Positions 1 to 64,000 of a stretch of 64,000 nucleotides of DNA are shown piece after piece. This DNA comes from an uncultured Acidimicrobiales bacterium (GTDB lineage: Bacteria; Actinomycetota; Acidimicrobiia; Acidimicrobiales; SZUA-35), in the NCBI GenBank assembly GCA_938021675.1, contig CALIFY010000022.1:1-64000 (forward strand). The letters run 5' to 3'. The translations under genes and the position numbers were made by a program. The stretch's first letter is position 1; the number at the start of each line of letters is the position of its first letter. The notes beneath the pieces were generated by a model. The model made no database searches and was not told the DNA's origin. It saw only the letters and a program-made list of their open reading frames with translations.

Positions 1-2
1 CA

Positions 3-281
3 CATCCGCCTGAGTTCCGTTTGCGTGCTGTTGAGCTTGCCCGTTTAGGCGAGGCCCCGGTGTCCCAGATCGCGCAAGATTTAGGGATCTCTGATTCCTG
101 TTTGCGTGGCTGGGTGAAACAGGCCGATCTCGATGAGGGCCGCCGATCTGATGGTTTGGTCACCGCCGAGCGGGAGGAGTTGGTGAAGCTTCGCCGGGAG
201 CTGCGGGTCGCGAAACTCGAGAACGAAATTCTTAAGCGGGCGGCCGCCTATTTCGCCGCGGAGAACGTTCTCCCAAAATGA
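3..281 (+). CDS. IS3-family transposase OrfA, 5'-truncated by the window edge
   Basis: This is the DNA-binding subunit of an IS3-type transposase. The frame is open to the left edge and reads HPPEFRLRAVELARLG, the usual OrfA N-terminal region, so the true start lies upstream; the TTG at 21 is only the first possible start inside the window. A helix-turn-helix (QIAQDLGISDSCLRGWV) is followed by a charged coiled-coil-like segment ending in LENEILKRAAAYFA, typical of the OrfA leucine-zipper region. The stop at 279-281 overlaps the orfB ATG at 278. Confidence 0.9.
   Translation, partial: HPPEFRLRAVELARLGEAPVSQIAQDLGISDSCLRGWVKQADLDEGRRSDGLVTAEREELVKLRRELRVAKLENEILKRAAAYFAAENVLPK
272..278 (+). 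other. Predicted -1 programmed frameshift site CCCAAAA
   Basis: The heptamer C-CCA-AAA in the orfA frame fits the X-XXY-YYZ slippery rule and sits directly before the orfA stop TGA. A -1 slip here continues into the orfB frame, whose first codon ATG begins at 278. IS3 elements are known to make an OrfAB fusion transposase by this mechanism. I did not model a downstream stimulatory structure. Confidence 0.6.
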
Positions 282-1143
282 TCTACGCCTTCATTGCTGA
301 ACAGTGTTCGGATCTACCGGTCTCGACGTGTTGTCGGGTCATGAAGGTGTCAACGTCGGGGTTCTATCAACGCCGCAACCGGCCGGTCACCGACCGAGAG
401 CTTGCTGAGGCGTACGCAGCGAACGATGTTTGGGATATTTGGAAGATGTCTCGGCACTCCTATGGGGCGCCAAGGGTGCGAACCGAGTTGCGTCTCGGGC
501 AGGGCGTCCACCGATCAATAACAACGTGCGAGCGTTTGATGCGGGTGTGTGGGGCTGTCGGGATTCACTACCGGAAACGCAACCGTGGCTGCACCCGGCC
601 CGGTGACAGTGACACCAGCGACGACTTGGTGAACCGCGCGTTCGATCCGGAAGCACCAGACAGGCTGTGGGTCATGGACGTCACCGAACACCCGAAAACC
701 ACCGGCAAAATCTATTTGGCGGTCGTTATCGATGCCTGGTCAAGGCGCATCGTTGGCTGGTCGATCGCAGATCACATACGAGCCGAACTCGTTGCCGACG
801 CTGTGCAAATGGCGACACGGAGACGCCAACCACCCGCGGCCAAGTCGTTGCGCATTCCGATCACGGAGCGGTCTACACGTCATGGCTCTTCGGGAACCGG
901 CTCCGCGACGCCGGCCTGCTCGGCTTGATGGGCACGATCGGCGATTGCTACGAGAATTCCGTCGCGGAAGCGTTCTTCTCGATCCTGCGACGAGAACTCC
1001 TCGACCAACACCACTGGGACAGCCGAGACCAACTCGCCGGAGCGATCTTCGACTGGATCGAAACCTGGTACAACCCGAAACGGCGACACAGCTACAACCA
1101 CGGCCCCAGCCCACTCGACTACGAAACCGCAAATGCGGCATAA
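278..1143 (+). pseudogene. IS3-family transposase OrfB, frameshifted
   Basis: This is the catalytic DDE integrase-core subunit. The first frame (from 278) contains the N-terminal HTH_21-like part and the first catalytic Asp in LWVMDVTEH. At about 825-845 sense coding moves to the -1 frame, which holds the second Asp (AHSDHGAVYTS) and the catalytic Glu (NSVAEAFFSILRREL) and ends in NPKRRHSYNHGPSPLDYE, then TAA at 1141. The pattern fits loss of one base relative to an intact gene. Either half alone lacks the full DDE triad. A sequencing error is possible. Confidence 0.85.
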
Positions 1144-1146
1144 TCT

Positions 1147-2025
1147 CTAAACCAACCCGTCCGTAAGACCGGGGTACTTCCAGTCGGGGTTTGGCGGCTC
1201 GGCATCGGGGCTGAACATCCAGGTGGTCTTGTCGGCCCACTGATCTGCCATCGATGTGACGAGTTCGAGGGTCGGTGCGGAGAGAGCGACGGCTCGTCGG
1301 CTGCCAGTCTTCGTTGCTTCGACTCGTTTGCGAGGTCCGTCGTCGGTTCGCTTCGCAACGATGACCTGGCGATCAACGACGAGTCGATCCTCGACGAGGG
1401 CGTCCCATCGAAAGGCTGCGATCTCTGATCGTCGGGCTCCGGTCTCGGCGGCCAGGCGCATCGCGAGGTGGCACCACTCGCTGACGTTGGCGGCGGCTTC
1501 GATGACGGCACGCACATCGTCGTCGGTCATCGCTGCCCGTTGAATTCGTTCGGGTCGTTTGATCGGCGCGTTGGCTGCGGGGTTGGTGGCGATCCACTCC
1601 CAGCGCACCGCTTGTTGCAACGCGGCCCGAAGCGCACTGTGGCGATTGCGGATGGCTGCCTCACCCAAGCCGGCTTCACGAGAACGAGCGACCCAGCGGT
1701 CGATGTCGCTGACCTTGAGCTTGTTGACCTTCTTGTCGCCGATCAGGTCTTCTTTGATCTTGTTGTAGCGCGACGTGTACTCACGCAAGGTGTAGGCGGC
1801 CCAGCCCGCCGACTTCACGGTGATCCATTCGTCGAGCAGTTCGCCTACCGAATGTGCGCCATCGGCGGCCGGTGGTTTGAGGGTCAGCTTGGCGGCTTCG
1901 ATCTCGGCGTCGCGCTTTGAGCCGCGAACGGTTCGAGAGACCTGTTTGGGTTTTCCCGACACGTCGCGCCCTGCGAAAACGCGAACTTCCCAGACCCCTT
2001 CGCCCCGCTTGCGAATCGTCGCCAT
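1147..2025 (-). pseudogene. Tyrosine-type site-specific integrase, C-terminally truncated by the IS
   Basis: This is the remnant of a phage or integrative-element recombinase. Seen are an N-terminal AP2/arm-binding-like region (MATIRKRGEGVWEVRVF), a SAM-like core-binding domain (about residues 55-150) and the start of the catalytic domain with the first catalytic Arg (TGARRSEIAAFRW) and the Lys region (EATKTGSRRAV). The frame stops at about residue 290, of which the last ten or so residues are probably IS-encoded. The HxxR box and the tyrosine nucleophile are missing, so it should be inactive. Related integrases are roughly 370-400 residues, so about 100 residues are lost. It points to an integrated element whose bulk lies left of the window. 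Confidence 0.85.
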
Positions 2026-2054
2026 ATGGCGACGGTACCGAAAGTCGGCTCAGG

Positions 2055-2077
2055 AAAGTAGGGATAAAAGTAGGGAT
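2055..2077. repeat. Tandem direct repeat AAAGTAGGGAT x2 upstream of the integrase
   Basis: Two copies of AAAGTAGGGAT separated by one A lie 30-52 bp upstream of the integrase start. Short direct repeats beside an integrase gene can be arm-type binding sites for the recombinase or excisionase, or part of the att site. The other element end is not in the window, so a core att repeat could not be tested. Confidence 0.4.
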
Positions 2078-2132
2078 GACCGTTTTCTGTGGTCAATTTC
2101 CACCCAGAGCGCTTGCACTCCGAAATGGCGTC

Positions 2133-2151
2133 GAGCGGTCGAAAACCGCTC
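2133..2151 (-). terminator. Hairpin after the acyl-CoA dehydrogenase gene
   Basis: A perfect 7-bp inverted repeat GAGCGGT/ACCGCTC with a 5-nt loop begins six bases past the stop of the acyl-CoA dehydrogenase gene. It has no U-tract, so it may be a weak or Rho-assisted terminator. It could equally belong to the attachment region of the neighbouring integrase remnant. Confidence 0.45.
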
Positions 2152-2156
2152 TATGA

Positions 2157-3413
2157 CTACTTGATTCGCACGCCTGAGATGGCTCGGCTGATTACCAGCT
2201 GCTGGATCTGTTCGGTGCCTTCGAAGATGTCGTAGATCTTGGCGTCTCGGTGCCACCGCTCGACCGGATGATCGGTGACGTAGCCGTATCCGCCGAGGAT
2301 TTGCATGGCCCGCTCAGTCGACCAGACTGCGACCCGCCCGGCCTTCAGTTTGGCCATCGAACCCTCAGCGTTGACGAACTTCCTCTGCTTGCCAAGCCAC
2401 GCCGCCCGATGGGTGAGCAGTCGGGCGGCATCGATCTCGGTCACCATGTCGGCCAACATGAACGCGATCGACTGATTCTCGATAATGGGCCTCCCGAAGG
2501 CCACCCGTTCCTTTGCGTAGTCCAGGGCATACTCATAGGCGGCCCGGGCAATGCCGACGGCCTGAGCGGCCACCGCTGGCCGGGTGGCCTCGAAGGTCTG
2601 CATGGCGGCCTGTCGATCGTTGCTCTTTCCCTCCCGCACCCCGGCCAAACGCTCATCCAGACGCTCCTTTGAACCGAGCAAGCATCGACCCGGGATCCGC
2701 ACATCGTCCAGCACCACCTCGGCGGTGTGACTCGCCCGAATTCCGTGCTTTGAGAACTTTTGCCCCATGGAGAGACCCGGCGTTCCCGGTGGGACGACAA
2801 AGCTGGCCTGCCCCTTCGAACCGAGCTCGGGCGCCACCACGGCGACGACGACATGAATATCGGCGATTCCGCCGTTGGTGATCCAGGTCTTGGTGCCGTT
2901 GAGAACCCACTCGCCCGTCGCCTCGTCATAGACCGCCTGAGTGCGGTAGGCGCTGACATCTGACCCGGCGTCGGGTTCCGAAGCGGCGAAGGCGCCGAGT
3001 TTTACATCGTCGGCGTCTCCATAACATTGCGGGACCCACTCCAACACCTGCTTCTCGGTACCCGATGCGGCGATACCGGCAGCGGCGAGTCCGGAACCCA
3101 TGATCGACATGCCGATCCCAGCGTCACCCCAGAAAAGCTCCTCAAGGGCAACCGACATCGACAGCCCAGTTGGATCGTTGAGCATCATTTCGGCCATGAA
3201 TTCCCAGCCGTAGAGCCCGATCTTGGCCGACTCGGCGAGGATCGGCCAAGGGGTTTCCTCCCGCCTGTCCCATTCGTGGGCCGCAGGGCGAATTACGTCA
3301 TCAGCGAAGTCATGGACCCACTTCTGGAGTTGAACCTGATCTTCATTGAGTTCTAGGGAAAATTCGCTCATGTCGTCGAGTACCTCGCTTTCAGACTCGT
3401 CAATCATTGTCAT
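2157..3413 (-). CDS. Acyl-CoA dehydrogenase
   Basis: This 418-residue FAD-dependent enzyme catalyses the first alpha,beta-dehydrogenation of an acyl-CoA and passes electrons to an electron-transfer flavoprotein. The three family regions are in order: an N-terminal helical domain, a middle beta domain with FAASEPDAGSDVSAYRT and TWITNGGIAD (flavin contacts), and a C-terminal helical domain. The catalytic Glu is at about residue 398 in IYDIFEGTEQIQ, with RDAKIYDIFEGTE typical of the medium/short-chain acyl-CoA class. An inserted charged loop (SKERLDERLAGVREGKSNDR) lies near residues 248-267. Substrate chain length cannot be read from sequence. It stands alone and is preceded by a palindrome at 3443-3460. 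Confidence 0.93.
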   Translation of the reverse strand: MTMIDESESEVLDDMSEFSLELNEDQVQLQKWVHDFADDVIRPAAHEWDRREETPWPILAESAKIGLYGWEFMAEMMLNDPTGLSMSVALEELFWGDAGIGMSIMGSGLAAAGIAASGTEKQVLEWVPQCYGDADDVKLGAFAASEPDAGSDVSAYRTQAVYDEATGEWVLNGTKTWITNGGIADIHVVVAVVAPELGSKGQASFVVPPGTPGLSMGQKFSKHGIRASHTAEVVLDDVRIPGRCLLGSKERLDERLAGVREGKSNDRQAAMQTFEATRPAVAAQAVGIARAAYEYALDYAKERVAFGRPIIENQSIAFMLADMVTEIDAARLLTHRAAWLGKQRKFVNAEGSMAKLKAGRVAVWSTERAMQILGGYGYVTDHPVERWHRDAKIYDIFEGTEQIQQLVISRAISGVRIK

Positions 3414-3442
3414 CCGCTCGACAACGTGAGCTTAACACAACA

Positions 3443-3460
3443 AGTTACTCTTGAGTAACT
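3443..3460. promoter_or_regulatory. Palindromic operator candidate AGTTACTC-TT-GAGTAACT
   Basis: This perfect inverted repeat has 8-nt arms and a 2-nt centre, 30 bp upstream of the acyl-CoA dehydrogenase start. Its size and symmetry fit a TetR/FadR-type repressor of a fatty-acid or acyl-CoA pathway, a regulator class often found at such genes in Actinomycetota. The regulator itself is not in the window. Confidence 0.5.
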
Positions 3461-3582
3461 CGGGGTTAATCTTCCTCCGATCGGCGTCGCCGACCAGCGA
3501 CCAGGACAACGTCCCGGAGGCCACATCGGTTGACCCCGGTCGCCGGTGACACGGTCGAATCCCTGCACTCACCGATGGGGAT

Positions 3583-5712
3583 CTATGGCAGCGGGATGAA
3601 GTTTTGACCGGGGTAGTCCTGGAGTGGACTGATCTTGGCCAACTGTCGAGCCGTACCGGTTTGACCGAATGAACAGTTCCTAGCTGCTTTCATACAGCCG
3701 TTGGTCCAAAGGTCCATCGCCTCATCGTTCCATCCGCCCCACCAATCGGCGTGGAGGCTCCCACCGCGTACTCCAGACGAATCGGAGGAGAGATGCCATC
3801 CGTTGGTAGAACCGGGTGGGAAGTACAGCAATATGGTGATCTGAGGCAAGCGCACCGGGTGCGAACCCGGACAGGGCGACTTCTCATCGACGAATCGCAA
3901 GTGGGAACGATGGTCGGCCGAATCGAGATTCCTCCCATCCCAACACGAGGGGAACTGGATCCAGGCGTTTACCGGATCGCTCCCGCAGTTGTTGGGAATG
4001 GTGCTCGACTGGCTATACGACCGGCCGCTCTTGCCACACGACCAGCCCAGCCGCTTGCTGACCGAGAACGACGCCGAGGACGTGTTGCCGGCGACCATCT
4101 TCAGCCCCTGTGGCATGCGTTGCACCGCCCCGGTTTGCTTCGTCTTGTAGTAGAGGATGATCTTGTCGGGAACGATGGCGTTGCCACGGCCGTCGAGAAG
4201 CGCTGGCGTCCAGTAGGCCGACCGATTCAGTTCGAAGCCGTTGCACGTCCCACCACCGCGATTGACCAGCGAGTCGGTTGTCGTGAAGGCGTCCGTCCTG
4301 GTGTTGCCGAAGAACATGTGAAGGTGGGACCGCCCGGGCTGGCCCGGGTAGACGATCGGGTCGTCTGACGAGAAGTGAGAGTATTGACACGCCGCTCGAA
4401 ATTGTCCGTCGCCAACCGAACCGTTGTCCCGCTTATTGCCGGTCGAGGTCAACGCGCCGAGGTCGAGATTGGCCGACCGTACGGAGTCAAACTGCCGAAA
4501 CTTCGGGTCGGTGTTCCGCATAGAGTCATATCCGCTGGACGGTGCTGGTGGAGTAGCGCTCCCCTGGCCGCCGCCGAGCAGATCGGCTACCGAATCGAGG
4601 GTTACCGTTGTGGGCCCCTCGGTTGTGGTCGTCGTCGCCCGGGTCGTAGTTGACGCCCGAGTCGTGGCCGTCGTCGCACGGGTCGTAGTTGACGCCCGAG
4701 TCGTAGCCGTCGTCGCCCGGGTCGTGGTTGACGCCCGAGTCGTGGCCGTCGTCGCACGGGTTTCGGCGGTTACCGAGCCAGTCGAAACGGTCGAACCTCC
4801 GGTTGGCTTTGCAGCACCACGAGGCTGAGTCGGAACGACCTGGGACGTAGTCGGGACGACCTGGGACGTAGTCGGGACGACCCGGGACGTAGTCGGGACG
4901 ACCTGGGACGTAGTCGGGACGACCTGGGACGTAGTCGGGACGACCTGGGACGTAGCCGGGACGACCCGGGACACAGTCGGCGTGGCAACCGTAGTGCCCG
5001 GAGTCTTCGTTGAAACGACGCTGGATCTCGCCGTTGACGTGTTCGACGTGGAACCATCGGCAGCCGAGATCGACGTCGACGTCGATCCGCTGTCGCCTTC
5101 CGAGACGTTCCGAGAGGTGGTAGACGACGTCGGCGCCGGTTGGGCGTCTCGCTCGGTGTGTCGGCCCGAACCAGCCGGCGAAGTAGCCGCGCCAGTCGTC
5201 GATGGTGCCTCGGTCACCGACGTGTTCGGTGTACCGGTCCCCTGTGCCGTACTTCTCGGAAGCAGATCTCGTTCGATCGGTGGAGTTGGTGACACTGCAC
5301 CCTCGGAAACCGACGACCTCTCGACCGACGTCTGGCGTTCCCGGACACTTGTCGCCTCGACCGGGACAGACGGTTGCCGGAGAGTGGTCGTCGAACTGTT
5401 GATGTCCGGTATCGGTGTTGCCCCCGACCCACTTGTGTCGGCCGGCGATGAGAACACGGTCGTTGTGGTCCCATGCTGCTCCGCCGCGGTCGGTAGCGTT
5501 TCGGGTCCCGGTGCTGCGGTCGTCACGGTCGGCAGTTCGGTGGCATCGGGACCAAACTCGAGAGCTGTGGTCGTGGCGGTCAAGACGGCCGGGCGAGAAC
5601 TTTCGACCGTTTGGACACCTCCATCCCGGGATATCCCGACGGCAACAATCGCTGCGAGAATAGGGGTGCCGAGCACAAACCCGAACATCGCTCCGCTTCT
5701 ACGGCTGATCAT
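3583..5712 (-). CDS. Secreted DUF1996 protein with long Ser/Thr-rich repeat linker
   Basis: This 709-residue protein has an N-terminal hydrophobic segment (about residues 8-27, GAMFGFVLGTPILAAIVAVG) acting as signal or membrane anchor. A Ser/Thr/Pro-rich linker of roughly 370 residues follows, holding two sets of tandem repeats. The C-terminal domain (about 400-705) matches DUF1996, with conserved GRSHLHMFFGN, WIQFPSCWDGRN, CPGSHPVRLPQI and LHADWWGGWND segments and several Cys that could form disulfides. DUF1996 has no established activity; the His/Asp-rich motifs suggest metal or polysaccharide binding, which is inference. The linker resembles mucin-like stalks of surface proteins. Sequence upstream of the start is a short gap running into the thiQ-derived repeat. 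Confidence 0.8.
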   Translation of the reverse strand: MISRRSGAMFGFVLGTPILAAIVAVGISRDGGVQTVESSRPAVLTATTTALEFGPDATELPTVTTAAPGPETLPTAAEQHGTTTTVFSSPADTSGSGATPIPDINSSTTTLRQPSVPVEATSVRERQTSVERSSVSEGAVSPTPPIERDLLPRSTAQGTGTPNTSVTEAPSTTGAATSPAGSGRHTERDAQPAPTSSTTSRNVSEGDSGSTSTSISAADGSTSNTSTARSSVVSTKTPGTTVATPTVSRVVPATSQVVPTTSQVVPTTSQVVPTTSRVVPTTSQVVPTTSQVVPTQPRGAAKPTGGSTVSTGSVTAETRATTATTRASTTTRATTATTRASTTTRATTATTRASTTTRATTTTTEGPTTVTLDSVADLLGGGQGSATPPAPSSGYDSMRNTDPKFRQFDSVRSANLDLGALTSTGNKRDNGSVGDGQFRAACQYSHFSSDDPIVYPGQPGRSHLHMFFGNTRTDAFTTTDSLVNRGGGTCNGFELNRSAYWTPALLDGRGNAIVPDKIILYYKTKQTGAVQRMPQGLKMVAGNTSSASFSVSKRLGWSCGKSGRSYSQSSTIPNNCGSDPVNAWIQFPSCWDGRNLDSADHRSHLRFVDEKSPCPGSHPVRLPQITILLYFPPGSTNGWHLSSDSSGVRGGSLHADWWGGWNDEAMDLWTNGCMKAARNCSFGQTGTARQLAKISPLQDYPGQNFIPLP
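4622..4763 (-). repeat. 39-bp tandem repeat encoding ATTATTRASTTTR
   Basis: About three and a half copies of a 39-bp unit sit inside the DUF1996 protein gene and encode a 13-residue Thr/Ala/Arg/Ser motif. The unit length is a multiple of three, so copy-number change would alter stalk length without shifting frame. Confidence 0.8.
4835..4981 (-). repeat. 21-bp tandem repeat encoding SQVVPTT
   Basis: Seven copies of a 21-bp unit encode a seven-residue motif, SQVVPTT with SR and PA variants, in the linker of the DUF1996 protein. The copies are nearly identical in DNA (single-base differences such as ctggg/ccggg), indicating recent expansion or gene conversion. Confidence 0.85.
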
Positions 5713-6047
5713 GTATCCCGGTATCGGAGCGCTCCAACGGCCCCCTTAGAAACTTCTCGTCTTACAACCGTAATATTTTTAAGTCGGGGCCACCGGGCAA
5801 ACCCCCCCGGTCGATTCGCCAGATCACCGGCCTGTGCGCTCAACCAACAGGGCGGATAACGCCAAGATCTACGCCGATTTCGATCGTTTCACCGACCGAT
5901 GGGGCGGTGGGCGCGTCGAGGTACACGCCGATCTCAGGGCCGCCGCCCTGTGACCGTTTGGCCACAATGTGGTATCGGCCTTGCCGAAAACCGACCGTCG
6001 GTGACGGTGGCCGAAAACTGACCACTTCCCGACCGGCGAGCCGATTG
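5713..6047. other. Gene-free stretch carrying the decayed thiQ 3'-end copy
   Basis: From 5713 to 5836 I see only the upstream region of the DUF1996 gene, including an AT-rich patch (gtaatatttttaag, about 5768-5781) that could hold its promoter. From 5837 to 6025 it is the displaced copy of the thiQ 3' end. From 6026 to 6047 it is a short spacer before the FtsX-like permease stop. No intact gene is seen. Confidence 0.7.
5840..6025 (-). pseudogene. Truncated duplicate of the thiQ 3' end (repeat copy A)
   Basis: This segment, together with three flanking bases, matches 10523-10710 of the intact thiQ gene. The match covers 189 versus 188 bp, with two substitutions (C/T at 5844, A/G at 5869) and one extra G near 5997. 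It contains the last 62 or so codons and the stop of the transporter ATPase (FRQGRYHIVAKRSQGG to VDLGVIRPVG). It has no start and the rest of the ATPase is absent, so it is a gene fragment. It lies in the same orientation as thiQ and forms one of two direct repeats bracketing the low-G+C island. Confidence 0.9.
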
Positions 6048-7286
6048 TTAGCCGTAGTCACGCAACGCTTCGTCTGGCTCAAGCCGTACGGCCCGGAAGA
6101 CGCCAAATGACCCTCCAAGGAGCAAACAAATGGGAGGCAAAACAATAGCGAACAAAACCGATATCAGACTCGGTGGTGTCCAGGCATTGACCTGCAACAG
6201 TGGCAGGTCGAGCGATGCCACCAAACCCGAAGCTACGACCGCCCCGACCACCCCTAGGAGCGTGCCAACCAGCGAGATGGCTAGCCCAGCGAGAACGGCC
6301 ACAGCAGCCAAGGCCGAGGCGATACTTCGGCTGCTCCAACCAAGTGCCCGGAGCACGCCGATCTCGCGCTTTCGTTGCGTGACCCACGCAGACCCTAGCG
6401 CCCCGCCAATTGCCAGGCTGACGATGGCCAACAGAAAGCGCAACCCGTCCTCGGCCCAAGACAGCACGCGGAACAACCCGCCAAGTTCTCTCAGTTGAGC
6501 CGCAACGCTCGATACCGCAAATCCCTCGTTTGCCAGCTCTGTTTGCACCGAAACTACCGTTTCCGAATCGACTGCCTCGGCGAACGCTCTCGGGTACTCA
6601 AGCTCCCCGCTCTGTCGTCCAGAAACCTGGACGAGTTCTACGATTTCGTCGAGACCTAGATACGCAGCTTGCGGACCATCGCGATCAATAACCGAATTGT
6701 CGAACAAACCAACCACCGTGAAACTCGTCTGCGCTCCCTCTCCCCGACCTGCGGACACGACGCGGGTGTAGTTGAAGACGACTTCTTGATTGAGAAGCTC
6801 AGACGTCGAGCCTCCCAAGGCTGCGTCGGGCAGAAGAATCTCGCCAGGTCCAAGCCCACCTTCGGGGAGGTAACCAGCGACCAGATCAGGCTCAAGACCG
6901 GGCACCAGGGGTGTTCCCCAAAAGGCGCCAGGATTGACAGAAGCGTCAGGCCACAACGCCTGATCGCCGAGCTCAAGGTCTATCTGGATCCAAGGGTGGA
7001 CGGCTTCGACGCCATCCAAATCACTCACAGCGATGAGAGATGTGTCGGTGATAGGGGTTGGTTCGGCGCCGGCGAAAGCTGACGAAACCTCTATCAGGTT
7101 GAGCGCCGACTGGTAGCGAATCGAATCGGCAAACCGGGCGACCCCGGCGCCGATGACACCATTGCAGATCAGCACCACAGCAATAGCGAGCACGACAAGT
7201 GCCCCAAACGAGCGCTGACTCCGTCCGCTGTTTCGAAGCTCAACCCCTACAAACGTGCGGAAGCTAGACAATCCGGCCTTCCTCAA
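6048..7286 (-). CDS. FtsX-like ABC transporter permease
   Basis: This 412-residue membrane subunit of a MacB/LolE-type ABC system has one TM helix near residues 27-50 and a large extracytoplasmic domain (about 55-275). Three more TM helices follow (about 283-303, 325-355, 372-397), with the FtsX-family cytoplasmic loop QRKREIGVLRALGWSSRSI. The topology fits mechanotransmission-type ABC proteins that move or expel substrates from the outer face of the membrane rather than import. It overlaps the upstream ATPase gene by 23 bp, so the two form one transporter. Base composition is lower in G+C than in the flanking chromosome. Confidence 0.85.
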   Translation of the reverse strand: MRKAGLSSFRTFVGVELRNSGRSQRSFGALVVLAIAVVLICNGVIGAGVARFADSIRYQSALNLIEVSSAFAGAEPTPITDTSLIAVSDLDGVEAVHPWIQIDLELGDQALWPDASVNPGAFWGTPLVPGLEPDLVAGYLPEGGLGPGEILLPDAALGGSTSELLNQEVVFNYTRVVSAGRGEGAQTSFTVVGLFDNSVIDRDGPQAAYLGLDEIVELVQVSGRQSGELEYPRAFAEAVDSETVVSVQTELANEGFAVSSVAAQLRELGGLFRVLSWAEDGLRFLLAIVSLAIGGALGSAWVTQRKREIGVLRALGWSSRSIASALAAVAVLAGLAISLVGTLLGVVGAVVASGLVASLDLPLLQVNAWTPPSLISVLFAIVLPPICLLLGGSFGVFRAVRLEPDEALRDYG

Positions 7287-7899
7287 TCGTTACGACCCGG
7301 TCGGCCAAAGACTCGGTGGCGGGATCATGGCTGGCGACCAGGACCCCACGACTGGCAGAAGCTGAGGACCGCAGCTGGGCGTGAACTCGCGCAACGTTTT
7401 CGCTGTCGAGTCCGGCAGTCGGCTCATCTGCTAGCAAGAACGACGGATCGTGAGCCAGACTCCGACAAAGGGCAACCCGCTGCGCTTCACCTCCAGAAAA
7501 AACTTTCGCTTTGCGATCAGCAATAGACTCAAGATCGAAATTTTGCAGCAACACCCGAATTTCATCTTCGGTTAGAGTTGAACCCGCAACTGCTAAGTTC
7601 TGAACGGCTGTCATCTCCGGGAACAAGTTGCTATGTTGGAATATTATTCCAACCTCAGACCGGCGGAGCGCATCCATCGGTTTACTCCAGTTAACCGGTG
7701 TCCCTCCAAAGATGACTTCCCCAGAATCAGGTTTCGAAAGCAGCCCTGCAATACGTATAAGAGTCGACTTTCCTGACCCTGATTTACCGCGTAGCCAAAC
7801 TATTTCGCCACCTTCCACAGACAGCGACACACCATCAACGACCTTGACGCGAGCAGACCCGTCCCCAAATTCCTTCTCGACCGATCTCAATTCTAGCAT
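7264..7899 (-). CDS. ABC transporter ATP-binding protein (MacB/LolD type)
   Basis: This 211-residue ATPase partners the adjacent FtsX-like permease. Visible motifs are Walker A (GKSGSGKST, about 38-46), Q-loop (IIFQHSNLFPE), signature (FSGGEAQRVAL), Walker B (FLLADEPTAGLD) and the switch His (VASHDPA). Short single-domain ATPases of this type serve lipoprotein release, bacteriocin export or self-protection. It lies in the low-G+C island: 7501-7560 has 25 G/C in 60 bases, against 44 in 60 for 11101-11160. A 52-bp gap separates it from the lipoprotein gene upstream, suggesting one transcript. Confidence 0.9.
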   Translation of the reverse strand: MLELRSVEKEFGDGSARVKVVDGVSLSVEGGEIVWLRGKSGSGKSTLIRIAGLLSKPDSGEVIFGGTPVNWSKPMDALRRSEVGIIFQHSNLFPEMTAVQNLAVAGSTLTEDEIRVLLQNFDLESIADRKAKVFSGGEAQRVALCRSLAHDPSFLLADEPTAGLDSENVARVHAQLRSSASASRGVLVASHDPATESLADRVVTIEEGRIV

Positions 7900-7951
7900 C
7901 TAGAAATCACCATACTGAGTGGGGACTCAACTTCAACGTGTGGCATGAATC

Positions 7952-9592
7952 TCATCGCAAAGCTTCGGGAATGCTCTTGGCTTCGAGAGTTAACACCAAA
8001 CTACAGGGCGAGCCCTTTTGTCCATCAATCGAATAGAGAGAGAGCCCACCTTCACACTCACGCTGGAGGGCCAGCTCGGTACCGATATCAAAATATGTCG
8101 ATGCTTGATCGATTTCGTAACCGGCGGCCGCAAGGGTCGAGATAGCTCGCAGCCTCACAGCAAAAGGTGCGTTCTCGTCCAAAGCGACACCGCCAAGAGT
8201 CTCCTGCAAGTGAGAGAACATCGACCGAACGTCGACCTCGTTGGCGAACAAATATGATGAGCGAATGGCTGATGCCGCCAGGAGCTCACGCTGCGGATCA
8301 CCATCAGTCGAAAACTCGGTCAAGTCCTTCTTCGGCAAGTCGGGATACAGGTGTCCAGCGCTGCTCATGATACTCAAGTAATTTGGCAAACTCTCAGCGT
8401 CTAGTTGCTGCGGCGTCGCCGCAGCAACTTCAGTCTTGGTTTGCTCTACGTCCAAGCCATCTTCCCACTGCTCATAACCCGCTTCACGCAGAGCATACGT
8501 AGCCTGCAAACGTGTGGGGAGGGGTACGGATGCATTCGACTGTTGCACCAATAACGCTTCAATCGTCTTCTCGCTCGCCACCTCAGAAAAGCTCTTCTCC
8601 ATGACCCGGGCAAAGGCGAATGTCGCTTCAACGGTTGGCACGGAACGCGAAGCCGGGGTTAGCAGCCCCGTCTCCTCATCGATGCGGGCAACTATCGAAG
8701 CGCTGAGGTCAGCTTCAAGACCATCACCACCGGCCGCAACGTCAGAGTTGGCCAACAGTCCGAGCGTCGCGGCCAGCGCCAGATCATCGCTGACGAAGTC
8801 CGGAGCCACCGAGAAGGCGGCAAGTTCATCCAAGAACGTGTCCGACAGCCCAGTGTCGAGGCCCTGCTCGTTCCGCAATCGTTGAATCGCCAAGGCGTCA
8901 AGGACTGAGTTCGTCGATCGAGGCAAGGGCAACGGCTCCTCAACCATGGCCGAGACGAAGTTGCCAATTTCCGGCGATACCTGACCGGAGAGCAGCCGGT
9001 CGACCTGGGCCAGCCGATACACCAGGAACGGATGCTCGGCAGACTCGTCTATATCGATGGCGTCGAACCGTTCGACTAACGCATCACCGAATAGGTCATC
9101 GCCTGTGAGTTCTCCAGCCGACGCTGCGGCGCTGGACCATAGCCACACAGCCGCTACTTCCGAGCCAAGGTCTTGGCTCGGTTGCGGGGCGACCGAAGCA
9201 AGCAGACCAGCGTCAAGTTCTAGATTATTCGAGCCGGCGCCAGCCTTAACCATCAAGGTGAGGGCAGCCTGCAGGTTCCCAATGTCCATCGCTGCCGGAT
9301 CCCCAACTTGGACCTCGGCCATCTGCTCGAGGTCCAGTTGACGCTCTGACCATTCGGGCGCCAGATCCATGTAGTTTGCTGTCGTGGCGATACTCGGCTC
9401 AGACCGATGAGAAAGGGACTCCGGCATGTAGAACAGCCCGTTTGCGGCCTGGAACTGTCTGACGGATTCAACCAAATCAGGCGAGACCGCTGGCTGTTCC
9501 CCACTTGACGAACTGCAGCCCGCTAAAGCCGCCAAGATAAACACGTACCCAACGACGCGGAACGACACATTACCTGGACTCACACTTCTCAC
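7952..9592 (-). CDS. Predicted lipoprotein, helical-repeat type, unknown function
   Basis: This 546-residue protein has an N-terminal signal with a lipobox (LAALAGC, Cys at about 26) followed by Ser-rich residues, so it is probably an outer-face lipoprotein. The rest is acidic and predicted alpha-helical. Recurring Ala/Leu-rich helices give it the look of an alpha/alpha-toroid or helical-repeat protein, such as prenyltransferase-like or squalene-cyclase-like scaffolds; I see no catalytic motif. Two Cys near the C-terminus (RECEGG and SPCSLV) may pair. Its position between a secreted protein and an ABC cassette suggests a substrate-binding, maturation or immunity role, which is inference. Confidence 0.7.
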   Translation of the reverse strand: MRSVSPGNVSFRVVGYVFILAALAGCSSSSGEQPAVSPDLVESVRQFQAANGLFYMPESLSHRSEPSIATTANYMDLAPEWSERQLDLEQMAEVQVGDPAAMDIGNLQAALTLMVKAGAGSNNLELDAGLLASVAPQPSQDLGSEVAAVWLWSSAAASAGELTGDDLFGDALVERFDAIDIDESAEHPFLVYRLAQVDRLLSGQVSPEIGNFVSAMVEEPLPLPRSTNSVLDALAIQRLRNEQGLDTGLSDTFLDELAAFSVAPDFVSDDLALAATLGLLANSDVAAGGDGLEADLSASIVARIDEETGLLTPASRSVPTVEATFAFARVMEKSFSEVASEKTIEALLVQQSNASVPLPTRLQATYALREAGYEQWEDGLDVEQTKTEVAAATPQQLDAESLPNYLSIMSSAGHLYPDLPKKDLTEFSTDGDPQRELLAASAIRSSYLFANEVDVRSMFSHLQETLGGVALDENAPFAVRLRAISTLAAAGYEIDQASTYFDIGTELALQRECEGGLSLYSIDGQKGSPCSLVLTLEAKSIPEALR

Positions 9593-9655
9593 CCGCTAAT
9601 CCCACTTCGACTCATTCGAGACCATTGAAACACGCCAATCGGCAAGCCTGACCGC

Positions 9656-9674
9656 CGCTCGCCCGATGCGAGCG
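9656..9674 (-). terminator. Hairpin between the secreted-protein and lipoprotein genes
   Basis: A perfect 7-bp inverted repeat CGCTCGC/GCGAGCG with a 5-nt loop lies 44 bp past the stop of the small secreted-protein gene and 64 bp before the lipoprotein start. It has no U-tract. In such layouts a hairpin can lower read-through, giving more of the small secreted product than of the transporter. Confidence 0.45.
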
Positions 9675-9717
9675 ACAGTCAGACCTATCAGCCCGAATTC
9701 AACTAACCTTTTCTAGG

Positions 9718-10176
9718 TTAAATGTGTGCAGTAGCAATGCGAAAATTTCCGTAATGCAACGAGCTTGCAGATACGTCCATTCCGACGTAAATCGAAGCCC
9801 ATCCACCACAGACCGTTCCACTGAGGTACGACCCGGTGACACCGGCCGAGTTCGTCCACCGAAGAGAGTTACTACTCTCTCTCGACGACTCGATGCTCAC
9901 TCCCTTTATCGAAACGCTTCCAAGCCCTATGTCGTAAAAAGAGGTTTGGTTCGTGATATCCGAAGTAGCAGGTACGTTCATAACGGCGGAAGATGAAAAA
10001 TCGCCGCAACCAGTCCAAGAAAAGGACTGGATCCACGCATTTGCTGTGATCGTGTTGCCGTTGTCGAAACTCGTGGTTCCACTATCACTAGTAGCACCAA
10101 CCATTCCCGCTGATGCCAGTATCGCAAAAAGGCTCGACACAGCCACTACAGCCAATTTTGGCTTTATTCCTCGCAT
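9718..10176 (-). CDS. Small secreted protein, unknown function
   Basis: This 152-residue protein has a clear signal peptide (MRGIKPKLAVVAVSSLFAILASAGMVGA, cleavage near ASA or VGA). The mature part of about 120 residues is polar, Ser/Gly/Asn-rich and predicted beta-rich, with two Cys (WTGCGDF and GTVCGGW) that could form one disulfide. I chose the ATG at 10176 over the GTG at 10185 because GGGAG sits 8 nt before it and would overlap the GTG. A strong promoter precedes it. I do not recognise the family. Next to a lipoprotein and an ABC exporter-like pair it could be a toxin- or bacteriocin-like secreted effector, which is inference. Confidence 0.7.
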   Translation of the reverse strand: MRGIKPKLAVVAVSSLFAILASAGMVGATSDSGTTSFDNGNTITANAWIQSFSWTGCGDFSSSAVMNVPATSDITNQTSFYDIGLGSVSIKGVSIESSRESSNSLRWTNSAGVTGSYLSGTVCGGWASIYVGMDVSASSLHYGNFRIATAHI

Positions 10177-10218
10177 GTAGACCACTCCCAGGTGTTAGTC
10201 CATGCCACGCCCGTTGGG

Positions 10219-10247
10219 ATACTATGTTCATTAACCGGAACTGTCAA
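10219..10247 (-). promoter_or_regulatory. Sigma70-type promoter of the small secreted-protein gene
   Basis: On the minus strand the sequence reads TTGACA, then a 17-nt spacer, then TAGTAT, very close to the -35/-10 consensus and the best promoter I saw in the window. The -10 ends 43 nt before the ATG at 10176, leaving a leader of about 35 nt with its GGGAG ribosome site. Confidence 0.75.
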
Positions 10248-10522
10248 GGACTCAAACGCCGAGACAGCACGAGATGCCTTACCATGTACTAGCCGGTCAA
10301 GACGCCGCCCTTTCTTACCAGGTTGAAAGCATTTAGCTCAAGTAGATAATCTCAGAGTAACAATATCGGCTTCGATCATTTTCGCTTTTAGGCATGCGCC
10401 GATAGCCGCAATCGAGGCCGAAGCCGTCGTCCTAAGCGGTCGGCGACAGCGGTCGAAACGGCTAGGAGAAGCAGCCGACCGTCCCTACAACCACCTGGGC
10501 GACCGACGATCACCGACGGGCA
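10248..10522. other. Gene-free island edge upstream of the secreted-protein promoter
   Basis: With 10177-10247 this makes a stretch of about 345 bp without a gene. Its left part is AT-richer (for example ataatctcagagtaacaat) and its right part (10400-10522) is G+C-rich like the chromosome. The island boundary is therefore probably near 10390-10520. No ORF or RNA gene is recognised. Confidence 0.6.
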
Positions 10523-10710
10523 CGCTCAATCAACAGGGCGGATAACGCCGAGATCTACGCCGATTTCGATCGTTTCACCGACCGATGGGGCGGTGGGCGC
10601 GTCGAGGTACACGCCGATCTCAGGGCCGCCGCCCTGTGACCGTTTGGCCACAATGTGGTATCGGCCTTGCCGAAAACCGACCTCGGTGACGGTGGCCGAA
10701 AACTGACCAC
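10523..10710 (-). repeat. thiQ: Direct repeat copy B (3' end of intact thiQ)
   Basis: This 188-bp segment is the counterpart of 5837-6025, about 98% identical and in the same orientation. It forms the genuine 3' end of thiQ, including the stop codon. Similarity appears to fade at 10711 versus 6026 on one side. On the other it continues weakly for about 15 bp (gatcaccg shared), so the duplicated block ended close to the gene end. Confidence 0.9.
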
Positions 10711-11578
10711 AACCCGGCCCTCGAAGCGACAGAGCGGTGATGGGAACCACGACGACCTGACCAGGCGAGCGGCGGCGCCGCAACGGGTGCTCGACATCCA
10801 CCTCCCCAAGCGACGCTCCCTGCCACCGAAGCCGCCCGTCGCCATCGAGATCGACGCTCCACAAATTTCGGTGTCCGAGAAACTCGGCAACAAATCGAGA
10901 CCCGGGGTCAGCCCACAACTCGGCCGGTGCACCTTCGCCAAGCACCCGACCATCGGCAACGACAACAACCCGATCGGCCAACGCAAACGCCTCGGCCTGA
11001 TCGTGGGTCACGTGAACGGCGGTCTGTCCGAGCTCGGACAGAAGCAGACGCAACTCTTCGGTGAGCTGATGCCGAAGCGCCCGGTCGAGCGAACCAAGCG
11101 GCTCGTCGAGCATCAACAGCCCGGGGCGAGGGGCCAGCGCTCGGGCCAACGCCACCCGTTGGGCCTCACCACCCGACAACTGATCGGCCCGGCGCGATCC
11201 GAGGTTCTCAAGACCAACAAGATCGAGTAGCTCAGCGGTCCGGGACCGCTGAACGTCAGGGTCTTCCCCTTGCATACGTAATCCGTATGCCACGTTGCCA
11301 GCCACGTCGAGGTGGCTGAACAGACCGTGATCTTGGAACATGAGCCCCAAACCGCGTCGGTGGGTCGGTACCCCGGCGAGATCGCGACCGTCGAGCACGA
11401 TCCGTCCACCGCTCAACGGCTCAAGGCCAGCGATGGCTCGCAACAACGTCGACTTACCAGACCCGCTCGGCCCGACGACGGCCACGATCTGACCCGTGTC
11501 AGCAGCAACCGAAAACCGGTCCAGTGCGGTCCGGTCGCCATAACGAACGGATGCCTCATCGACCAACAATGCCGTCAT
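10526..11578 (-). CDS. thiQ: Thiamine ABC transporter ATP-binding protein
   Basis: This 350-residue ATPase drives thiamine or thiamine-phosphate import. It shows Walker A (GPSGSGKST), Q-loop (LMFQDHGLFSH), signature (LSGGEAQRVAL), Walker B (LLMLDEPLGSLD) and the H-loop (HVTHDQAEA). After about residue 240 a TOBE-like beta domain of importer ATPases follows. The ATG at 11578 is chosen because the homologous N-terminus begins there (MTALLVDEASVRYGD), 16 bp after the permease stop; a longer open frame runs upstream but carries unrelated sequence. It is third in thiB-thiP-thiQ order behind a TPP riboswitch. Its 3' end is duplicated at 5837-6025. Confidence 0.88.
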   Translation of the reverse strand: MTALLVDEASVRYGDRTALDRFSVAADTGQIVAVVGPSGSGKSTLLRAIAGLEPLSGGRIVLDGRDLAGVPTHRRGLGLMFQDHGLFSHLDVAGNVAYGLRMQGEDPDVQRSRTAELLDLVGLENLGSRRADQLSGGEAQRVALARALAPRPGLLMLDEPLGSLDRALRHQLTEELRLLLSELGQTAVHVTHDQAEAFALADRVVVVADGRVLGEGAPAELWADPGSRFVAEFLGHRNLWSVDLDGDGRLRWQGASLGEVDVEHPLRRRRSPGQVVVVPITALSLRGPGCGQFSATVTEVGFRQGRYHIVAKRSQGGGPEIGVYLDAPTAPSVGETIEIGVDLGVIRPVD

Positions 11579-11594
11579 CAGCCGCGTCGTCCGG

Positions 11595-13253
11595 TCACAG
11601 CAACGACACTCCGTCATCGCGACGATACTCGATGAGTGTGGCCATGGCCGCCACGAGCACGCCGATAACGACGCACAAGGCGAGCGCTTGTCCCCGGAGT
11701 TGCTGTCCCGGGTTTGACAGCAAACGGAACACGGCCAGTGGCGCGGTAAACGACCCCGCTCCCCTGGCCAAGAACGACGTCGCCCCAAACTCACCGATGC
11801 TTACTGCAGCAGCAAAACCTGCGCCGGTAGCGATGGCCCGACGAACGAGCGGCCAATCGACGGTCATCCGCACGGCCCGAGGCGATGCGCCGAGCACGGC
11901 CGCCGCTTCCCGAACCCGAGGGTCTATCGAACGGAGCGCCGGCACCATCGCCGCCAGTACGAACGGCAACCCGATGACGGCGTGAGCCACCGGAACGAGC
12001 CACACTTGCCGGTTGAGGTCGAATGCGGTTAACCCAACCAAGTATCCAAATCCAAGCGTCACCGCCGATACCCCCAGGGGCAGAAGTGCGAACGCTTCGA
12101 GGGCTCGACCGGTCGGCCCACCCCGTTCGATGGCGATAGAAGCCAAGATTCCAACAACTGCGGCCACCGCCGCGGCCACGATGGCGAACAGTATCGAGGT
12201 GACAAGAGCCTGGGCTGCCGATACCGGCAACAACGGGGACCGTTCCAAAAGCCGGGCGTAGTTCCCGAACCCGTAACCGGTACCGACCGTAAGCGACTGT
12301 TCGACCAGGACCGCCATCGGCACCCCGATAACCGCTATCGCCAGGCAACAGACGACTACTAGGTGCAGGCGTTGACGCATCGTCGTGACCTTTGTTGCCC
12401 GATCGGCTCGATTGCCGATATCGGCGTGCCGCCGCTGAAATCGAGCGGTGACCACCGCTAACACAGCAACAACGACTACCTGAATCCCGGCCAGAACGGC
12501 GGCAACTTCGAACTCCTGGCGGGCGATGGCGAACCGATAAATTTCGGTCTCGATGGTGGCTCGCCGAAGGCCGCCCAGCACCCGGATCACTCCGAAGCTG
12601 GTGAACGAAAACAGAAAGACGAGCAAAAACGATCCGGCCAACACCGGTGCCAACTGCCGCACGGTGATGGTGCGCAACACGTGGAAGGGCCCGGCACCGA
12701 GTGTGGCCGCCACCTCGGCCGGCCGCTGGTCGACGCGGGCCCAGAATCCGCCGACGATCCTGACGACGACGGCCACGTTAAAGAAGATGTGGGCGGCCAG
12801 AACGGCCCAGACCGAACGGTCCAACTCCAAGCCGAAACGGTCGAACAGCGCACCAAAGGCTGCGGCCACAACAACGGTTGGTAGCACGAATGGCACGATG
12901 ACGACCGCTCGAATCACGTCGCGGCCCCAGAACCGGTAGCGGGCGAGAACGTGGGCGATGGGTAGCCCCACACAAAGCGTTCCCAACGCCGACACCGTGG
13001 CCTGCCACACCGTAAAGGCCAGCACCGAACGGACCGACGGACGGCCGACGATCTCCAACACATCGGATGCCCCAACGCCGGCCATGCTTCGCACGAGGAC
13101 CGCGATCAGAGGCCAGATGACCAGAAGTGTCAGGAAGACAACCGGCACCCCGGCGGTGACCATGGCGGCGAGGAGGCGACGCCACACACCGGCCGAAAGA
13201 CGCAGCGATCGGCCGATCAGCGGAGCACGATCTCGGCCCACCGCTGAGTCCAT
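11595..13253 (-). CDS. thiP: Thiamine ABC transporter permease
   Basis: This 552-residue permease is a tandem fusion of two six-helix permease domains, the usual ThiP/FbpB layout. The first half carries an EAA-like loop (AEVAATLGAGPFHVLRTITVRQLAP) and the second a matching loop (REAAAVLGASPRAVRMTVDWPLVRR), the contacts for ThiQ. About twelve hydrophobic segments are visible. Its start overlaps the end of thiB by 37 bp, so the genes are co-translated. FbpB-type iron permeases look alike; the TPP riboswitch decides for thiamine. Confidence 0.88.
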   Translation of the reverse strand: MDSAVGRDRAPLIGRSLRLSAGVWRRLLAAMVTAGVPVVFLTLLVIWPLIAVLVRSMAGVGASDVLEIVGRPSVRSVLAFTVWQATVSALGTLCVGLPIAHVLARYRFWGRDVIRAVVIVPFVLPTVVVAAAFGALFDRFGLELDRSVWAVLAAHIFFNVAVVVRIVGGFWARVDQRPAEVAATLGAGPFHVLRTITVRQLAPVLAGSFLLVFLFSFTSFGVIRVLGGLRRATIETEIYRFAIARQEFEVAAVLAGIQVVVVAVLAVVTARFQRRHADIGNRADRATKVTTMRQRLHLVVVCCLAIAVIGVPMAVLVEQSLTVGTGYGFGNYARLLERSPLLPVSAAQALVTSILFAIVAAAVAAVVGILASIAIERGGPTGRALEAFALLPLGVSAVTLGFGYLVGLTAFDLNRQVWLVPVAHAVIGLPFVLAAMVPALRSIDPRVREAAAVLGASPRAVRMTVDWPLVRRAIATGAGFAAAVSIGEFGATSFLARGAGSFTAPLAVFRLLSNPGQQLRGQALALCVVIGVLVAAMATLIEYRRDDGVSLL

Positions 13254-14290
13254 TCACTCCTATTGGCCTCGATATCGGCCGGATCGAGGATCAACGGGTC
13301 CTCCACGGTGGCGGCGTGGGCCGCGTAGGAGTCAGGCAATGGGACGTCGGCGTTGGCCGGCGCAACGAACATGTTCAGCGGAATATCGGCCTGGAAGGTT
13401 TCCGACAGCATGAAATCGATGAGCAACGCCCCGGCGTCTGGTTGTTCTGTTCCGGCCAGGACTCCGGCGAACTCGACCTGCCGAAAGCAGCTGTCGACCA
13501 GCACCCCGGTCGGCGGGGTGTCGACCGGAGGGTCAGCAAAGAGTACTTCGGCCACAGGGCTTCCGGCGTAGGAAGTCACCAAGGCTTTATCGCCACCGCC
13601 CGCTTGAAATTCTCCGTAATACGCTTCGGTCCAACCGGAGGTTACCGTTACTCCACCGTCTGCCAGCTGCTGCCAATAGTCTTCCCAACCGTCCTCGCCA
13701 TACCGGGCGATCGTGGCGAGCAAGAAGGCGAATCCCGGCGATGACGTCTCCGGGTCTTGGGTCACGAAACTCGAAGCCACCGCCGGGTCGGTCAGATCAT
13801 CGAGGCTGGTCGGAGCGGTGGCGACACCGTCGGTCCAATAGTTGACGCACACGTCACCGACATCGATAGGGGTAACCCGATGCTGATCATCGAGCTCCAG
13901 CTCATCTGGAACCGACTCAAGGCCCGGAGACTGGTACGGACGGAAAATGTCGCCGTCGAGACCTCGTTGGAGGAACGTCGTGTCGATGCCGAACAGGACA
14001 TCGGCCTCGGGCTCGCCGGCGTTAAACAATGCCCGCGACACCAGCTCGCCGGCATCGCCGGCCTGGACGACCTCGACCTCGATTCCGGTTTCGTTGGTGA
14101 AGGTGTTGAACAGACCATCGCTCACGGTGAATGAATCGTGGGTCAGGAGCCGGACGGTGGTACCGGCCGGCACAGCCTCACGGTCTGGCGCTGCGATCTC
14201 GGACGTATCGCCAGCTTCGTCGCCAAAGAATGAGCAAGAGCCGAGCGTCACTATCGCTCCGAAGAAAAACGCCAACTTCTTGTACTGCAT
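13217..14290 (-). CDS. thiB: Thiamine-binding periplasmic-type lipoprotein
   Basis: This 357-residue substrate-binding protein of the thiamine importer has a lipoprotein signal (MQYKKLAFFFGAIVTLGSC, Cys at 19). The mature part follows ThiB family order: VRLLTHDSFTVSDG at the N-terminal strand, ADVLFGIDTTFLQRGL, TPIDVGDVCVNYW, VTQDPETSSPGFAFLL and TVTSGWTEAYYGEF, ending near PANADVPLPDSY. The start ATG at 14290 follows an AGGGAG ribosome site that is itself part of the TPP riboswitch. A longer open frame upstream would read through the riboswitch and is not used. Confidence 0.88.
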   Translation of the reverse strand: MQYKKLAFFFGAIVTLGSCSFFGDEAGDTSEIAAPDREAVPAGTTVRLLTHDSFTVSDGLFNTFTNETGIEVEVVQAGDAGELVSRALFNAGEPEADVLFGIDTTFLQRGLDGDIFRPYQSPGLESVPDELELDDQHRVTPIDVGDVCVNYWTDGVATAPTSLDDLTDPAVASSFVTQDPETSSPGFAFLLATIARYGEDGWEDYWQQLADGGVTVTSGWTEAYYGEFQAGGGDKALVTSYAGSPVAEVLFADPPVDTPPTGVLVDSCFRQVEFAGVLAGTEQPDAGALLIDFMLSETFQADIPLNMFVAPANADVPLPDSYAAHAATVEDPLILDPADIEANRSEWTQRWAEIVLR

Positions 14291-14294
14291 GAGA

Positions 14295-14382
14295 TGCTCC
14301 CTTTCGCTGGAATGACCCAGATCAGGTTCGGCGGGTCGACAGGAGGCCTGTCCTCTCAGCCCGGTTTCGGGCTCCCCGGTCT
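14295..14382 (-). promoter_or_regulatory. TPP (THI-box) riboswitch
   Basis: On the minus strand the conserved THI-box blocks occur in order: a GGGGAGCC-type P1/P2 strand, GGGCTGAGAGG, GACC, CCGAACCTGATCTGGGTCA, and TTCCAGCGAAAGGGAGC. These form the pyrimidine-sensing (CTGAGA) and pyrophosphate-sensing helices of the thiamine pyrophosphate aptamer. The last block contains the AGGGAG ribosome site, 7 nt before the thiB ATG. TPP binding should therefore hide the site and stop translation, as known for high-G+C bacteria. Confidence 0.93.
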
Positions 14383-14548
14383 GTGCAATTGTCCTAGCCA
14401 TCGTATTGCTTTGACAGGCGAACCCACCGTTGGTCACCCGGCTACCGCCAGGACGATACCCACGGTCTCGGCGTCTCACCACCGTCACACTCCCGGGGTG
14501 GAAGATTTCGGTGTTGCGCGAACAGGGCGCGGCGGCGACACTCTGACG

Positions 14549-15049
14549 GTGACGCCAGCGGTTGACTTACTTCGACGCATCGGCACCGTTCACCGGGTAC
14601 TGACCTATGACCATGACCCGATGGCGGCATCGTACGGGCTCGAGGCCGCCAACGCGCTCAACCTCGACCCTGCGACCGTATTCAAAACCCTTCTGGCCGA
14701 ACTCAGCATGGGTACAGCCAGCGCCGGGACCGAGATGGTTGTTGCCGTCGTCCCCGTTACCGGACAACTGAACCTCAAGTCGTTGGCAAAAGCAGCCGGC
14801 GCCAAGAAGGCGACCATGGCCGACCCGACATCGGCCGAGAGGCGAACCGGGTACGTGGTGGGCGGCATCTCTCCTCTTGGCCAGCGACAGCGGTTGCCGA
14901 CGTTCATCGACGAGAGCGCCCTGGCCTACGACAACATTCAGGTAAGCGGGGGGCGCCGCGGCCTCGAAATAGAACTAGCTCCGGCCGATTTGGCCGATGT
15001 CACCGGCGCCTCCTTCCATTCGCTGGCCTTAGCTGACGCCACATCATGA
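14549..15049 (+). CDS. ybaK: YbaK/EbsC-type Cys-tRNA(Pro) deacylase
   Basis: This 166-residue protein hydrolyses Cys mis-attached to tRNA(Pro). The family core is visible: HRVLTYDHDP, LDPATVFKTLLAEL (with the conserved catalytic-site Lys), VVAVVPVTGQLNLKSLAKA, GAKKATMADP and TGYVVGGISPLGQRQRLPTFID. The GTG at 14549 gives a protein of family length (about 160); earlier in-frame codons would run through the thiB riboswitch region and encode no conserved sequence. pncB follows after 13 bp. The alternative name, a generic aminoacyl-tRNA editing domain protein, remains possible. Confidence 0.88.
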   Translation: MTPAVDLLRRIGTVHRVLTYDHDPMAASYGLEAANALNLDPATVFKTLLAELSMGTASAGTEMVVAVVPVTGQLNLKSLAKAAGAKKATMADPTSAERRTGYVVGGISPLGQRQRLPTFIDESALAYDNIQVSGGRRGLEIELAPADLADVTGASFHSLALADATS

Positions 15050-15062
15050 TTGTCAACCTGCG

Positions 15063-16370
15063 ATGACGGTCAACCGGCCCAGCACGGCGTTGCTGACCGA
15101 CCGATACGAATTCACCATGGTCGATGCCGCATTGCGCAGCGGTCAGGCCGATCGCCGTTCGGTGTTCGAGATCTTTACCCGATCATTGCCTCCACAGCGA
15201 GGTTTCGGTGTTGTGGCCGGAACGGAGCGGGCGGTCCAGGCCATAGCCGATTTCCGGTTCGGGGATGCCGAACTCGATTGGCTACGGGACATCGACGCGG
15301 TGTCTCCCCCGACCCTGAACTACTTGGCCAACTATTCATTCACTGGAGACGTGTGGGGGTTCCGCGAGGGCGATCTTTACCTGTCGGAGTCCCCGGTGTT
15401 TACTGTCGAAGCCAGCTTTGCCGACGCGGTCGTGCTGGAGACCGTCCTGCTATCCATCTTCAATCATGATTCAGCGGTGGCATCGGCAGTGGCCCGAATG
15501 GTCGACGCTGCGGCCGGCCGGCCAGTTATCGATGGCGGTGCCCGACGAGCCCATGAAAGAGCAGCGGTATCGGCGGCCCGGGCCGCATACCTGGCCGGTG
15601 CCACCTCCACCTCCAACCTTGAGGCCGGCCGCCGGTACGGTATCCCGACCGTGGGCACGATCGGCCACGCCTTCGTTCTGGCCCACAGCGATGAGCGAAC
15701 CGCCTTCGAATCACAGCATGATCTGCTCGGACCGAACACCACCTATCTCGTCGACACCTATGACATCGAGGTCGGCATACGCACAGCCGTTTCGGTGGCC
15801 GGCTCCACGCTGGGGGCGATCAGGATCGACTCCGGCAACCTGGCAGACGAGTCGAAGCGGGCACGGGCCGTCCTCGATCAGCTCGGCGCCAACGAGACCA
15901 GCATCATCGTGTCGGGAGACCTCGACGAGTGGACGATTGCCGAGTTGGCCGACTCGCCGGTCGACGGCTATCTCGTCGGCACCAACCTGATCACCGGGTC
16001 CGGGCATCCAACGGCATCGATGGTCTACAAACTGGTAGCCATCGAAGACGACGGCGGTGCGTTACAGCCGGTCAACAAACGCTCGTCGGGCAAGGCCACG
16101 ATCGGCGGCCGAAAAGTTGCGTTCCGATGCGGTGAGGGCGGTGACCAATTTCGAGACCTGATCGTCACCGAAAACGACACCGCCATTGGCGACGTTGCCG
16201 GACCAGGGCGACGCCTCCAGGTGCCACTTGTTCGATCTGGTCAACCGCTCCCATCGCCATCGCTTGACAACATCAAGGCGTGGAACGCCGAGTGCCTCAT
16301 GGCGCTACCGGCTTCGGGCCGGGCGCTCGATGGCCTCGAACCTCCGACGCGCATCGTCGATCGTTCCTGA
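15063..16370 (+). CDS. pncB: Nicotinate phosphoribosyltransferase
   Basis: This 435-residue enzyme makes nicotinate mononucleotide from nicotinate and PRPP, with ATP hydrolysis, in NAD salvage. Motifs include the N-terminal TALLTDRYEFTMVDAAL, the catalytic His region GTIGHAFVLAH, the phosphoribosyl-binding IRIDSGNLAD and SGDLDEWTI, and YLVGTNLITGSGHPT with YKLVAI at the C-terminus. The length is normal for the actinobacterial branch. It may be co-transcribed with the ybaK-type gene 13 bp upstream and converges on soxR. Confidence 0.93.
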   Translation: MTVNRPSTALLTDRYEFTMVDAALRSGQADRRSVFEIFTRSLPPQRGFGVVAGTERAVQAIADFRFGDAELDWLRDIDAVSPPTLNYLANYSFTGDVWGFREGDLYLSESPVFTVEASFADAVVLETVLLSIFNHDSAVASAVARMVDAAAGRPVIDGGARRAHERAAVSAARAAYLAGATSTSNLEAGRRYGIPTVGTIGHAFVLAHSDERTAFESQHDLLGPNTTYLVDTYDIEVGIRTAVSVAGSTLGAIRIDSGNLADESKRARAVLDQLGANETSIIVSGDLDEWTIAELADSPVDGYLVGTNLITGSGHPTASMVYKLVAIEDDGGALQPVNKRSSGKATIGGRKVAFRCGEGGDQFRDLIVTENDTAIGDVAGPGRRLQVPLVRSGQPLPSPSLDNIKAWNAECLMALPASGRALDGLEPPTRIVDRS

Positions 16371-16438
16371 CCCCGACAGCCGCCCGTCTCGTCGGGCGGG
16401 CCAGCAATGAGCATCCGACGCCGTTCACGCCGCTACTG

Positions 16439-16897
16439 CTAGTCCGCTTCGAGCAGGAAATGCGCCCCCGGGCCTTGCTCGCCGGCCTTATCCCCGGGGT
16501 TGAACACCGCACACGCATCGAGGGTCTGACAACCGCAACCGATGCAGGCCGACAGCTTGTCTCGTATGGCCTCCAACACGGCGATCTGGTGGTCGAGCCG
16601 GGGTCGCCATTGGGCGGCGAAGTTCTCCCATTCATCTTTGGTCGGTGCCCTACCGGCCGGCAGCTCATCAAGCGATTCCCGAATCTCTGCCAGTTTCAAA
16701 CCAACGCTTTGCGCCGCTCGAATAAAGGCGACTCTACGCAACACGTCGCGGGCATACCGACGCTGACCCCCGTCGGTTCGTCGAGACGTGATCAGCCCGT
16801 GGTTCTCATAGAAGCGAAGCGCAGAGGTGTTTATCCCGATTCGACTGGCTGCTTCCCCGATACTGAGTTCGTCGAACGAGTCGAGCTGATCTGACAC
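16439..16897 (-). CDS. soxR: SoxR-type MerR-family [2Fe-2S] redox sensor
   Basis: This 152-residue transcription activator responds to redox-cycling compounds through a [2Fe-2S] cluster. The N-terminal MerR helix-turn-helix (LSIGEAASRIGINTSALRFYENHGLI) is followed by a dimer helix and the SoxR cysteine signature CIGCGCQTLDAC, which is C-x2-C-x-C-x5-C, near residues 120-131. I chose the GTG at 16897 because upstream codons have no MerR similarity and run into cysS. No soxS is expected in Actinomycetota, where SoxR controls oxidoreductase or transporter genes directly; no such target adjoins it. Confidence 0.92.
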   Translation of the reverse strand: MSDQLDSFDELSIGEAASRIGINTSALRFYENHGLITSRRTDGGQRRYARDVLRRVAFIRAAQSVGLKLAEIRESLDELPAGRAPTKDEWENFAAQWRPRLDHQIAVLEAIRDKLSACIGCGCQTLDACAVFNPGDKAGEQGPGAHFLLEAD

Positions 16898-16919
16898 GGT
16901 CGAACCGGGACGCGATCGG

Positions 16920-18287
16920 TTACCCGACCGGTAACAGCACCGGTCCCGAGGACGAATCCTCGACCCGCCAACCCAACTCGGTGATTCGGTTGCGGAGCTC
17001 GTCAGCGGTTTGGTAGTCCTTGCTTTGACGAGCCGCCTCTCGCTCATCGGCCAAGGCTCGCACAGTATCTGGTACGGGCTGGGCCTCGTCCTGGAAGTCC
17101 AATCCGAGGACCGATGCCAACTCGAACGCGGTGGTTGCCGCCTTCATTCCAGCTTCGGTCTCGCCTGCGTCGAGTGCGGTGTTGGCGTCCCGGACGAGGC
17201 GATAGAGCTGGTCGACCGCTCGGGCGGTATCGAGGTCGTTCTCCATGGCTTCGGTGAACGCGACGAGGGCATCCTCGTCTGGAGCGGCGTCGACCTCCAC
17301 CTCCAGCGTTTGTACCCGTCTGGCGAGAACGTCGAGACGACCGAGGGCCGTTTCGGCGCCGGTCAAGGTCGTGTCGGTTACCTCCATCGGCGTGCGGTAG
17401 TGCGACTGCAGCACCAACAGGCGATACGCCCGGTGGTCGTACCGATCGATCAGGTCGAGGAGGTTGAGGACGTTGCCGATCGATTTCGACATTTTCTCCC
17501 CCTCCATTTCGACGAACCCGTGATGCATCCAGTGGGAGGCAAAGCGTTGGCCCATGGCCACCGCCTGGGCCCGTTCGTTCTCGTGGTGAGGGAAGACGAG
17601 GTCTAGACCGCCTGTGTGTAGATCGAATCCTTCACCCAGCAGATCGAGGCTCATGACGACGCACTCGGTGTGCCAGCCTGGCCGACCGTCGCCCCAAGGA
17701 GATGGCCAGTGTGGTTCGCCGGGTTTAGCCAACTTCCAGAGCGCGAAATCGGCCGGGTGACGTTTCTCATCGCCAACGATGTCGCGCTCGCCGGCCCCCT
17801 CCCGAAGATTGGCCAGTTCCTGGTGGGGCAACAGTCCGTAGTCGTCGACCGACTCAACCGACAGGTACACGCCGTCAGAGGTCTGGTACGCCGACCCGTT
17901 CTCGACCAACCTCTCGATGAGTTCAACCATCTGAGGCACATACTCGGTGGCGTGCGGGGTGTGGTCGGGGCGGCGAACGTTGATGCGATCCAACGCATCC
18001 CACCACACCGCTTCACACTTGGTTGCGATGTCTGCCGGATCCCGATCCTCGGCATTCGCTCGGTCGATGATGGCATCGTCGATATCGGTGATATTGGAAA
18101 CGAACGTTACGTCCAGCCCGCTCCATTCCAGGAAACGACGGAGGACGTCGTACACCAACACCATCCGGCCATGGCCGATGTGGGGGGCGGCATAGACGGT
18201 CGGCCCACAGACGTAGATTGAGACTTTGCCCTCGTCGCGACAGGCGAGCGGAACGACCTCTTGGCGAGCCGTGTCGTGAAGCCTCAT
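16920..18287 (-). CDS. cysS: Cysteinyl-tRNA synthetase
   Basis: This 455-residue class I enzyme charges tRNA(Cys). It shows the zinc-ligand Cys (IYVCGPTVY), the HIGH box (AAPHIGHGR), further zinc ligands (GWHTECVVMS, FPHHENERAQA) and the KMSKS loop (EGEKMSKSIGN), then a helical anticodon-binding domain ending in an actinobacterial-style C-terminus. The tandem ATGs at 18290 and 18287 are both possible starts; sequence upstream in frame has no family match. A long imperfect hairpin lies 108-185 bp upstream and may be in its leader. Confidence 0.95.
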   Translation of the reverse strand: MRLHDTARQEVVPLACRDEGKVSIYVCGPTVYAAPHIGHGRMVLVYDVLRRFLEWSGLDVTFVSNITDIDDAIIDRANAEDRDPADIATKCEAVWWDALDRINVRRPDHTPHATEYVPQMVELIERLVENGSAYQTSDGVYLSVESVDDYGLLPHQELANLREGAGERDIVGDEKRHPADFALWKLAKPGEPHWPSPWGDGRPGWHTECVVMSLDLLGEGFDLHTGGLDLVFPHHENERAQAVAMGQRFASHWMHHGFVEMEGEKMSKSIGNVLNLLDLIDRYDHRAYRLLVLQSHYRTPMEVTDTTLTGAETALGRLDVLARRVQTLEVEVDAAPDEDALVAFTEAMENDLDTARAVDQLYRLVRDANTALDAGETEAGMKAATTAFELASVLGLDFQDEAQPVPDTVRALADEREAARQSKDYQTADELRNRITELGWRVEDSSSGPVLLPVG

Positions 18288-18394
18288 CATGACCAACACC
18301 GTACTCACCGCCGCCGATGGAGCGTCGGGAATTTTGGTTTCGAGATCCGCGATCTTCGAAGCTCGATCGACTACAACTGCTAAAGAGAAACGCA

Positions 18395-18472
18395 GGAGGA
18401 AGGAATCGCGTTTCATTTTCCGCTTAGCTGCCCCACAAGGCGACCGCGGGCCCGAACGCGAGTCCTTCCTCC
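18395..18472. repeat. 18-nt inverted repeat (17/18) with 42-nt loop
   Basis: The arms 18395-18412 and 18455-18472 are complementary at 17 of 18 positions (GGAGGAAGGA-A/C-TCGCGTT) and enclose 42 nt with further G+C-rich palindromic sequence (cgcgggcccg). Both cysS and the small ORF are read on the minus strand, so the RNA could fold between them as a terminator or leader structure. A miniature-transposon remnant is an alternative. Confidence 0.6.
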
Positions 18473-18622
18473 CTAGACCGGCTCCTCACTTCTCAGCAGG
18501 CTTCCGGCTGAACGATGCTTACTTTCCCAGGTTGACACAAATTCGTCAAGAGACTGTCCCGACTCAACCAGTGCGATGAGATTGGGCTGGTCGAATGCAG
18601 AACTCTCTAGCTGCTTGCCCAC
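18473..18622 (-). CDS. Possible small protein or antitoxin-like remnant (49 aa)
   Basis: A GTG-initiated 49-codon frame ends in a hydrophilic stretch PNLIALVESGQSLDEFVSTW and then SKHRSAGSLLRSEEPV. The composition is protein-like and the C-terminus resembles short antitoxin tails, but I cannot name a family and see no toxin partner. A TAG seven codons upstream limits extension, so it may be a gene remnant. The inverted repeat begins immediately after its stop. Confidence 0.3.
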   Translation of the reverse strand: MGKQLESSAFDQPNLIALVESGQSLDEFVSTWESKHRSAGSLLRSEEPV

Positions 18623-18821
18623 AAGCTCACGTTGGGACTATGCCATTTCACCGCCTACCCCAACGCACTATGGCTGAGTTGGCCTGGTCACCTGCTCGGT
18701 GATCGGCCGTCGACACCCACCAGCAACGCCCACCACCGAACGCCCGCTGTCGATCGCATCACAACCGTTGGTCGCAAATCGACCAATCCCATTCGACTGC
18801 TCTACCGATCAGCCGGATTGA

Positions 18822-19826
18822 TCAGCCGGCCGACATACGCCACATCGCGGTCAGTGTCGGACCAGCCGACCCGGGGTATGTCTCGTCGGCTTCGACCCGT
18901 CCATCTCGCTCGAGGGCGAGCAGATGAGAAAAGACCGAATTGGCCGCAGCCCGCCACAAACGCTTATCGACATCGGCATAGAGGGTGGGCACCAACGCCT
19001 TGATCGTCGTCGGGCCGGCGGCCAGAGCGTCGAGGATTTGGGCCTCGCGCTTGAGACGGTGATCAATGAAGCTTTGCACGTACTGCTGCGGGTTGTCGAT
19101 GGCCGGGCCGTGCGTCGGCCAGTACCGGACGTCGGTGCGGTACTGCAACCTACGAAGGCTGGCCAGGTAGTCGTAGAGGTCGCCATCCGGGGGTGAAATG
19201 ACCGACGTGGCCCATCCCATCACATGATCGCCGGTAAAGAGGACCCGCTCCTCTTTCAACGCAAAGCAGACGTGATTCGATGTGTGGCCCGGCGTGTGTA
19301 TCACCTCGATAGTCCACCCCGGCCCTTCGATGAGGTCACCGTCGGCCACCGCAACGTCTGGGACAAAGTCAAGATCTGGCCCCTCGCGTTTCAGGTCATC
19401 CGGGGTGTCCCGCCAAGCGGCCTCGAACTGCTCACGCTCCTCGGCGGTGAAGTACTCGTCAAAGGTCACCGCTTCCAGCGGATCGTGATCCGGCACGGGC
19501 CCGTGAGGGCCAAACCCGTAGGTCGGAGCGCCGGTCCGCTCGACGAGACTGGGAACGGCGGCGGTGTGATCGGTGTGGGTATGGGTCACCAGAATATGGG
19601 TAATGCGCTCATCGGGCCCAAGCGCTCCGAGGATGGCATCGAGGTGTTCGTTCAGCGCAGGTCCCGGATCGATAACGGCCACCCCGCCTCGACCGACCAG
19701 GTAGACGCCGGTACCGGTGAACGTGAACGGGTTCGGGTTCTCGGCAACCACCCGACGGATAAGCGGTGAAAGTTCGTCAACCTGACGGTAGACGGGGCTG
19801 AAATCCTGATTAAACGCAATGGCCAC
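18822..19826 (-). CDS. MBL-fold metallo-hydrolase (LACTB2-like)
   Basis: This 334-residue metallo-beta-lactamase-fold hydrolase has a C-terminal winged-helix-like extension. The metal ligands are in the expected order: HTHTDHT (about 80-86), the His of IHTPGHTSNH, the Asp of LFTGDHVMG and the His of YWPTHGP. The family includes endoribonuclease LACTB2 and various thioester hydrolases, so the substrate is open. The C-terminal segment (about 265-334, LKREAQILDAL onward) matches the LACTB2 winged-helix domain. It follows a thioesterase gene by 60 bp on the same strand. Confidence 0.85.
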   Translation of the reverse strand: MAIAFNQDFSPVYRQVDELSPLIRRVVAENPNPFTFTGTGVYLVGRGGVAVIDPGPALNEHLDAILGALGPDERITHILVTHTHTDHTAAVPSLVERTGAPTYGFGPHGPVPDHDPLEAVTFDEYFTAEEREQFEAAWRDTPDDLKREGPDLDFVPDVAVADGDLIEGPGWTIEVIHTPGHTSNHVCFALKEERVLFTGDHVMGWATSVISPPDGDLYDYLASLRRLQYRTDVRYWPTHGPAIDNPQQYVQSFIDHRLKREAQILDALAAGPTTIKALVPTLYADVDKRLWRAAANSVFSHLLALERDGRVEADETYPGSAGPTLTAMWRMSAG

Positions 19827-19886
19827 GTGGCAGACCTCTCTCGTTCTTCAAGCTCGTCAAGGGTTCGTTGATCTCGGTCGGTGCCG

Positions 19887-20336
19887 TTACGAAACGTCGG
19901 GATCTTCCTGCAACGCCGCCAACGCGGGGAACAGCCAATCCGGCGGTTTGATGGGACGCCCCGACCGGTCGGTAACGGCGACGGTCACCTCGGCGGTAAC
20001 CAGCTCATCGTCGCCGCTCCCGCCGTCTTCGGTTCGGATGATTCGTTGATGCCACGTACTGCTAGCGCGCCGCATCTTCGATATCTCGGTCTCGACAACG
20101 AGCTGCTGGCCAACCTCGGCCGGTCGTTTGAATTGGGCTTCGAGCCGGGTGACCACCAACTGGATTCCTCGCTCGACCATCGCCTCGAACGGTACCCCGC
20201 AGCTGGCCAACGAGTCGGTTCGGCCTACCTCGAAATAGGTGAAGTACACCGCATGGTTCACATGGCGGTACGGGTCTAGTTCGCTGAACCGCACCTCGAT
20301 TGGAGTGCGATGGGGACGCTCGGCGTTGTCGGTCAT
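19887..20336 (-). CDS. Acyl-CoA thioesterase, hotdog fold (4HBT type)
   Basis: This 149-residue single-hotdog protein belongs to the YbgC/4-hydroxybenzoyl-CoA thioesterase class. The signature is VRFSELDPYRHVNHAVYFTYFE, with the catalytic Asp in ELDPYRHVNH, followed by the beta-strand pattern FKRPAEVGQQLVVETEI and STWHQRIIR. Such enzymes cleave small or aromatic acyl-CoAs; the substrate is not readable. It is divergent from the alpha/beta hydrolase gene and probably co-transcribed with the MBL-fold gene downstream. Confidence 0.85.
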   Translation of the reverse strand: MTDNAERPHRTPIEVRFSELDPYRHVNHAVYFTYFEVGRTDSLASCGVPFEAMVERGIQLVVTRLEAQFKRPAEVGQQLVVETEISKMRRASSTWHQRIIRTEDGGSGDDELVTAEVTVAVTDRSGRPIKPPDWLFPALAALQEDPDVS

Positions 20337-20412
20337 ACGCCATCACCGTAGTGCCCGAGTAGCGTGCCCTTTCCAGCGCGTGACCAACAAACGTTGGGAG
20401 GAGAGAAGATAT

Positions 20413-21186
20413 ATGTCATCAACGAACGAGGCGTTCAACTTCGTCGGGAGCCAGGGCACCACCCTCTCTGGGCGACTTCACCGCCCCGGTACTGAAACGG
20501 CGAACGCGGTGAAAGGGTCGATTCTTTTGGCCCACTGCTTTACGTGTTCGAAAGACCTTCACACGATGAGTCGATTGGCCGGGGGCCTCGCCGACGCCGG
20601 GTACGTCGCGTTGCGTTTCGATTTCACCGGACTGGGTCAGTCGGACGGCAACTTTGCCGAAACATCGGTCAGCGCCAACGTGTCCGATCTGACCAGGGCG
20701 GCCGCCTCCCTCATCGAGGCCGGGTTCGGCCCTTGTGGCTTGATCGGTCATAGTCTCGGCGGAGCGGCCGCCGTCCTGGCAGCCGCAAGACTCAAGACCG
20801 TTCGATCGCTCGTCACCATTGGCGCGCCAGCCGACACCGCCCACGTGCGCCACCTCCTTTCCGACTCGCTGTCGGATCTCGACGCAGGACGACCAGCGAC
20901 CGTCGACATCGCCGGCCGACGATTCGACCTCGAACCGGGGTTCGTCTCGGACCTGGGATCCCACAATGTTCTTACCAGCGCCTCGGAGCTCGATCGTCCC
21001 TACTGTGTGGTTCACGCAAAGGATGACGCGGTGGTCGGCTTTGAAAACGCGGTTGCACTCCATGACGCAGCGATGGCTCCAAAGCGTTTGGCCGCTCTCG
21101 ACACCGGGGGCCACCTCTTCGGCGGTCGAGAACACGCAGAGGAACTCCTCGACACCATCGTCGACTGGTTCGGTTCCACCCTTTGA
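20413..21186 (+). CDS. Alpha/beta-hydrolase
   Basis: This 257-residue serine hydrolase resembles the hydrolase half of hydrolase/OsmC fusion proteins. The oxyanion-side HCFTCSKD, the nucleophile elbow GHSLGGAA, the catalytic Asp (VVHAKDDAVV) and His (DTGGHLFGG) are all present. The ATG at 20413 is chosen because GGGAGGAGAG sits 7 nt before it. No OsmC domain follows, so this is the stand-alone form. The substrate is unknown. Confidence 0.85.
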   Translation: MSSTNEAFNFVGSQGTTLSGRLHRPGTETANAVKGSILLAHCFTCSKDLHTMSRLAGGLADAGYVALRFDFTGLGQSDGNFAETSVSANVSDLTRAAASLIEAGFGPCGLIGHSLGGAAAVLAAARLKTVRSLVTIGAPADTAHVRHLLSDSLSDLDAGRPATVDIAGRRFDLEPGFVSDLGSHNVLTSASELDRPYCVVHAKDDAVVGFENAVALHDAAMAPKRLAALDTGGHLFGGREHAEELLDTIVDWFGSTL

Positions 21187-21258
21187 ACCTCACCGGGAAG
21201 GCCACACTGGCGAACAAGCGAAAATGTCGTAGCCATCAGGCGTGTTATCGTTGCGGGG

Positions 21259-21465
21259 GTGCAGAGCGACACCGTTCCCACAGATCCCCGGATGCCACCA
21301 AAGCCACGGCCTCGCCATGGCGGGTCGATCCTGATGGCGGCGATGCTGGGGTTGGCCGACGCCCTCGGATGGGATCGCGAGACCGCTGACATCGTGCATC
21401 CGGCCGACCCGGCCGATGGCGAGGGCCTCGATCTCGATTTTGGCGATCTCCCACCCCTCGACTAA
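21259..21465 (+). CDS. Small conserved-type hypothetical protein (68 aa)
   Basis: A GTG-started frame of 68 codons ends five bases before the convergent LOG-family gene. The N-terminus is Pro/Arg-rich (MPPKPRPRHGG), the middle is a short amphipathic helix (ILMAAMLGLADALGWD) and the tail is acidic (DGEGLDLDFGDLPPLD). The layout is that of many short actinobacterial proteins with a conserved acidic C-terminus, and third codon positions are G/C-rich. Function is unknown. Confidence 0.55.
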   Translation: MQSDTVPTDPRMPPKPRPRHGGSILMAAMLGLADALGWDRETADIVHPADPADGEGLDLDFGDLPPLD

Positions 21466-21470
21466 CCACC

Positions 21471-22583
21471 TCAGCGAAGTCGTTCGATGGCTCCGTCGAC
21501 GGTTTGGGCCTCGGCCAGCAGGTTCCACCCAGGCCGCCGCTGGCCATCATCGGTGGTGAAGGTCGTGTGTAGAGCGGCCATGATCCCGCCGTCGACCCAG
21601 AACCCGGGCCGGTCTGGTGGATCGAGAAAGACCATGGGGGCCGGCGCCCCGAATGTCCGATAGGCATTTTGCGCGGCGTCCTGAAAGACCTCTTGCATCG
21701 TCCCAGGCCCGCCGGCCAGGAATACGATGCCGGACAACGCGATGGCCAACAGCCCGTCCTCTCGTTCACTGTTCGAGAAGTACTTGGCGATGTGGGTGGC
21801 AAACGGATTGGTCGGTTCGTGGCCGTAGAACCAGGTCGGCACCGACAGGCTTACCGACGCCGCCTCAATTCGACCGACAACGTCTAGCGCCGCCCCAACG
21901 AACCCGTCGGGATCGTTGGTGAAATCGGGAGCGACGGCCAGCCGTTGGACCAGCTCACCGGTCTCGTCCTCGGAAAGGCCGGCCGTTGCCGCGCCGAGAT
22001 TGGCCGCTTCCATCGCCCCAGGGCCGCCGCCGGTCACGACACATCGTCCGGAAACGGTGATCGCTCGCCCCAAGGCAACCGCTTGGCGGTACCCAACCGA
22101 ATCGCGACCCAGAGCGTGTCCACCCATTACACCTACCAGGCGCCGGGTCGCCCGGAATCGATCGAGTGCGAGGGTTATCCCGTGGTCGTGAAGCCGTTGG
22201 GCCAACGCCTCGGTCGGGCCGATGGGTCTGCCACCGGCCCGACGGGCCCGGACATAGATGACCTGGTCGGCGGTCGCCGCGAAGCCGCCATCATCGAATC
22301 CCGAGTAGAGATCACTCCAGGCATACAATGCTCCCGGCGTCGGGTCATAGGGCAGCGGTCCGAGGGATCGAAGGTCAGACACCAGATCGGTGACCTCATC
22401 TACCCAACCAAGATCTACCCAACCAAGCGCATCTTGTCTCGGCTCATCTCGTTCCCATGGCACGACGGCAGTGTAGGTGAACGGTCCGATAGCGCTGAAC
22501 ATAGGTCGTGGTGTGACGAATGCCCGTGACCAGATTGCGACCCGCCCCTTGTATCGATGCTCGGTCGGACCTACCGTATCCAT
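21471..22583 (-). CDS. LOG-family Rossmann-fold nucleotide-binding protein
   Basis: This 370-residue protein has a C-terminal LOG/lysine-decarboxylase-like domain. The nucleotide-binding motifs are VTGGGPGAMEAANLGA and FLAGGPGTMQEVFQDA, the second being the PGGxGTxxE motif of phosphoribohydrolases that release cytokinin-type bases from nucleoside monophosphates. The N-terminal 100 residues or so are extra compared with short LOG proteins. The ATG at 22583 begins the conserved part; a longer open frame upstream is antisense to cysH. It is divergent from cysH with 36 bp between starts. Confidence 0.82.
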   Translation of the reverse strand: MDTVGPTEHRYKGRVAIWSRAFVTPRPMFSAIGPFTYTAVVPWERDEPRQDALGWVDLGWVDEVTDLVSDLRSLGPLPYDPTPGALYAWSDLYSGFDDGGFAATADQVIYVRARRAGGRPIGPTEALAQRLHDHGITLALDRFRATRRLVGVMGGHALGRDSVGYRQAVALGRAITVSGRCVVTGGGPGAMEAANLGAATAGLSEDETGELVQRLAVAPDFTNDPDGFVGAALDVVGRIEAASVSLSVPTWFYGHEPTNPFATHIAKYFSNSEREDGLLAIALSGIVFLAGGPGTMQEVFQDAAQNAYRTFGAPAPMVFLDPPDRPGFWVDGGIMAALHTTFTTDDGQRRPGWNLLAEAQTVDGAIERLR

Positions 22584-22619
22584 CAATAACCGACTAATTC
22601 GATCAGGATTATCATCTTT

Positions 22620-23321
22620 ATGACCGGACAACCGGTTCAAGTCATCTCTAGCCAAGATGCGGCCGATCTCGAACCCACCAATCTCGACGCATGGAACGCC
22701 GCGCTCGACGGATCCCAGCCGACGGAAATCGTCCGCTGGGCCATCGAGCAGTTCGGTCCACGACTCTGTGTCACCACATCGTTTACCGACACCGTGTTGG
22801 TTCACCTCGCGACCTCGGTAGAACCAAATCTTGAAGTCATTTTCTGTGACACCGGATTCCACTTCGCCGAAACCCTCGACACCATGAAACGAGCCCAAGC
22901 CCGCTATCGGCTTGACCTCCGGGTCACCAGACCCGACCCTCAGGCCGTCGACGTGTGGAACGCCGGAACCGAAGCCTGCTGCCAGGCCCGCAAGGTCGAT
23001 GGTCTCCACCGGGCCCTCACCGAGGGAAACAAGATCGCATGGCTCAGTGGTCTCCGGCGGGCCGATTCACCAGAACGAACCAACGCCAACATCGTTCAGC
23101 GAGATAGATACGGCTTCGTCAAGGTCAATCCCCTCATCGACTGGTCTGATGAACAGGTGGCGACGTACGTCGAAGACAACGATCTGGTAGTCAACCCCCT
23201 CACCGAACAGGGGTATCCGTCCGTCGGCTGCTGGCCATGCACACAACCGGTGATAGACGGTGATACTCGAAGCGGTCGTTGGTCCGGTTCAGAGAAGACC
23301 GAATGTGGGTTGCACCGATGA
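22620..23321 (+). CDS. cysH: Assimilatory adenylylsulfate (APS) reductase
   Basis: This 233-residue thioredoxin-dependent reductase makes sulfite from activated sulfate. The substrate loop (TSFTDTVLVHL), the double-Cys pair EACCQARKV and the later VGCWPC are the four [4Fe-4S] ligands that separate APS reductases from PAPS reductases. The catalytic Cys lies in the C-terminal KTECGLH. It is the first gene of a sulfur-assimilation operon whose next start overlaps its stop (ATGA at 23318). Sulfate adenylyltransferase genes are not in the window. Confidence 0.93.
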   Translation: MTGQPVQVISSQDAADLEPTNLDAWNAALDGSQPTEIVRWAIEQFGPRLCVTTSFTDTVLVHLATSVEPNLEVIFCDTGFHFAETLDTMKRAQARYRLDLRVTRPDPQAVDVWNAGTEACCQARKVDGLHRALTEGNKIAWLSGLRRADSPERTNANIVQRDRYGFVKVNPLIDWSDEQVATYVEDNDLVVNPLTEQGYPSVGCWPCTQPVIDGDTRSGRWSGSEKTECGLHR

Positions 23322-23998
23322 CGAACAACGGCCATCACAGCTCTCCATCGACCGTTCCCCCGACGTACCCGGTGCAACTCGACGTAGTCGATCGGCCCGT
23401 ACTGGTAGTCGGAGGCGGGAAGGTCGCCACGCACAAGATCTCTGGCTTACTCCAAAGCGGCGCCGCGGTCACCGTGGTCGCCCCGGAGATTCACCCGGCG
23501 ATCGAGGAACTCGGAGTAGCTCGTATTCTTCGCCGGCCATACGAACGGGGCGAAGCTGCGTCCTATCGGCTGGTCATCACCTGCACAGACGACCCGGAGG
23601 TCAACGACCGAGTCTTTCGGGATGCCGAAGCGGCCGGTGTGTGGGCCAATTCCGCTGATGACCCCAAGAACTGCTCGTTTATACTGCCGGCCGTCGCCAG
23701 ACGAGGCGATTTGGCGGTGACCATCTCGACCGGTGGTCGGAGCCCGGCCCTCGCCACCTGGCTCCGACGTCGGTTTGAGGCAGAGTTCGACGAGTCATAT
23801 GAGCAGCTCCTCGACCTGCTCGCCGAAGTCCGGGCCGAAGCCAAGACCCGCCTCGGGACGAGCGAGATTGAAGGATGGACGGACGCGCTCGATCAGGGTT
23901 TGCTGGAGCTGATCGCCCAAGGTGATCACACCGAAGCCCGAAGACGACTCCGTCAACGCCTCGGTCTGATCTCGCCGACCGGAGAAGTGAGCGCATGA
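23318..23998 (+). CDS. Precorrin-2 dehydrogenase / sirohydrochlorin ferrochelatase (CysG N-terminal type)
   Basis: This 226-residue protein oxidises precorrin-2 and inserts iron to make siroheme, the cofactor of sulfite reductase. Motifs: the NAD-binding VLVVGGGKVATHKISGLL, VTVVAPEIHP, the Asp-containing TCTDDPEVNDRVF, and NSADDPKNCSFILPAVARRGDLAVTISTGGRSPALA, which is diagnostic. The start overlaps the cysH stop. A related methyltransferase follows as a separate gene, so the two functions of CysG are split here. Confidence 0.9.
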   Translation: MTNNGHHSSPSTVPPTYPVQLDVVDRPVLVVGGGKVATHKISGLLQSGAAVTVVAPEIHPAIEELGVARILRRPYERGEAASYRLVITCTDDPEVNDRVFRDAEAAGVWANSADDPKNCSFILPAVARRGDLAVTISTGGRSPALATWLRRRFEAEFDESYEQLLDLLAEVRAEAKTRLGTSEIEGWTDALDQGLLELIAQGDHTEARRRLRQRLGLISPTGEVSA

Positions 23999-24045
23999 CC
24001 GTCTACCTCGAACTGGTCGGCCCGACCGTCGAGGTCACGGCATGA
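23995..24045 (+). CDS. 16-codon coupling micro-ORF between the siroheme genes
   Basis: A short frame begins in an ATGA overlap with the dehydrogenase stop and ends in a second ATGA overlap with the methyltransferase start. Its product MTVYLELVGPTVEVTA resembles the beginning of the methyltransferase itself (MTVHLVGAGPGD). It could keep ribosomes moving between the genes, or be a decayed partial duplication of the next gene's start. I do not claim a functional peptide. Confidence 0.3.
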   Translation: MTVYLELVGPTVEVTA

Positions 24046-24779
24046 CCGTCCACCTCGTGGGCGCCGGACCGGGCGACCCCGAGCTACTTACCATTAAGGC
24101 GGCTCGCCTCTTGGCGTCAGCCGATGTGGTGGTCCACGACCGGCTGGTGGCAAACGAGATCTTGGAGTCAATCCCTCCCTGGTCCGAAGTGATAGACGTC
24201 GGCAAGGACCCGAACGGCGATCGGGTCGTCCAGGCCGACATCAACGCGCTGTTGATCGACCGAGGACTCCGGCATGACACGGTCGTCCGACTCAAAGGTG
24301 GCGATCCGTTCGTCTTTGGACGGGGCGGCGAAGAGATCCGGGTCCTTGAGGCAGCTGGCATCGCCGTCGAGGTCGTCCCCGGCATTAGCTCCTCAATCGC
24401 CGGACCAGCGGCAGCTGGTATTCCGGTCACCCATCGAGACATGTCGAGTGCGTTCACCGTCGTGACCGCCCACCAAGACCCGGCGACAGACCACTCCCTC
24501 GATTGGGAATCGCTAGCAAAACTCGGTTCCACCCTCGTCGTCCTGATGGGGGCACAGCGCGCCGCCGCCGTCCGAAACCGTCTCCTCTTGGCCGGCATGG
24601 CCCCCGACACCCCGGTGTCGGTGGTCGTGTCCGCTACGACGAAAGACCAACGAGTCGAACGGTTACAGCTGACAGAACTCGGTGATAGTCCCGTTCCCAA
24701 CCCTGCGGTAATCGTCATCGGTGACGTCGCCGCCTTCCCATCTACAAGCGCTGACCTGGTCAGGGCTGCTACCGCCTAA
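24042..24779 (+). CDS. cobA: Uroporphyrinogen-III C-methyltransferase
   Basis: This 245-residue SAM-dependent enzyme methylates uroporphyrinogen III twice to precorrin-2, the first step of siroheme synthesis. It has VHLVGAGPGDPELLTIKA at the N-terminus, VVVHDRLV, VRLKGGDPFVFGRGGEE, VVPGISSSIAGPAAAGIPVTHRD and VLMGAQRAAAV, all signature stretches of the family. Its role here is siroheme for the sulfite reductase immediately downstream. Confidence 0.93.
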   Translation: MTVHLVGAGPGDPELLTIKAARLLASADVVVHDRLVANEILESIPPWSEVIDVGKDPNGDRVVQADINALLIDRGLRHDTVVRLKGGDPFVFGRGGEEIRVLEAAGIAVEVVPGISSSIAGPAAAGIPVTHRDMSSAFTVVTAHQDPATDHSLDWESLAKLGSTLVVLMGAQRAAAVRNRLLLAGMAPDTPVSVVVSATTKDQRVERLQLTELGDSPVPNPAVIVIGDVAAFPSTSADLVRAATA

Positions 24780-24814
24780 CGGCGACCCGACACTCAACAG
24801 GAGATCGCACGCCG

Positions 24815-26629
24815 ATGACCATTACCCACCCCTCCCCTCCCGCCCGGACGCTCCCGACCCCTACCGTGACCGATCCGGCCATCCAAGCCGACATCGACAA
24901 ATTCCGAACGATGCTCGATGGGTTCATGTCCGGCGAGATCGATGAGGACGTATTCCGCGTCTTCCGACTCACCAATGGGATCTATGGCCAACGGCAGGGC
25001 GGCTTCAACCAGATGGTTCGAGTCCGTATCCCCTACGGCGCCGTCACCGCACCGCAACTCGACACCTTGGCCGACGTGGTCGAACAGTACTCCCGCGGAT
25101 GGGGCCACATCACAACCCGACAAAACATCCAGATGCATTACGTCCAGATGGAACAGATCCCCGAGGTCCTTGAACACCTCGGGTCTGTCGGTCTCACCAG
25201 TCGCGAAGCCTGCGGTGACACCGTACGGAACGTGCAAGGTTGCCATCTCGCCGGGGCGTGCCCGTTCGAGGTGCTCGACATCAGCGCCTGGGCCGATGCC
25301 ACCAACGAGTATCTGCTACGCCACCCGGTAGGTCAACGACTGGCCCGGAAATTCAAGATCAACTTTTCGGGCTGCGACACCGATTGTGGCCAAGCGATGT
25401 TCAACGATGTCGGCGTGGTGGCCGCGAGTCAGACCCTCGAAGACGGAACGATCGAGCCTGGGTTCCGGGTGTACGTGGCCGGCGGCCTCGGCGCCAATCC
25501 CCACCCCGCCATCGCTCTTGAGCCGTTCACGTCCCGAGAAGAACTACTCCCCACGATCGAATCGGTTCTTCGGGTCTTCGAACAGACCGGCGACCGTGAC
25601 AACAAGCTGCGAGCCCGGATGAAGTGGGTGGTTGGCGAACTGGGAATAGAAGAAGTCCGACGCCGGGTCTTCAATATCCGACGGTTCCTACCGGCCTCGG
25701 CTACCTGGCCCGGAGGCATTCCTGCCGCCGTCCTCGAACGGGGCGACAGCCCGGCAGGCCGGGCGACCGACACCGACGCAACGCCGATCGGTCAGGGAGT
25801 TCAGGTTTCGCTGCTCGGCACTCGTCCGGACCCCTACGCACGGTGGGAGGCGGCCAACGTGGTGCGGGGCGTGGCCAAGAAAACGGTCTCGGCCTACGCC
25901 TGGTGCGAGCTCGGCGACATTACCGCCGCCCAGTTCCGTGGAATGGCCGAGATCATGCGCCAGTTCAGCGTGGAAGTTCGTGTCACCAATCGGCAAAACT
26001 TTGTTGTTCGCGGCCTCACCGAAGACCAATTGCCGTCCCTCCATCGCCAGCTCGATGAGCTTGGCATGGCACAGCCGGGAGCGGAGCTAACCCGCGATGT
26101 AGTCTCCTGCCCTGGAGCGGATACTTGCAATCTGGCGGTAACCCAGTCTCGCGGTTTAGCCGATGCCATCGGTCAAGAACTTGAAGAGGAAGGGCTCGCC
26201 GACGTCGGCGGAGTACGGATCAACATTTCTGGTTGCATGAACTCGTGCGGGCAGCATCACACGGCCGACATCGGATTCTTCGGTGTAGAACGCCGGGCCA
26301 ACGGACAACCCGCTCCCGGATACCAGTTACTCCTCGGAGGTTACGTCGGCCAAGAACAGATCCATTTCGGCGACAAAGCCCTTCGGCTCCCGGCTCGCAC
26401 CGCGCCAAAAGCGGCGGCCAGGCTGCTCCGCCGCTTCGTTGATGAACGATCGGCCGGACAGTCGTTCCGGTCATGGATGGACGATGCTGGCGGTGCCCGC
26501 CAACTGGGCAAGTGGCTCGGCGACCTCGACCAATTCCCGCTTCCTGATGAAGACCCTTCCTTCTATGTCGACTTCGACGAAACCGGTCCGTATGTCGCCG
26601 AGGTCGGCGACTCGGAGTGCGCAACGTGA
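24815..26629 (+). CDS. sir: Ferredoxin-type sulfite reductase (siroheme)
   Basis: This 604-residue enzyme of the nitrite/sulfite reductase superfamily carries siroheme and a [4Fe-4S] cluster. It has the duplicated ferrodoxin-like half domains (about 60-130 and 345-410) and the substrate-side motif HITTRQNIQMHYVQ. The cluster ligands are CPGADTCNLAV (C-x5-C) and SGCMNSCGQHHTADIGFFG (C-x3-C). The operon with APS reductase and siroheme genes supports sulfite rather than nitrite as substrate. The stop overlaps the next gene's GTG. Confidence 0.92.
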   Translation: MTITHPSPPARTLPTPTVTDPAIQADIDKFRTMLDGFMSGEIDEDVFRVFRLTNGIYGQRQGGFNQMVRVRIPYGAVTAPQLDTLADVVEQYSRGWGHITTRQNIQMHYVQMEQIPEVLEHLGSVGLTSREACGDTVRNVQGCHLAGACPFEVLDISAWADATNEYLLRHPVGQRLARKFKINFSGCDTDCGQAMFNDVGVVAASQTLEDGTIEPGFRVYVAGGLGANPHPAIALEPFTSREELLPTIESVLRVFEQTGDRDNKLRARMKWVVGELGIEEVRRRVFNIRRFLPASATWPGGIPAAVLERGDSPAGRATDTDATPIGQGVQVSLLGTRPDPYARWEAANVVRGVAKKTVSAYAWCELGDITAAQFRGMAEIMRQFSVEVRVTNRQNFVVRGLTEDQLPSLHRQLDELGMAQPGAELTRDVVSCPGADTCNLAVTQSRGLADAIGQELEEEGLADVGGVRINISGCMNSCGQHHTADIGFFGVERRANGQPAPGYQLLLGGYVGQEQIHFGDKALRLPARTAPKAAARLLRRFVDERSAGQSFRSWMDDAGGARQLGKWLGDLDQFPLPDEDPSFYVDFDETGPYVAEVGDSECAT

Positions 26630-27288
26630 TACCGGACGCCGATGCAACCGATGGTGATGGGGTTGCCCAACGCCATCGGCTCGCAACGGCCATAGCCGCC
26701 ATCGATCTAGCAAACGGCGACGACCCAAACGAGTTCGAAGGCACGCCGCGGGCCCTAGCTCAGGGCCGGTTGGCCTCAGAAGAGCTCAGCGCCCTCGACG
26801 ACGATCCAAGCGAGCTTCTGCAGTTAGCGTCACGGGCTCACCATCTCAAGCGGTGGGCCCTTGCCCGCGTCGACTACCCCGAGGGCCGGGCCGGCTACCT
26901 CCGCTGGCGGCGAGACAATAAGGCGGTTCAGGCCGACGCCGCCGGTGCTATTCTGAGCGACGCAGGCTACGAGCCAAAGGCGGTCGATCGGATGGCCGAG
27001 TTACTGAACCGCCGACGGCTGGCGTCAGACCCCGAGACACAACTGCTGGAAGACGTTGCCTGCCTCGTATTTCTCCAGACGGAGTTCGATCCGATGATCG
27101 CTCGACTCGGACATGACCGTATGGTCCACATCGTGAAAAAGACCCTCACCAAGATGAGCCCAGCGGCCATCGAGCGAGCCGGGACCCTCTCCCTTTCCCC
27201 CGCAGCCGGCGCGGTGCTGGCCGACGCTGCCGAACTATACGCCAACCCCGCCGTGGTCGAGCCAGACGGGGAGTCCTCCCAACCATGA
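26626..27288 (+). CDS. DUF4202 family protein in the sulfur operon
   Basis: This 220-residue soluble protein has the DUF4202 signature RAHHLKRWALARVDYPEGRAGYLRWRRD near residues 90-115, plus HDRMVHIVKKTLTKMSP toward the C-terminus. The conserved His/Arg/Asp pattern is HD-domain-like, so a hydrolase role is conceivable, but no activity is established. The GTG at 26626 overlaps the sulfite reductase stop (GTGA), and metZ overlaps its end. This placement ties it to sulfur assimilation. Confidence 0.82.
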   Translation: MIPDADATDGDGVAQRHRLATAIAAIDLANGDDPNEFEGTPRALAQGRLASEELSALDDDPSELLQLASRAHHLKRWALARVDYPEGRAGYLRWRRDNKAVQADAAGAILSDAGYEPKAVDRMAELLNRRRLASDPETQLLEDVACLVFLQTEFDPMIARLGHDRMVHIVKKTLTKMSPAAIERAGTLSLSPAAGAVLADAAELYANPAVVEPDGESSQP

Positions 27289-28550
27289 CCGGCGAACCGG
27301 ACCACCGAAACGACGCTGTCGCCAGTAACGGAGTCGACAGCCGGGTTGACAGCGGAGGCGATGTTGTAGCCGACGGCGAGTTTCGGGAAGCAACCCGACT
27401 AGTTCGCGGCGGTCTACTTCGGTCCGCATTCGACGAAACATCCGAGGCCCTGTACCTAACGTCGGGGTACGTGTACGGTTCGGCGGCCGAGGCCGAGGCC
27501 GCTTTTGCTGGCGAACACGATCGCTACATCTATAGCCGGTACGGCAATCCGACCGTCGCGATGTTCGAGGAACGATTGCGCTTGCTCGAAGGGGCCGAGA
27601 CGTGCCTTGCGACGACCAGCGGAATGGCCGCGGTGTTCGCGTCGCTCGCTTCGCACGTCTCCGCCGGCGACCGTGTCGTCGGCTCGCGAGCCCTGTTCGG
27701 TTCGTGCCATGTCATCCTCGCCGAGATCCTTCCCCGCCTTGGGGTTGAGACCGAACTCGTCGATGGCACGTCGCTTCAAGAGTGGGAACGTGCCCTGGCC
27801 GGCGGTGCTCGGGCGGTGTTCATCGAAAGCCCATCGAACCCCGGGCTCCAAATCATCGACCTGTCAGCGGTAAGTGAACTGGCTCACGCCGCGGGAGCGA
27901 CGGTCATCGTCGACAACGTTTTTGCCAGCCCTATTCTCCAGAAGCCGCTGGAGTTGGGAGCAGACGTCGTCGTCTATTCCGCCACCAAACACATCGACGG
28001 GCAGGGACGAACTCTCGGCGGTGCGGTGTTGGCTAGTCAGGCCTTCCACGAAGACTATCTCGTCCCCTTTACCAGACATACCGGTCCGAGTCTCAGCCCA
28101 TTCAATGCCTGGACGCTCCTCAAGGGTCTCGAGACGTTACGGCTGCGGGTTGAGGCGGCATGCGGCTCGGCGAACGAACTAGCCATGCGGCTCGAGAAGG
28201 CCGGAGGTTCGGTTCGCTCGGTCGGCTACCCCGGCCTCGAATCGCATCCGCAACACGCGTTGGCCAAGCAGCAAATGGATGCCGGCGGTACCGTTCTGAC
28301 CATCGACGTTGGCGACAAAGACTCAGCATTCCACTTCCTCGACAGCCTCCGTTTGTTCGACATCTCGAACAATCTTGGCGATACCAAGAGCATCGTGACC
28401 CATCCCGCAACCACCACACACCGTCGGATCGGTGAGGAGGGTCGGGCGTTGGTCGGGATCGGGGAAGGACTCGTCCGATTGTCGATAGGGCTTGAGGACG
28501 TCGAGGATCTCGCCGACGATCTCGACCAGGCCATCGGGGCGCTCCGGTGA
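27285..28550 (+). CDS. metZ: O-succinyl/acetylhomoserine sulfhydrylase
   Basis: This 421-residue PLP enzyme of the Cys/Met-metabolism family joins sulfide to an activated homoserine to give homocysteine. The N-terminal 35 residues are extra and low-complexity. Family motifs are LYLTSGYVYGSAAEAEAAF, YSRYGNPT, TSGMAAVFA, VDNVFASPILQKPLELGADVVVYSATKHIDGQGR (PLP Lys in SATKH) and TKSIVTHPATTTH. It completes a route from APS to homocysteine in one operon. MetZ fits better than cystathionine gamma-synthase because of the HIDGQGR motif. Confidence 0.9.
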   Translation: MTGEPDHRNDAVASNGVDSRVDSGGDVVADGEFREATRLVRGGLLRSAFDETSEALYLTSGYVYGSAAEAEAAFAGEHDRYIYSRYGNPTVAMFEERLRLLEGAETCLATTSGMAAVFASLASHVSAGDRVVGSRALFGSCHVILAEILPRLGVETELVDGTSLQEWERALAGGARAVFIESPSNPGLQIIDLSAVSELAHAAGATVIVDNVFASPILQKPLELGADVVVYSATKHIDGQGRTLGGAVLASQAFHEDYLVPFTRHTGPSLSPFNAWTLLKGLETLRLRVEAACGSANELAMRLEKAGGSVRSVGYPGLESHPQHALAKQQMDAGGTVLTIDVGDKDSAFHFLDSLRLFDISNNLGDTKSIVTHPATTTHRRIGEEGRALVGIGEGLVRLSIGLEDVEDLADDLDQAIGALR

Positions 28551-28729
28551 ACGATTCGCCAAATCAAGAGCGGCTCCGCTACCGACTGCTCACCGGACGA
28601 GACGATCGTGCGTTCTGCGAACGGGTCAGCGAAGCGTTGGCCGATGGCTATGAGCTGCACGGTTCGCCGACAATTACCTGGAACGGAGACCACGCGGTCG
28701 TCGCTCAGGCCGTGACCCTTCCCAACTAA
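28547..28729 (+). CDS. DUF1737 small protein
   Basis: This 60-residue protein overlaps the metZ stop (GTGA). The DUF1737 pattern is clear: YRLLTGRDDRAFCERVSEALADGYELHGSPTITWNG, then VAQAVTLP at the C-terminus. Members are short and uncharacterised. The tight coupling puts it in the sulfur operon as the last gene; about 140 bp without a gene follow. Confidence 0.8.
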   Translation: MNDSPNQERLRYRLLTGRDDRAFCERVSEALADGYELHGSPTITWNGDHAVVAQAVTLPN

Positions 28730-28870
28730 CCATCGCTCGGCGCCTGGATCGTCCGAACTAGCCCAGAAGGGCGACGCCACTGCAGCGAGGCCGCATACTA
28801 CGATCGGGCGCGCCGCGAACAATGGCCGTTGCCTACCGAGCGGCCGGTTGGTGTCGAACGGGGAACGCAA

Positions 28871-29062
28871 TTGGCATCTGATATTCGTGCAACGCTACGG
28901 GCCCAACAACGTCGCCGACGCCTCTTTTTCCTGCTCGGCTTTTTGGCATTAGTCATCGTTGGAAGCGCCTGGGCTGCGCTAAGCACCGAACCGGTCCAAC
29001 CCGATTTCTTCGATGAGTTCGGGCTCGACGTGCTCGATCGATCAGCGGGCGGCAGCCGATGA
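28871..29062 (+). CDS. Small single-pass membrane protein (63 aa)
   Basis: The TTG at 28871 is preceded by GGGGA at a usable distance; an earlier TTG at 28829 would add 14 residues. The product has a basic N-terminal part (RATLRAQQRRRR), one TM helix (FFLLGFLALVIVGSAWAAL) and a short extracytoplasmic tail. Its stop overlaps the next ATG (ATGA at 29059), so it opens the membrane/ABC/MoxR cluster. Function is unknown. Confidence 0.6.
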   Translation: MASDIRATLRAQQRRRRLFFLLGFLALVIVGSAWAALSTEPVQPDFFDEFGLDVLDRSAGGSR

Positions 29063-31578
29063 AGGCTACCGATTCACCGTCCGTCAATAGCCGCCTGATG
29101 GTGCTGGCGGCGATGGTCGCCATGGCATCGATTCTGCTATCGCCTGCAGCGCCGGCTCGGGCCCAAGATGACGTAGCGACCGTCGGAATCGAGACGCTCG
29201 GTTCGGTCGACTGGAACTCCGGTCGGCCCGTGCAGTCGAAGGTTCGCGTCGAGGCGGAGCGAGCGGTCAGCGGCACGCTTTCGGTTGTCGACAAGCCGGA
29301 AGGGCAGGCCGAGACGACGTACAGATTCGATCTCGACCTTGCCGCTGGCACTACCGCAGAGTTCCCGGTAACGCTGACGACCGGCTGGAACGGCGTCGCC
29401 GCAACTGCGACCATCCAGGCTGGCGGTGACACTCTGGCCGCCGATTCGATCGAGAAGTTCGCCGATGGGAGCGCCACGTCAGGGACCGTGGCAATCTTTG
29501 GTATCGACGACCCGCCGCAGCGGGTTGAGGAGATCGGGGAAACACAGCTGCCTGTCCTACCCCTCGATGATTCACTTCGAGGACTTGAGCAGTCGTCGTC
29601 GCTCATCACCACCGATACAGCTCTTCGAGCGCTTGACGCCGATTCCACCGAGCGGCTTCGCCTCGATGGGTGGATCCGCGGTGGCGGCCAACTCATCATC
29701 GACGGACCGGTAACCCCGCTCGACGACAGCTACAGCGCCGTGCCGACCGCCAACCCGAACCGATTCGCCTCCGGCGCAGGATCGATCCTCTACCGCGACA
29801 CCTGGGGAGATGACGGAATCCCGGTAGGCGGCTATCTCGGCACCGTGGGCCTGCGCAATCTAACCGAGAGCCAAGGACTCGGCCACGGTGCGTCCGGTGA
29901 ACTTGGCCTCCTGGCAAATGTGGGCCTTCCGGCCATCGGCCTGATCGTTGGCGTGCTGTTCGTGTACACGTTTGTCGCCGGACCGGTACTCTTCGGCATC
30001 CTCACTGGGCTTCGGTCACAGCGAAAGATTTGGATCCTCATTCCCGCGCTGTCGGCGCTGGTGGCCGGTGGGATCCTGGTCGTCGGACTTTTCGGTCGCG
30101 ACGATCGAACCGAAGCCCACATCACCATCGTCGAAGTACACGATCGTGGCTCACGGGCGACCTCCAACCTGCTGTTGACCTCAAACTTCGGCGGGAACCG
30201 TCGGCTCGACACTCCGGACAGCTGGAGCTACTTGGGCCAAGGCCAATCGGAAGGTCGACCGGCCCAGGTACGTATCGGTTCATCGTCAACCGAGATCGCG
30301 TTGGACATGCCGCCGGGCAGCAACGCTCTGGCTCGATTGTCTGGTCTGGCACCACAGTTCGATGGGGTGCTTTCCATCGATGACGTCACCGTTGATGGCG
30401 ATGAGATCACTGCCACGGTCACGAACTCGGGCCAGGCTCGGCTGACCGACGCCGTGGCCTTTCTCGGCGACGCCAGATCCGACGTTGGCAGTATCGACGC
30501 CGGCCAGACGGTCACCTTCTCGGTCGCTGGTTCCGATGACAGCGGCCGCATCATGAAGGAGTTGTTGATCTGGCCACAGGTTGAACAGGTCTGGGTCGGC
30601 GATGGGCGCAATGGCCCGGTTGCGGTCCCGGACGATCGATCCAGCCGGGTGGCGGCCGGCGCCTGGACCGAGTGGCGGCTCGATCAAGGTACCGGTGCAA
30701 CTCCCGAGAATATGTTGGGAATAGTCGGCTGGACCGATGATCTCCCTAGCCCGGTCGGGGAGATCGACACCGGGCGGACCGCCCTGTTCGTTCGCACCAA
30801 TATCGACGACGTACGGGGTGCGATCGGCTTTCGAACGACAACTCGACTTCCAGGCCACGAGGAACCGATCTTTCAGGACGACTTCGCTGGTTCCCCAGAG
30901 GACAGCCGTGTAACGTTCGGCCCGGAAGCCGATCTCGACCAACTCGCCATTCAAGCCAGCCCAAACAGTGCAGGCATCTCGGTCTGGACCGACGAGGGCT
31001 GGATGCACCTCGACCTTCCCGACGAGGGCAAGGCCACAATTGAAATTCCAAAGGACGCGGTTCTCGACGGTGAACTCCACCTGCGGTCGTGGGTTCCCGA
31101 CACGGTACACGGTGTAGGCAAGACGGTGGCGGTCGTGGCAAACCCCGATGATGCACTTCCGGCCGAGCTACGTGACGAACAGGCCTTCCGGAGCAGCGCC
31201 GATGGTCGGGAGCAACAGTTGGATGCGATGGTTGAAGGGTCCGGTGTTCTCGACGAAAACCAACGAACCGAGCTGTTCCCAACAGCCGAAGAGCCGGCCG
31301 AGGCTGAGGGCCGCACGGTCGCCGGCACATACGACGCCTACATCGTCACCCTTGCCGAAGGACAGACGTTGACCGTCTCCATGCAATCGAGCGACGACTC
31401 GTACCTCGAACTCTTCGACGACAACGCCGACCTGGTGGCAAGCAACGACGACATCGACGAACAAAGAAACAGTCAGATCGCGTTCACCGCCGACTCTGAC
31501 GGTGAGTTCGAGATCCGGGCGATGGATCTCGCTCAAGGATCGATCGACTACAACCTCAGTGTTGAGGTCGGCGAATGA
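29059..31578 (+). CDS. Large secreted/membrane protein heading the ABC-MoxR-vWA cluster
   Basis: This 839-residue protein has a signal peptide (about 1-36, ending PARAQ), then beta-rich extracytoplasmic domains, including a DUF4350-like segment around LRGLEQSSSLITTDTALRAL with LDGWIRGGGQLIIDG. Two TM helices lie near residues 290-320 and 330-350. Further beta domains follow and the C-terminal part (about 755-838, GTYDAYIVTLAEGQTLTVSM) resembles a bacterial pre-peptidase (PPC) domain. The stop overlaps the ABC ATPase start. It is probably the outer-face partner of the ABC transporter; no activity can be assigned. Confidence 0.7.
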   Translation: MKATDSPSVNSRLMVLAAMVAMASILLSPAAPARAQDDVATVGIETLGSVDWNSGRPVQSKVRVEAERAVSGTLSVVDKPEGQAETTYRFDLDLAAGTTAEFPVTLTTGWNGVAATATIQAGGDTLAADSIEKFADGSATSGTVAIFGIDDPPQRVEEIGETQLPVLPLDDSLRGLEQSSSLITTDTALRALDADSTERLRLDGWIRGGGQLIIDGPVTPLDDSYSAVPTANPNRFASGAGSILYRDTWGDDGIPVGGYLGTVGLRNLTESQGLGHGASGELGLLANVGLPAIGLIVGVLFVYTFVAGPVLFGILTGLRSQRKIWILIPALSALVAGGILVVGLFGRDDRTEAHITIVEVHDRGSRATSNLLLTSNFGGNRRLDTPDSWSYLGQGQSEGRPAQVRIGSSSTEIALDMPPGSNALARLSGLAPQFDGVLSIDDVTVDGDEITATVTNSGQARLTDAVAFLGDARSDVGSIDAGQTVTFSVAGSDDSGRIMKELLIWPQVEQVWVGDGRNGPVAVPDDRSSRVAAGAWTEWRLDQGTGATPENMLGIVGWTDDLPSPVGEIDTGRTALFVRTNIDDVRGAIGFRTTTRLPGHEEPIFQDDFAGSPEDSRVTFGPEADLDQLAIQASPNSAGISVWTDEGWMHLDLPDEGKATIEIPKDAVLDGELHLRSWVPDTVHGVGKTVAVVANPDDALPAELRDEQAFRSSADGREQQLDAMVEGSGVLDENQRTELFPTAEEPAEAEGRTVAGTYDAYIVTLAEGQTLTVSMQSSDDSYLELFDDNADLVASNDDIDEQRNSQIAFTADSDGEFEIRAMDLAQGSIDYNLSVEVGE

Positions 31579-32615
31579 GCCAGACACCAACACCCCCACC
31601 GCCCGGTTTCCCGGTCGACGAGCCGCGCCCGCCGGGGGAAGCAGGGCCGCCACCGACGGTAGACGACCCTTCCGGGACGCCGAATAACGGGGAACCCCCC
31701 GTGATGACCTCGCCGGTCGAAGACCAACCGTTCGACCCGCCAAAAGATGCCGCCATCGTCGCCATCGGGTTGACCAAGCGGTACGGCCAACTTCGAGCGG
31801 TCGATAACGTCGACTTTTTTGTACCGAAAGGCTCGATCTATGGCTTGATCGGCCCGAACGGCGCCGGGAAATCAACGTTGATGTCGATGAGCGCATCGCT
31901 TCTCCTCCCGACCGAAGGTCGGATCATGGTCGAAGGGCATGATCCGATCACCGAGTCGGCGTCGGTCAGGCTCAAGATTGGCTACATGCCCGATGGGCTC
32001 GGTGTGTATGAGGGCATGAACGTCTCCGAGTACCTGGAGTTTTTTGCCGCCGCCTACCGAATACCGCGAGATGAATGGGCCGACCTGACCAGCAGCCTCC
32101 TCGAACTGGTCGAACTCGAGGTGAAGCGAACGGCTCAGGTCAATAGTTTGAGTCGAGGCATGAAACAGCGTCTGAGTTTGGCCCGAGCATTGGTCCACAG
32201 CCCATCGTTGCTGATTCTTGATGAGCCAGCCTCGGGGCTCGACCCGAGAGCGCGAATCGAACTTCGGCATCTCATGGAGAATCTCAACGCAATGGGGAAG
32301 ACCATCCTGGTCAGCTCTCATATCTTGACCGAGCTCCAGGAGGTCTGCACCCACGTCGGGATCATGGAGGCCGGACGGGTACTGGTGTCTGGGAGCCCGA
32401 ACGAGATCGCTGAACGTCTAAAGCCCGAGCCGAGGGTCAGGGTCGCCTTCGAGGATGGGACGTCGGAGGAGCTTACCGTCCCGCCCGATACGACGAGGGC
32501 GGAACTGCTTCGTCGACTCGTCAACGACGATCCACGCCAGGTCGTCGAGTTCACCGACCTGAGCAATGGGCTTGAGGATGTCTTCCTGTCCGTGACCGAA
32601 GGGATCGTGCAGTGA
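31575..32615 (+). CDS. ABC transporter ATP-binding protein (NatA/CcmA type)
   Basis: This 346-residue ATPase has a Pro-rich N-terminal tail of about 55 residues, then Walker A (GPNGAGKST), a variant signature LSRGMKQRLSLARAL common in NatA-type ABC-2 ATPases, Walker B (LLILDEPASGLD) and the switch His (VSSHILTE). A C-terminal domain of about 80 residues follows. It overlaps both neighbours by 4 bp and pairs with the permease downstream. ABC pairs of this sort are common in MoxR/vWA clusters, but the substrate is unknown. Confidence 0.9.
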   Translation: MSQTPTPPPPGFPVDEPRPPGEAGPPPTVDDPSGTPNNGEPPVMTSPVEDQPFDPPKDAAIVAIGLTKRYGQLRAVDNVDFFVPKGSIYGLIGPNGAGKSTLMSMSASLLLPTEGRIMVEGHDPITESASVRLKIGYMPDGLGVYEGMNVSEYLEFFAAAYRIPRDEWADLTSSLLELVELEVKRTAQVNSLSRGMKQRLSLARALVHSPSLLILDEPASGLDPRARIELRHLMENLNAMGKTILVSSHILTELQEVCTHVGIMEAGRVLVSGSPNEIAERLKPEPRVRVAFEDGTSEELTVPPDTTRAELLRRLVNDDPRQVVEFTDLSNGLEDVFLSVTEGIVQ

Positions 32616-33535
32616 TTGCCATTCAGGACATCACCCGTAATCCGGTCCTCCGCCGAGAACTCATCGAGCGGGCGTCATCGAAACGAGCCGCGGTGGCCAT
32701 GACCTTGTGGCTTCTGTTGTTGAGTGCGTTGGCGTCACTGGTCTACTTTGCGTACACCAGTACCGGCCAGGTCGATCCCATCACCACCGATGGAGCTCAA
32801 ATCGGCAAGGACCTTTTCGAGTGGACGCTATTTGGCATGCTCGGACTCGTGCTGTTCCTGGTCCCTGCGTTCACCGCCAGCTCGGTCGCCGGCGAACGTA
32901 CCCGCCAAACCCTCGTTCCAGTTCAAGTCACCGCCCTCAGCCCGCTGGCCATCGTGCTCGGCAAGTCATTGGCGGCGATCGCCTTTACGTTGCTCCTGGT
33001 CATCGCTGCCGCCCCGATATTGGCGGTGGCGTTCCTTATCGGGGGCGTCGGCCTCACCGACATCGCAAAGGGACTCGGGATGTTGGTGTTGACCGCAATC
33101 ATGCTCGGCACGGTCGGCATCATGTTTTCGTCATTGTTCCGGAAGGTGCAGGCGGCGATCGTCATGACGTACGGGTTCGTGCTAGCGATCACCATTGGAA
33201 CGTTCGTCCTTCTTGTCGCTGTAGCCATCGTCCAAGATGTAACAAACGAAGACGATCGGCAACCGGAGCCACCGAAGGAGCTGTTGATCGCCAACCCGTT
33301 TGTCGGACTGGCTGACTACACCGCCAGCTCTGACCCGTCGTTCGGGAACAATCCGTTCACCGGGCTTCGACAACTCATCTCCGAGCTGGAGACCGATGGG
33401 TTCGACGGCCCAGCCGCCGACCTGGAGGTCACCGCGGTGTGGCGTTGGTACGTCCTCTTCTGTGTTCTCATGATCTACTGCTCGCTGTACCTGGCCACAC
33501 AGCGGCTGCGAATCCCAGCTGAGACCGAACGGTGA
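32612..33535 (+). CDS. ABC-2 type permease
   Basis: This 307-residue integral membrane subunit has six hydrophobic segments (about residues 28-50, 70-95, 117-142, 151-173, 184-210 and 284-303). The first cytoplasmic part reads TRNPVLRRELIERA, as in NatB/GldF-type ABC-2 permeases. Start and stop both overlap neighbours (GTGA), so it is made with the ATPase. A direct relation to gliding proteins is not claimed. Confidence 0.85.
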   Translation: MIAIQDITRNPVLRRELIERASSKRAAVAMTLWLLLLSALASLVYFAYTSTGQVDPITTDGAQIGKDLFEWTLFGMLGLVLFLVPAFTASSVAGERTRQTLVPVQVTALSPLAIVLGKSLAAIAFTLLLVIAAAPILAVAFLIGGVGLTDIAKGLGMLVLTAIMLGTVGIMFSSLFRKVQAAIVMTYGFVLAITIGTFVLLVAVAIVQDVTNEDDRQPEPPKELLIANPFVGLADYTASSDPSFGNNPFTGLRQLISELETDGFDGPAADLEVTAVWRWYVLFCVLMIYCSLYLATQRLRIPAETER

Positions 33536-35130
33536 AACCGGCCGACCTTGGTCTCGCCGAAATATTCACCGCCGTCCGGCGAAGGCTCCGGGTGGCGTGG
33601 CTGATGGCGACTGCCCAGCACGCGGCGCCAATCCTCGGTGCTGGAGTGGTAGCTCTCGTTTTGGTCGGCTGGCTCCTGCCGTGGCGATGGCCCGAACCGG
33701 TGGCGCTGGCCATTGCCGTCGGACCAGCGGTGGCGTTGGTGTGCTACGCCACCCTGTTTCCGGTTTCGGACTACGTGGTCGCTCGGGCCATCGACCGTGG
33801 CCTCGACGGTCGTGACGCGGTAACGACGGCCTTAGAGGTCAACCCGGGGAATCCGTTCGCCGGCCGGCTGCAACGCCAGGTCACTCGGCTGGGACCCGAC
33901 GACCCCTCACAGGTTGTCCGTCTTCCCTTCGATTCTCGTCGTTGGTTGGTGGCTGCGGTGTTGTTGGCCACGGCCTTGGGGTTGGCAGTAGTACGAAATC
34001 CCTCAGATGACGATCGGGACCGGTTGGCCCGGGAGGCGGCGGCCGTCGACGAAGCGGCAGCCGCTGTCGACGCCCGTGCCGACGATCTCGCCTCGGATCC
34101 GTTGACCTCTGAGTTGGCCGGCGAGCTCGACGCGTTGGCTGAAGAGTTGGCCGACGAATCAAGCCTTGACGACGCGGTTGAAAGGCTGCGGGATGTATCG
34201 AGTGAGCTCGACGAGTCGACCGGTGCCGAAGCGCTGGCGGAACGTGCTGCGTCATTGGGGTTGTCGCGAACGTTGGAGGCATCGCCGTTGGCTGCCGGAG
34301 CGACGCCGTCCGAACAGTTGGCGAGCCTTGCTGGTGAGACCGGCCAACTGTCACCCGAGGAACTATCGGCGTTGGCTGAGCGGTTGGGCGAGCTGGCGGC
34401 AACCCAAGAAGCCGGTGCCCCCGACACAGCCGAAGCTCTCGACGATGCGGCGGCAGCCGCCGCATCGGGCGATATCAGCGGTCTTGCGTCGGCCTTGGAC
34501 TCCGCCGCCGCCAGCAGCGCGGCCGCCACCGACTCCACCAACTCCGGCATCGCCACCGATCTCACCGCCGAAGAACTCGACTCTTTGGCCGAACAACTGG
34601 AGAACCAAGGCCAGAGTCAGAGTCAGAGTCAGAGTCAGGGCCAGAGTCAGAGTCAGAGTCAGAGTCAGAGTCAGAGTCAGAGTCAGGGCCAGAGTCAGGG
34701 CCAGAGTCAGAGTCAGAGTCAGAGTCAGAGTCAGGGCCAGGGCCAGAGTCAGGGAGGGGGAGGCGCTCAGGCCACGGGGACCGATCCGTCGGGTAGCGGT
34801 TCCGGCAGCGGCCAAGACGGTACGAGCCAGCGGGACGAGGCCTCCCCCGAGCATGCCGACGCCACGGTCGCGGTCCCGGCCGGCGGCGAAACAGACGAGT
34901 TGCAAGCCGATGCCCGAGCGACGGGAGACGGCACTGCCATCGACCCCAACCGCACAAACGCCCCGACGAGCGAGGGTCGAGCGGCCGTGCCGGTGCGGGA
35001 CGTGGTGACCGAATACCGGACCCAAGCGGTCGATGCCCTCGACTCTCTCTCGCTCGCCCCATCTGAAACCGATGCGGTGCAGTCCTACTTCGACCAACTG
35101 GCCGAGAGTACCGGCGCCGACGGACCATGA
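33532..35130 (+). CDS. Membrane protein with helical region and Gln-Ser repeat linker
   Basis: This 532-residue protein has an N-terminal membrane region with hydrophobic segments near 35-48, 53-75 and 138-152. A long acidic Ala/Leu/Asp/Glu-rich helical region follows (about 160-355), then a nearly pure Gln-Ser/Gln-Gly tract (about 359-408), a Gly/Ser spacer and a C-terminal helix (VPVRDVVTEYRTQAVDALDSL) ending in SYFDQLAES. The overall order of membrane anchor, coiled region, linker and conserved end resembles DUF4175/BatC-like partners in MoxR operons, but I cannot name a family. It overlaps the permease gene by 4 bp. Confidence 0.7.
   Translation: MKPADLGLAEIFTAVRRRLRVAWLMATAQHAAPILGAGVVALVLVGWLLPWRWPEPVALAIAVGPAVALVCYATLFPVSDYVVARAIDRGLDGRDAVTTALEVNPGNPFAGRLQRQVTRLGPDDPSQVVRLPFDSRRWLVAAVLLATALGLAVVRNPSDDDRDRLAREAAAVDEAAAAVDARADDLASDPLTSELAGELDALAEELADESSLDDAVERLRDVSSELDESTGAEALAERAASLGLSRTLEASPLAAGATPSEQLASLAGETGQLSPEELSALAERLGELAATQEAGAPDTAEALDDAAAAAASGDISGLASALDSAAASSAAATDSTNSGIATDLTAEELDSLAEQLENQGQSQSQSQSQGQSQSQSQSQSQSQSQGQSQGQSQSQSQSQSQGQGQSQGGGGAQATGTDPSGSGSGSGQDGTSQRDEASPEHADATVAVPAGGETDELQADARATGDGTAIDPNRTNAPTSEGRAAVPVRDVVTEYRTQAVDALDSLSLAPSETDAVQSYFDQLAESTGADGP
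34606..34753 (+). repeat. Hexanucleotide tandem array (CAGAGT/CAGGGC) encoding (QS/QG)n
   Basis: Roughly 24 copies of a 6-bp unit, mostly CAGAGT with some CAGGGC, lie inside the preceding gene and encode alternating Gln-Ser and Gln-Gly. DNA-level homogeneity over 148 bp points to slippage. The unit preserves frame, so length can vary without loss of the downstream helix. Confidence 0.95.
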
Positions 35131-35131
35131 C

Positions 35132-35239
35132 ATGAAGCACGTGTACCGCCATGACAGCATCAAACGTTCGCGAAACCATATGCATGACGGAACGAACGCC
35201 ACCGGGCCTCCAATCGCCCTGAACCGCAGGATTCGATGA
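35132..35239 (+). CDS. Possible 35-codon coupling ORF before moxR
   Basis: The 105-bp gap between the Gln-Ser repeat gene and moxR is spanned by a frame that starts at ATG 35132, two bases after the upstream stop. It ends in an ATGA overlap with moxR. The product (MKHVYRHDSIKRSRNHMHD and on) is basic and unlike any known family. It may act only to couple translation across the gap. Confidence 0.3.
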   Translation: MKHVYRHDSIKRSRNHMHDGTNATGPPIALNRRIR

Positions 35240-36267
35240 CCCAAAACCAACAGCCCGACTCACAGCAATCAATGACTCCCGATCGATACGCCGAAATAGT
35301 GGAGGCGATCGAGCGCGAGGTCGGCACGCTCATCGTCGGCCAACGCGACGTCGTCCGCACCGTAGTCCTGGCGCTGTTGTGCGAGGGCCATGTGCTGCTC
35401 GAGGGCGTGCCGGGATTGGGCAAGACCGCGCTGCTCAAGGCGCTCTCCGACTCGATTTCCCTTTCGTTCGGTCGGGTGCAATTCACCCCGGATCTCATGC
35501 CAGCCGATGTGACCGGCACCCAGGTCTTGCAGACCGACGAGTCGGGCAACCGTCGGTTCGAGTTCGAGGAAGGCCCCATCTTCGCCGGGTTGGTTTTGGC
35601 CGATGAGATCAATCGAGCGACACCGAAGACTCAATCAGCGTTGTTGGAAGCGATGCAGGAACGGTCGGTTACCGTGGCCGGAGCGACCCGGCCGCTGCCG
35701 CGACCGTTCCTCGTCATGGCCACTCAAAACCCGATCGAACAAGAAGGCACGTACCCGCTGCCCGAGGCTCAACTCGACCGTTTCCTTCTCAAGGCCGAGG
35801 TCGGTTTCCCATCGGGCGACGAGCTCCACGAGATCGTGACCAGGACGACGGCCGGCGCTCCACCCGATATCCAGCCGGTTACCGATGCCGCCACCCTACG
35901 ATCGATGATCGAGCTGACACTTCGGGTCCCGGCCGCGGACCACGTCGTCCGCCACGCCGTCGACCTCGTCGTCGGCACCCATCCAAACGGGGCAGGAGCA
36001 CCGCCGTCGATCAAGAACTACGTCCGAACCGGTGCTTCCCCTCGCGGCGCGCAGGCCCTGATTCTTGGAGCGAAGGCCTTAGCCTTGCTCGACAACCGGG
36101 CGGCCGCATCATGCTCCGACGTTCGGGGTCTGGCTCGATCGGCACTCGGCCATCGGCTCGTGCTCGGATACGAGGCGGCGGCCGATGATGTGGCTCCGTC
36201 GAACATGATCGACGACCTTCTCGACGCGGTGCCTGAGCCAAAAGCCGGGCTCCGCGGCGCGCCGTAG
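35236..36267 (+). CDS. MoxR-family AAA+ ATPase
   Basis: This 343-residue AAA+ chaperone-like ATPase has Walker A GVPGLGKTALLKAL (about 55-68), QFTPDLMPADVTGT, Walker B LVLADEINRATPKTQSALLEAMQE, sensor 1 MATQNPIEQEGTYPLPEAQLDRFLLK and the C-terminal lid with SPRGAQALILGAKALAL. MoxR proteins usually act with DUF58 and vWA proteins to remodel or assemble a target complex, and here both follow. A short N-terminal polar tail precedes the domain. Confidence 0.93.
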   Translation: MTQNQQPDSQQSMTPDRYAEIVEAIEREVGTLIVGQRDVVRTVVLALLCEGHVLLEGVPGLGKTALLKALSDSISLSFGRVQFTPDLMPADVTGTQVLQTDESGNRRFEFEEGPIFAGLVLADEINRATPKTQSALLEAMQERSVTVAGATRPLPRPFLVMATQNPIEQEGTYPLPEAQLDRFLLKAEVGFPSGDELHEIVTRTTAGAPPDIQPVTDAATLRSMIELTLRVPAADHVVRHAVDLVVGTHPNGAGAPPSIKNYVRTGASPRGAQALILGAKALALLDNRAAASCSDVRGLARSALGHRLVLGYEAAADDVAPSNMIDDLLDAVPEPKAGLRGAP

Positions 36268-36279
36268 CTAGCCGCTGCC

Positions 36280-37149
36280 GTGCCACTAGACGACCCATCA
36301 CTTCTCGGAGCACTGGAACGACTCCAACTCCGGACTCGGCGACCACTTGCCGGGAAGATCTCCGGCGGCCACCGCTCGACCCGCTACGGGAGTTCTCTCG
36401 ACTTCGCCGACTTCCGTGAATACCAGCCGGGGGACGACTTCCGGCGGATCGACTATCTGACCCTGGCTCGCCTCGACCAGCTCCTCATTCGGCTCTACGA
36501 AGCCGAAGACGACCTGACGATCCGGCTCGTTGTCGACACTTCGGCGTCGATGGCCCTCGACGGCAAACTCCGCCGAGCTACCGAGATCGCTGCCGCCATC
36601 GGTTTTGTGGCCCTCGTCCGTCGAGACGTCGTCTCGGTCCACACCGCGACGACAGGCGGCGGTGGCGGCACGCCGGCCCGTTTTTCCGCCAGGAATTCCT
36701 GGCCACGTCTCCGTGACCATTTGGCCGAACTTCACGCCGAGGGTTCCGGATCGCTGGTGGCCACCGCGGCCGACCTTCTGAGCCGAGCCGGTCCGGCGGG
36801 GGTCACCATTCTGCTGTCCGACCTTCTCGATCCCCAGTGGGATGCCGCGCTCGGCCGGCTCCCCGCTCGTGGAGCAGATGTGTCGATCGTGCAAGTGCTC
36901 GGACCAGGCGAGCTCGAACCTGAAATCCTGGGGGATGTCGACCTCGTCGACATAGAAGATGGGCGGCGGATTCCAATGTCGCTAACCGAGGAGTCGATTC
37001 AGCGGTACGCGGACCGTCGCGACGAATGGCTAGCCAAGATATCGGCCAGAGCGGCCGGGCTTGGCGCCGGTTACACCATGGTCCGCTCCGATACCGACCT
37101 CCGGTCGGTGTTACTCGGATCTCTACGCGACGTCGGGGTTGTGTCGTGA
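36280..37149 (+). CDS. DUF58 protein (vWA-like MoxR partner)
   Basis: This 289-residue cytoplasmic protein has the DUF58 core GSSLDFADFREYQPGDDFRRIDY and a vWA-type MIDAS motif VVDTSASMALDG. Conserved ILLSDLLDP closes the domain. A GTG at 36280 starts 12 bp after the moxR stop. It is short of N-terminal TM helices found in many DUF58 proteins, so it is probably soluble. Together with MoxR and the vWA protein it forms the standard triad. Confidence 0.9.
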   Translation: MPLDDPSLLGALERLQLRTRRPLAGKISGGHRSTRYGSSLDFADFREYQPGDDFRRIDYLTLARLDQLLIRLYEAEDDLTIRLVVDTSASMALDGKLRRATEIAAAIGFVALVRRDVVSVHTATTGGGGGTPARFSARNSWPRLRDHLAELHAEGSGSLVATAADLLSRAGPAGVTILLSDLLDPQWDAALGRLPARGADVSIVQVLGPGELEPEILGDVDLVDIEDGRRIPMSLTEESIQRYADRRDEWLAKISARAAGLGAGYTMVRSDTDLRSVLLGSLRDVGVVS

Positions 37150-37192
37150 CGGGTCGTGTTGTGACCGGTTGTGTCGTGGCGGTGGTAATCCG

Positions 37193-40100
37193 ATGACCTT
37201 GGCGAACCCCGCAGGATTGTGGCTGCTCACCGCTCTGATACCCATCATCGCCATCCACCTGCTGAAACCGCGCCGGTCCGACACCGTGGTCAGCTCCAAA
37301 CTGCTGTGGGAACCGGACACCATCGGCGCCACAGCGGCATCACCGTGGCAGCGATTGCGGTCGAGTTGGAGCCTGTTCTTACAGATCCTTGCCGCCATCC
37401 TCGCCGCCCTGGCGCTCGCAAATCCGGTCGTTCAATCCGAGACCACGCTGGCCAGCCATACCGTCGTCGTACTCGACACCTCAGCCTCTATGGCCTCGCT
37501 CGATGGATCACCGGACCGCATGACCGACGCGAAACAACAGGCCCTCGACCTGTGGGACGAGTTGCCCGAAGGTGGCACCGCATCGTTGGTTGTCGGCGGA
37601 CCTACCTCAAGGGTTTCGGTTACCGCCACCGACGACCGTGAAACATTCGCCGGTGCGGTAGCAACGGTCAAGGTCAGCGATGGGCCTATGGACCTGCGGG
37701 GCGCCATGTCTTTGGCCGATGGCCTTGAGTCAGCTGATCAAACGATCGGGATCGTACTCATCTCCGACGGCCAGCTTCCAGACTCCGAACTTCGAGGCTT
37801 ACCGGCCGGTGTCACCCATCGCATGGTCGGCCGGTCAGATACGAACCGGGGCATTACTGCGCTCAACGCCATCCCCGACGACGATGGATTGTTGGTGACC
37901 GCCACCGTTGAGGCCACCGGCGGACCAGAGGTCACGGCGCCGATCCGTTTCGATCTCGACGGAGCCACCGTTGCGGTCGAAGAGGTCACCGTAGCCACGG
38001 GTCAACCGACGACGATACAAGTGCGGTTGCCGGCCGGTGATCAGGTCATCGCCAGGCTGGGCGGCGAAGACCTTCTGGCCATCGACGACACCGCGTATGC
38101 CCTCTCACGTCAGAAGCGTGAGATTTCGGTCTCGGTGGTCGGCCCCGACGATCCGTTCGTAGACGCCCTGGTGTCGTCTTTGGCCGGTGTCACCGTCGTC
38201 GACCAAACAGCCGAAGTTCCAGATCTCACGATCTTTGTCGGCACCGACGTTCCCGATGACATCGCCAGACCGTTTTGGGCCATCTCCCCACCATCGGGTT
38301 TTGCCGGAATCGAACCGGAGGGGACCATCGACCAGCCGGTCCCCACCTTGATACGCACCGGCGACCGACTTCTCGCCGGGCTCGACCTCTCACAGCTACG
38401 ACTCGTCGAGGCCCAACGTCTGGCGGCACCGACCGCGGAAACCATCATCGGGGCGGAGGGAGCGCCGTTGATTCTGCGAGGCCAACGATCGGGGCTACCG
38501 TTCGTGTACTTCGCCTTCGATCTTGGGGATTCGTCGCTACCTCTCGATGTCGGGTTCCCGGTGTTGGGAGACCGAATCCTCCAAGAGTTAGCCGGCTCAT
38601 CGGTAGTCCCCAGCACCCTCCGGGTCGGCCAGCAACTAACCCCACCGGCCGGGCGGGCGGCCACGGTGACCAACCCTCTCGGAACCGACATCACGTTGCC
38701 CGCCGGGGTCGGAACCACGACCGTCGACCGCCCCGGGTTTTGGACCGTGACCCCCGACGAGGGTCAGAGCGTGACCGTTGCGGTGGGGCTCCCGGCCTCC
38801 GAATCCGATCTTGCACCTCTCCCCATTTCGGACACCGAACCGCGAACGCTCCGAACTGGAGAGGAGCCGCCATCATCGGAACAATCGTGGCGATGGCTTG
38901 CCCTCCTGGCCCTCATCGCCGTCATCGCCGCCGAGTGGTGGTATTGGCGGCCACGGGCTGGAGTCCCCCGATGGCAGCGACGAGGAGCAAACGGTCTACG
39001 GGTTGCCGCCGTGTGCTGCATCGTCGGCGCGCTCTTCGGCCTAGCACTCCCGGTTCCGACAAACGAGGTGGCGACGGTGTTCGTTGTCGACCGATCAGCC
39101 TCGGTCGGCGGACGAGGTCAGGACACAACCGAACGGTTCGTGGAAGACGCCGTCGAGTTGCGGGCCGAAGACAATGGAACGGCTAGGTCGGCCACGGTGC
39201 TGACGGCAAACGGCGCCAGGGTCGAGCAGCTTCTGCGCGACCGTGAGCGAGCAAATACCAGCTCTTTCATCGAGATCGAACCGGACCGAACCGACCTCGC
39301 CGCCGGCCTGCGGTTAGCGGGTGCGATGCTGCCAGATGATGCCAAACGCCGAGTGGTTGTCCTTTCCGATGGGCGAGCGACCTCCGGTGACGCGATGGCC
39401 GAAGCGGCCCAGCTTGCCGAGCGAGGCGTCGCCGTCGACTACGTCCTGCTCGACGAGCCCGACCGGACCGACGCTTCGGTGGCAGCGGTCAAGGCGCCGT
39501 CCGTGGTCGACGACGGTCAGGCCGTCGTCGTCGAGGCCACCGTCTACTCGTCGGTGGACCAGCGGGGGCTGATCACGCTGCGCCGAAACGACGAAGTGGT
39601 AGGGACGACCGAAGTCCAATTGGCTGCGGGGACAACCGCTGTCTCGCTTCGCGACACACCACCGACGGGTGGGCTCATCTCCTACGACGTGTCGGTTTCG
39701 GTGGCGCTAGACGACGAGCCCCAGAACGACGTTGGGCGAGCATCGGTGAAGGTCGAAGGCCCGGCTAAGGTTCTCGTCGTCGAGGGGGCAGATGGTGCTG
39801 CTCAGTCGTTGGTGGCTGCCCTTCGATCCAGCTCGATCGAAGTCGACGAAACCGCTGCGGGCCAGATCCCGGGACTCGACCAACTCGCCGGCTATCAATC
39901 GGTTGTACTGGTCGACGTCACCGCCGAAGACTTGACCGATCAGCAGATGGTAAATCTCGCGGCCGCTACCCGCGATCTGGGCCGTGGCCTTGTCACCATC
40001 GGCGGTCCGCAAAGCTACGGCATGGGCGGGTATCGGGATTCGACCCTTGAGACCGTCCTCCCCGTTGTCAGCGACATCCTCGACCCTCAACGGCGGCGGA

Positions 40101-41782
40101 CGGTAGCCCAGGTCTTTGCCATCGATACCAGCGAATCGATGGGCAACTGTCACTGCGCCGAAGACGGCAACCCCAGCGATCGACTCGAAGGGGGCGTGAC
40201 AAAGACCGATATCGCCAGAACCGGCGCGGCACGAGCCATCGACGCGCTCAACGCCACCGATGAAATCGGCATACTCGGCGTCGATACGAAGACGAACTGG
40301 TTACTAGACCTGCAGCAGATCCCGTCGGATGACATCGTCGAGGCCGGCCTGGCAAAGGTCACCCCGGCCGGTAATACCGACCTTCAGGCAACTCTCACCG
40401 GTGCTGCAGAGCAACTTCGTACCTCCGATGCTGGCCTGAAACACATCATCCTCTTCACCGACGGATTCACCCAAACCGGCAACATCGACGCCCTTCGCGA
40501 CGATGCCAAGGAACTTTTTGACGAAGGCATAACCGTGTCGGTTGTCGGAACCGGCGAAGGGTCGGCAGCCGAACTGCGCAGCATCGCTCAGGCCGGCGGC
40601 GGCCGGTTCTATCCGGGGCGAGACCTGGCCCGCATACCCGAGATTCTTGTCCAAGAGTCGGTCATCGCGTCCCGGAGCTTTATCAACGAAGGTGAATTCT
40701 TCCCCGTCATCACCGCGGCGTCGGCCATCACCGATCCCGTTGAGGCGACACCGCCTCTGTTTGGCTTCGTTGCCACAACGACGAAACCGACCGCTCGAAC
40801 GCTCATGACAGTTGGGGCCGAAGAAGATCCGCTGCTCGCCACCTGGCAAACCGGGCTCGGCCGGGCGACATCTTGGACCTCCGATGCGGAGCTTCGGTGG
40901 GCTCAGGGATGGCCGGACTGGGACGGATACGTGTCGTTCTGGGCTCGTGTGGTTCGTGACAGCTTCCCCATCGACTCCGGTGGTGCGGTCCGCTCCACCA
41001 TCGACGGCGACACGCTCGACGTTCGAGTCGAAGTGCCAAACGAACTGACTTCGACCGGCGAGGAAACATCCGGCGCCGGGTCGGTCGCGGTCACCGTCAC
41101 CGATCCAGACGGCGTGCAACGTCAAGTCGAACTGACCGCAAGCGGTGAAGACGAACGAGGAACGGTGTACGTCGGTTCGACACCGGTATCGGCTGCCGGT
41201 AGCTATGCGGTCGGCGCCGGCGTCGCCACCGGCGAGGAGATCACCGCCGTCGGTTCGGATCTCGCAACGTTGTCTTACGCCGCTGAATATCTACCGGGAA
41301 CACCGAATGAGACGCTGCTCGCCTCACTATCGGAGATCACGGGAGGCCGAGGCCAGATCACGGCTGAGCAGGCCTTCGATGGCACCGCACTCCCCTCGTC
41401 CAGCCGTCGCATCCCCGTCGCCGCCTGGCTGCTGGCCATCGGCACCGCGCTGTGGCTAGGCTCGCTCGTCCTCAGCCGGCTGTGGATCGCAGGGTCGGCA
41501 CCGACCCTTGCCGCCCGTCGTTCGTCGACCGGTGTATCGGCTCGAGCCGTCCGAGGTACCGGTCAACGGATATCCCGGTGGCGTGGCGTTCGGTCCGGCC
41601 GGTCAGAGGCCCGGTCAGAGGCCCGGTCAGAGGCTACGCCTGCTGATCCCGACCGATCGGTTCCGACGGTTGGCTCGGAGACACCCCCGTCGACACCGGA
41701 GCCGCCCCCGGACCCTGACGCGACGCCGAGTCCGCCGTCGTCGATGGAGCAGCTGCTTCGGGCGAAACGCGACCGGAAGTAG
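37193..41782 (+). CDS. BatA-like protein fused to two further vWA domains (triple vWA, GATase-like)
   Basis: This 1529-residue membrane protein appears to join two proteins that are usually separate. The BatA-like N-terminus (ANPAGLWLLTALIPIIAIHLLKP, TM helices about 8-24 and 60-79) leads to a first MIDAS VVLDTSASM near 95. TM helices follow near 565-582 and 603-620. A second vWA has VVDRSASVGG near 632, then a glutamine-amidotransferase-like region (about 855-960, KVLVVEGADGAA to GLVTIGGPQSYGMGGY) and a third MIDAS AIDTSESMGNCHC near 978. A TM helix lies near 1405-1425 with a Pro/Ser-rich cytoplasmic tail holding three RSEA repeats. The ATG at 37193 is where BatA similarity begins. The 3' end overlaps the convergent ccmF-like gene by 149 bp. 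Confidence 0.85.
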   Translation: MTLANPAGLWLLTALIPIIAIHLLKPRRSDTVVSSKLLWEPDTIGATAASPWQRLRSSWSLFLQILAAILAALALANPVVQSETTLASHTVVVLDTSASMASLDGSPDRMTDAKQQALDLWDELPEGGTASLVVGGPTSRVSVTATDDRETFAGAVATVKVSDGPMDLRGAMSLADGLESADQTIGIVLISDGQLPDSELRGLPAGVTHRMVGRSDTNRGITALNAIPDDDGLLVTATVEATGGPEVTAPIRFDLDGATVAVEEVTVATGQPTTIQVRLPAGDQVIARLGGEDLLAIDDTAYALSRQKREISVSVVGPDDPFVDALVSSLAGVTVVDQTAEVPDLTIFVGTDVPDDIARPFWAISPPSGFAGIEPEGTIDQPVPTLIRTGDRLLAGLDLSQLRLVEAQRLAAPTAETIIGAEGAPLILRGQRSGLPFVYFAFDLGDSSLPLDVGFPVLGDRILQELAGSSVVPSTLRVGQQLTPPAGRAATVTNPLGTDITLPAGVGTTTVDRPGFWTVTPDEGQSVTVAVGLPASESDLAPLPISDTEPRTLRTGEEPPSSEQSWRWLALLALIAVIAAEWWYWRPRAGVPRWQRRGANGLRVAAVCCIVGALFGLALPVPTNEVATVFVVDRSASVGGRGQDTTERFVEDAVELRAEDNGTARSATVLTANGARVEQLLRDRERANTSSFIEIEPDRTDLAAGLRLAGAMLPDDAKRRVVVLSDGRATSGDAMAEAAQLAERGVAVDYVLLDEPDRTDASVAAVKAPSVVDDGQAVVVEATVYSSVDQRGLITLRRNDEVVGTTEVQLAAGTTAVSLRDTPPTGGLISYDVSVSVALDDEPQNDVGRASVKVEGPAKVLVVEGADGAAQSLVAALRSSSIEVDETAAGQIPGLDQLAGYQSVVLVDVTAEDLTDQQMVNLAAATRDLGRGLVTIGGPQSYGMGGYRDSTLETVLPVVSDILDPQRRRTVAQVFAIDTSESMGNCHCAEDGNPSDRLEGGVTKTDIARTGAARAIDALNATDEIGILGVDTKTNWLLDLQQIPSDDIVEAGLAKVTPAGNTDLQATLTGAAEQLRTSDAGLKHIILFTDGFTQTGNIDALRDDAKELFDEGITVSVVGTGEGSAAELRSIAQAGGGRFYPGRDLARIPEILVQESVIASRSFINEGEFFPVITAASAITDPVEATPPLFGFVATTTKPTARTLMTVGAEEDPLLATWQTGLGRATSWTSDAELRWAQGWPDWDGYVSFWARVVRDSFPIDSGGAVRSTIDGDTLDVRVEVPNELTSTGEETSGAGSVAVTVTDPDGVQRQVELTASGEDERGTVYVGSTPVSAAGSYAVGAGVATGEEITAVGSDLATLSYAAEYLPGTPNETLLASLSEITGGRGQITAEQAFDGTALPSSSRRIPVAAWLLAIGTALWLGSLVLSRLWIAGSAPTLAARRSSTGVSARAVRGTGQRISRWRGVRSGRSEARSEARSEATPADPDRSVPTVGSETPPSTPEPPPDPDATPSPPSSMEQLLRAKRDRK
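41597..41632 (+). repeat. 12-bp tandem repeat GGTCAGAGGCCC in the vWA protein tail
   Basis: About three copies of a 12-bp unit encode the repeated residues RSEA in the cytoplasmic tail of the triple-vWA protein, just before the overlap with the ccmF-like gene. The unit keeps the frame. It may mark recent slippage at this gene junction. Confidence 0.75.
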
Positions 41783-43646
41783 ATGTCCCAACCCCGGCCG
41801 CCACAACACCAAGCGACAGTAACCCGATCCCCCACCAGACCAGCTGGTTCCACGGGCGGATCAACACCATGAGCAGGGTCTGACCGTCGCTGTCGACGTC
41901 ACGCAACACGACCTGAACGTCGAGCCACGGCCGCGTTCTCGTCGCCACTTCGGGGAGCCGCAAGCGCCGCTCGGGAAAGACTGCGACCGATGGGGTCAGG
42001 CGGTCACCGTCGACGTGTACCGTCGCCACCGCCTGGAGGGGGTCGTCGCTGACGATCTCGGTCGAGATAAGTTCGACGCGGTGACCGGCAACGCTCCGCG
42101 TCTCTCCGGGCTCCAACCGGACAAACGCCTCGGTCGATGCCGTACCAGCCACCGCGGCCCACAGAATCGCCAAGGCTCCGAGATGGGCCGCCGTTCGGGC
42201 CATCGCCCGCCGGTCAGCGGCTGGAACCGCTCCAAGACCAGTACCGATGGCCAACGCAAGGACAACCTGATACCAAGCTCGCCAGCCGACTACCGACACC
42301 CCGGCCGCTAGCGAGAGGGCCGTAGCACCGGCCAAACCAACGGTCTTCCGACCGGGCAGGCCGCGTCCCACGTGGCGCCACCTCATAGCGGAGGTAGCGC
42401 CGGTTGCGGGGCGACGCCACAGTGGAACGAACCCCACCAGGACCGCTCCGACGACAGCCAATGGATACAGGGACCGGGTGTAGAACCACCCCGCGGTCCC
42501 GTCGCCGCCGACAAACGGCCGGTACGTTCCTGCGGCCACGATCACCGCCGCGGTTACCAACACCACGACGGGAACCCGGCGTATAGCGGCACGACTTGGC
42601 CCGGTCCACAGTCCAGGGCTCGGCGTGGCACCCCTAAGGTGACCGACGATGCGAATGGCGGCGCCGCTTCCAGCCACCACCACCAACGGCCACAAGAATA
42701 TGCCGAGCTGAGCGGCGTCGGCAAAGGCATGGACGCTCGTTCGTAGCGACGTACGGGTAAGCGCCGCCCCGCCGAGAACAGCGGGCCAACACACCGCGTA
42801 GATGACCGTGGCGTCGAGTGGCCGGGCGGACGGCGAATCGTCCCGGCCAGCCGGCCGATCGTGAATCGCCGCCGCCAGCAACAGCCACACGACCAGGGCG
42901 ACGTTTTCGATCGGATCCCACGCCCACCAGCCCCCCCAACCGAGTTCCACGTAGGCCCAGACCGATCCGAGTCCGAGGGCGACGGTAAGCACCGCCATGG
43001 CCGCCAACCCGAAGCGCCGCGCCGACCGCCGGTCGTTCACCAACCCAGGCGCCAACGCGAGACACATGCCGAGATACAGCAGTGGCGGATGGATGACCAT
43101 GGCTGGGTGTTCCAGGATCGGAGCCATCCCGACACCCGACAACGGGGGGAGGTCAAGACGTTCAAAGGGGTCGGCGCCGCTGATCAACGCAACCACAAGC
43201 CCGACGATGACGAGGCCGACGCCAGTTCGCTGCCACCGTGGCGCCGCTCGGTGACCGATGATCAGCACCGAGCCGCAGATAGCGGTAAACAACAAAAGCG
43301 ACCCCTCGGACCCGGCCCACAGGGCGCTGATACGAAGCGCCAACGGCATCTCCGACCTTGTTTGCTCGGCCACGTAGGCCAAACTGGTGTCGAGGGTGAC
43401 GATGGCGACGGTCAACGCACCGACCGCGATCCACAGGAAAGCGACCGCTCCGACGAACATCCAGGTCGACGATCCCGCCAGCGCCGGCACGGACCGGCCG
43501 GGACCCCGGCCAGGGGGCGAGTCAGCACCGACCACCGAGACGAGGCTCGATCCCGCTGCCAAGCTGGCGGCCAGCATCAACCATGTCACAACGTCGAACC
43601 CCCGGTAGCTCAGATTCAGTATGACCTGGGCGTCGCCCTCATCCAT
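41634..43646 (-). CDS. CcmF/CcsA-family cytochrome c heme-lyase-like protein
   Basis: This 670-residue multi-helix membrane protein has the tryptophan-rich WWD heme-handling motif WGGWWAWDPIENV near residues 238-250. The flanking helices carry His residues of the CcmF type (ILEHPAMVIHPPLLYLG). The N-terminal LRISALWAGSEGSLLLF is also typical. A C-terminal extracytoplasmic beta domain (about 505-590) precedes a last TM helix and a low-complexity tail of about 50 residues that overlaps the vWA gene end. It probably takes part in cytochrome c maturation, but no other ccm gene adjoins it. Confidence 0.85.
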   Translation of the reverse strand: MDEGDAQVILNLSYRGFDVVTWLMLAASLAAGSSLVSVVGADSPPGRGPGRSVPALAGSSTWMFVGAVAFLWIAVGALTVAIVTLDTSLAYVAEQTRSEMPLALRISALWAGSEGSLLLFTAICGSVLIIGHRAAPRWQRTGVGLVIVGLVVALISGADPFERLDLPPLSGVGMAPILEHPAMVIHPPLLYLGMCLALAPGLVNDRRSARRFGLAAMAVLTVALGLGSVWAYVELGWGGWWAWDPIENVALVVWLLLAAAIHDRPAGRDDSPSARPLDATVIYAVCWPAVLGGAALTRTSLRTSVHAFADAAQLGIFLWPLVVVAGSGAAIRIVGHLRGATPSPGLWTGPSRAAIRRVPVVVLVTAAVIVAAGTYRPFVGGDGTAGWFYTRSLYPLAVVGAVLVGFVPLWRRPATGATSAMRWRHVGRGLPGRKTVGLAGATALSLAAGVSVVGWRAWYQVVLALAIGTGLGAVPAADRRAMARTAAHLGALAILWAAVAGTASTEAFVRLEPGETRSVAGHRVELISTEIVSDDPLQAVATVHVDGDRLTPSVAVFPERRLRLPEVATRTRPWLDVQVVLRDVDSDGQTLLMVLIRPWNQLVWWGIGLLSLGVVAAGVGTSTSGRVSPEAAAPSTTADSASRQGPGAAPVSTGVSPSQPSEPIGRDQQA

Positions 43647-43741
43647 GTCGCCTGCGGTACGCCGCGGCCTCGGCCCCGACCGCCGAATACTTCCTCGTCG
43701 GTTCCGGTTGGCCGATTGCGCCGGGACCGACCGGGGTTGAG

Positions 43742-43747
43742 TATGAT
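43742..43747 (+). promoter_or_regulatory. Probable -10 box TATGAT of a leaderless transcript
   Basis: TATGAT ends 6 bp before the ATG at 43754. With a normal distance of 6-7 nt from -10 to transcription start, the mRNA would begin at or next to the ATG. No ribosome-binding site fits in between. Leaderless mRNAs are common in Actinomycetota. The -35 is weak (TTGCGC at 43716-43721, 20-nt spacing). Confidence 0.5.
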
Positions 43748-43753
43748 TTCGTT

Positions 43754-44056
43754 ATGGAAATCGCAGCCAGCGACGAGGCACTGGACATCATCCGTTCCAA
43801 AGGCGGGACGGCCGCCATCGACTACATCGGCGCCATTGGTTGAGGCGGCGTTGAAGAGGTGTCGGTCGACACCTACCTCAAAGGGAAGAACACCTCGTCG
43901 TACAAACGCATCCAGCACGACGACGTCACCCTCCTGGTGGCGCACAAGCTCATGCAGTACGCCAGCCGACTTGAGTTGGTCACCCGAAAGAAGCTGCTCG
44001 GCTCGAAGTTGACGGCGGTGGCTCACCACCAACACACCGCGGCCTGCCGTCACTAA
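43754..44056 (+). CDS. Putative selenoprotein with in-frame UGA, HesB/IscA-like
   Basis: A 100-codon frame is interrupted only by TGA at 43841-43843 (residue 30, context GAIG-U-GGVEEVSVD). Coding character continues across it: 22 of 29 codons before and 60 of 70 after end in G or C. Residues before it (SDEALDIIRSKGGTAAIDYI) and after it (VDTYLKGK, LLVAHKLMQYASRLEL, KKLLGSKLTAVAHHQHTAACRH) read as one small domain. A stem-loop at 43857-43874 has SECIS geometry. The best reading is selenocysteine at 30. The resemblance to HesB/IscA-like small proteins with Cys or Sec at this place is my inference. The His/Cys C-terminus could bind metal. Without Sec machinery only a 29-residue peptide would be made, and the locus would then be a pseudogene. 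Confidence 0.6.
43857..43874 (+). promoter_or_regulatory. Candidate bacterial SECIS stem-loop
   Basis: AGGTGTC-GGTC-GACACCT forms a perfect 7-bp stem with apical loop GGUC. The stem starts 13 nt, and the loop 20 nt, after the UGA. Bacterial SECIS elements lie within the coding region just after the UGA and have a small apical loop with conserved G; the E. coli fdhF loop also presents GGUC. All bases also encode conserved-looking protein, as expected for a bacterial SECIS. Confidence 0.6.
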
Positions 44057-44128
44057 CAACCATCTCGGCTGGCGGACCGAATCGTCGCCGCACCGCACGA
44101 TCCGCTCCGGCCAGGTAGCTTCGAGGCC

Positions 44129-45463
44129 ATGGAGACGGTGACCGATAGCGACGCCCGACCTGGCAACCGACGGGAGATCTTCGGGTGGAAGATGTACGAC
44201 TGGGCGTGGTCGGCATTCACCACGACCGTCACCACCGCGCTGCTCGGACCGTACCTGTTGGCCCTGGCCGAAGACGATGGCGGAGTCCCGCTGCTGGGGT
44301 TGACCATAGCGCCGGCCTCATTCTTCCCCTTCGCCGTCAGCGCATCGGCTATCGCCCAGATCGTTGTGTTGCCGGTGGTCGGTGCGATCGCCGATCACAC
44401 ACCCCACAAGAAGCGGCTGCTGCTGCTCTTGGCCTATGCGTCGAGCGCCTGTACCGCGGCAATGTTTGTCATAACCGGAACGACGTTGTTGCTGGGTGGA
44501 CTTCTGTTCGTGCTGGCCTCGATCGGCTTTGGCGCAGCCGGAGTGGTCTACAACTCCTACCTCCCCGAGATAGCGCCACCCGAACTTCGGGACCGGGTCA
44601 GTTCCGGAGGCTTCGCCTACGGGTACCTCGGTGGTGGCTTGTGGTTGGCCGCCAACTTCGGGTTCATCGCGCTGCTCGACGACACCGAGTTGGCGGTGCG
44701 AATAAGTCTTGGAGGAACCGGACTGTGGGCAGGAGGGTTTATCGCTCTGACCACACATCGGTATCTCAATGCCCGCCCCGCTGGTCGAACCCGTACGCCC
44801 GGATACGGGTGGGTTCGCTTCAGCCTGCGGTCCATTCTGATAACGCTTCGAGACATGCGCCGCCGTCACCCGATCACCCTCCGGTTCTTGCTGGCCTACC
44901 TTGTCTTTAACGATGGCATTCTGACCGTGATCGCCATCGCCACCTCCTTCGCGGCCGATGAACTCGACGCCGAATCCGAAACCCTCCTCCTTTTAGTTCT
45001 GCTAATCCAATTTGTCGCCATCCCTGGGGCGATCGGCTTCGGTCGCCTTGGCGAACGATTCGGATCGAAACGGAGCCTAATTTGGAACTTGGTGGTGTGG
45101 GCTGGACTAGTAATCTACGCCTACCTCGAACTCGACTCGATCGGCGAACTGTGGATCATGGGCACGGTGCTGGCATTCGTCCTCGGTGGGTCGCAAGCCA
45201 TCAGCCGCTCGCTGTACTCCCAAATGATCCCCTCGTCAGCCGAGGCCGAGTACTTCGGGTTCTACGAGATCGCTTCTCGGGGCACCTCGTGGATCGGCCC
45301 ACTGGCGTTCGGCGTCGTCAACCAAATCACCGGATCTCAACGTCAGGCCATCCTGTCCTTGATCGTCTTTTTCGTTCTCGGTCTGGCGCTGCTGATCCCG
45401 ATCGACGTGGCGAAAGCAATGACCGATGCCGGTAACGACCCGAAGAGGATCAGACAGTCATAG
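44129..45463 (+). CDS. UMF1-family MFS transporter
   Basis: This 444-residue permease has about twelve TM helices and the UMF1/Atg22-like N-terminus REIFGWKMYDWAWSAFTTTV. An MFS signature-like loop is GAIADHTPHKKRLLL, with a central cytoplasmic loop (about 190-225). NSYLPEIAPPELRDRVSSGGFAYGYLGGG is strongly characteristic of the family, as is GFYEIASRGTSWIGP. UMF1 proteins are uncharacterised bacterial relatives of the vacuolar amino-acid effluxer Atg22, so small-molecule efflux is plausible. Confidence 0.88.
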   Translation: METVTDSDARPGNRREIFGWKMYDWAWSAFTTTVTTALLGPYLLALAEDDGGVPLLGLTIAPASFFPFAVSASAIAQIVVLPVVGAIADHTPHKKRLLLLLAYASSACTAAMFVITGTTLLLGGLLFVLASIGFGAAGVVYNSYLPEIAPPELRDRVSSGGFAYGYLGGGLWLAANFGFIALLDDTELAVRISLGGTGLWAGGFIALTTHRYLNARPAGRTRTPGYGWVRFSLRSILITLRDMRRRHPITLRFLLAYLVFNDGILTVIAIATSFAADELDAESETLLLLVLLIQFVAIPGAIGFGRLGERFGSKRSLIWNLVVWAGLVIYAYLELDSIGELWIMGTVLAFVLGGSQAISRSLYSQMIPSSAEAEYFGFYEIASRGTSWIGPLAFGVVNQITGSQRQAILSLIVFFVLGLALLIPIDVAKAMTDAGNDPKRIRQS

Positions 45464-45530
45464 ACGGCAGGGGTCGGTCAGTGGCGAAACTCGTTTCGTC
45501 CAACAGAAGGGTTGGTCGTAGCCTGGCCCG

Positions 45531-46679
45531 GTGCGCACTTGGCCCATTTATCTCACCAACTTCTTCCTCACCTCAGCTCTCGGCGTGGTCTTTGTCTTCC
45601 TAGAGGATGTGCAGACCGATCGCCGCCTAGCCGATTGGGAAGTCGGGGCCATCGCCAGTGCCGGTTTCGGTGTTGCGCTGGTCGCACAGCTGGCGTTTTC
45701 GCCACTCGCCGACCGTGGCCGTACCCGATCGTTGGCCGCGGTGGCGATCTTGGCCGGCGTCGTTGGACCAATCGGCTTCGCCTATGGCCAGACTGTCTTG
45801 ATTCTGGCCCTGAGCCGTGGACTCAGTGGCGTAGGTCTCGGGTTGTTCCAGCTGCTGGCCCGAAAAGCGCTGCTCGGGTTGGATGCCAGCGGCGGCGGCG
45901 CGAAACTCGGAACACTCCTCTCCACTGCGGTTGGCGGTTTTATCGTAGGGCCGTTGATCGGAGCGGCGCTCGAACCGTTCGGTTTCGAAGCGCCGTTTCT
46001 CGCGGTCAGCGCCGCTATTGCGGTGGTCGGTGTGCCGGCAACCGTCACGATCCTGGGCACCGAAATTGCCGCCGCCCCGGTCGACTACTCCGATCTCGGT
46101 CGGCTCATTCGCCGGCCCCGTGTCCAATCGGCGATGCTTGTCTCGATCGTCGTCATGGGGTTCATCGGCGTGTTCGACTCCATCATCGACCGGTTCCTCA
46201 CCGATCTCGGGGCCGGGACGGGCATGGTAGCCGTCGTCATCCTGTTCGTCGGTGGGCCGCTGTTAGTCTTGCCTCGGCTTGCCGGCAACCTCGCCGAACG
46301 GCGAGGTGGATCGCAAATCATGCTGTTCGCCCTCCCCGTTCTGATAGCAGCCCAGCTGGGGTACGGCTTCGGCGGCGTTGTCGTAGCGGTGACCATAGCT
46401 GGCTTCGTTCACGGGTCGGCCGAGTCGTTCGCCGCCGTCAGTGCCCAGGTTCTGGTTCTCGAGGTGACCGGCGCTGAGCGGGCGGCGGTCGGTTCAGCGT
46501 TGCTCGACACGGCCGGTCTCGTCTCGGCCACCGTGACCTCGGCGGTGGCTCCGGCCCTATACGGTCAAGTTGGCCAGCAGCTGTTTCTTTGGTCTGCGGC
46601 CGTGGGCTCGATGTTGAGCCTCGCCGCTCTGTTGCGGGTTCGGCAAGCCCGCATCGAGGAGTTCGTGGCCGCGGCCTAA
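45531..46679 (+). CDS. MFS transporter
   Basis: This 382-residue permease has twelve hydrophobic segments and an MFS loop 2-3 motif variant (PLADRGRTRSLA). The start GTG at 45531 is followed directly by the first TM helix (WPIYLTNFFLTSALGVVFVF). It lies 67 bp after the UMF1 gene on the same strand. The substrate cannot be inferred; multidrug-type or sugar efflux are typical for such short MFS proteins. Confidence 0.85.
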   Translation: MRTWPIYLTNFFLTSALGVVFVFLEDVQTDRRLADWEVGAIASAGFGVALVAQLAFSPLADRGRTRSLAAVAILAGVVGPIGFAYGQTVLILALSRGLSGVGLGLFQLLARKALLGLDASGGGAKLGTLLSTAVGGFIVGPLIGAALEPFGFEAPFLAVSAAIAVVGVPATVTILGTEIAAAPVDYSDLGRLIRRPRVQSAMLVSIVVMGFIGVFDSIIDRFLTDLGAGTGMVAVVILFVGGPLLVLPRLAGNLAERRGGSQIMLFALPVLIAAQLGYGFGGVVVAVTIAGFVHGSAESFAAVSAQVLVLEVTGAERAAVGSALLDTAGLVSATVTSAVAPALYGQVGQQLFLWSAAVGSMLSLAALLRVRQARIEEFVAAA

Positions 46680-46697
46680 CGTGCCGGTACACCGTCG

Positions 46698-47498
46698 TTA
46701 CTTGTAGAGCAGCGAGGTGAATCGGCGAGCGGCGAGGCGACTGCAGACAACGGTCATCCCGAGCAGTACTGCGACGTTTATCAAGTTGTACCAACCGACG
46801 GTGCCGAGAACCAGATCGCGACAAAGGTTGGCCCCGTGGAAGAGCGGCGAAAGCTGAGCGACCATCTGGATCGGTTCGGGGTACACCGAAAGGGGATAGA
46901 ACGTCGCCGAGAACAAGAACAGCAGCATCTGGCCAAATACGATCAGGTCGATGTCTTGCCAGGTGCGGAGCACGGTCACGACCGCTAGTCCGGCCGCCGA
47001 GAACGCGACGCCGATCAGCACCGCCGCCGGGAGCGCCAACACCGCCCACCAGCTCTCAACCAACCCAAGTACCACCATGGCGAGCAGAAAGATCGTGCTG
47101 TACAGCGTGCCTCGAAGTTGGGCGTAGACGATCTCGCCAACGGCGATATCGGTTGGCGTCAGCGGGGTCGCGGTCATGGAGTGGTAGATGCGATGCCAGC
47201 GAAGCTTCCCGAACGTGTTGAACGAGGCTTCGGTAATTGCACCATTCATGGCGGCGCTGGCCAGCATGGCCGGGGCGACAAAGGTCGTGTAGTCGTAGGT
47301 TCGGCCGTCGACATCAACGTCGCCCACGAGAACGCTCACCCCAATACCGATCGACGCCAGGAAAAGAAACGGTTCAAATGCTCCCGTCACGGTGGCGAAC
47401 CACGCCGACCGAGTGGACGCATAGTTACGGGCAACGACGTGGGCCCAGCGGTGGCTGCTGCCGGGAATTAAAGCGGCCACTACCCCGGAGGCGTTCAT
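46698..47498 (-). CDS. ABC-2 type permease (NodJ/DrrB-like), second of pair
   Basis: This 266-residue membrane subunit has six TM helices and the ABC-2 family pattern (FVAPAMLASAAMNGAITEASFNTFGKLRW after the first helices, SPLFHGANLCRDLVLG near the end). The ATG at 47498 overlaps the stop of the preceding permease gene (ATGA), so the longer upstream frame is rejected. It forms one exporter with the other permease and the ATPase. Confidence 0.87.
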   Translation of the reverse strand: MNASGVVAALIPGSSHRWAHVVARNYASTRSAWFATVTGAFEPFLFLASIGIGVSVLVGDVDVDGRTYDYTTFVAPAMLASAAMNGAITEASFNTFGKLRWHRIYHSMTATPLTPTDIAVGEIVYAQLRGTLYSTIFLLAMVVLGLVESWWAVLALPAAVLIGVAFSAAGLAVVTVLRTWQDIDLIVFGQMLLFLFSATFYPLSVYPEPIQMVAQLSPLFHGANLCRDLVLGTVGWYNLINVAVLLGMTVVCSRLAARRFTSLLYK

Positions 47499-48334
47499 GG
47501 ATAGAGCCGCCGGGTGTATGTGCGCTTCCCGTACAGGCATCCGGCGATGACGTATGCCACGAGAACCGCGACGTGGAAGAAATCACTCATCCCGGCCGTC
47601 CCCAGGGTTAGGCCGCGGGTGAGTTCGATGGTATGCCACAGCGGTGCCACTACAGCCACCGCCTCAAGCGGTGCGGGAAGTTGCTCTACCGGGAAGAAGA
47701 CCCCAGACAGGAGAAACATCGGCAACACGATCAGCCGGAAGACCACCGAGAATTTGTGGTCGTCTTGCTGGCTCATGGCCCATGCGGCCAACGGTGCCGA
47801 GAACGACAGGCCACCGAGAACGGTCGCCAGCGGAGCCAGGACAACGAGTGGCGAAGCGACCACCCCGAAGACAGCCAGTACCAAGGTGAAAAAGATGGCG
47901 GCTGCCAGTGCCAAAATGGCAAACCAGGCCTGCAGGCCGACAACCAAGTCGACCGGTCGCAGAGGGGTCCCGACCTGACCGTATGCGGTGCGTAACCACT
48001 TCACCGAAGCCAGCACGGGATAGAGCGATGCCGCGGAGGCGGACTGCATCGCTGCGGCCGCCATCAAGCCCGGCGCCACGAACGCCAGATACGAACCACC
48101 GGCCAGATCGACAGCGCCTCGCTGGTCGACGAGCGAACCAACCCCGATCCCCATGGACAATAGATACAAGATTGGGCTAATGACGATACGAACGATGCTG
48201 CCCCGCCACATCCGCCGATAGCCGACGAGGTGATACTCCACGACCCGAACGAATCGAGGGGTGGTCCAGGTACCGGCTGGCGGTTGTACCGAGCCGACCG
48301 ATGGGTAGCGACGGTGACCGATCGGTGTCGTCAT
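47495..48334 (-). CDS. ABC-2 type permease (NodJ/DrrB-like), first of pair
   Basis: This 279-residue permease is homologous in layout to its neighbour: an N-terminal cytoplasmic part, six TM helices, YLAFVAPGLMAAAAMQSASAA and APLWHTIELTRGLTLG. The pair probably makes a heterodimeric transmembrane channel. Start and stop both overlap neighbours by 4 bp. NodIJ/DrrAB-type systems export lipids, oligosaccharides or drugs; the actual substrate is unknown. Confidence 0.87.
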   Translation of the reverse strand: MTTPIGHRRYPSVGSVQPPAGTWTTPRFVRVVEYHLVGYRRMWRGSIVRIVISPILYLLSMGIGVGSLVDQRGAVDLAGGSYLAFVAPGLMAAAAMQSASAASLYPVLASVKWLRTAYGQVGTPLRPVDLVVGLQAWFAILALAAAIFFTLVLAVFGVVASPLVVLAPLATVLGGLSFSAPLAAWAMSQQDDHKFSVVFRLIVLPMFLLSGVFFPVEQLPAPLEAVAVVAPLWHTIELTRGLTLGTAGMSDFFHVAVLVAYVIAGCLYGKRTYTRRLYP

Positions 48335-49278
48335 CCGGCCTCGACTAACGTCCGCCCGGTCAGGGCGAGGAACACGTCCTCGAGAGTCGACCGGCGGATC
48401 AACGCCGACTCTGGCCGCAACCCCACCCCATCGGCAAACGAAAGGGCTGCCTCACCATCGTCGGCGTAGATCAGGATGCGGTCTGGCAATACCTCGACCT
48501 CTAGACCATCCCGGCGAAGATGACCCGCCGATCGCTCCAAGTCGGTCGTTGCCGCTAGTCGTAGCTCGACAACCTCCTTGGTGCAGTGCCGATCGATAAG
48601 AGCCCGAGGCGAGCCGTCGTCGACGATGCGGCCATTGTCCATGACCACCAACCGGTCGCAGAGCTGCTCGGCCTCGTCCATGTAATGGGTGGTGAGGATA
48701 AGCGTGGCCCCCTGTTGTTTTAGACGGTAGAGCCGATCCCACACCAGGTGCCGGGCCTGGGGGTCGAGGCCGGTGGTCGGCTCGTCGAGCAGCACGAGGT
48801 CGGGCTGGTTGATCAACGCCCGGGCGATGGTGAGCCGACGTTTCATGCCGCCCGACAGCGGCTCTACCCGGTCGTCGGCCCGTTCGGTGAGTTGGGTGAA
48901 CTCGAGAAGTTCCTCAGTGCGGCGACGGATCTCGCTCCTCTTGAGGTCGAAGAAACGACCGTAGACGTACAGGTTCTCGCGGACGTTCAGCTCGACATCG
49001 AGCGCATCTTCTTGGGGGACGACCCCCAACCTGGCTCGAATAGTGGACCCGTCTCTGGTGGGGTCGAGCCCGAAAACGGTGAGGTCTCCCGCGGTGCGGG
49101 GCGACACACATCCGATCATGCGCATCGTAGAGGACTTACCGGCACCGTTCGGCCCGAGAAATCCGAAGGCCTCACCGGGCTGGACCTGAAAGTCGACGTC
49201 GTCGACCGCCCGGAACGATCCGAACGTTTTTGTTAGCCCTCGAGCTGCGACAGGTACGGAGAGGCCAGCATCATCCAC
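48331..49278 (-). CDS. ABC-2 exporter ATP-binding protein (NodI/DrrA-like)
   Basis: This 315-residue ATPase has Walker A (GPNGAGKSSTMRM), Q-loop (VVPQEDALDVELNVREN), signature (LSGGMKRRLTIARAL), Walker B (LVLLDEPTTGLD) and the switch His (LTTHYMDEAEQL). The VPQEDALD stretch is characteristic of the NodI/DrrA branch. It begins the three-gene exporter operon, 60 bp downstream of guaB on the same strand. Confidence 0.92.
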   Translation of the reverse strand: MDDAGLSVPVAARGLTKTFGSFRAVDDVDFQVQPGEAFGFLGPNGAGKSSTMRMIGCVSPRTAGDLTVFGLDPTRDGSTIRARLGVVPQEDALDVELNVRENLYVYGRFFDLKRSEIRRRTEELLEFTQLTERADDRVEPLSGGMKRRLTIARALINQPDLVLLDEPTTGLDPQARHLVWDRLYRLKQQGATLILTTHYMDEAEQLCDRLVVMDNGRIVDDGSPRALIDRHCTKEVVELRLAATTDLERSAGHLRRDGLEVEVLPDRILIYADDGEAALSFADGVGLRPESALIRRSTLEDVFLALTGRTLVEAG

Positions 49279-49338
49279 CCCGTCACCGTAGTGGTGGTCG
49301 GTGACAACGTCAGATAGTTTTCGACGGGTCGCCGACGC

Positions 49339-50811
49339 TTACTCGTCCCGTAGGACTTGCACGTCGTGGGGGTGGCTCTCGCGAAGCCCGGCACCGGTGA
49401 TCTTCGTGAGACGGGTTTGGGTCCGAAGCTGTTCGAGGTCTACGGCACCGGCATACCCCATACCGGATCTCAGGCCACCGACGAGTTGGGCGATCAACTC
49501 GCCCAACGATCCCGCATACCGAACCCGAGCTTCAACGCCTTCTGGAACATGCTTGCCCGGAGCTTGCCCGGAACCATACCGATCGGCGGCCCGGCCCCGC
49601 ATGGCACCGGCTGAACCCATCCCGCGGTAGGTCTTCCACATCGAACCGTCTACTAGTTCAAGCTCGCCCGGAGCCTCGTCGACTCCTGCCAGAGCGTTAC
49701 CGAGCATGACCGCGTCGGCACCGGCGACGAACGCCTTCACGATGTCGCCGGAAGACACGACGCCGCCGTCGGCGATGACCGGCACACCACGAGGTCGGGC
49801 CACGAGCGAAGTCTCATAGATGGCGGACAGCTGAGGCATGCCGGCCCCAGCCACGATGCGGGTGGTGCAAATCGAGCCGGCGCCAACGCCGACTTTTATC
49901 ACATCGGATCCAGCTTCGATGAGGGCCTCTGCCCCTTCGGCGGTAACCACATTCCCCCCGACGACCACGGTGTCTGGCCACTTTGCTTTGAGGGTGGCGA
50001 CGGCGTCGACTACTCCCCTGGTGTGGCCATGGGCGGTATCGACTACCAACATGTCGACCCCGGCCGGGATGAGGGCCTCGGCCCGTTCGACGGCATCGGT
50101 CACACCGACCGCTGCCCCGACCCGCAACCGATCGTCTTCATCGACGGTTGCGTGGGGCTTTTCCCGCCGCTGATCGATGTCTTTGACCGTTATCAACCCT
50201 CCGAGACGCCCTTCGGCATCCACTAACGGCAACTTCTCGATCCGGTGCTTGTGGAGCACGGCGACCGCTTCGTCGATCGAGGTACCGACCGGAGCGGTCA
50301 CCAGCCCTGATGCGGTCATAAAGTCGGTCACCGGGCGGTCGTACTCTGTTTCGGTACAGAACCGGACGTCACGGTTGGTGAGGATCCCAACCAACCGATG
50401 CTCATCATCGACGATCGGTACTCCAGAGATCTTGTGGCGAGCCATGATCGCCTCGGCATCGGCTAGCGAGGCCGTTGGCGGCAGGCTGACCGGATCGGTG
50501 ATCATTCCGGCCTGGGCCCGCTTGACCCGGTCGACCTCGGCCAACTGATGCTCGATCGACAGGTTACGGTGCAACACCCCGATCCCGCCCTCGCGAGCCA
50601 AAGCGATCGCCAACGGCGCTTCGGTCACCGTATCCATGGCGGCGGAAAGCAACGGGACTTGGAGCCCGACACGGGCCAACGTGGTAGCGGTCGATACCTC
50701 GGCCGGCACGACCTCGCTCCAACCGGGCACGACCAACACGTCGTCAAACGTCAACGACTCGAAACCGCAAAGAAGATCGTGATTCTTGGCCACCGACGAT
50801 GGATCACTCAT
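49339..50811 (-). CDS. guaB: Inosine-5'-monophosphate dehydrogenase
   Basis: This 490-residue enzyme oxidises IMP to XMP, committing to guanine nucleotides. The TIM barrel is split by a tandem CBS regulatory pair (about 100-215). The catalytic Cys loop [40 protein letters not shown] and the flap with the [10 protein letters not shown] region are present. Its start overlaps the end of purN by 8 bp, which makes it the last gene of the purine cluster. Confidence 0.96.
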
Positions 50812-51466
50812 ATCTGGTTTCCTCCTCTAGGACGCTCCCAATGCTTTCTACCAACAACCGGTGTTCCATGGCGTGTATCCGCTGTTCAAAGTCAACCAGG
50901 GTGTCGTCGTCATGAAACGGCACCTCCTGCCACGCTATGACCGGGCCGCTGTCAACCCCTTCGTCTGGCACGAAGTGAACCATGACGCCACCACTCGTAA
51001 CCTCGCCCCGCTCCCACGCTTCGAACGACCGCTCGATGGCCCCGAGACCAGCAAAGGCACCCGGTTTGGCCGGATGGAGGTTGATGACCCGGTGGTGGGC
51101 AAGAAACGGATCGGTCAGGATTCGATTCCAGCCGGCGAGTATCACCAGATCTGCTCCGGCGAGCCGGGCTTCGTACGCCAGCTCAGCGTCATATTCGCTT
51201 CGGTCTCGACCCTGGTGGGGATACACGGCGGTCGCCACACCGGCCTCCGCTGCCCTGTTGAGTGCGTAGGCCTCCGATGCGTTCGAGATCACCAGAACGA
51301 CGTTGGCTCGACCATCGAGCGGCCCGCCGGGCGCACAGGCGTCGAGCACCGCTTGGAGGTTGCTGCCGTTGCCCGAGACGAGAACGACTAGCCGGGCTAT
51401 CGACGATCTGGTGGACACACCCGCATCGCCGACCGCCGGGGCGTCGGACTCACCGCCCTCAGCCAC
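50804..51466 (-). CDS. purN: Phosphoribosylglycinamide formyltransferase
   Basis: This 220-residue enzyme moves a formyl group from 10-formyl-THF to GAR in purine synthesis. Motifs are LVVLVSGNGSNLQAVLDA, ADLVILAGWNRILTD, HHRVINLHPAKPGAFAGLGAIE (catalytic His and Asn region) and GGVMVHFVPDEGVDSGPVI (catalytic Asp). The N-terminal 20 residues or so are extra and overlap the purDM end; an internal start (GTG for VSTRSS at residue 17) is possible. Confidence 0.94.
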   Translation of the reverse strand: MAEGGESDAPAVGDAGVSTRSSIARLVVLVSGNGSNLQAVLDACAPGGPLDGRANVVLVISNASEAYALNRAAEAGVATAVYPHQGRDRSEYDAELAYEARLAGADLVILAGWNRILTDPFLAHHRVINLHPAKPGAFAGLGAIERSFEAWERGEVTSGGVMVHFVPDEGVDSGPVIAWQEVPFHDDDTLVDFEQRIHAMEHRLLVESIGSVLEEETRYE

Positions 51467-53753
51467 TGGCCAAGGCCACCCCTCGACCCTTGACCACCCG
51501 GCCGATGACCTTTGTCGGTTCGGGAATGGCTTGCTGGGCTCGATCGAGCTGATCGGGGGCGACGATGGCCACCATCCCTATCCCCAAGTTGAGCGTCTGG
51601 TGAGCTTCGACCCGATGAAGTCCGGCCAAGCCGACCAGGAATCGGAACAGCGGCGGCCACGTCCAAGACGAGGTCTCCACGATGGCACCGCATCCTTCGG
51701 GAAGCACCCGGGGGATGTTTTCGACCAAGCCACCACCGGTGATATGGACCAACCCGGAGATGAGATCATCGGCCAGTGCCTGCTTGAGAGGCTGAAGGTA
51801 ACTGCGGTGGACGGCCAGTAACGCTTGACCGATCGAAACGTCTTCGTCGCCGGGCAACGGATCGTGTAGATCCATCCCGGACAAGACCTTGCGGGCCAGT
51901 GAATAGCCGTTGGTATGAAGACCTGACGATGCCAGGCCGACCAGGAGGTCGCCGGGTGCGATCGAGGTTCGCGGCAGCAGGTTGGCCCGATCTACCGCTC
52001 CGATCATCGTGCCGGAGACGTCCACCGCTCCGGTCGACAACACATCGGGCATCTCGGCTGTTTCGCCACCGATCAGGACACACCCTGCAGCGCGGCACGC
52101 CTCGGCCATACCGCCAACGATTCGTGCCACGACGGTGGCATCGAGTGAGGCGGCGGCAACCGTGTCGAGAAAGAACAGTGGGGATGCCCCTTGGACCAAC
52201 ACGTCATTGACACCGTGGTTGACGATGTCGGCGCCAATTCCTTCCCAGCTGTCGATCTGCTCGGCCAGGATGGTCTTCGTCCCGACCCCATCGGTGGTAG
52301 CTACCAGCAGCGGATCGTCGAGACCGGAAAGTGAAGCCAAATCGAAGACCCCACCGAAACTTCCGTGACCGGCGACTACTCGCTCGTCATGGGTGCTGAT
52401 AACCGCGCCGGCGATCCGATCGCCCACCTCGGCCGCGGCGTCGAGAGACACACCGGCCTGGGCGTAGGCCGTAGCGGCCGAGCCGGTGACCGATCGTGGG
52501 GCGTGCCGCCATCCGATGTCGGACCGGGCAAAAAGCTGGTCACTTCTCATCTCATCGACGACCGAATAGACGTTGTCCAGCGCCGCAGCCAGATCGGTTC
52601 CGGTGCCAACCACGTTCAGCACGCGTCCACCACAGCTCACCACCTGGTCCCCGTCGACCCGGGTCGAGCTGTGAATCACCGAGACACCGGCCGGGGCATG
52701 AATCTCGGGAATCGGGATTGCCATCGCCGGACTGGTCGGATAACCGGCGGCGGCGACCACTACCGTCGCGGCCGTTACCCCATCGACGATCTTGACGTCG
52801 GTCTTTGCCAGGTTTCCGTCAGCCGCGGCCAACACGAGTTCGAGTACATCGGAGTCGAGCAACGGAAGAATAACTTGGGCTTCGGGATCACCGAACCGGC
52901 AGTTGTATTCGATGAGTCGAGGCCCTGAATCGGTCAACATGATGCCGGCATAGAGCACACCGACGTACGGCGTTCCCTCGGCCGCCATGCCCGATACCGC
53001 AGCTCGCAGGAACCGCTCGACCAACTCGGGTTCGATGTCCGCCTTGCCCGGCACGGGGGAAAATGCGCCCATGCCGCCGGTATTGGGCCCGGTGTCGCCA
53101 TCGCCGACCCGTTTGTGATCTTGGGCCGTTCCGAGGGAGATGACGTCTGCGCCGTCGGCGATCCCGAACAGTGAGAGTTCTTCGCCCTCTAGCCGTTCCT
53201 CAAGGACGACGGTTGCACCAGCGTCACCCATGGTCCGTGCACTGAGAAGATCGAAGATCGCCCGTTCGGCTTCCACCCGGGTTTCCGGAATGATTACGCC
53301 TTTTCCTCCGGCCAGACCATCGGCTTTGACGACGACTCGACCATCGAAATCGTGAAGCCACTTGAGAGCAGACTCCACCGAGGTAAACGACTCACAACGA
53401 GGTCCGGGGATGCCATGTCTGGCGGCGAACTCTCTAGCAAAGGACTTTGAACCCTCGAGCTGAGCGGCCGCCGCCGACGGTCCGAAGCATCGAATTCCGG
53501 CCTCGGAAAGCGAATCGGCCAACCCGCTCACCAACGGCTGCTCCGGTCCGACGACCACCAAATCGATCGACCGGTCGACGCAAAACGACGCTATGGCCTC
53601 GAAGTCGGTCACATCGATATCGACGTTATGAGCGATCGTGCCGGCATTGCCGGGGGCGACGTTGAGTTCGCCCAACCGGGGGGACGTTGATAAGGCCGTG
53701 GTGATGGCGTGCTCTCGCCCACCCGACCCGATGACCAGCACGTTTACCTTCAC
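51459..53753 (-). CDS. purDM: PurD-PurM fusion: GAR synthetase and AIR synthetase
   Basis: This 764-residue bifunctional enzyme has an ATP-grasp PurD in residues 1 to about 425 (LVIGSGGREHAI, FARIGIPGPR-type loop, VVKADGLAGGKGVI, NTGGMGAFSP, YNCRFGDPEAQVILP). PurM follows from about 430 (ATAYAQAGVSLDAAAEVGDRI, LVATTDGVGTK, GADIVNHGVNDVLVQGASPLFFLD, GGETAEMP, HITGGGLVENIPRVLP). PurD makes GAR and PurM makes AIR, two non-consecutive steps. Eukaryotes fuse both with PurN, and here purN is the next gene, overlapping by 8 bp. The GTG start overlaps the purF stop (GTGA). Confidence 0.94.
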   Translation of the reverse strand: MKVNVLVIGSGGREHAITTALSTSPRLGELNVAPGNAGTIAHNVDIDVTDFEAIASFCVDRSIDLVVVGPEQPLVSGLADSLSEAGIRCFGPSAAAAQLEGSKSFAREFAARHGIPGPRCESFTSVESALKWLHDFDGRVVVKADGLAGGKGVIIPETRVEAERAIFDLLSARTMGDAGATVVLEERLEGEELSLFGIADGADVISLGTAQDHKRVGDGDTGPNTGGMGAFSPVPGKADIEPELVERFLRAAVSGMAAEGTPYVGVLYAGIMLTDSGPRLIEYNCRFGDPEAQVILPLLDSDVLELVLAAADGNLAKTDVKIVDGVTAATVVVAAAGYPTSPAMAIPIPEIHAPAGVSVIHSSTRVDGDQVVSCGGRVLNVVGTGTDLAAALDNVYSVVDEMRSDQLFARSDIGWRHAPRSVTGSAATAYAQAGVSLDAAAEVGDRIAGAVISTHDERVVAGHGSFGGVFDLASLSGLDDPLLVATTDGVGTKTILAEQIDSWEGIGADIVNHGVNDVLVQGASPLFFLDTVAAASLDATVVARIVGGMAEACRAAGCVLIGGETAEMPDVLSTGAVDVSGTMIGAVDRANLLPRTSIAPGDLLVGLASSGLHTNGYSLARKVLSGMDLHDPLPGDEDVSIGQALLAVHRSYLQPLKQALADDLISGLVHITGGGLVENIPRVLPEGCGAIVETSSWTWPPLFRFLVGLAGLHRVEAHQTLNLGIGMVAIVAPDQLDRAQQAIPEPTKVIGRVVKGRGVALASG

Positions 53754-55189
53754 TGCAAGACTCCGTCGAAGCGTTGTTTAGTGTTGACCAACGACAGCTG
53801 GACCGGCACTGGGTACTCACCGGTGAAGCATGCGTTGCAATAGCCGTCGTCGCGCCCGAGGGCCTTCATCATCCGCGACACCGACAGGAAGCCGAGGCTG
53901 TCTGCTCCAATGTGGTCTCGGATCTCTGGGACACCGAGCTGGTGAGCGATCAGCTGATCGTAGGAACCCATATCGACGCCGAAGAAACACGGGTGGGCGA
54001 CCGGTGGGCAGGTGATTCGGACATGGACTTCGGTGGCGCCGGCGTCGCGGATCAAACGAATCAGCTGACCGGAGGTCGTGCCCCGAACGATCGAATCATC
54101 GACCACAACCACCCGGCGGCCGTCGATGTTTTCGGGAAGCGTGTTGAACTTGAGGGCCACGCCCTGTTGTCTCAGCTCGTCGGTCGGTTCGATGAAGGTT
54201 CGCCCGATATACCGGTTCTTGACGAAGCCATCGTTGTACGGAATGCCCGACACGTTGGCGTAACCGATGGCGGCCGGCGTCGATGAATCGGGGACCGGAA
54301 TAACGACGTCGGCTTCGATCGGATGTTCTCTCGCCAGTTCTTCGCCGAGGTTCTGGCGGGCCTGATGGACGTTCAATCCGTCCCAGGTGGCGTCTGGCCG
54401 CGAGAAATAGATGTGCTCGAACGTACAACGGGCCTGTTGAGCGTTGGCCGGGATGGCCTGATGGCTCCGAACGATCTGACCTTGGAGTACCACCACCTCG
54501 CCCGGTTCGATCTCCCGGATCGACTCGCAACCCACGGTCCGCAGTGCTCCGGTCTCAGAAGCCACGACGTGTCCACCAGAGGGGAGTCGGCCCATGGAGA
54601 GGGGCCGGAACCCCATCGGATCCCGGGCGGCCACGACCTTGGTACCGGCCAATACCACCAATGAGTATGCGCCCTCCCAACTTGGCATGACGTTGGCCAG
54701 CCGCTCCTCCCACGTCTCACCATCGGCGGCGGCCAACATGAGCGCGAGGACCTCGGAGTCCGACGAAGATTGAAGCCCAGCGCCGCTCTCTAGCAGTTTG
54801 TTGCGGAGTTGGTCGGCGTTGACCAGGTTCCCGTTGTTGGCGACGCCGAGCGGTCCGTGGATCGTCTCGACCACGTAGGGCTGCACGTTGCGTTCGCTCG
54901 AACCACCGGTCGTCGAATACCGGGTGTGGCCGATTGCCAGTGACCCGACGAGGGGATCGAGGGTGCCGGGCTGGAACACCTGGCTGACGAGTCCCTGACC
55001 TTTGTGCACCCGAACCGACCGCCCATCGGCAACGGCAATTCCCGCCGCTTCCTGACCGCGGTGTTGGAGCGCATAAATACCGAAAAAGGCCACGCGAGCG
55101 GCCTCGGTCGATGGTGAGGCAACGGCTACGACGCCGCACTCCTCGCGTGGTCGGTCGAGCTCAGCCACCGTACGCGTCGTTGCGTTCAT
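53750..55189 (-). CDS. purF: Amidophosphoribosyltransferase
   Basis: This 479-residue enzyme opens purine synthesis by making phosphoribosylamine from PRPP and glutamine. A short propeptide leads to the N-terminal nucleophile Cys in REECGVVAV (Cys 18), followed by ALQHRGQEAAGIAV, GHTRYSTTG and NNGNLVNADQLR of the glutaminase. The PRPP loop is VVVVDDSIVRGTTSGQLI. Cys residues (ITCPPVAHPCFFG; GYCNACFTGEYP) suggest the [4Fe-4S] form. Start choice is ATG 55189 or 55198; neither has a strong ribosome site. The propeptide must be cut to free the Cys. Confidence 0.95.
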   Translation of the reverse strand: MNATTRTVAELDRPREECGVVAVASPSTEAARVAFFGIYALQHRGQEAAGIAVADGRSVRVHKGQGLVSQVFQPGTLDPLVGSLAIGHTRYSTTGGSSERNVQPYVVETIHGPLGVANNGNLVNADQLRNKLLESGAGLQSSSDSEVLALMLAAADGETWEERLANVMPSWEGAYSLVVLAGTKVVAARDPMGFRPLSMGRLPSGGHVVASETGALRTVGCESIREIEPGEVVVLQGQIVRSHQAIPANAQQARCTFEHIYFSRPDATWDGLNVHQARQNLGEELAREHPIEADVVIPVPDSSTPAAIGYANVSGIPYNDGFVKNRYIGRTFIEPTDELRQQGVALKFNTLPENIDGRRVVVVDDSIVRGTTSGQLIRLIRDAGATEVHVRITCPPVAHPCFFGVDMGSYDQLIAHQLGVPEIRDHIGADSLGFLSVSRMMKALGRDDGYCNACFTGEYPVPVQLSLVNTKQRFDGVLQ

Positions 55190-55261
55190 ACCAACCATCA
55201 CAGCACATAGACGCCCGAGTTGGCCCGACCGTCGCGACACCCACGTTGGGAGTCGGCATCA

Positions 55262-55774
55262 TCACCGCTCAACCAGCTCGGGGGAATCGGTCAATACCGC
55301 ATCGCCATCGAGAACCCTGGTGGCCGCGGCGGCCTGGTAATTCTTTACCCTCGCTCGCAGCTCAGGGTCGTACAGGGCCAGGATCTTGGCTGCCGCAAGC
55401 GCCGCATTAGCCGGCTCCAAGGCCACCAACGGGGCAACCCCAGGCGGGGTCCGCAAGCTCGACAATACGTCGAGCCCGGCAAAGGCGTCGGCCCGAGGCG
55501 GGCAGGCGATCACCGGAGAAACCACGTTTGCATCGGTCAGTCCCGACAGAGCATCACTCATGCCGGCGACGGTAATAAACACCGTGGGGTCACTGTGATC
55601 AGAGGAATCAGGCGATGCGTCGTAGCTCCGAAGCATGTCGAGCACGTGCTCGGGCACGCGGTGAGCGGAGCCAACCCGGCGGATGACCGGCACCTCCAAT
55701 GTCTCAAGTACCGCCGCGATTTTGTCTACCCACTCGGCGTCGCGGGGGGATCCAGCGAGGATGACGACCTTCAC
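55262..55774 (-). CDS. purE: N5-carboxyaminoimidazole ribonucleotide mutase
   Basis: This 170-residue enzyme carries out the carboxy-shift in purine ring formation. It has the PurE core VVILAGSPRDAEWV and the SAHR motif (VGSAHRVPEHVLDML). VFITVAGMSDALSGLTDANVVSPVIACPP follows, a variant of the usual AGGAAHLPGM segment, so substrate class (N5-CAIR versus AIR) is less sure. The GTG at 55774 overlaps the purC stop. No purK is nearby. Confidence 0.88.
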   Translation of the reverse strand: MKVVILAGSPRDAEWVDKIAAVLETLEVPVIRRVGSAHRVPEHVLDMLRSYDASPDSSDHSDPTVFITVAGMSDALSGLTDANVVSPVIACPPRADAFAGLDVLSSLRTPPGVAPLVALEPANAALAAAKILALYDPELRARVKNYQAAAATRVLDGDAVLTDSPELVER

Positions 55775-56775
55775 GATGTAGTACCTCCAGGTAGGTGTGG
55801 GGCGAGGTTGGTGGCGATTCGTTCCTCGATCGGCCGAGCTCCCGGCTCGAACGTCGTGCCGGTCAGCGATTCGAACAACTCGACGTAGCGTGCCGAGGCC
55901 AATTCCCACGTCTCTTGAGGGAGTTCGGGGGGCTCGCCTTCACCGCGGAATCCGGCGGCACCGAGCGCGAGCCGAACCGGCTCTTTATCGTAGCTCTCCG
56001 GCCCTTTACCGGCGGCCAGACGTTCGTCGAGGGAGTCCATGGCCCAGTAGCGCGAAGAATCGGGGGTATGAACCTCGTCGATGAGCAGCAGCTCGCCGTC
56101 GGGGGCCAGCCCGAACTCGTATTTTGTGTCGGCCAGCACGAACCCGGCATCGGCGGCGACCTCCGTCCCCCGCCGGAACACCTCGAGGGCAACGGTCTTG
56201 ATCCGCTCCCAGAGCTCGACCTCGACCAAACCCCGGGTCACCACCTCATCGCAGGTGATCGGCTCGTCGTGCTCGCCTTTTTCCGCTTTGGTCGTCGGGG
56301 TGATGAGGGGCTCGGGAAACGGCCCGTGAGCCTGCAGGCCGTCCGGCAGTTCGTAGCCGTACAGCATCCGCTCCCCCGCCTCGTAGCGCGGCAACACCGA
56401 CGTCGAGGTGCTCCCGGTGAGGCGGCCACGAACGACGACCTCCACAGGAAGCGGACGGGCATCGACGGCGATCAGCACGTTTGGATCCGGCACATCGACC
56501 ACGTGGTTTGCCACAAGATCTGCAGTCTGTTCAAACCACCATGCTGCCAGCTGATTGAGCACCTGCCCTTTGTGAGGCACGGTGCCGATGATCCGGTCAA
56601 AAGCGCTGAGTCGGTCGGTGGTGACGAGAAGTCGCCTTCCCTCCGCCAACGGCCATGCTTCGCGAACCTTGCCAGACGTTCGACCGGCCAGATCAAGATT
56701 AAGATCGGCTAGCGTCGACGTCGGCATCTCTGTTGAAACCCGATCTGCTACCACGGGTTCCATCATGGCGACCAC
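55771..56775 (-). CDS. purC: SAICAR synthetase
   Basis: This 334-residue ATP-dependent ligase joins CAIR with aspartate. The family motifs are RTSGKVREAWPL, LLVTTDRLSAFDRIIGTVPHKGQVLNQLAAWWF, VVRGRLTGSTSTSVL, and LIDEVHTPDSSRYW. It is of the longer PurC class also found in Actinomycetota and yeast. Several starts are possible (ATG at 56775, 56766, 56763 or 56727); the longest is given. Confidence 0.94.
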   Translation of the reverse strand: MVAMMEPVVADRVSTEMPTSTLADLNLDLAGRTSGKVREAWPLAEGRRLLVTTDRLSAFDRIIGTVPHKGQVLNQLAAWWFEQTADLVANHVVDVPDPNVLIAVDARPLPVEVVVRGRLTGSTSTSVLPRYEAGERMLYGYELPDGLQAHGPFPEPLITPTTKAEKGEHDEPITCDEVVTRGLVEVELWERIKTVALEVFRRGTEVAADAGFVLADTKYEFGLAPDGELLLIDEVHTPDSSRYWAMDSLDERLAAGKGPESYDKEPVRLALGAAGFRGEGEPPELPQETWELASARYVELFESLTGTTFEPGARPIEERIATNLAPHLPGGTTS

Positions 56776-56838
56776 CCCGTAGCAGACGGCGACAATCAGT
56801 CAAATTGAACAAAAAGTACAACCGATTGTCGTCGGCGG

Positions 56839-57663
56839 CTAGCTAACCGCTTCTACGCCGGCCAAGAACAGCGGGAGGCAGTTACCACCGACGGCGCGGC
56901 GTCGCTGAGGGTCCTGCCGGCTGAACACATGGTTTTCCGGGTGCGGCATGAGGCCGAGGACCAGGCCGCTGTGATCGATAAGACCGGCGACGTCGCCATC
57001 GGAATCGTTCGGGTTCAACGGATAGCTCCCGCCGGCCGGCGTTCCGTCCGGACGGCTATAGCGGAAGGCCACTCGCTTCGTTTGATTCAGGGTGGAGAGA
57101 TCGGCGGCCCGGAAGCGTCCTTCGCCGTGGGCCACCGGACATCGAAGCGGCTGGCTGAGTGACCCGATCCACACCGAATCACTCCGCTCGGGCGTCATGT
57201 GGATCCACCGGCACTCAAACTGCCCGTTGCTGTTGGCGGTCAGACTGGCGTCGTATGGCGAGCGGCGCTTTGGCCGCCACCCTTCGGAATCAAATCTGCT
57301 TCCCGACAGCGACTCCGACTCTGGAGGACCGCCGGGCAGAATTCCCGCCTTGACCAAGGCCTGGAAGCCATTGCAGATTCCGATGATCGGCATCTGCCGG
57401 GCTCTCGCGTCTCGGACCTGGTCGGCGAACCAGCCGCCGAGATCAAGGCCGAGTAACCGTCCGGCACCCAGGGCGTCGCCATAGGAGAATCCGCCGGGCA
57501 GCGCCAGCAACTGGTGATCGGCCAACTTCACGTCACCACTACGGATCGCCTGTAGCGGATGCTGGGCCACCTCGGCACCAGCGGCCTCGAAGGCCATGGC
57601 GAGGTCGTGGTCGCGGTTGGTTCCGGGGGCGATTGGAATCAGAACCGAGGGAGAAACGGTCAT
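56839..57663 (-). CDS. purQ: FGAM synthase glutaminase subunit
   Basis: This 274-residue class I glutaminase feeds ammonia to PurL. It shows LALPGGFSYGDALGAGRLL, the nucleophile Cys in IIGICNGFQALVKAGILPGG and the His/Glu pair in GLMPHPENHVF. The length exceeds the usual bacterial PurQ (about 225), with extra loops in the middle (SGSRFDSEGW and on), similar to glutaminase domains of large PurL. Its ATG shares one base with the purL stop (TGATG). Confidence 0.93.
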   Translation of the reverse strand: MTVSPSVLIPIAPGTNRDHDLAMAFEAAGAEVAQHPLQAIRSGDVKLADHQLLALPGGFSYGDALGAGRLLGLDLGGWFADQVRDARARQMPIIGICNGFQALVKAGILPGGPPESESLSGSRFDSEGWRPKRRSPYDASLTANSNGQFECRWIHMTPERSDSVWIGSLSQPLRCPVAHGEGRFRAADLSTLNQTKRVAFRYSRPDGTPAGGSYPLNPNDSDGDVAGLIDHSGLVLGLMPHPENHVFSRQDPQRRRAVGGNCLPLFLAGVEAVS

Positions 57664-60600
57664 CAGGCACCATCCTCTGTCGGTTCATCGGTCTCGGATG
57701 ACTGCGCGCCGTCGGTATCGCCGGCATCGGGTGCGGCGGCGTCAGATACACCGGCGTCAGATTCACCGATATCGGATGCATCGGAGTCAGATTCACTGGC
57801 GTCAGATTCGCCGGCGTCAGATTCACCGGCCTCAATTACATCGGACTCGGTGGCCTCATCTCCGTCGGGGGCAGCGGCAGTATCGGCGTCAGACTCGCTA
57901 GTCGTCGGCGGAGGGGCCGAGAACGACCGCTGCTGAGAGGTAAAGGCGATTCCGACCTCCTCAAGACTCACATCGATCTCCGTACCGATTCGCAGTCGGT
58001 CATCGTCGGTGACCCAACCAACTCGACTCGCCTCAGGGACGAGTTCGGCAAACCGATCCGCATCGTCGGGTCGAACCTCGACCACGTAGCGGCCGGGACC
58101 CTCTCCGAACAATTCGTATGGGCTGTGGGTGTTGGCGACTGCCAACGTGATGCCGAGCCGACCGGCGAACGCCCATTCAGCGGCCGCCGGAGCCAAACCA
58201 CCCTCGGAGATGTCGTGGGCGCTCACAACCAACCGCTCACGTATCGCAGCGTGTAGCTGTCGATGACGATCGGCGGCATCAGGGTCGGCCGCCGGCACAT
58301 GGCCGCCTTTGTCGCCCCCGGTTACCTCGTCCAGGTAGCTTCCACCGAGAACACCAGCCGATGGACCGAGAAGCCACACATCGTTCCCGGCCGCAACGAC
58401 TCCAACGGCGGGAACGATCTCCACGTCTGGCACCACGCCGACAGCGGTAATGATCAGGGTCGGGGTAACCGGGTCGCTCGTGCCATCGGCATCGACGAAC
58501 TCGTTGTAGAGAGAATCCTTGCCGGACACGAACGGCGCCCGGTATCCGATAGCGGCGTTGTAGCACCCCCGGCAGGCGGCAACGAGCTGACCGAGGGTCT
58601 CCGGGTCGGTTGGGTTTCCCCAAGCGAAGTTGTCGAGCAACGACAAGCGATCGGGGTCAGCTCCGGCGACGACCGCGTTTCGGACCGCCTCATCCACCGC
58701 AGCCCAGGCCATGGCTTCGCAGTCGTGACGGCCGATCAGTGGAGCAGCCCCAATCCCGATGGCGACCGCCTGGAGCGGTGTCGCCCCTTCGGTGCCAGGT
58801 GGCACGATAACGGTGCCGTCGGCCGGACCATCCATCGCTACACCGTCGTACGGTCGGACGACCGTTCCGCCCAATACCTCGTGATCATAGGTCCGTACCA
58901 CGGCTTCATTCGATCGCAACGACGGGTGACCCAACAGCGCCTTCAACGCATCGACCGGCTCGATCGAAGACCCGACGGCTTCCACCGGGTGGCGAGGTAG
59001 TCGGGCTGGATTGGCGTCTGTTGCCTCCAAATGAAGACGGGGACGCCCGCGGTGGAGAAAATCGACCTCAATATCGACAACGACCTCTTCGGCATGGCGA
59101 ACCAGGAGGCGGCCCTCGCCGGAGAACCAACCGATCACCGTGGCCTCAACACCCCAACGTTCGGCCAGGGCCAACAGCGGCACCGGGTCGGGGACGGCCA
59201 TAACCATGCGTTCTTGAGCCTCCGAGAGCCAAACCTCCCATGGGGCGAGACCGGAGTACTTTCGAGGCACCTTTGCCAGGTCTATATCTGCCCCGAGACT
59301 TGCCGCCATCTCACCGACCGCTGACGAGAGGCCTCCGGCGCCACAATCGGTGATGGCGTTGTAGAGCCCGGCGTCTCGCGCCGCTACCACCAGATCTATA
59401 AGGCCCTTCTCTACCACCGGGTCGCCGATCTGGACCGAAGATCCGGCGACAAGCGCTGTCTCCACCCCCATCGACTGGGAAGAGAAGGTGGCACCACCAA
59501 CGCCGTCACGGCCGACTGCCCCGCCGAGGGTTACGACAAAGTCACCGGTCTTTGGTTCGGTCGGGTGACTCCCCTTCGGCAATAACCCGAGACAACCGGC
59601 GAACACCAGGGGGGTCGTCGTGTAGGACGGGTCGTGAAAGATGGCGCCGGCGATGGTCGGTACGCCGACTTTGTTCCCGTAGTCGCCAACGCCAGCTATG
59701 ACACCGGATCGAATCCGGCTGGGGTGAAGGACTCCCTCCGGCAATTCGGCTGGATCGAGATCATCTGGTCCGAAGCACAACACATCGGTAATGGCGATCG
59801 GTTTCGCCGAGACCCCGACGATGTCGCGAACGACCCCTCCAACCCCGGTGTTGGCCCCACCAAATGGCTCGAGGGCCGACGGGTGATTGTGGGTTTCGGC
59901 TTTGATGGCGATGTCGAACCGATCGTCGAAGTGAACGATCCCCGCGTTGTCGACGAAAGCACTTTCAACCCAGGGGGCGGCCACGGTGTCGGTGGCCCCT
60001 CTGAGGTAGGTGTCGAGCAGCCCGTCGATCTCACCGTCTGGCGTGGTGATGCTGGCCCGAAAGGTTTTGTGGGAGCAGTGTTCGCTCCAGGTCTGGGCCA
60101 GGGTTTCGATCTCGGCATCGGTCGGTTCGCGATTCTCGGCCGCGAACCACTTCTGGATGGCCACCATCTCGTCGACGTTTAGGCCGAGACGGCGATAGCG
60201 ACTGACCTGTTCAAGGTCGCCGTTGTCCAACCCGCTGAGATGTACGAGCTCGGTCGGCGGTGCCGATGTTGTTGCGTCGACGTGGGACGGAGGAAGCTCA
60301 CCGGGGGCCCATCGTTCGATAACGGGGTTGTGGAGGACACGCTCGGCCAGCTGTTCGACCTCATCTTCTTCGAGATCGCCGTAGACCATCCACCGCTTGG
60401 CCACGGCCGCCGCCACCACTTCGACGCCAAGCTCGGCAGCAGCCCTCACCAGTTCGGCGCCTTCCCGGTCGGTCACGCCAGGACGAAGGCCGGTCTCCAC
60501 TACCGATACCTGGCCTTGGGTGCTCGGCGCAACGTGCTCGTGGCGATGCATCCACCATTGCTCGACCGGGTCTATCAGCACCGATTCCGCCAGCTGATCG

Positions 60601-60821
60601 AGCTGGTTCTTGGTCATTGATCCACGGAGGTGAACGAGCCGGTATTCGACGATTCGTTTGGCGGCGAGGCCGAAGAACGCCGCTTTGGCCAGCGGGCCTT
60701 CCGGACCGCTGTCGACCACACCAGGGCCGATAACGATCGCTGTGTCGCCGTCGGTGCGGTTCGCCGTCTCGCTGTCGCTCTCGACCGCTACGTCGCCATT
60801 GTGCTGCCGAGTAAGGTCCAC
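57663..60821 (-). CDS. purL: FGAM synthase large subunit with PurS-like N-terminal region
   Basis: This 1052-residue ATP-dependent enzyme makes FGAM. Residues about 30-175 look like PurS: [23 protein letters not shown] with [11 protein letters not shown], preceded by a partial repeat ([10 protein letters not shown] to DPVEQW). The linker helix and PurL catalytic core follow ([74 protein letters not shown]). The last 90 residues or so are an acidic SDA/ESD low-complexity tail. A separate purS is thus not needed. Gene order supports assembly with PurQ. Confidence 0.93.
   Translation of the reverse strand: [1052 protein letters not shown]
57731..57845 (-). repeat. Imperfect short repeats encoding the acidic PurL tail
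   Basis: Units related to GGCGTCAGATTCACC recur about seven times at 9-15 bp offsets and encode Glu-Ser-Asp-Ala/Ser runs. They lie at the 3' end of purL, beyond the catalytic core, and keep the frame. Confidence 0.75.
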
Positions 60822-60857
60822 TAATACAGGATGTCGCCTGAGGGACCCGACGTGGCA

Positions 60858-60886
60858 AGAACAACCACGATTTTACAAAATGTCAA
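60858..60886 (-). promoter_or_regulatory. Candidate promoter of the purine cluster
   Basis: On the minus strand TTGACA is followed by a 17-nt spacer and TGTTCT, 37 bp upstream of the purL ATG. The -35 is perfect; the -10 is weak. It is the only promoter-like pair seen before the minus-strand purine genes. Confidence 0.4.
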
Positions 60887-60964
60887 TCTCGGATCTCCAG
60901 GCCTCACCAACAGAGGCATCGGCCCGCCGCCCCGTACCGGCACATGCCGGCTAGCGTGCGACGG

Positions 60965-61612
60965 GTGAGCTCAAGCTTCGTGCTCGGGGTCGACCTCGAT
61001 GGCGTGTGTGCCGACTACAACCTCGGTTTCCGGGAGATAGTGGCGGCCGATAAAGGTCTGCCTCCATCGTCGTTGCCGTTACCGACTTCCTGGGGATTCG
61101 GCCATTGGGGCCTCGACGACGACGAATTCCTGCGTCTCCACCGAGCGGCGGTGTGCGAAAAGCGGATGCTCCGCAGCCTGCCGGTCATCGATGGTTGCGC
61201 CGACGCCTTGTGGCGGCTGTCCGACGCCGGAATCTGGATCCGAATCATCACCCACCGCCTCTACACCAACTGGGGCCATGCCATCGCTGTCTCCGACACC
61301 GTGGCGTGGATGGATGAGCACCGGATCCCGTACCGAGACCTCTGCTTCCTGGGGGCGAAGCCACAGGTTGAAGCCGATGCCTATATCGATGACGCCCCCC
61401 ACAACATCACCGCACTCCGAGAAGCGGGAAACACCGTGGTGATCTTCGATCAACCGTACAACCGAGACCTCGACGGGCTCCGGGTGACGGCTTGGGACGA
61501 GGTAGAGGACGTCGTGGCAGAGTTAGCGAAAGAAAAGGGCGCCATCCAAACCCAACTTCCCGGCATCGATGCCGGCGCGGAACGACTAGACCGGCGCCGA
61601 GAATCCCGCTAG
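60965..61612 (+). CDS. HAD-fold 5'(3')-deoxyribonucleotidase-like protein
   Basis: This 215-residue HAD phosphatase has the nucleophile motif LGVDLDGVCADYN, motif II (IRIITHRLYTN, Thr) and motif III/IV with CFLGAKPQVEADAYIDDAPHNI. VIFDQPYNRDL at the end is typical of the deoxyribonucleotidase branch. It is divergent from purL with 143 bp between. The GTG at 60965 starts next to the conserved part; ATG 60944 would add seven residues. Confidence 0.82.
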   Translation: MSSSFVLGVDLDGVCADYNLGFREIVAADKGLPPSSLPLPTSWGFGHWGLDDDEFLRLHRAAVCEKRMLRSLPVIDGCADALWRLSDAGIWIRIITHRLYTNWGHAIAVSDTVAWMDEHRIPYRDLCFLGAKPQVEADAYIDDAPHNITALREAGNTVVIFDQPYNRDLDGLRVTAWDEVEDVVAELAKEKGAIQTQLPGIDAGAERLDRRRESR

Positions 61613-61631
61613 CGGGCGCCGTTGAGAAGAG

Positions 61632-61961
61632 TCAACCGGTCGGCACCCAGGATGCCACCGCGGCCAGTTCGTCAAGCGCTTCGGTCCACCACGAATTCGT
61701 GACCGTAGTACGACCTGGCATGTCGACCAACAGGCGATCGACGGTGATAACCATTTCCGGTCGATCGGCGGCGGCCAACCGGACATCGAGCAAATGATCG
61801 ACCAGGCGCGAGCGATCGCTGATCTCTCCTTCGACCTCGGTCCGGATCTCGTTAATGAGGAAGTTGATCACATCGCTATGGTGCCACCCCGGACCCCACC
61901 CTGACAGATGCATTGGGAGAGGTTGCTCAAGGTGGACGATGATTCGACTCGTCCGACCCAT
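61632..61961 (-). CDS. Hypothetical protein (109 aa)
   Basis: A 109-codon minus-strand frame begins at ATG 61961 (the open frame extends upstream to 62054). The product MGRTSRIIVHLEQPLPMHL continues to a hydrophilic helix (DVINFLINEIRTEVEGEISD) and MVITVDRLLVDMPGRTTVTNSWW. The mixed hydrophobic/charged pattern looks protein-like, but I do not recognise a family, and no ribosome site is visible. It converges with the nucleotidase gene. Confidence 0.45.
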   Translation of the reverse strand: MGRTSRIIVHLEQPLPMHLSGWGPGWHHSDVINFLINEIRTEVEGEISDRSRLVDHLLDVRLAAADRPEMVITVDRLLVDMPGRTTVTNSWWTEALDELAAVASWVPTG

Positions 61962-62075
61962 ACTGACAAGAGCAGAGAGCTTCCTGTCTACCGAGTCACT
62001 CGCTACCCGGTCGCTATCTACCGAGTCGCGGTGTTGGCCCGGTTGCGGTAGCAACCGGGTTACGCTCGCCGGTAT

Positions 62076-62528
62076 GTGCAGGTCGTCCCAGCCGGGCCGG
62101 CAGCCGACCGGTCAGCGGCGGCGATGCGGGCCGTAGCCGCCGTCGCCGCCATCACCCTGGCTGCCGTGTTGACCGTAGCCGCCATCGCTAAAATCCGGCG
62201 ACCAACGGAAACGATCTCGGCGATGACGGTCATCGGCCTTCCGGTCCCCCATCTGGTGGCCCGAATCCTCCCGCCGTTCGAGTTGCTCGTTGCCAGCATC
62301 CTTATCGTCGCCCCGGGGTGGGGAGGCGTCTTCGCCTTCGCCACGCTCGCCGCCTTTACCACGCTGCTCGCTCAAATCGTTCGGTCCGGCCGCACCGTGT
62401 CGTGCGCCTGTTTTGGCGAGACCTCCTCCCGCCCGGTGACCGCCGTTCACCTCGCCCGCAACGCCGTACTCCTGGGCCTGGCCGCCACGGCCGCCACCTT
62501 CGATGGCCCCATCTGGTCGATCGTTTGA
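62076..62528 (+). CDS. MauE/DoxX-like membrane protein
   Basis: This 150-residue protein has four hydrophobic segments (about 17-39, 58-80, 83-98, 124-142) and the Cys motif VSCACFGE, similar to the CGCFG motif of MauE, a membrane factor for disulfide-forming assembly of methylamine dehydrogenase. Similar proteins occur without that pathway in Actinomycetota, often beside thioredoxin-like genes. GTG 62076 or ATG 62124 may be the start. The stop lies within a 20-bp tandem duplication. Confidence 0.7.
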   Translation: MQVVPAGPAADRSAAAMRAVAAVAAITLAAVLTVAAIAKIRRPTETISAMTVIGLPVPHLVARILPPFELLVASILIVAPGWGGVFAFATLAAFTTLLAQIVRSGRTVSCACFGETSSRPVTAVHLARNAVLLGLAATAATFDGPIWSIV

Positions 62529-62552
62529 TGACCTGGTCGATCGTTTGATGAC
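62513..62552 (+). repeat. 20-bp tandem duplication at the MauE-like gene end
   Basis: CTGGTCGATCGTTTGATGAC occurs twice without spacing at 62513-62532 and 62533-62552. The first copy includes the stop TGA of the MauE-like gene. Being exact, it is recent slippage or a regulatory direct repeat. Confidence 0.9.
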
Positions 62553-62702
62553 TGGACTGCATCTCGCCGGATTCGACACCGGCGTGATAAGCAGTCGCCG
62601 GGGCATCCGCCGCCAGGCGGTGGTGTCCCGGACGGGGAGCCCCGTCATCGACCGGCCGCCGTCGTTTACGTCGGTCGTACCACTACACGAAAGGTACATT
62701 CC

Positions 62703-63443
62703 ATGGATCTAGGACTCGCTGGAAAACGAGCGGTGGTTGCGGGGGCATCGGCCGGGCTTGGACTCGGTTGCGCACAGGCCTTGTCTGCCGAAGGGGCAAC
62801 GGTGGCGATTGGAAGCCGATCGGCCGAGCGGGTTGCCGAGGCTGCGGCCACGATGGACGGCGCCACGGGCATCGTCGGTGACGTGTCGACCACCGAGGGC
62901 GCCGTGGCGTTCGTGTCCGATGCGGCAGCCGCGCTTGGAGGGATCGATATCTTGGTGGCGAACGCTGGCGGTCCGCCGCTCGGTGACTTCGCCTCGACCG
63001 AACTCGACGCATACCAGTCCGCCATCGACCTGAATCTACTGTCGACCGTAGCGATGGTTCATACCGCGGTGCCGCATATGCAAACGACCGGGTGGGGCCG
63101 CATCGTGGCCATCACCTCGCTCTCGGTTCGTCAGCCCATGGGGCAGCTGATCCTGTCGAACACCGCCAGGGCTGGCGTGACCGGATTCCTGAAGACGGTG
63201 GCCACCGAAATCGCCCGCGACGGGATCACCGTCAACTCTCTCCAACCGGGCTCCCACGCCACGGACCGTTTGATACACGCCGGTTTCGATCTTGAAGAGG
63301 TGGCGGCCGCCACCCCAACGCAATCGATCGGGTCGGCCGAAGACTTTGGCAGGGTGTGCGCGTTCCTCTGTTCGGATGCTGCGAAGTTCATCACCGGAGC
63401 GGCGATCCCGGTAGACGGCGGAGCCAACGCCGCCCTGCAGTGA
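62703..63443 (+). CDS. SDR-family oxidoreductase lacking the Tyr-Lys catalytic pair
   Basis: This 246-residue Rossmann-fold protein has the cofactor loop VAGASAGLGLG, VANAGGPP (NAG motif) and PGSHATDRL. At the catalytic site the Ser region is AITSLSVRQ, but the expected Tyr and Lys (Y-x3-K, 13 and 17 residues after the Ser) are replaced by Ser and Arg in LSNTARAGV. SDRs of this SN-x2-R type form a separate subset and may use another mechanism or bind substrate only. A GAAAGG ribosome site precedes the ATG. A thiolase follows. Confidence 0.85.
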   Translation: MDLGLAGKRAVVAGASAGLGLGCAQALSAEGATVAIGSRSAERVAEAAATMDGATGIVGDVSTTEGAVAFVSDAAAALGGIDILVANAGGPPLGDFASTELDAYQSAIDLNLLSTVAMVHTAVPHMQTTGWGRIVAITSLSVRQPMGQLILSNTARAGVTGFLKTVATEIARDGITVNSLQPGSHATDRLIHAGFDLEEVAAATPTQSIGSAEDFGRVCAFLCSDAAKFITGAAIPVDGGANAALQ

Positions 63444-63474
63444 GGTCCAAACCCGAGACTCCCGTCCAGCGCAA

Positions 63475-63503
63475 TTGACCGACCGGTCAAGTTATCGTTA
63501 CAT
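63475..63503 (+). promoter_or_regulatory. Thiolase promoter overlapped by palindromic operator
   Basis: TTGACCG-AC-CGGTCAA (63475-63490) is a perfect inverted repeat with 7-nt arms. Its first six bases TTGACC form a -35 with TTACAT at 63498-63503 at 17-nt spacing. A repressor bound here would cover the -35, so the thiolase gene is probably ligand-controlled by a TetR-type regulator. The motif differs from that at 3443-3460. Confidence 0.55.
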
Positions 63504-63532
63504 TCGATTCAGATCGATTCGCAAGGAGTGAC

Positions 63533-64000
63533 ATGGCCGAGCCCGTAATCGTCGCCACCGCCCGCAGCCCGATCGGGCGCGCATTCAAGGGGTCAATGAA
63601 AGACGAACGACCCGATGACATCACCGCCCAGATCGTTAAGGCCGCACTCGACAAAGTGCCGCAGCTCAGCCGAGACGACATAGATGATCTGATGCTCGGC
63701 GTCGGGTCCCCGGCCGGCGAACAAGGCTTCAACATGGCCAGAGTGGTTTCTCTCATGTCCGGGCTTGAGAACGTTCCAGGGGTAACCGTCAATCGCTACT
63801 GCTCATCATCGCTGCAAACGATTCGCATGGCAGCCCATGCCATCAAGGCCGGCGAAGGAGACACGTTCATCGCTGCTGGCAGCGAGTTCGTCAGCCGGTA
63901 CGGCGCCGGCGTGGCCGACCCAGCCCCGGCAAGAAACCCAGTCTTCGACGAGGCGATGGCCCGATCGGCCGAGCGGTCCGAGGGCGGCGCCGAAACCTGG
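63533..64000 (+). CDS. Thiolase (acetyl-CoA acetyltransferase type), 3'-truncated by the window edge
   Basis: The first 156 codons are present. MAEPVIVATARSPIGRAFKGS and the catalytic nucleophile region VNRYCSSSLQTIRMAAHAI are thiolase signatures, followed by IAAGSEFVSR. The frame runs off the window in the family's usual loop region. The ATG at 63533 is preceded by AAGGAG. The role is probably beta-oxidation, or acyl-CoA condensation in an operon with following genes. Confidence 0.9.
   Translation, partial: MAEPVIVATARSPIGRAFKGSMKDERPDDITAQIVKAALDKVPQLSRDDIDDLMLGVGSPAGEQGFNMARVVSLMSGLENVPGVTVNRYCSSSLQTIRMAAHAIKAGEGDTFIAAGSEFVSRYGAGVADPAPARNPVFDEAMARSAERSEGGAETW

Follow-up and report, generated by a model that had tools for sequence, protein, structure and literature searches.

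A small selenoprotein gene with a predicted IscA/SufA-like fold in an uncultured Acidimicrobiales bacterium, and relatives that appear to contain a second selenocysteine

A 2026 review counts 119 selenoprotein families (PMC13188914), and two that it describes are close to the gene presented here. One is the HesB-like selenoprotein (TIGR01911), which has a UxGP motif and one selenocysteine (Sec) and is listed there as experimentally verified (PMC13188914). This family is an old one, with 11 representatives in PMC1794560 and 90 in PMC5029168, and its function is described as unclear in Methanococcus maripaludis (PMC11097638). The other is the Moorella-type 'CC/Se motif family (seleno)protein', NF041239, which has the motif CxxU and also one Sec (PMC13188914). 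We saw no row for a HesB/IscA-type or NF041239-type protein with two Sec residues in the review. The gene described here is of a known kind; the main surprise is a two-Sec variant in other lineages, of which we found no description in the accessible text of the open-licence literature on HesB/IscA-like, NF041239, Moorella and Acidimicrobiia selenoproteins.

The window, i.e., the whole stretch of DNA that was analyzed, consists of the first 64,000 nucleotides of contig CALIFY010000022.1 from an uncultured Acidimicrobiales bacterium (assembly GCA_938021675.1). On its forward strand, positions 43754-44056 form a frame of 100 codons followed by a TAA, which is open except for one in-frame TGA at codon 30 (43841-43843). 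Third positions are rich in G and C on both sides of this TGA (22/29 upstream and 60/70 downstream). With the standard code, the only ORF in the same frame is a 65-residue fragment (43859-44056). The initial annotation had reported the interrupted frame, the base composition and the fragment expected from ordinary annotation, and all three were reproduced when the frame was re-read and the positions recounted. It had also proposed that Sec is inserted at codon 30, and this proposal is supported by the Sec machinery and the homologs described below. In our judgment, 43754-44056 is very probably a functional bacterial selenoprotein gene, in which the UGA of codon 30 is decoded as Sec (Sec30).

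The initial annotation had suggested a search of the genome for sel genes, and selA, selB, selC and selD were all found, each over its cut-off, in the genome to which the window belongs (4,448,334 bases in 99 contigs, completeness 95.26 and contamination 2.51). The selA (402.9 bits) and selB (266 bits) genes adjoin on contig 28, which also has the tRNA-Sec gene (67.3 bits; ARAGORN reads the anticodon as tca). The model RF01852 by itself is unspecific, as it has matches in 14 of 14 control genomes and exceeds the cut-off in five of them. Presumably, SelB and tRNA-Sec decode the UGA of codon 30 in the mRNA as Sec. The selD gene scores 373.2 bits. Within the window there is also a weak match to the SelD profile (25.2 bits) at 51939-52217 on the reverse strand; it lies in a 772-aa open frame that might encode an ATP-binding enzyme related to SelD, for instance PurL. 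The genome's selD (L010:1501-2418 on the reverse strand, contig C65) is itself a selenoprotein gene with an in-frame TGA in the sequence GAGUGCK, which agrees with the SelD motif UxxK (PMC13188914).

A first scan of genome contigs found 26 loci related to the window gene. By their record titles, 15 are from Acidimicrobiia, Acidimicrobiales or Acidimicrobiaceae, 10 from Chloroflexota and one from Acidobacteria. Judged by its nearest relatives, the window would come from an Acidimicrobiia-type actinomycete. Codon 30 is TGA in all 27 genes (the window gene plus the 26), and it was TGA in 43 of 43 after the set had been enlarged. The final set has 51 members, including the window gene; 47 have TGA and four (L081, L083, L085 and L086) have Cys, and no other residue was found at this position among the homologs examined. 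These homologs, which the initial annotation had asked for, fit what is expected of a bacterial selenoprotein gene, i.e., an in-frame UGA that aligns with Cys or UGA. Second copies (L047, L056-L059, L062, L063, L065, L066, L074, L075, L079, L080 and L082) were removed from the set, and near-identical rows such as L048/L050, L043/L044 and L033/L034 were kept in the counts. L035 was left out of alignment A3 and L045, which has a one-codon insertion, was left out of the DNA alignments A2 and A4. The tail and codon counts given below exclude the later members L076-L078 and L084, which all have Cys tails, and also the four Cys30 forms.

The family is sparsely distributed. Profile searches, whose matches overlap, hit nine of the 198 genomes of the window's class, 12 of the 396 genomes of its phylum and 16 of the 294 genomes of the class of L036, a Chloroflexota record. 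No relative was found in the plasmids searched, and viral contigs, searched with one pattern, gave no confirmed relative. SelB is over its cut-off in 25 of the 26 genomes that carry the first-scan loci, and in the 26th there is a match of 223.9 bits in a 206-codon frame. Within the window's class, SelB is over the cut-off in 96 of 198 genomes; it is present in all nine family-positive genomes, compared with 87 of the 189 others (Fisher p = 0.0012, with kinship ignored).

The four Cys30 forms cluster in a phylogenetic tree with a support of 93/84, and the Sec form L076 joins them with a support of 93/91. The tree is poorly resolved (17 of its 48 inner branches are starred and long branches are flagged). 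A C-terminal Sec, which is described below, needs five changes on the tree and a C-terminal Cys needs four. The tree is unrooted and so sets no direction for these changes.

A SECIS-type hairpin follows codon 30 at 43857-43874 on the forward strand. The stem-loop (AGGTGTC-GGTC-GACACCT) starts 13 nt past the TGA and has a 7-bp stem and a GGUC apical loop (43864-43867), exactly as the initial annotation had described it. Bacterial SECIS elements are expected just past the UGA with G or GU in the apical loop, and this is what is found here; the loop is GGUA in L069. For the window hairpin, taken as a single sequence, the folding energy does not reach significance (z -1.0 to -1.3), and so the case for it rests on the comparison across loci. 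An Rfam search gave a single match, which has an E-value of 0.42, is far under the gathering score and lies off the hairpin.

The comparison indicates that the codons over the hairpin are frozen in the Sec forms, where 98-100% of the loci use one codon. Among 43 Sec loci, codon homozygosity is 0.95 for GTG, 1.00 for TCG and 0.95 each for GTC, GAC and ACC, compared with 0.28-0.77 for 17 other conserved columns in the same loci (p 0.008 for the two groups of columns). For each of the five hairpin codons, none of 2000 simulations based on the family's codon use elsewhere gave an equally high value. The Glu and Leu codons that flank the hairpin are also constrained (homozygosity 1.00 and 0.74, again 0/2000 simulations), and a Tyr codon that lies between these constrained codons is free (0.58). 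Two columns outside the hairpin reach p-values of 0.0035 and 0.0155 in the same simulation.

L071 carries a GTA and a GAT that no other locus of the set has; they occur together and restore the pairing, as a compensatory change from G-C to A-U. In the pair count over 41 distinct rows, one pair of six has such a two-sided change, a result that is matched by 26 of 500 shuffles; pair 22-29 is unpaired in four rows and pair 18-33 in two. When the alignment of the hairpin is slid by +3, the covariation score is 0.071, above the 0.024 of the true register. RNAalifold, applied to the initial 26 rows, detected neither a two-sided change nor covariation, and it omitted the two innermost pairs. The hairpin core is identical to that of the window at 14-16 of 16 positions in the 43 Sec forms and at 11-13 of 16 in the four Cys forms. 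In the latter, the residues over the hairpin change from VSVDT to AAIDT, VAIDT or IAFDT. Judged by these sequences, the hairpin is degraded in the Cys30 forms. Presumably the hairpin 13 nt downstream guides the insertion of Sec at codon 30, as this comparison suggests.

Two other explanations for the UGA of codon 30 were considered. If it were a real stop codon or a sequencing error, either the gene would be a pseudogene or its product would be just the 65-residue fragment. This agrees with the fragment being the only ORF that the standard code lists in the frame and with the unremarkable energy of the hairpin by itself. However, residues are conserved on both sides of the TGA, synonymous sites are frozen over the hairpin, and the same TGA is present at 46 other loci, with Cys in four more. 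This recurrence, which answers the concern in the initial annotation that a base error had created the codon, excludes a sequencing error in practice, and we give the explanation hardly any weight. Readthrough of UGA occurs in bacteria, and the codon might be read as something other than Sec, either by tryptophan recoding or by plain readthrough. But the UGA is replaced by Cys in four forms and never by Trp, the genome has the sel genes, and the hairpin that follows the codon is degraded where Cys has taken its place, so this reading is just as improbable as the previous one. Sequencing error, pseudogene and tryptophan recoding were thus rejected on the recurrent TGA, the Cys replacements, the sel genes and the hairpin, and decoding as Sec is the reading that we adopt for codon 30.

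The C terminus of the window protein is Cys98-Arg-His100 (44045-44053, forward strand). The initial annotation had noted a His/Cys C terminus, which is correct for the window gene; the UGA that relatives have at the Cys position, the tie to NF041239 and the degraded hairpin of the Cys forms were beyond what it could see. Among 43 loci, the tail has Cys in 19, TGA at the same place in 18, and is unclassifiable in six (L035, L045 and L052-L055). Seventeen of the 19 Cys tails read C-X-H and two, L033 and L034, read C-X-I. In 17 of the 18 TGA tails, a His codon follows two codons later, as it does in most Cys forms; the exception is L069. The motif is not universal, since L035 lacks a Cys/Sec tail and, in L033/L034, Ile takes the place of His. 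In a distant branch (L052-L055), the last residues are Cys-Cys, Cys-Cys-Thr or Cys-X-X-Cys, and the TGA after them is either a stop or Sec. In L041, the sequence past codon 98 reads Cys-Ala-His-TGA twice in tandem, and the second copy is beyond the stop.

Taken as sequences, these tails suggest that the C-terminal Cys position appears to be a second Sec in other lineages (18 of the 37 classifiable members). The window gene is a one-Sec form because its own tail has Cys98. The best hairpin past the tail TGA has GU in its loop in 18 of 18 members, versus three of 18 Cys controls (Fisher 1.5e-7); the control consisted of 18 of the 19 Cys loci (L030 is too short), included the Cys-X-Ile loci L033/L034, was designed after the tails had been seen by eye and is not corrected for relatedness. 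The loops begin 21-30 nt from the first base of the tail TGA, and the hairpins lie mostly beyond the next stop codon. Their median shuffle z is -1.5, versus -0.2 in the Cys controls (Mann-Whitney p 0.0007). Some of the single values are weak (L042 -0.79, L043 0.35, L044 0.72, L046 -0.32, L049 -0.69 and L070 -0.71), the stem of L042 has one mismatch, and long stems without GU in the loop also occur in the Cys controls L022, L028 and L039. The second Sec of the relatives would be inserted via a second SECIS, mostly located past the stop codon.

The first reading had also called the protein HesB/IscA-like. This is supported by the predicted fold and, weakly, by a profile alignment, but the Pfam model for Fe-S_biosyn (PF01521) did not match the window gene, although a genome-wide search with it matched two other genes, and TIGR01911, whose presence in the model library is unconfirmed, was unlisted for the window gene (E <= 1) and for 27 members (E <= 0.1). 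The AlphaFold model based on A1, the alignment of 27 members, has a pLDDT of 87.2 and a pTM of 0.78, and residues 91-100 are its weakest part (pLDDT 65). The top Foldseek matches are IscA, SufA and HI1723, with E-values from 1.9e-3 (IscA) to 2.9e-3 and a probability of 1.00; none is under 1e-3 with the predicted model. VIA-align gave SufA a Z of 8.5 (rmsd 2.9 over 85 residues) and DsrR and IscA a Z of 7.9, followed by Fe-S-biosynthesis-type entries down to Z 4.9 and then DNA polymerases at 2.1. The program cautions that a Z of 7-8 may reflect a common arrangement; here the gap to the unrelated rows is large. A search of PDB sequences with A3 gave nothing at E <= 10. We predict from the model that the window protein folds like an A-type Fe-S carrier (IscA/SufA).

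The genome also encodes two canonical A-type carriers with the pattern Cys...CGCG, L072 (C28:12205-12507) and L073 (C1:111701-112003), and some 1.5 kb separate L072 from the selA match. Since the genome has these two ordinary carriers, the housekeeping role probably does not fall to the window gene. When A3 was aligned to them with hhalign, residue 30 fell on their first conserved Cys; the alignment is weak (probability 11%, E 0.0026), covers 85 columns (residues 3-90) and ends before the tail. The likeness to the A-type carriers IscA, SufA and ErpA (PF01521) thus consists of the predicted fold and of residue 30 at the first conserved Cys. The three cysteines of IscA bind the cluster. The window protein does not have the three Cys residues of an A-type carrier (Cys and Cys-X-Cys) but Sec30 and (Cys/Sec)98-X-His100, and where the two canonical carriers end in Cys-Gly-Cys-Gly, the tail of the window family is (Cys/Sec)-X-His. 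Sec30 would replace the first conserved Cys and, by position only, (Cys/Sec)98-X-His100 may stand for the Cys-X-Cys of the carriers. From the fold and the hhalign result, we infer that these residues could correspond to the three cluster ligands of IscA.

The family to which the gene belongs can be stated more closely. The best family for the window gene is NF041239 (29.3 bits, E 6.5e-7, residues 1-71), at an E-value that argues for common ancestry and a score below the cut-off of 40 bits. Each of the 27 A1 members also matched this model (E <= 0.1). When proteins were scored singly (31 of the 51), 28 of 30 relatives matched at E <= 0.001 with 21.6-41.8 bits; three of them (L033 with 40.9 bits, L034 with 40.7 and L040 with 41.8) passed the cut-off, 25 matched below it, and L041 and L055 had no match at that threshold. 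L040 is a two-UGA member. In the 294 genomes of L036's class, the NF041239 model found two matches, neither over the cut-off, compared with 16 for the A1 profile. Because 28 of 30 relatives match and three pass, we place the set within the NF041239 family, as a divergent wing, and do not regard it as a family apart.

This wing differs in several ways from the described families. Compared with NF041239 as it is described in the review table (PMC13188914), the first site of the window protein is U-G-G with no nearby Cys, the tail of the set is mostly (C/U)-X-H, and many members have two UGA codons. The protein resembles the HesB-like selenoprotein as a small selenoprotein distantly related to IscA, but its motif is UGG and not UxGP. 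Since the window motif is GUGG, NF049953 ('hypothetical protein DG', 172 positions), to which the review table assigns GUxG, was another candidate. It was unlisted for 27 members at E <= 0.1 and rejected; a search of the window's own genome with this model also gave no match, which is uninformative alone because the controls were silent as well.

Upstream of the gene, a -10-like box (TATGAT, 43742-43747, forward strand) lies 6 nt before the ATG, at the leaderless distance that the initial annotation had noted. A TANNNT at this distance is present in nine of 16 loci (the window and L021-L035), with 1.1 expected from shuffles, and in seven of the remaining 27 loci, with 1.8 expected; each start was placed 29 codons ahead of the TGA, where some loci have no start codon. 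A scan for two-hexamer sigma-70 sites found none. We found no conserved operon partner across 27 loci, many of which are cut by contig ends. The most widespread neighbor cluster (proteins of at least 110 aa) occurs in six of the 27 loci and is kilobases away. A gene that by appearance encodes a membrane transporter (44129-45463, forward strand) follows the window gene, and similar genes follow L023, L024 and L029 (four of 27 loci).

The second UGA of the relatives might be an ordinary stop, so that the family would have one Sec only. The position of the hairpins mostly past the next stop, the six weak shuffle values, the mismatch in L042 and the missing His in L069 would fit this explanation. 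But 17 of 18 members have X-His after the UGA, just like the Cys-X-His of the Cys forms, and the contrast in GU loops with the Cys controls speaks against a plain stop. We consider an ordinary second stop improbable and prefer a second Sec. The protein might also be a selenol redox enzyme, which would reduce a substrate by means of a selenenylsulfide or diselenide between Sec30 and Cys/Sec98. Cys and Sec exchange at both positions, as is usual for redox sites, and most uncharacterized selenoproteins probably have redox functions (PMC13188914). Against this, the predicted fold is carrier-like, residue 30 falls where a cluster ligand would be, and the His-rich tail suggests a set of ligands. A redox role is our second choice, quite possible but somewhat short of an even chance.

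Our first choice, to which we would give roughly an even chance, is the binding of a soft metal or an Fe-S cluster by Sec30, Cys/Sec98 and the His-rich tail, a role that we infer from the predicted fold and the positions of these residues. The more complete proposal is a carrier with an A-type fold that binds the metal or Fe-S cluster through selenocysteines, namely Sec30 plus, in certain lineages, a C-terminal Sec whose SECIS is mostly beyond the stop. This proposal is tentative, and we hold it with less confidence than metal or cluster binding as such.

In conclusion, such genes are hidden from standard ORF calling by their UGA, and the nearest family model, at its cut-off, would pass over most members checked. 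Together the members form a natural series in which one small fold would have no, one or two Sec residues at its two sites, and in which the hairpins are kept or degraded to match. Cys30 homologs are few in the set (four of the 51 members compared). The series lets one ask what an IscA-type site gains from selenium. It also poses the question of how a bacterial SECIS may work when, as in most of the putative two-Sec members, Sec is third from the end and the hairpin is mostly outside of the coding region.
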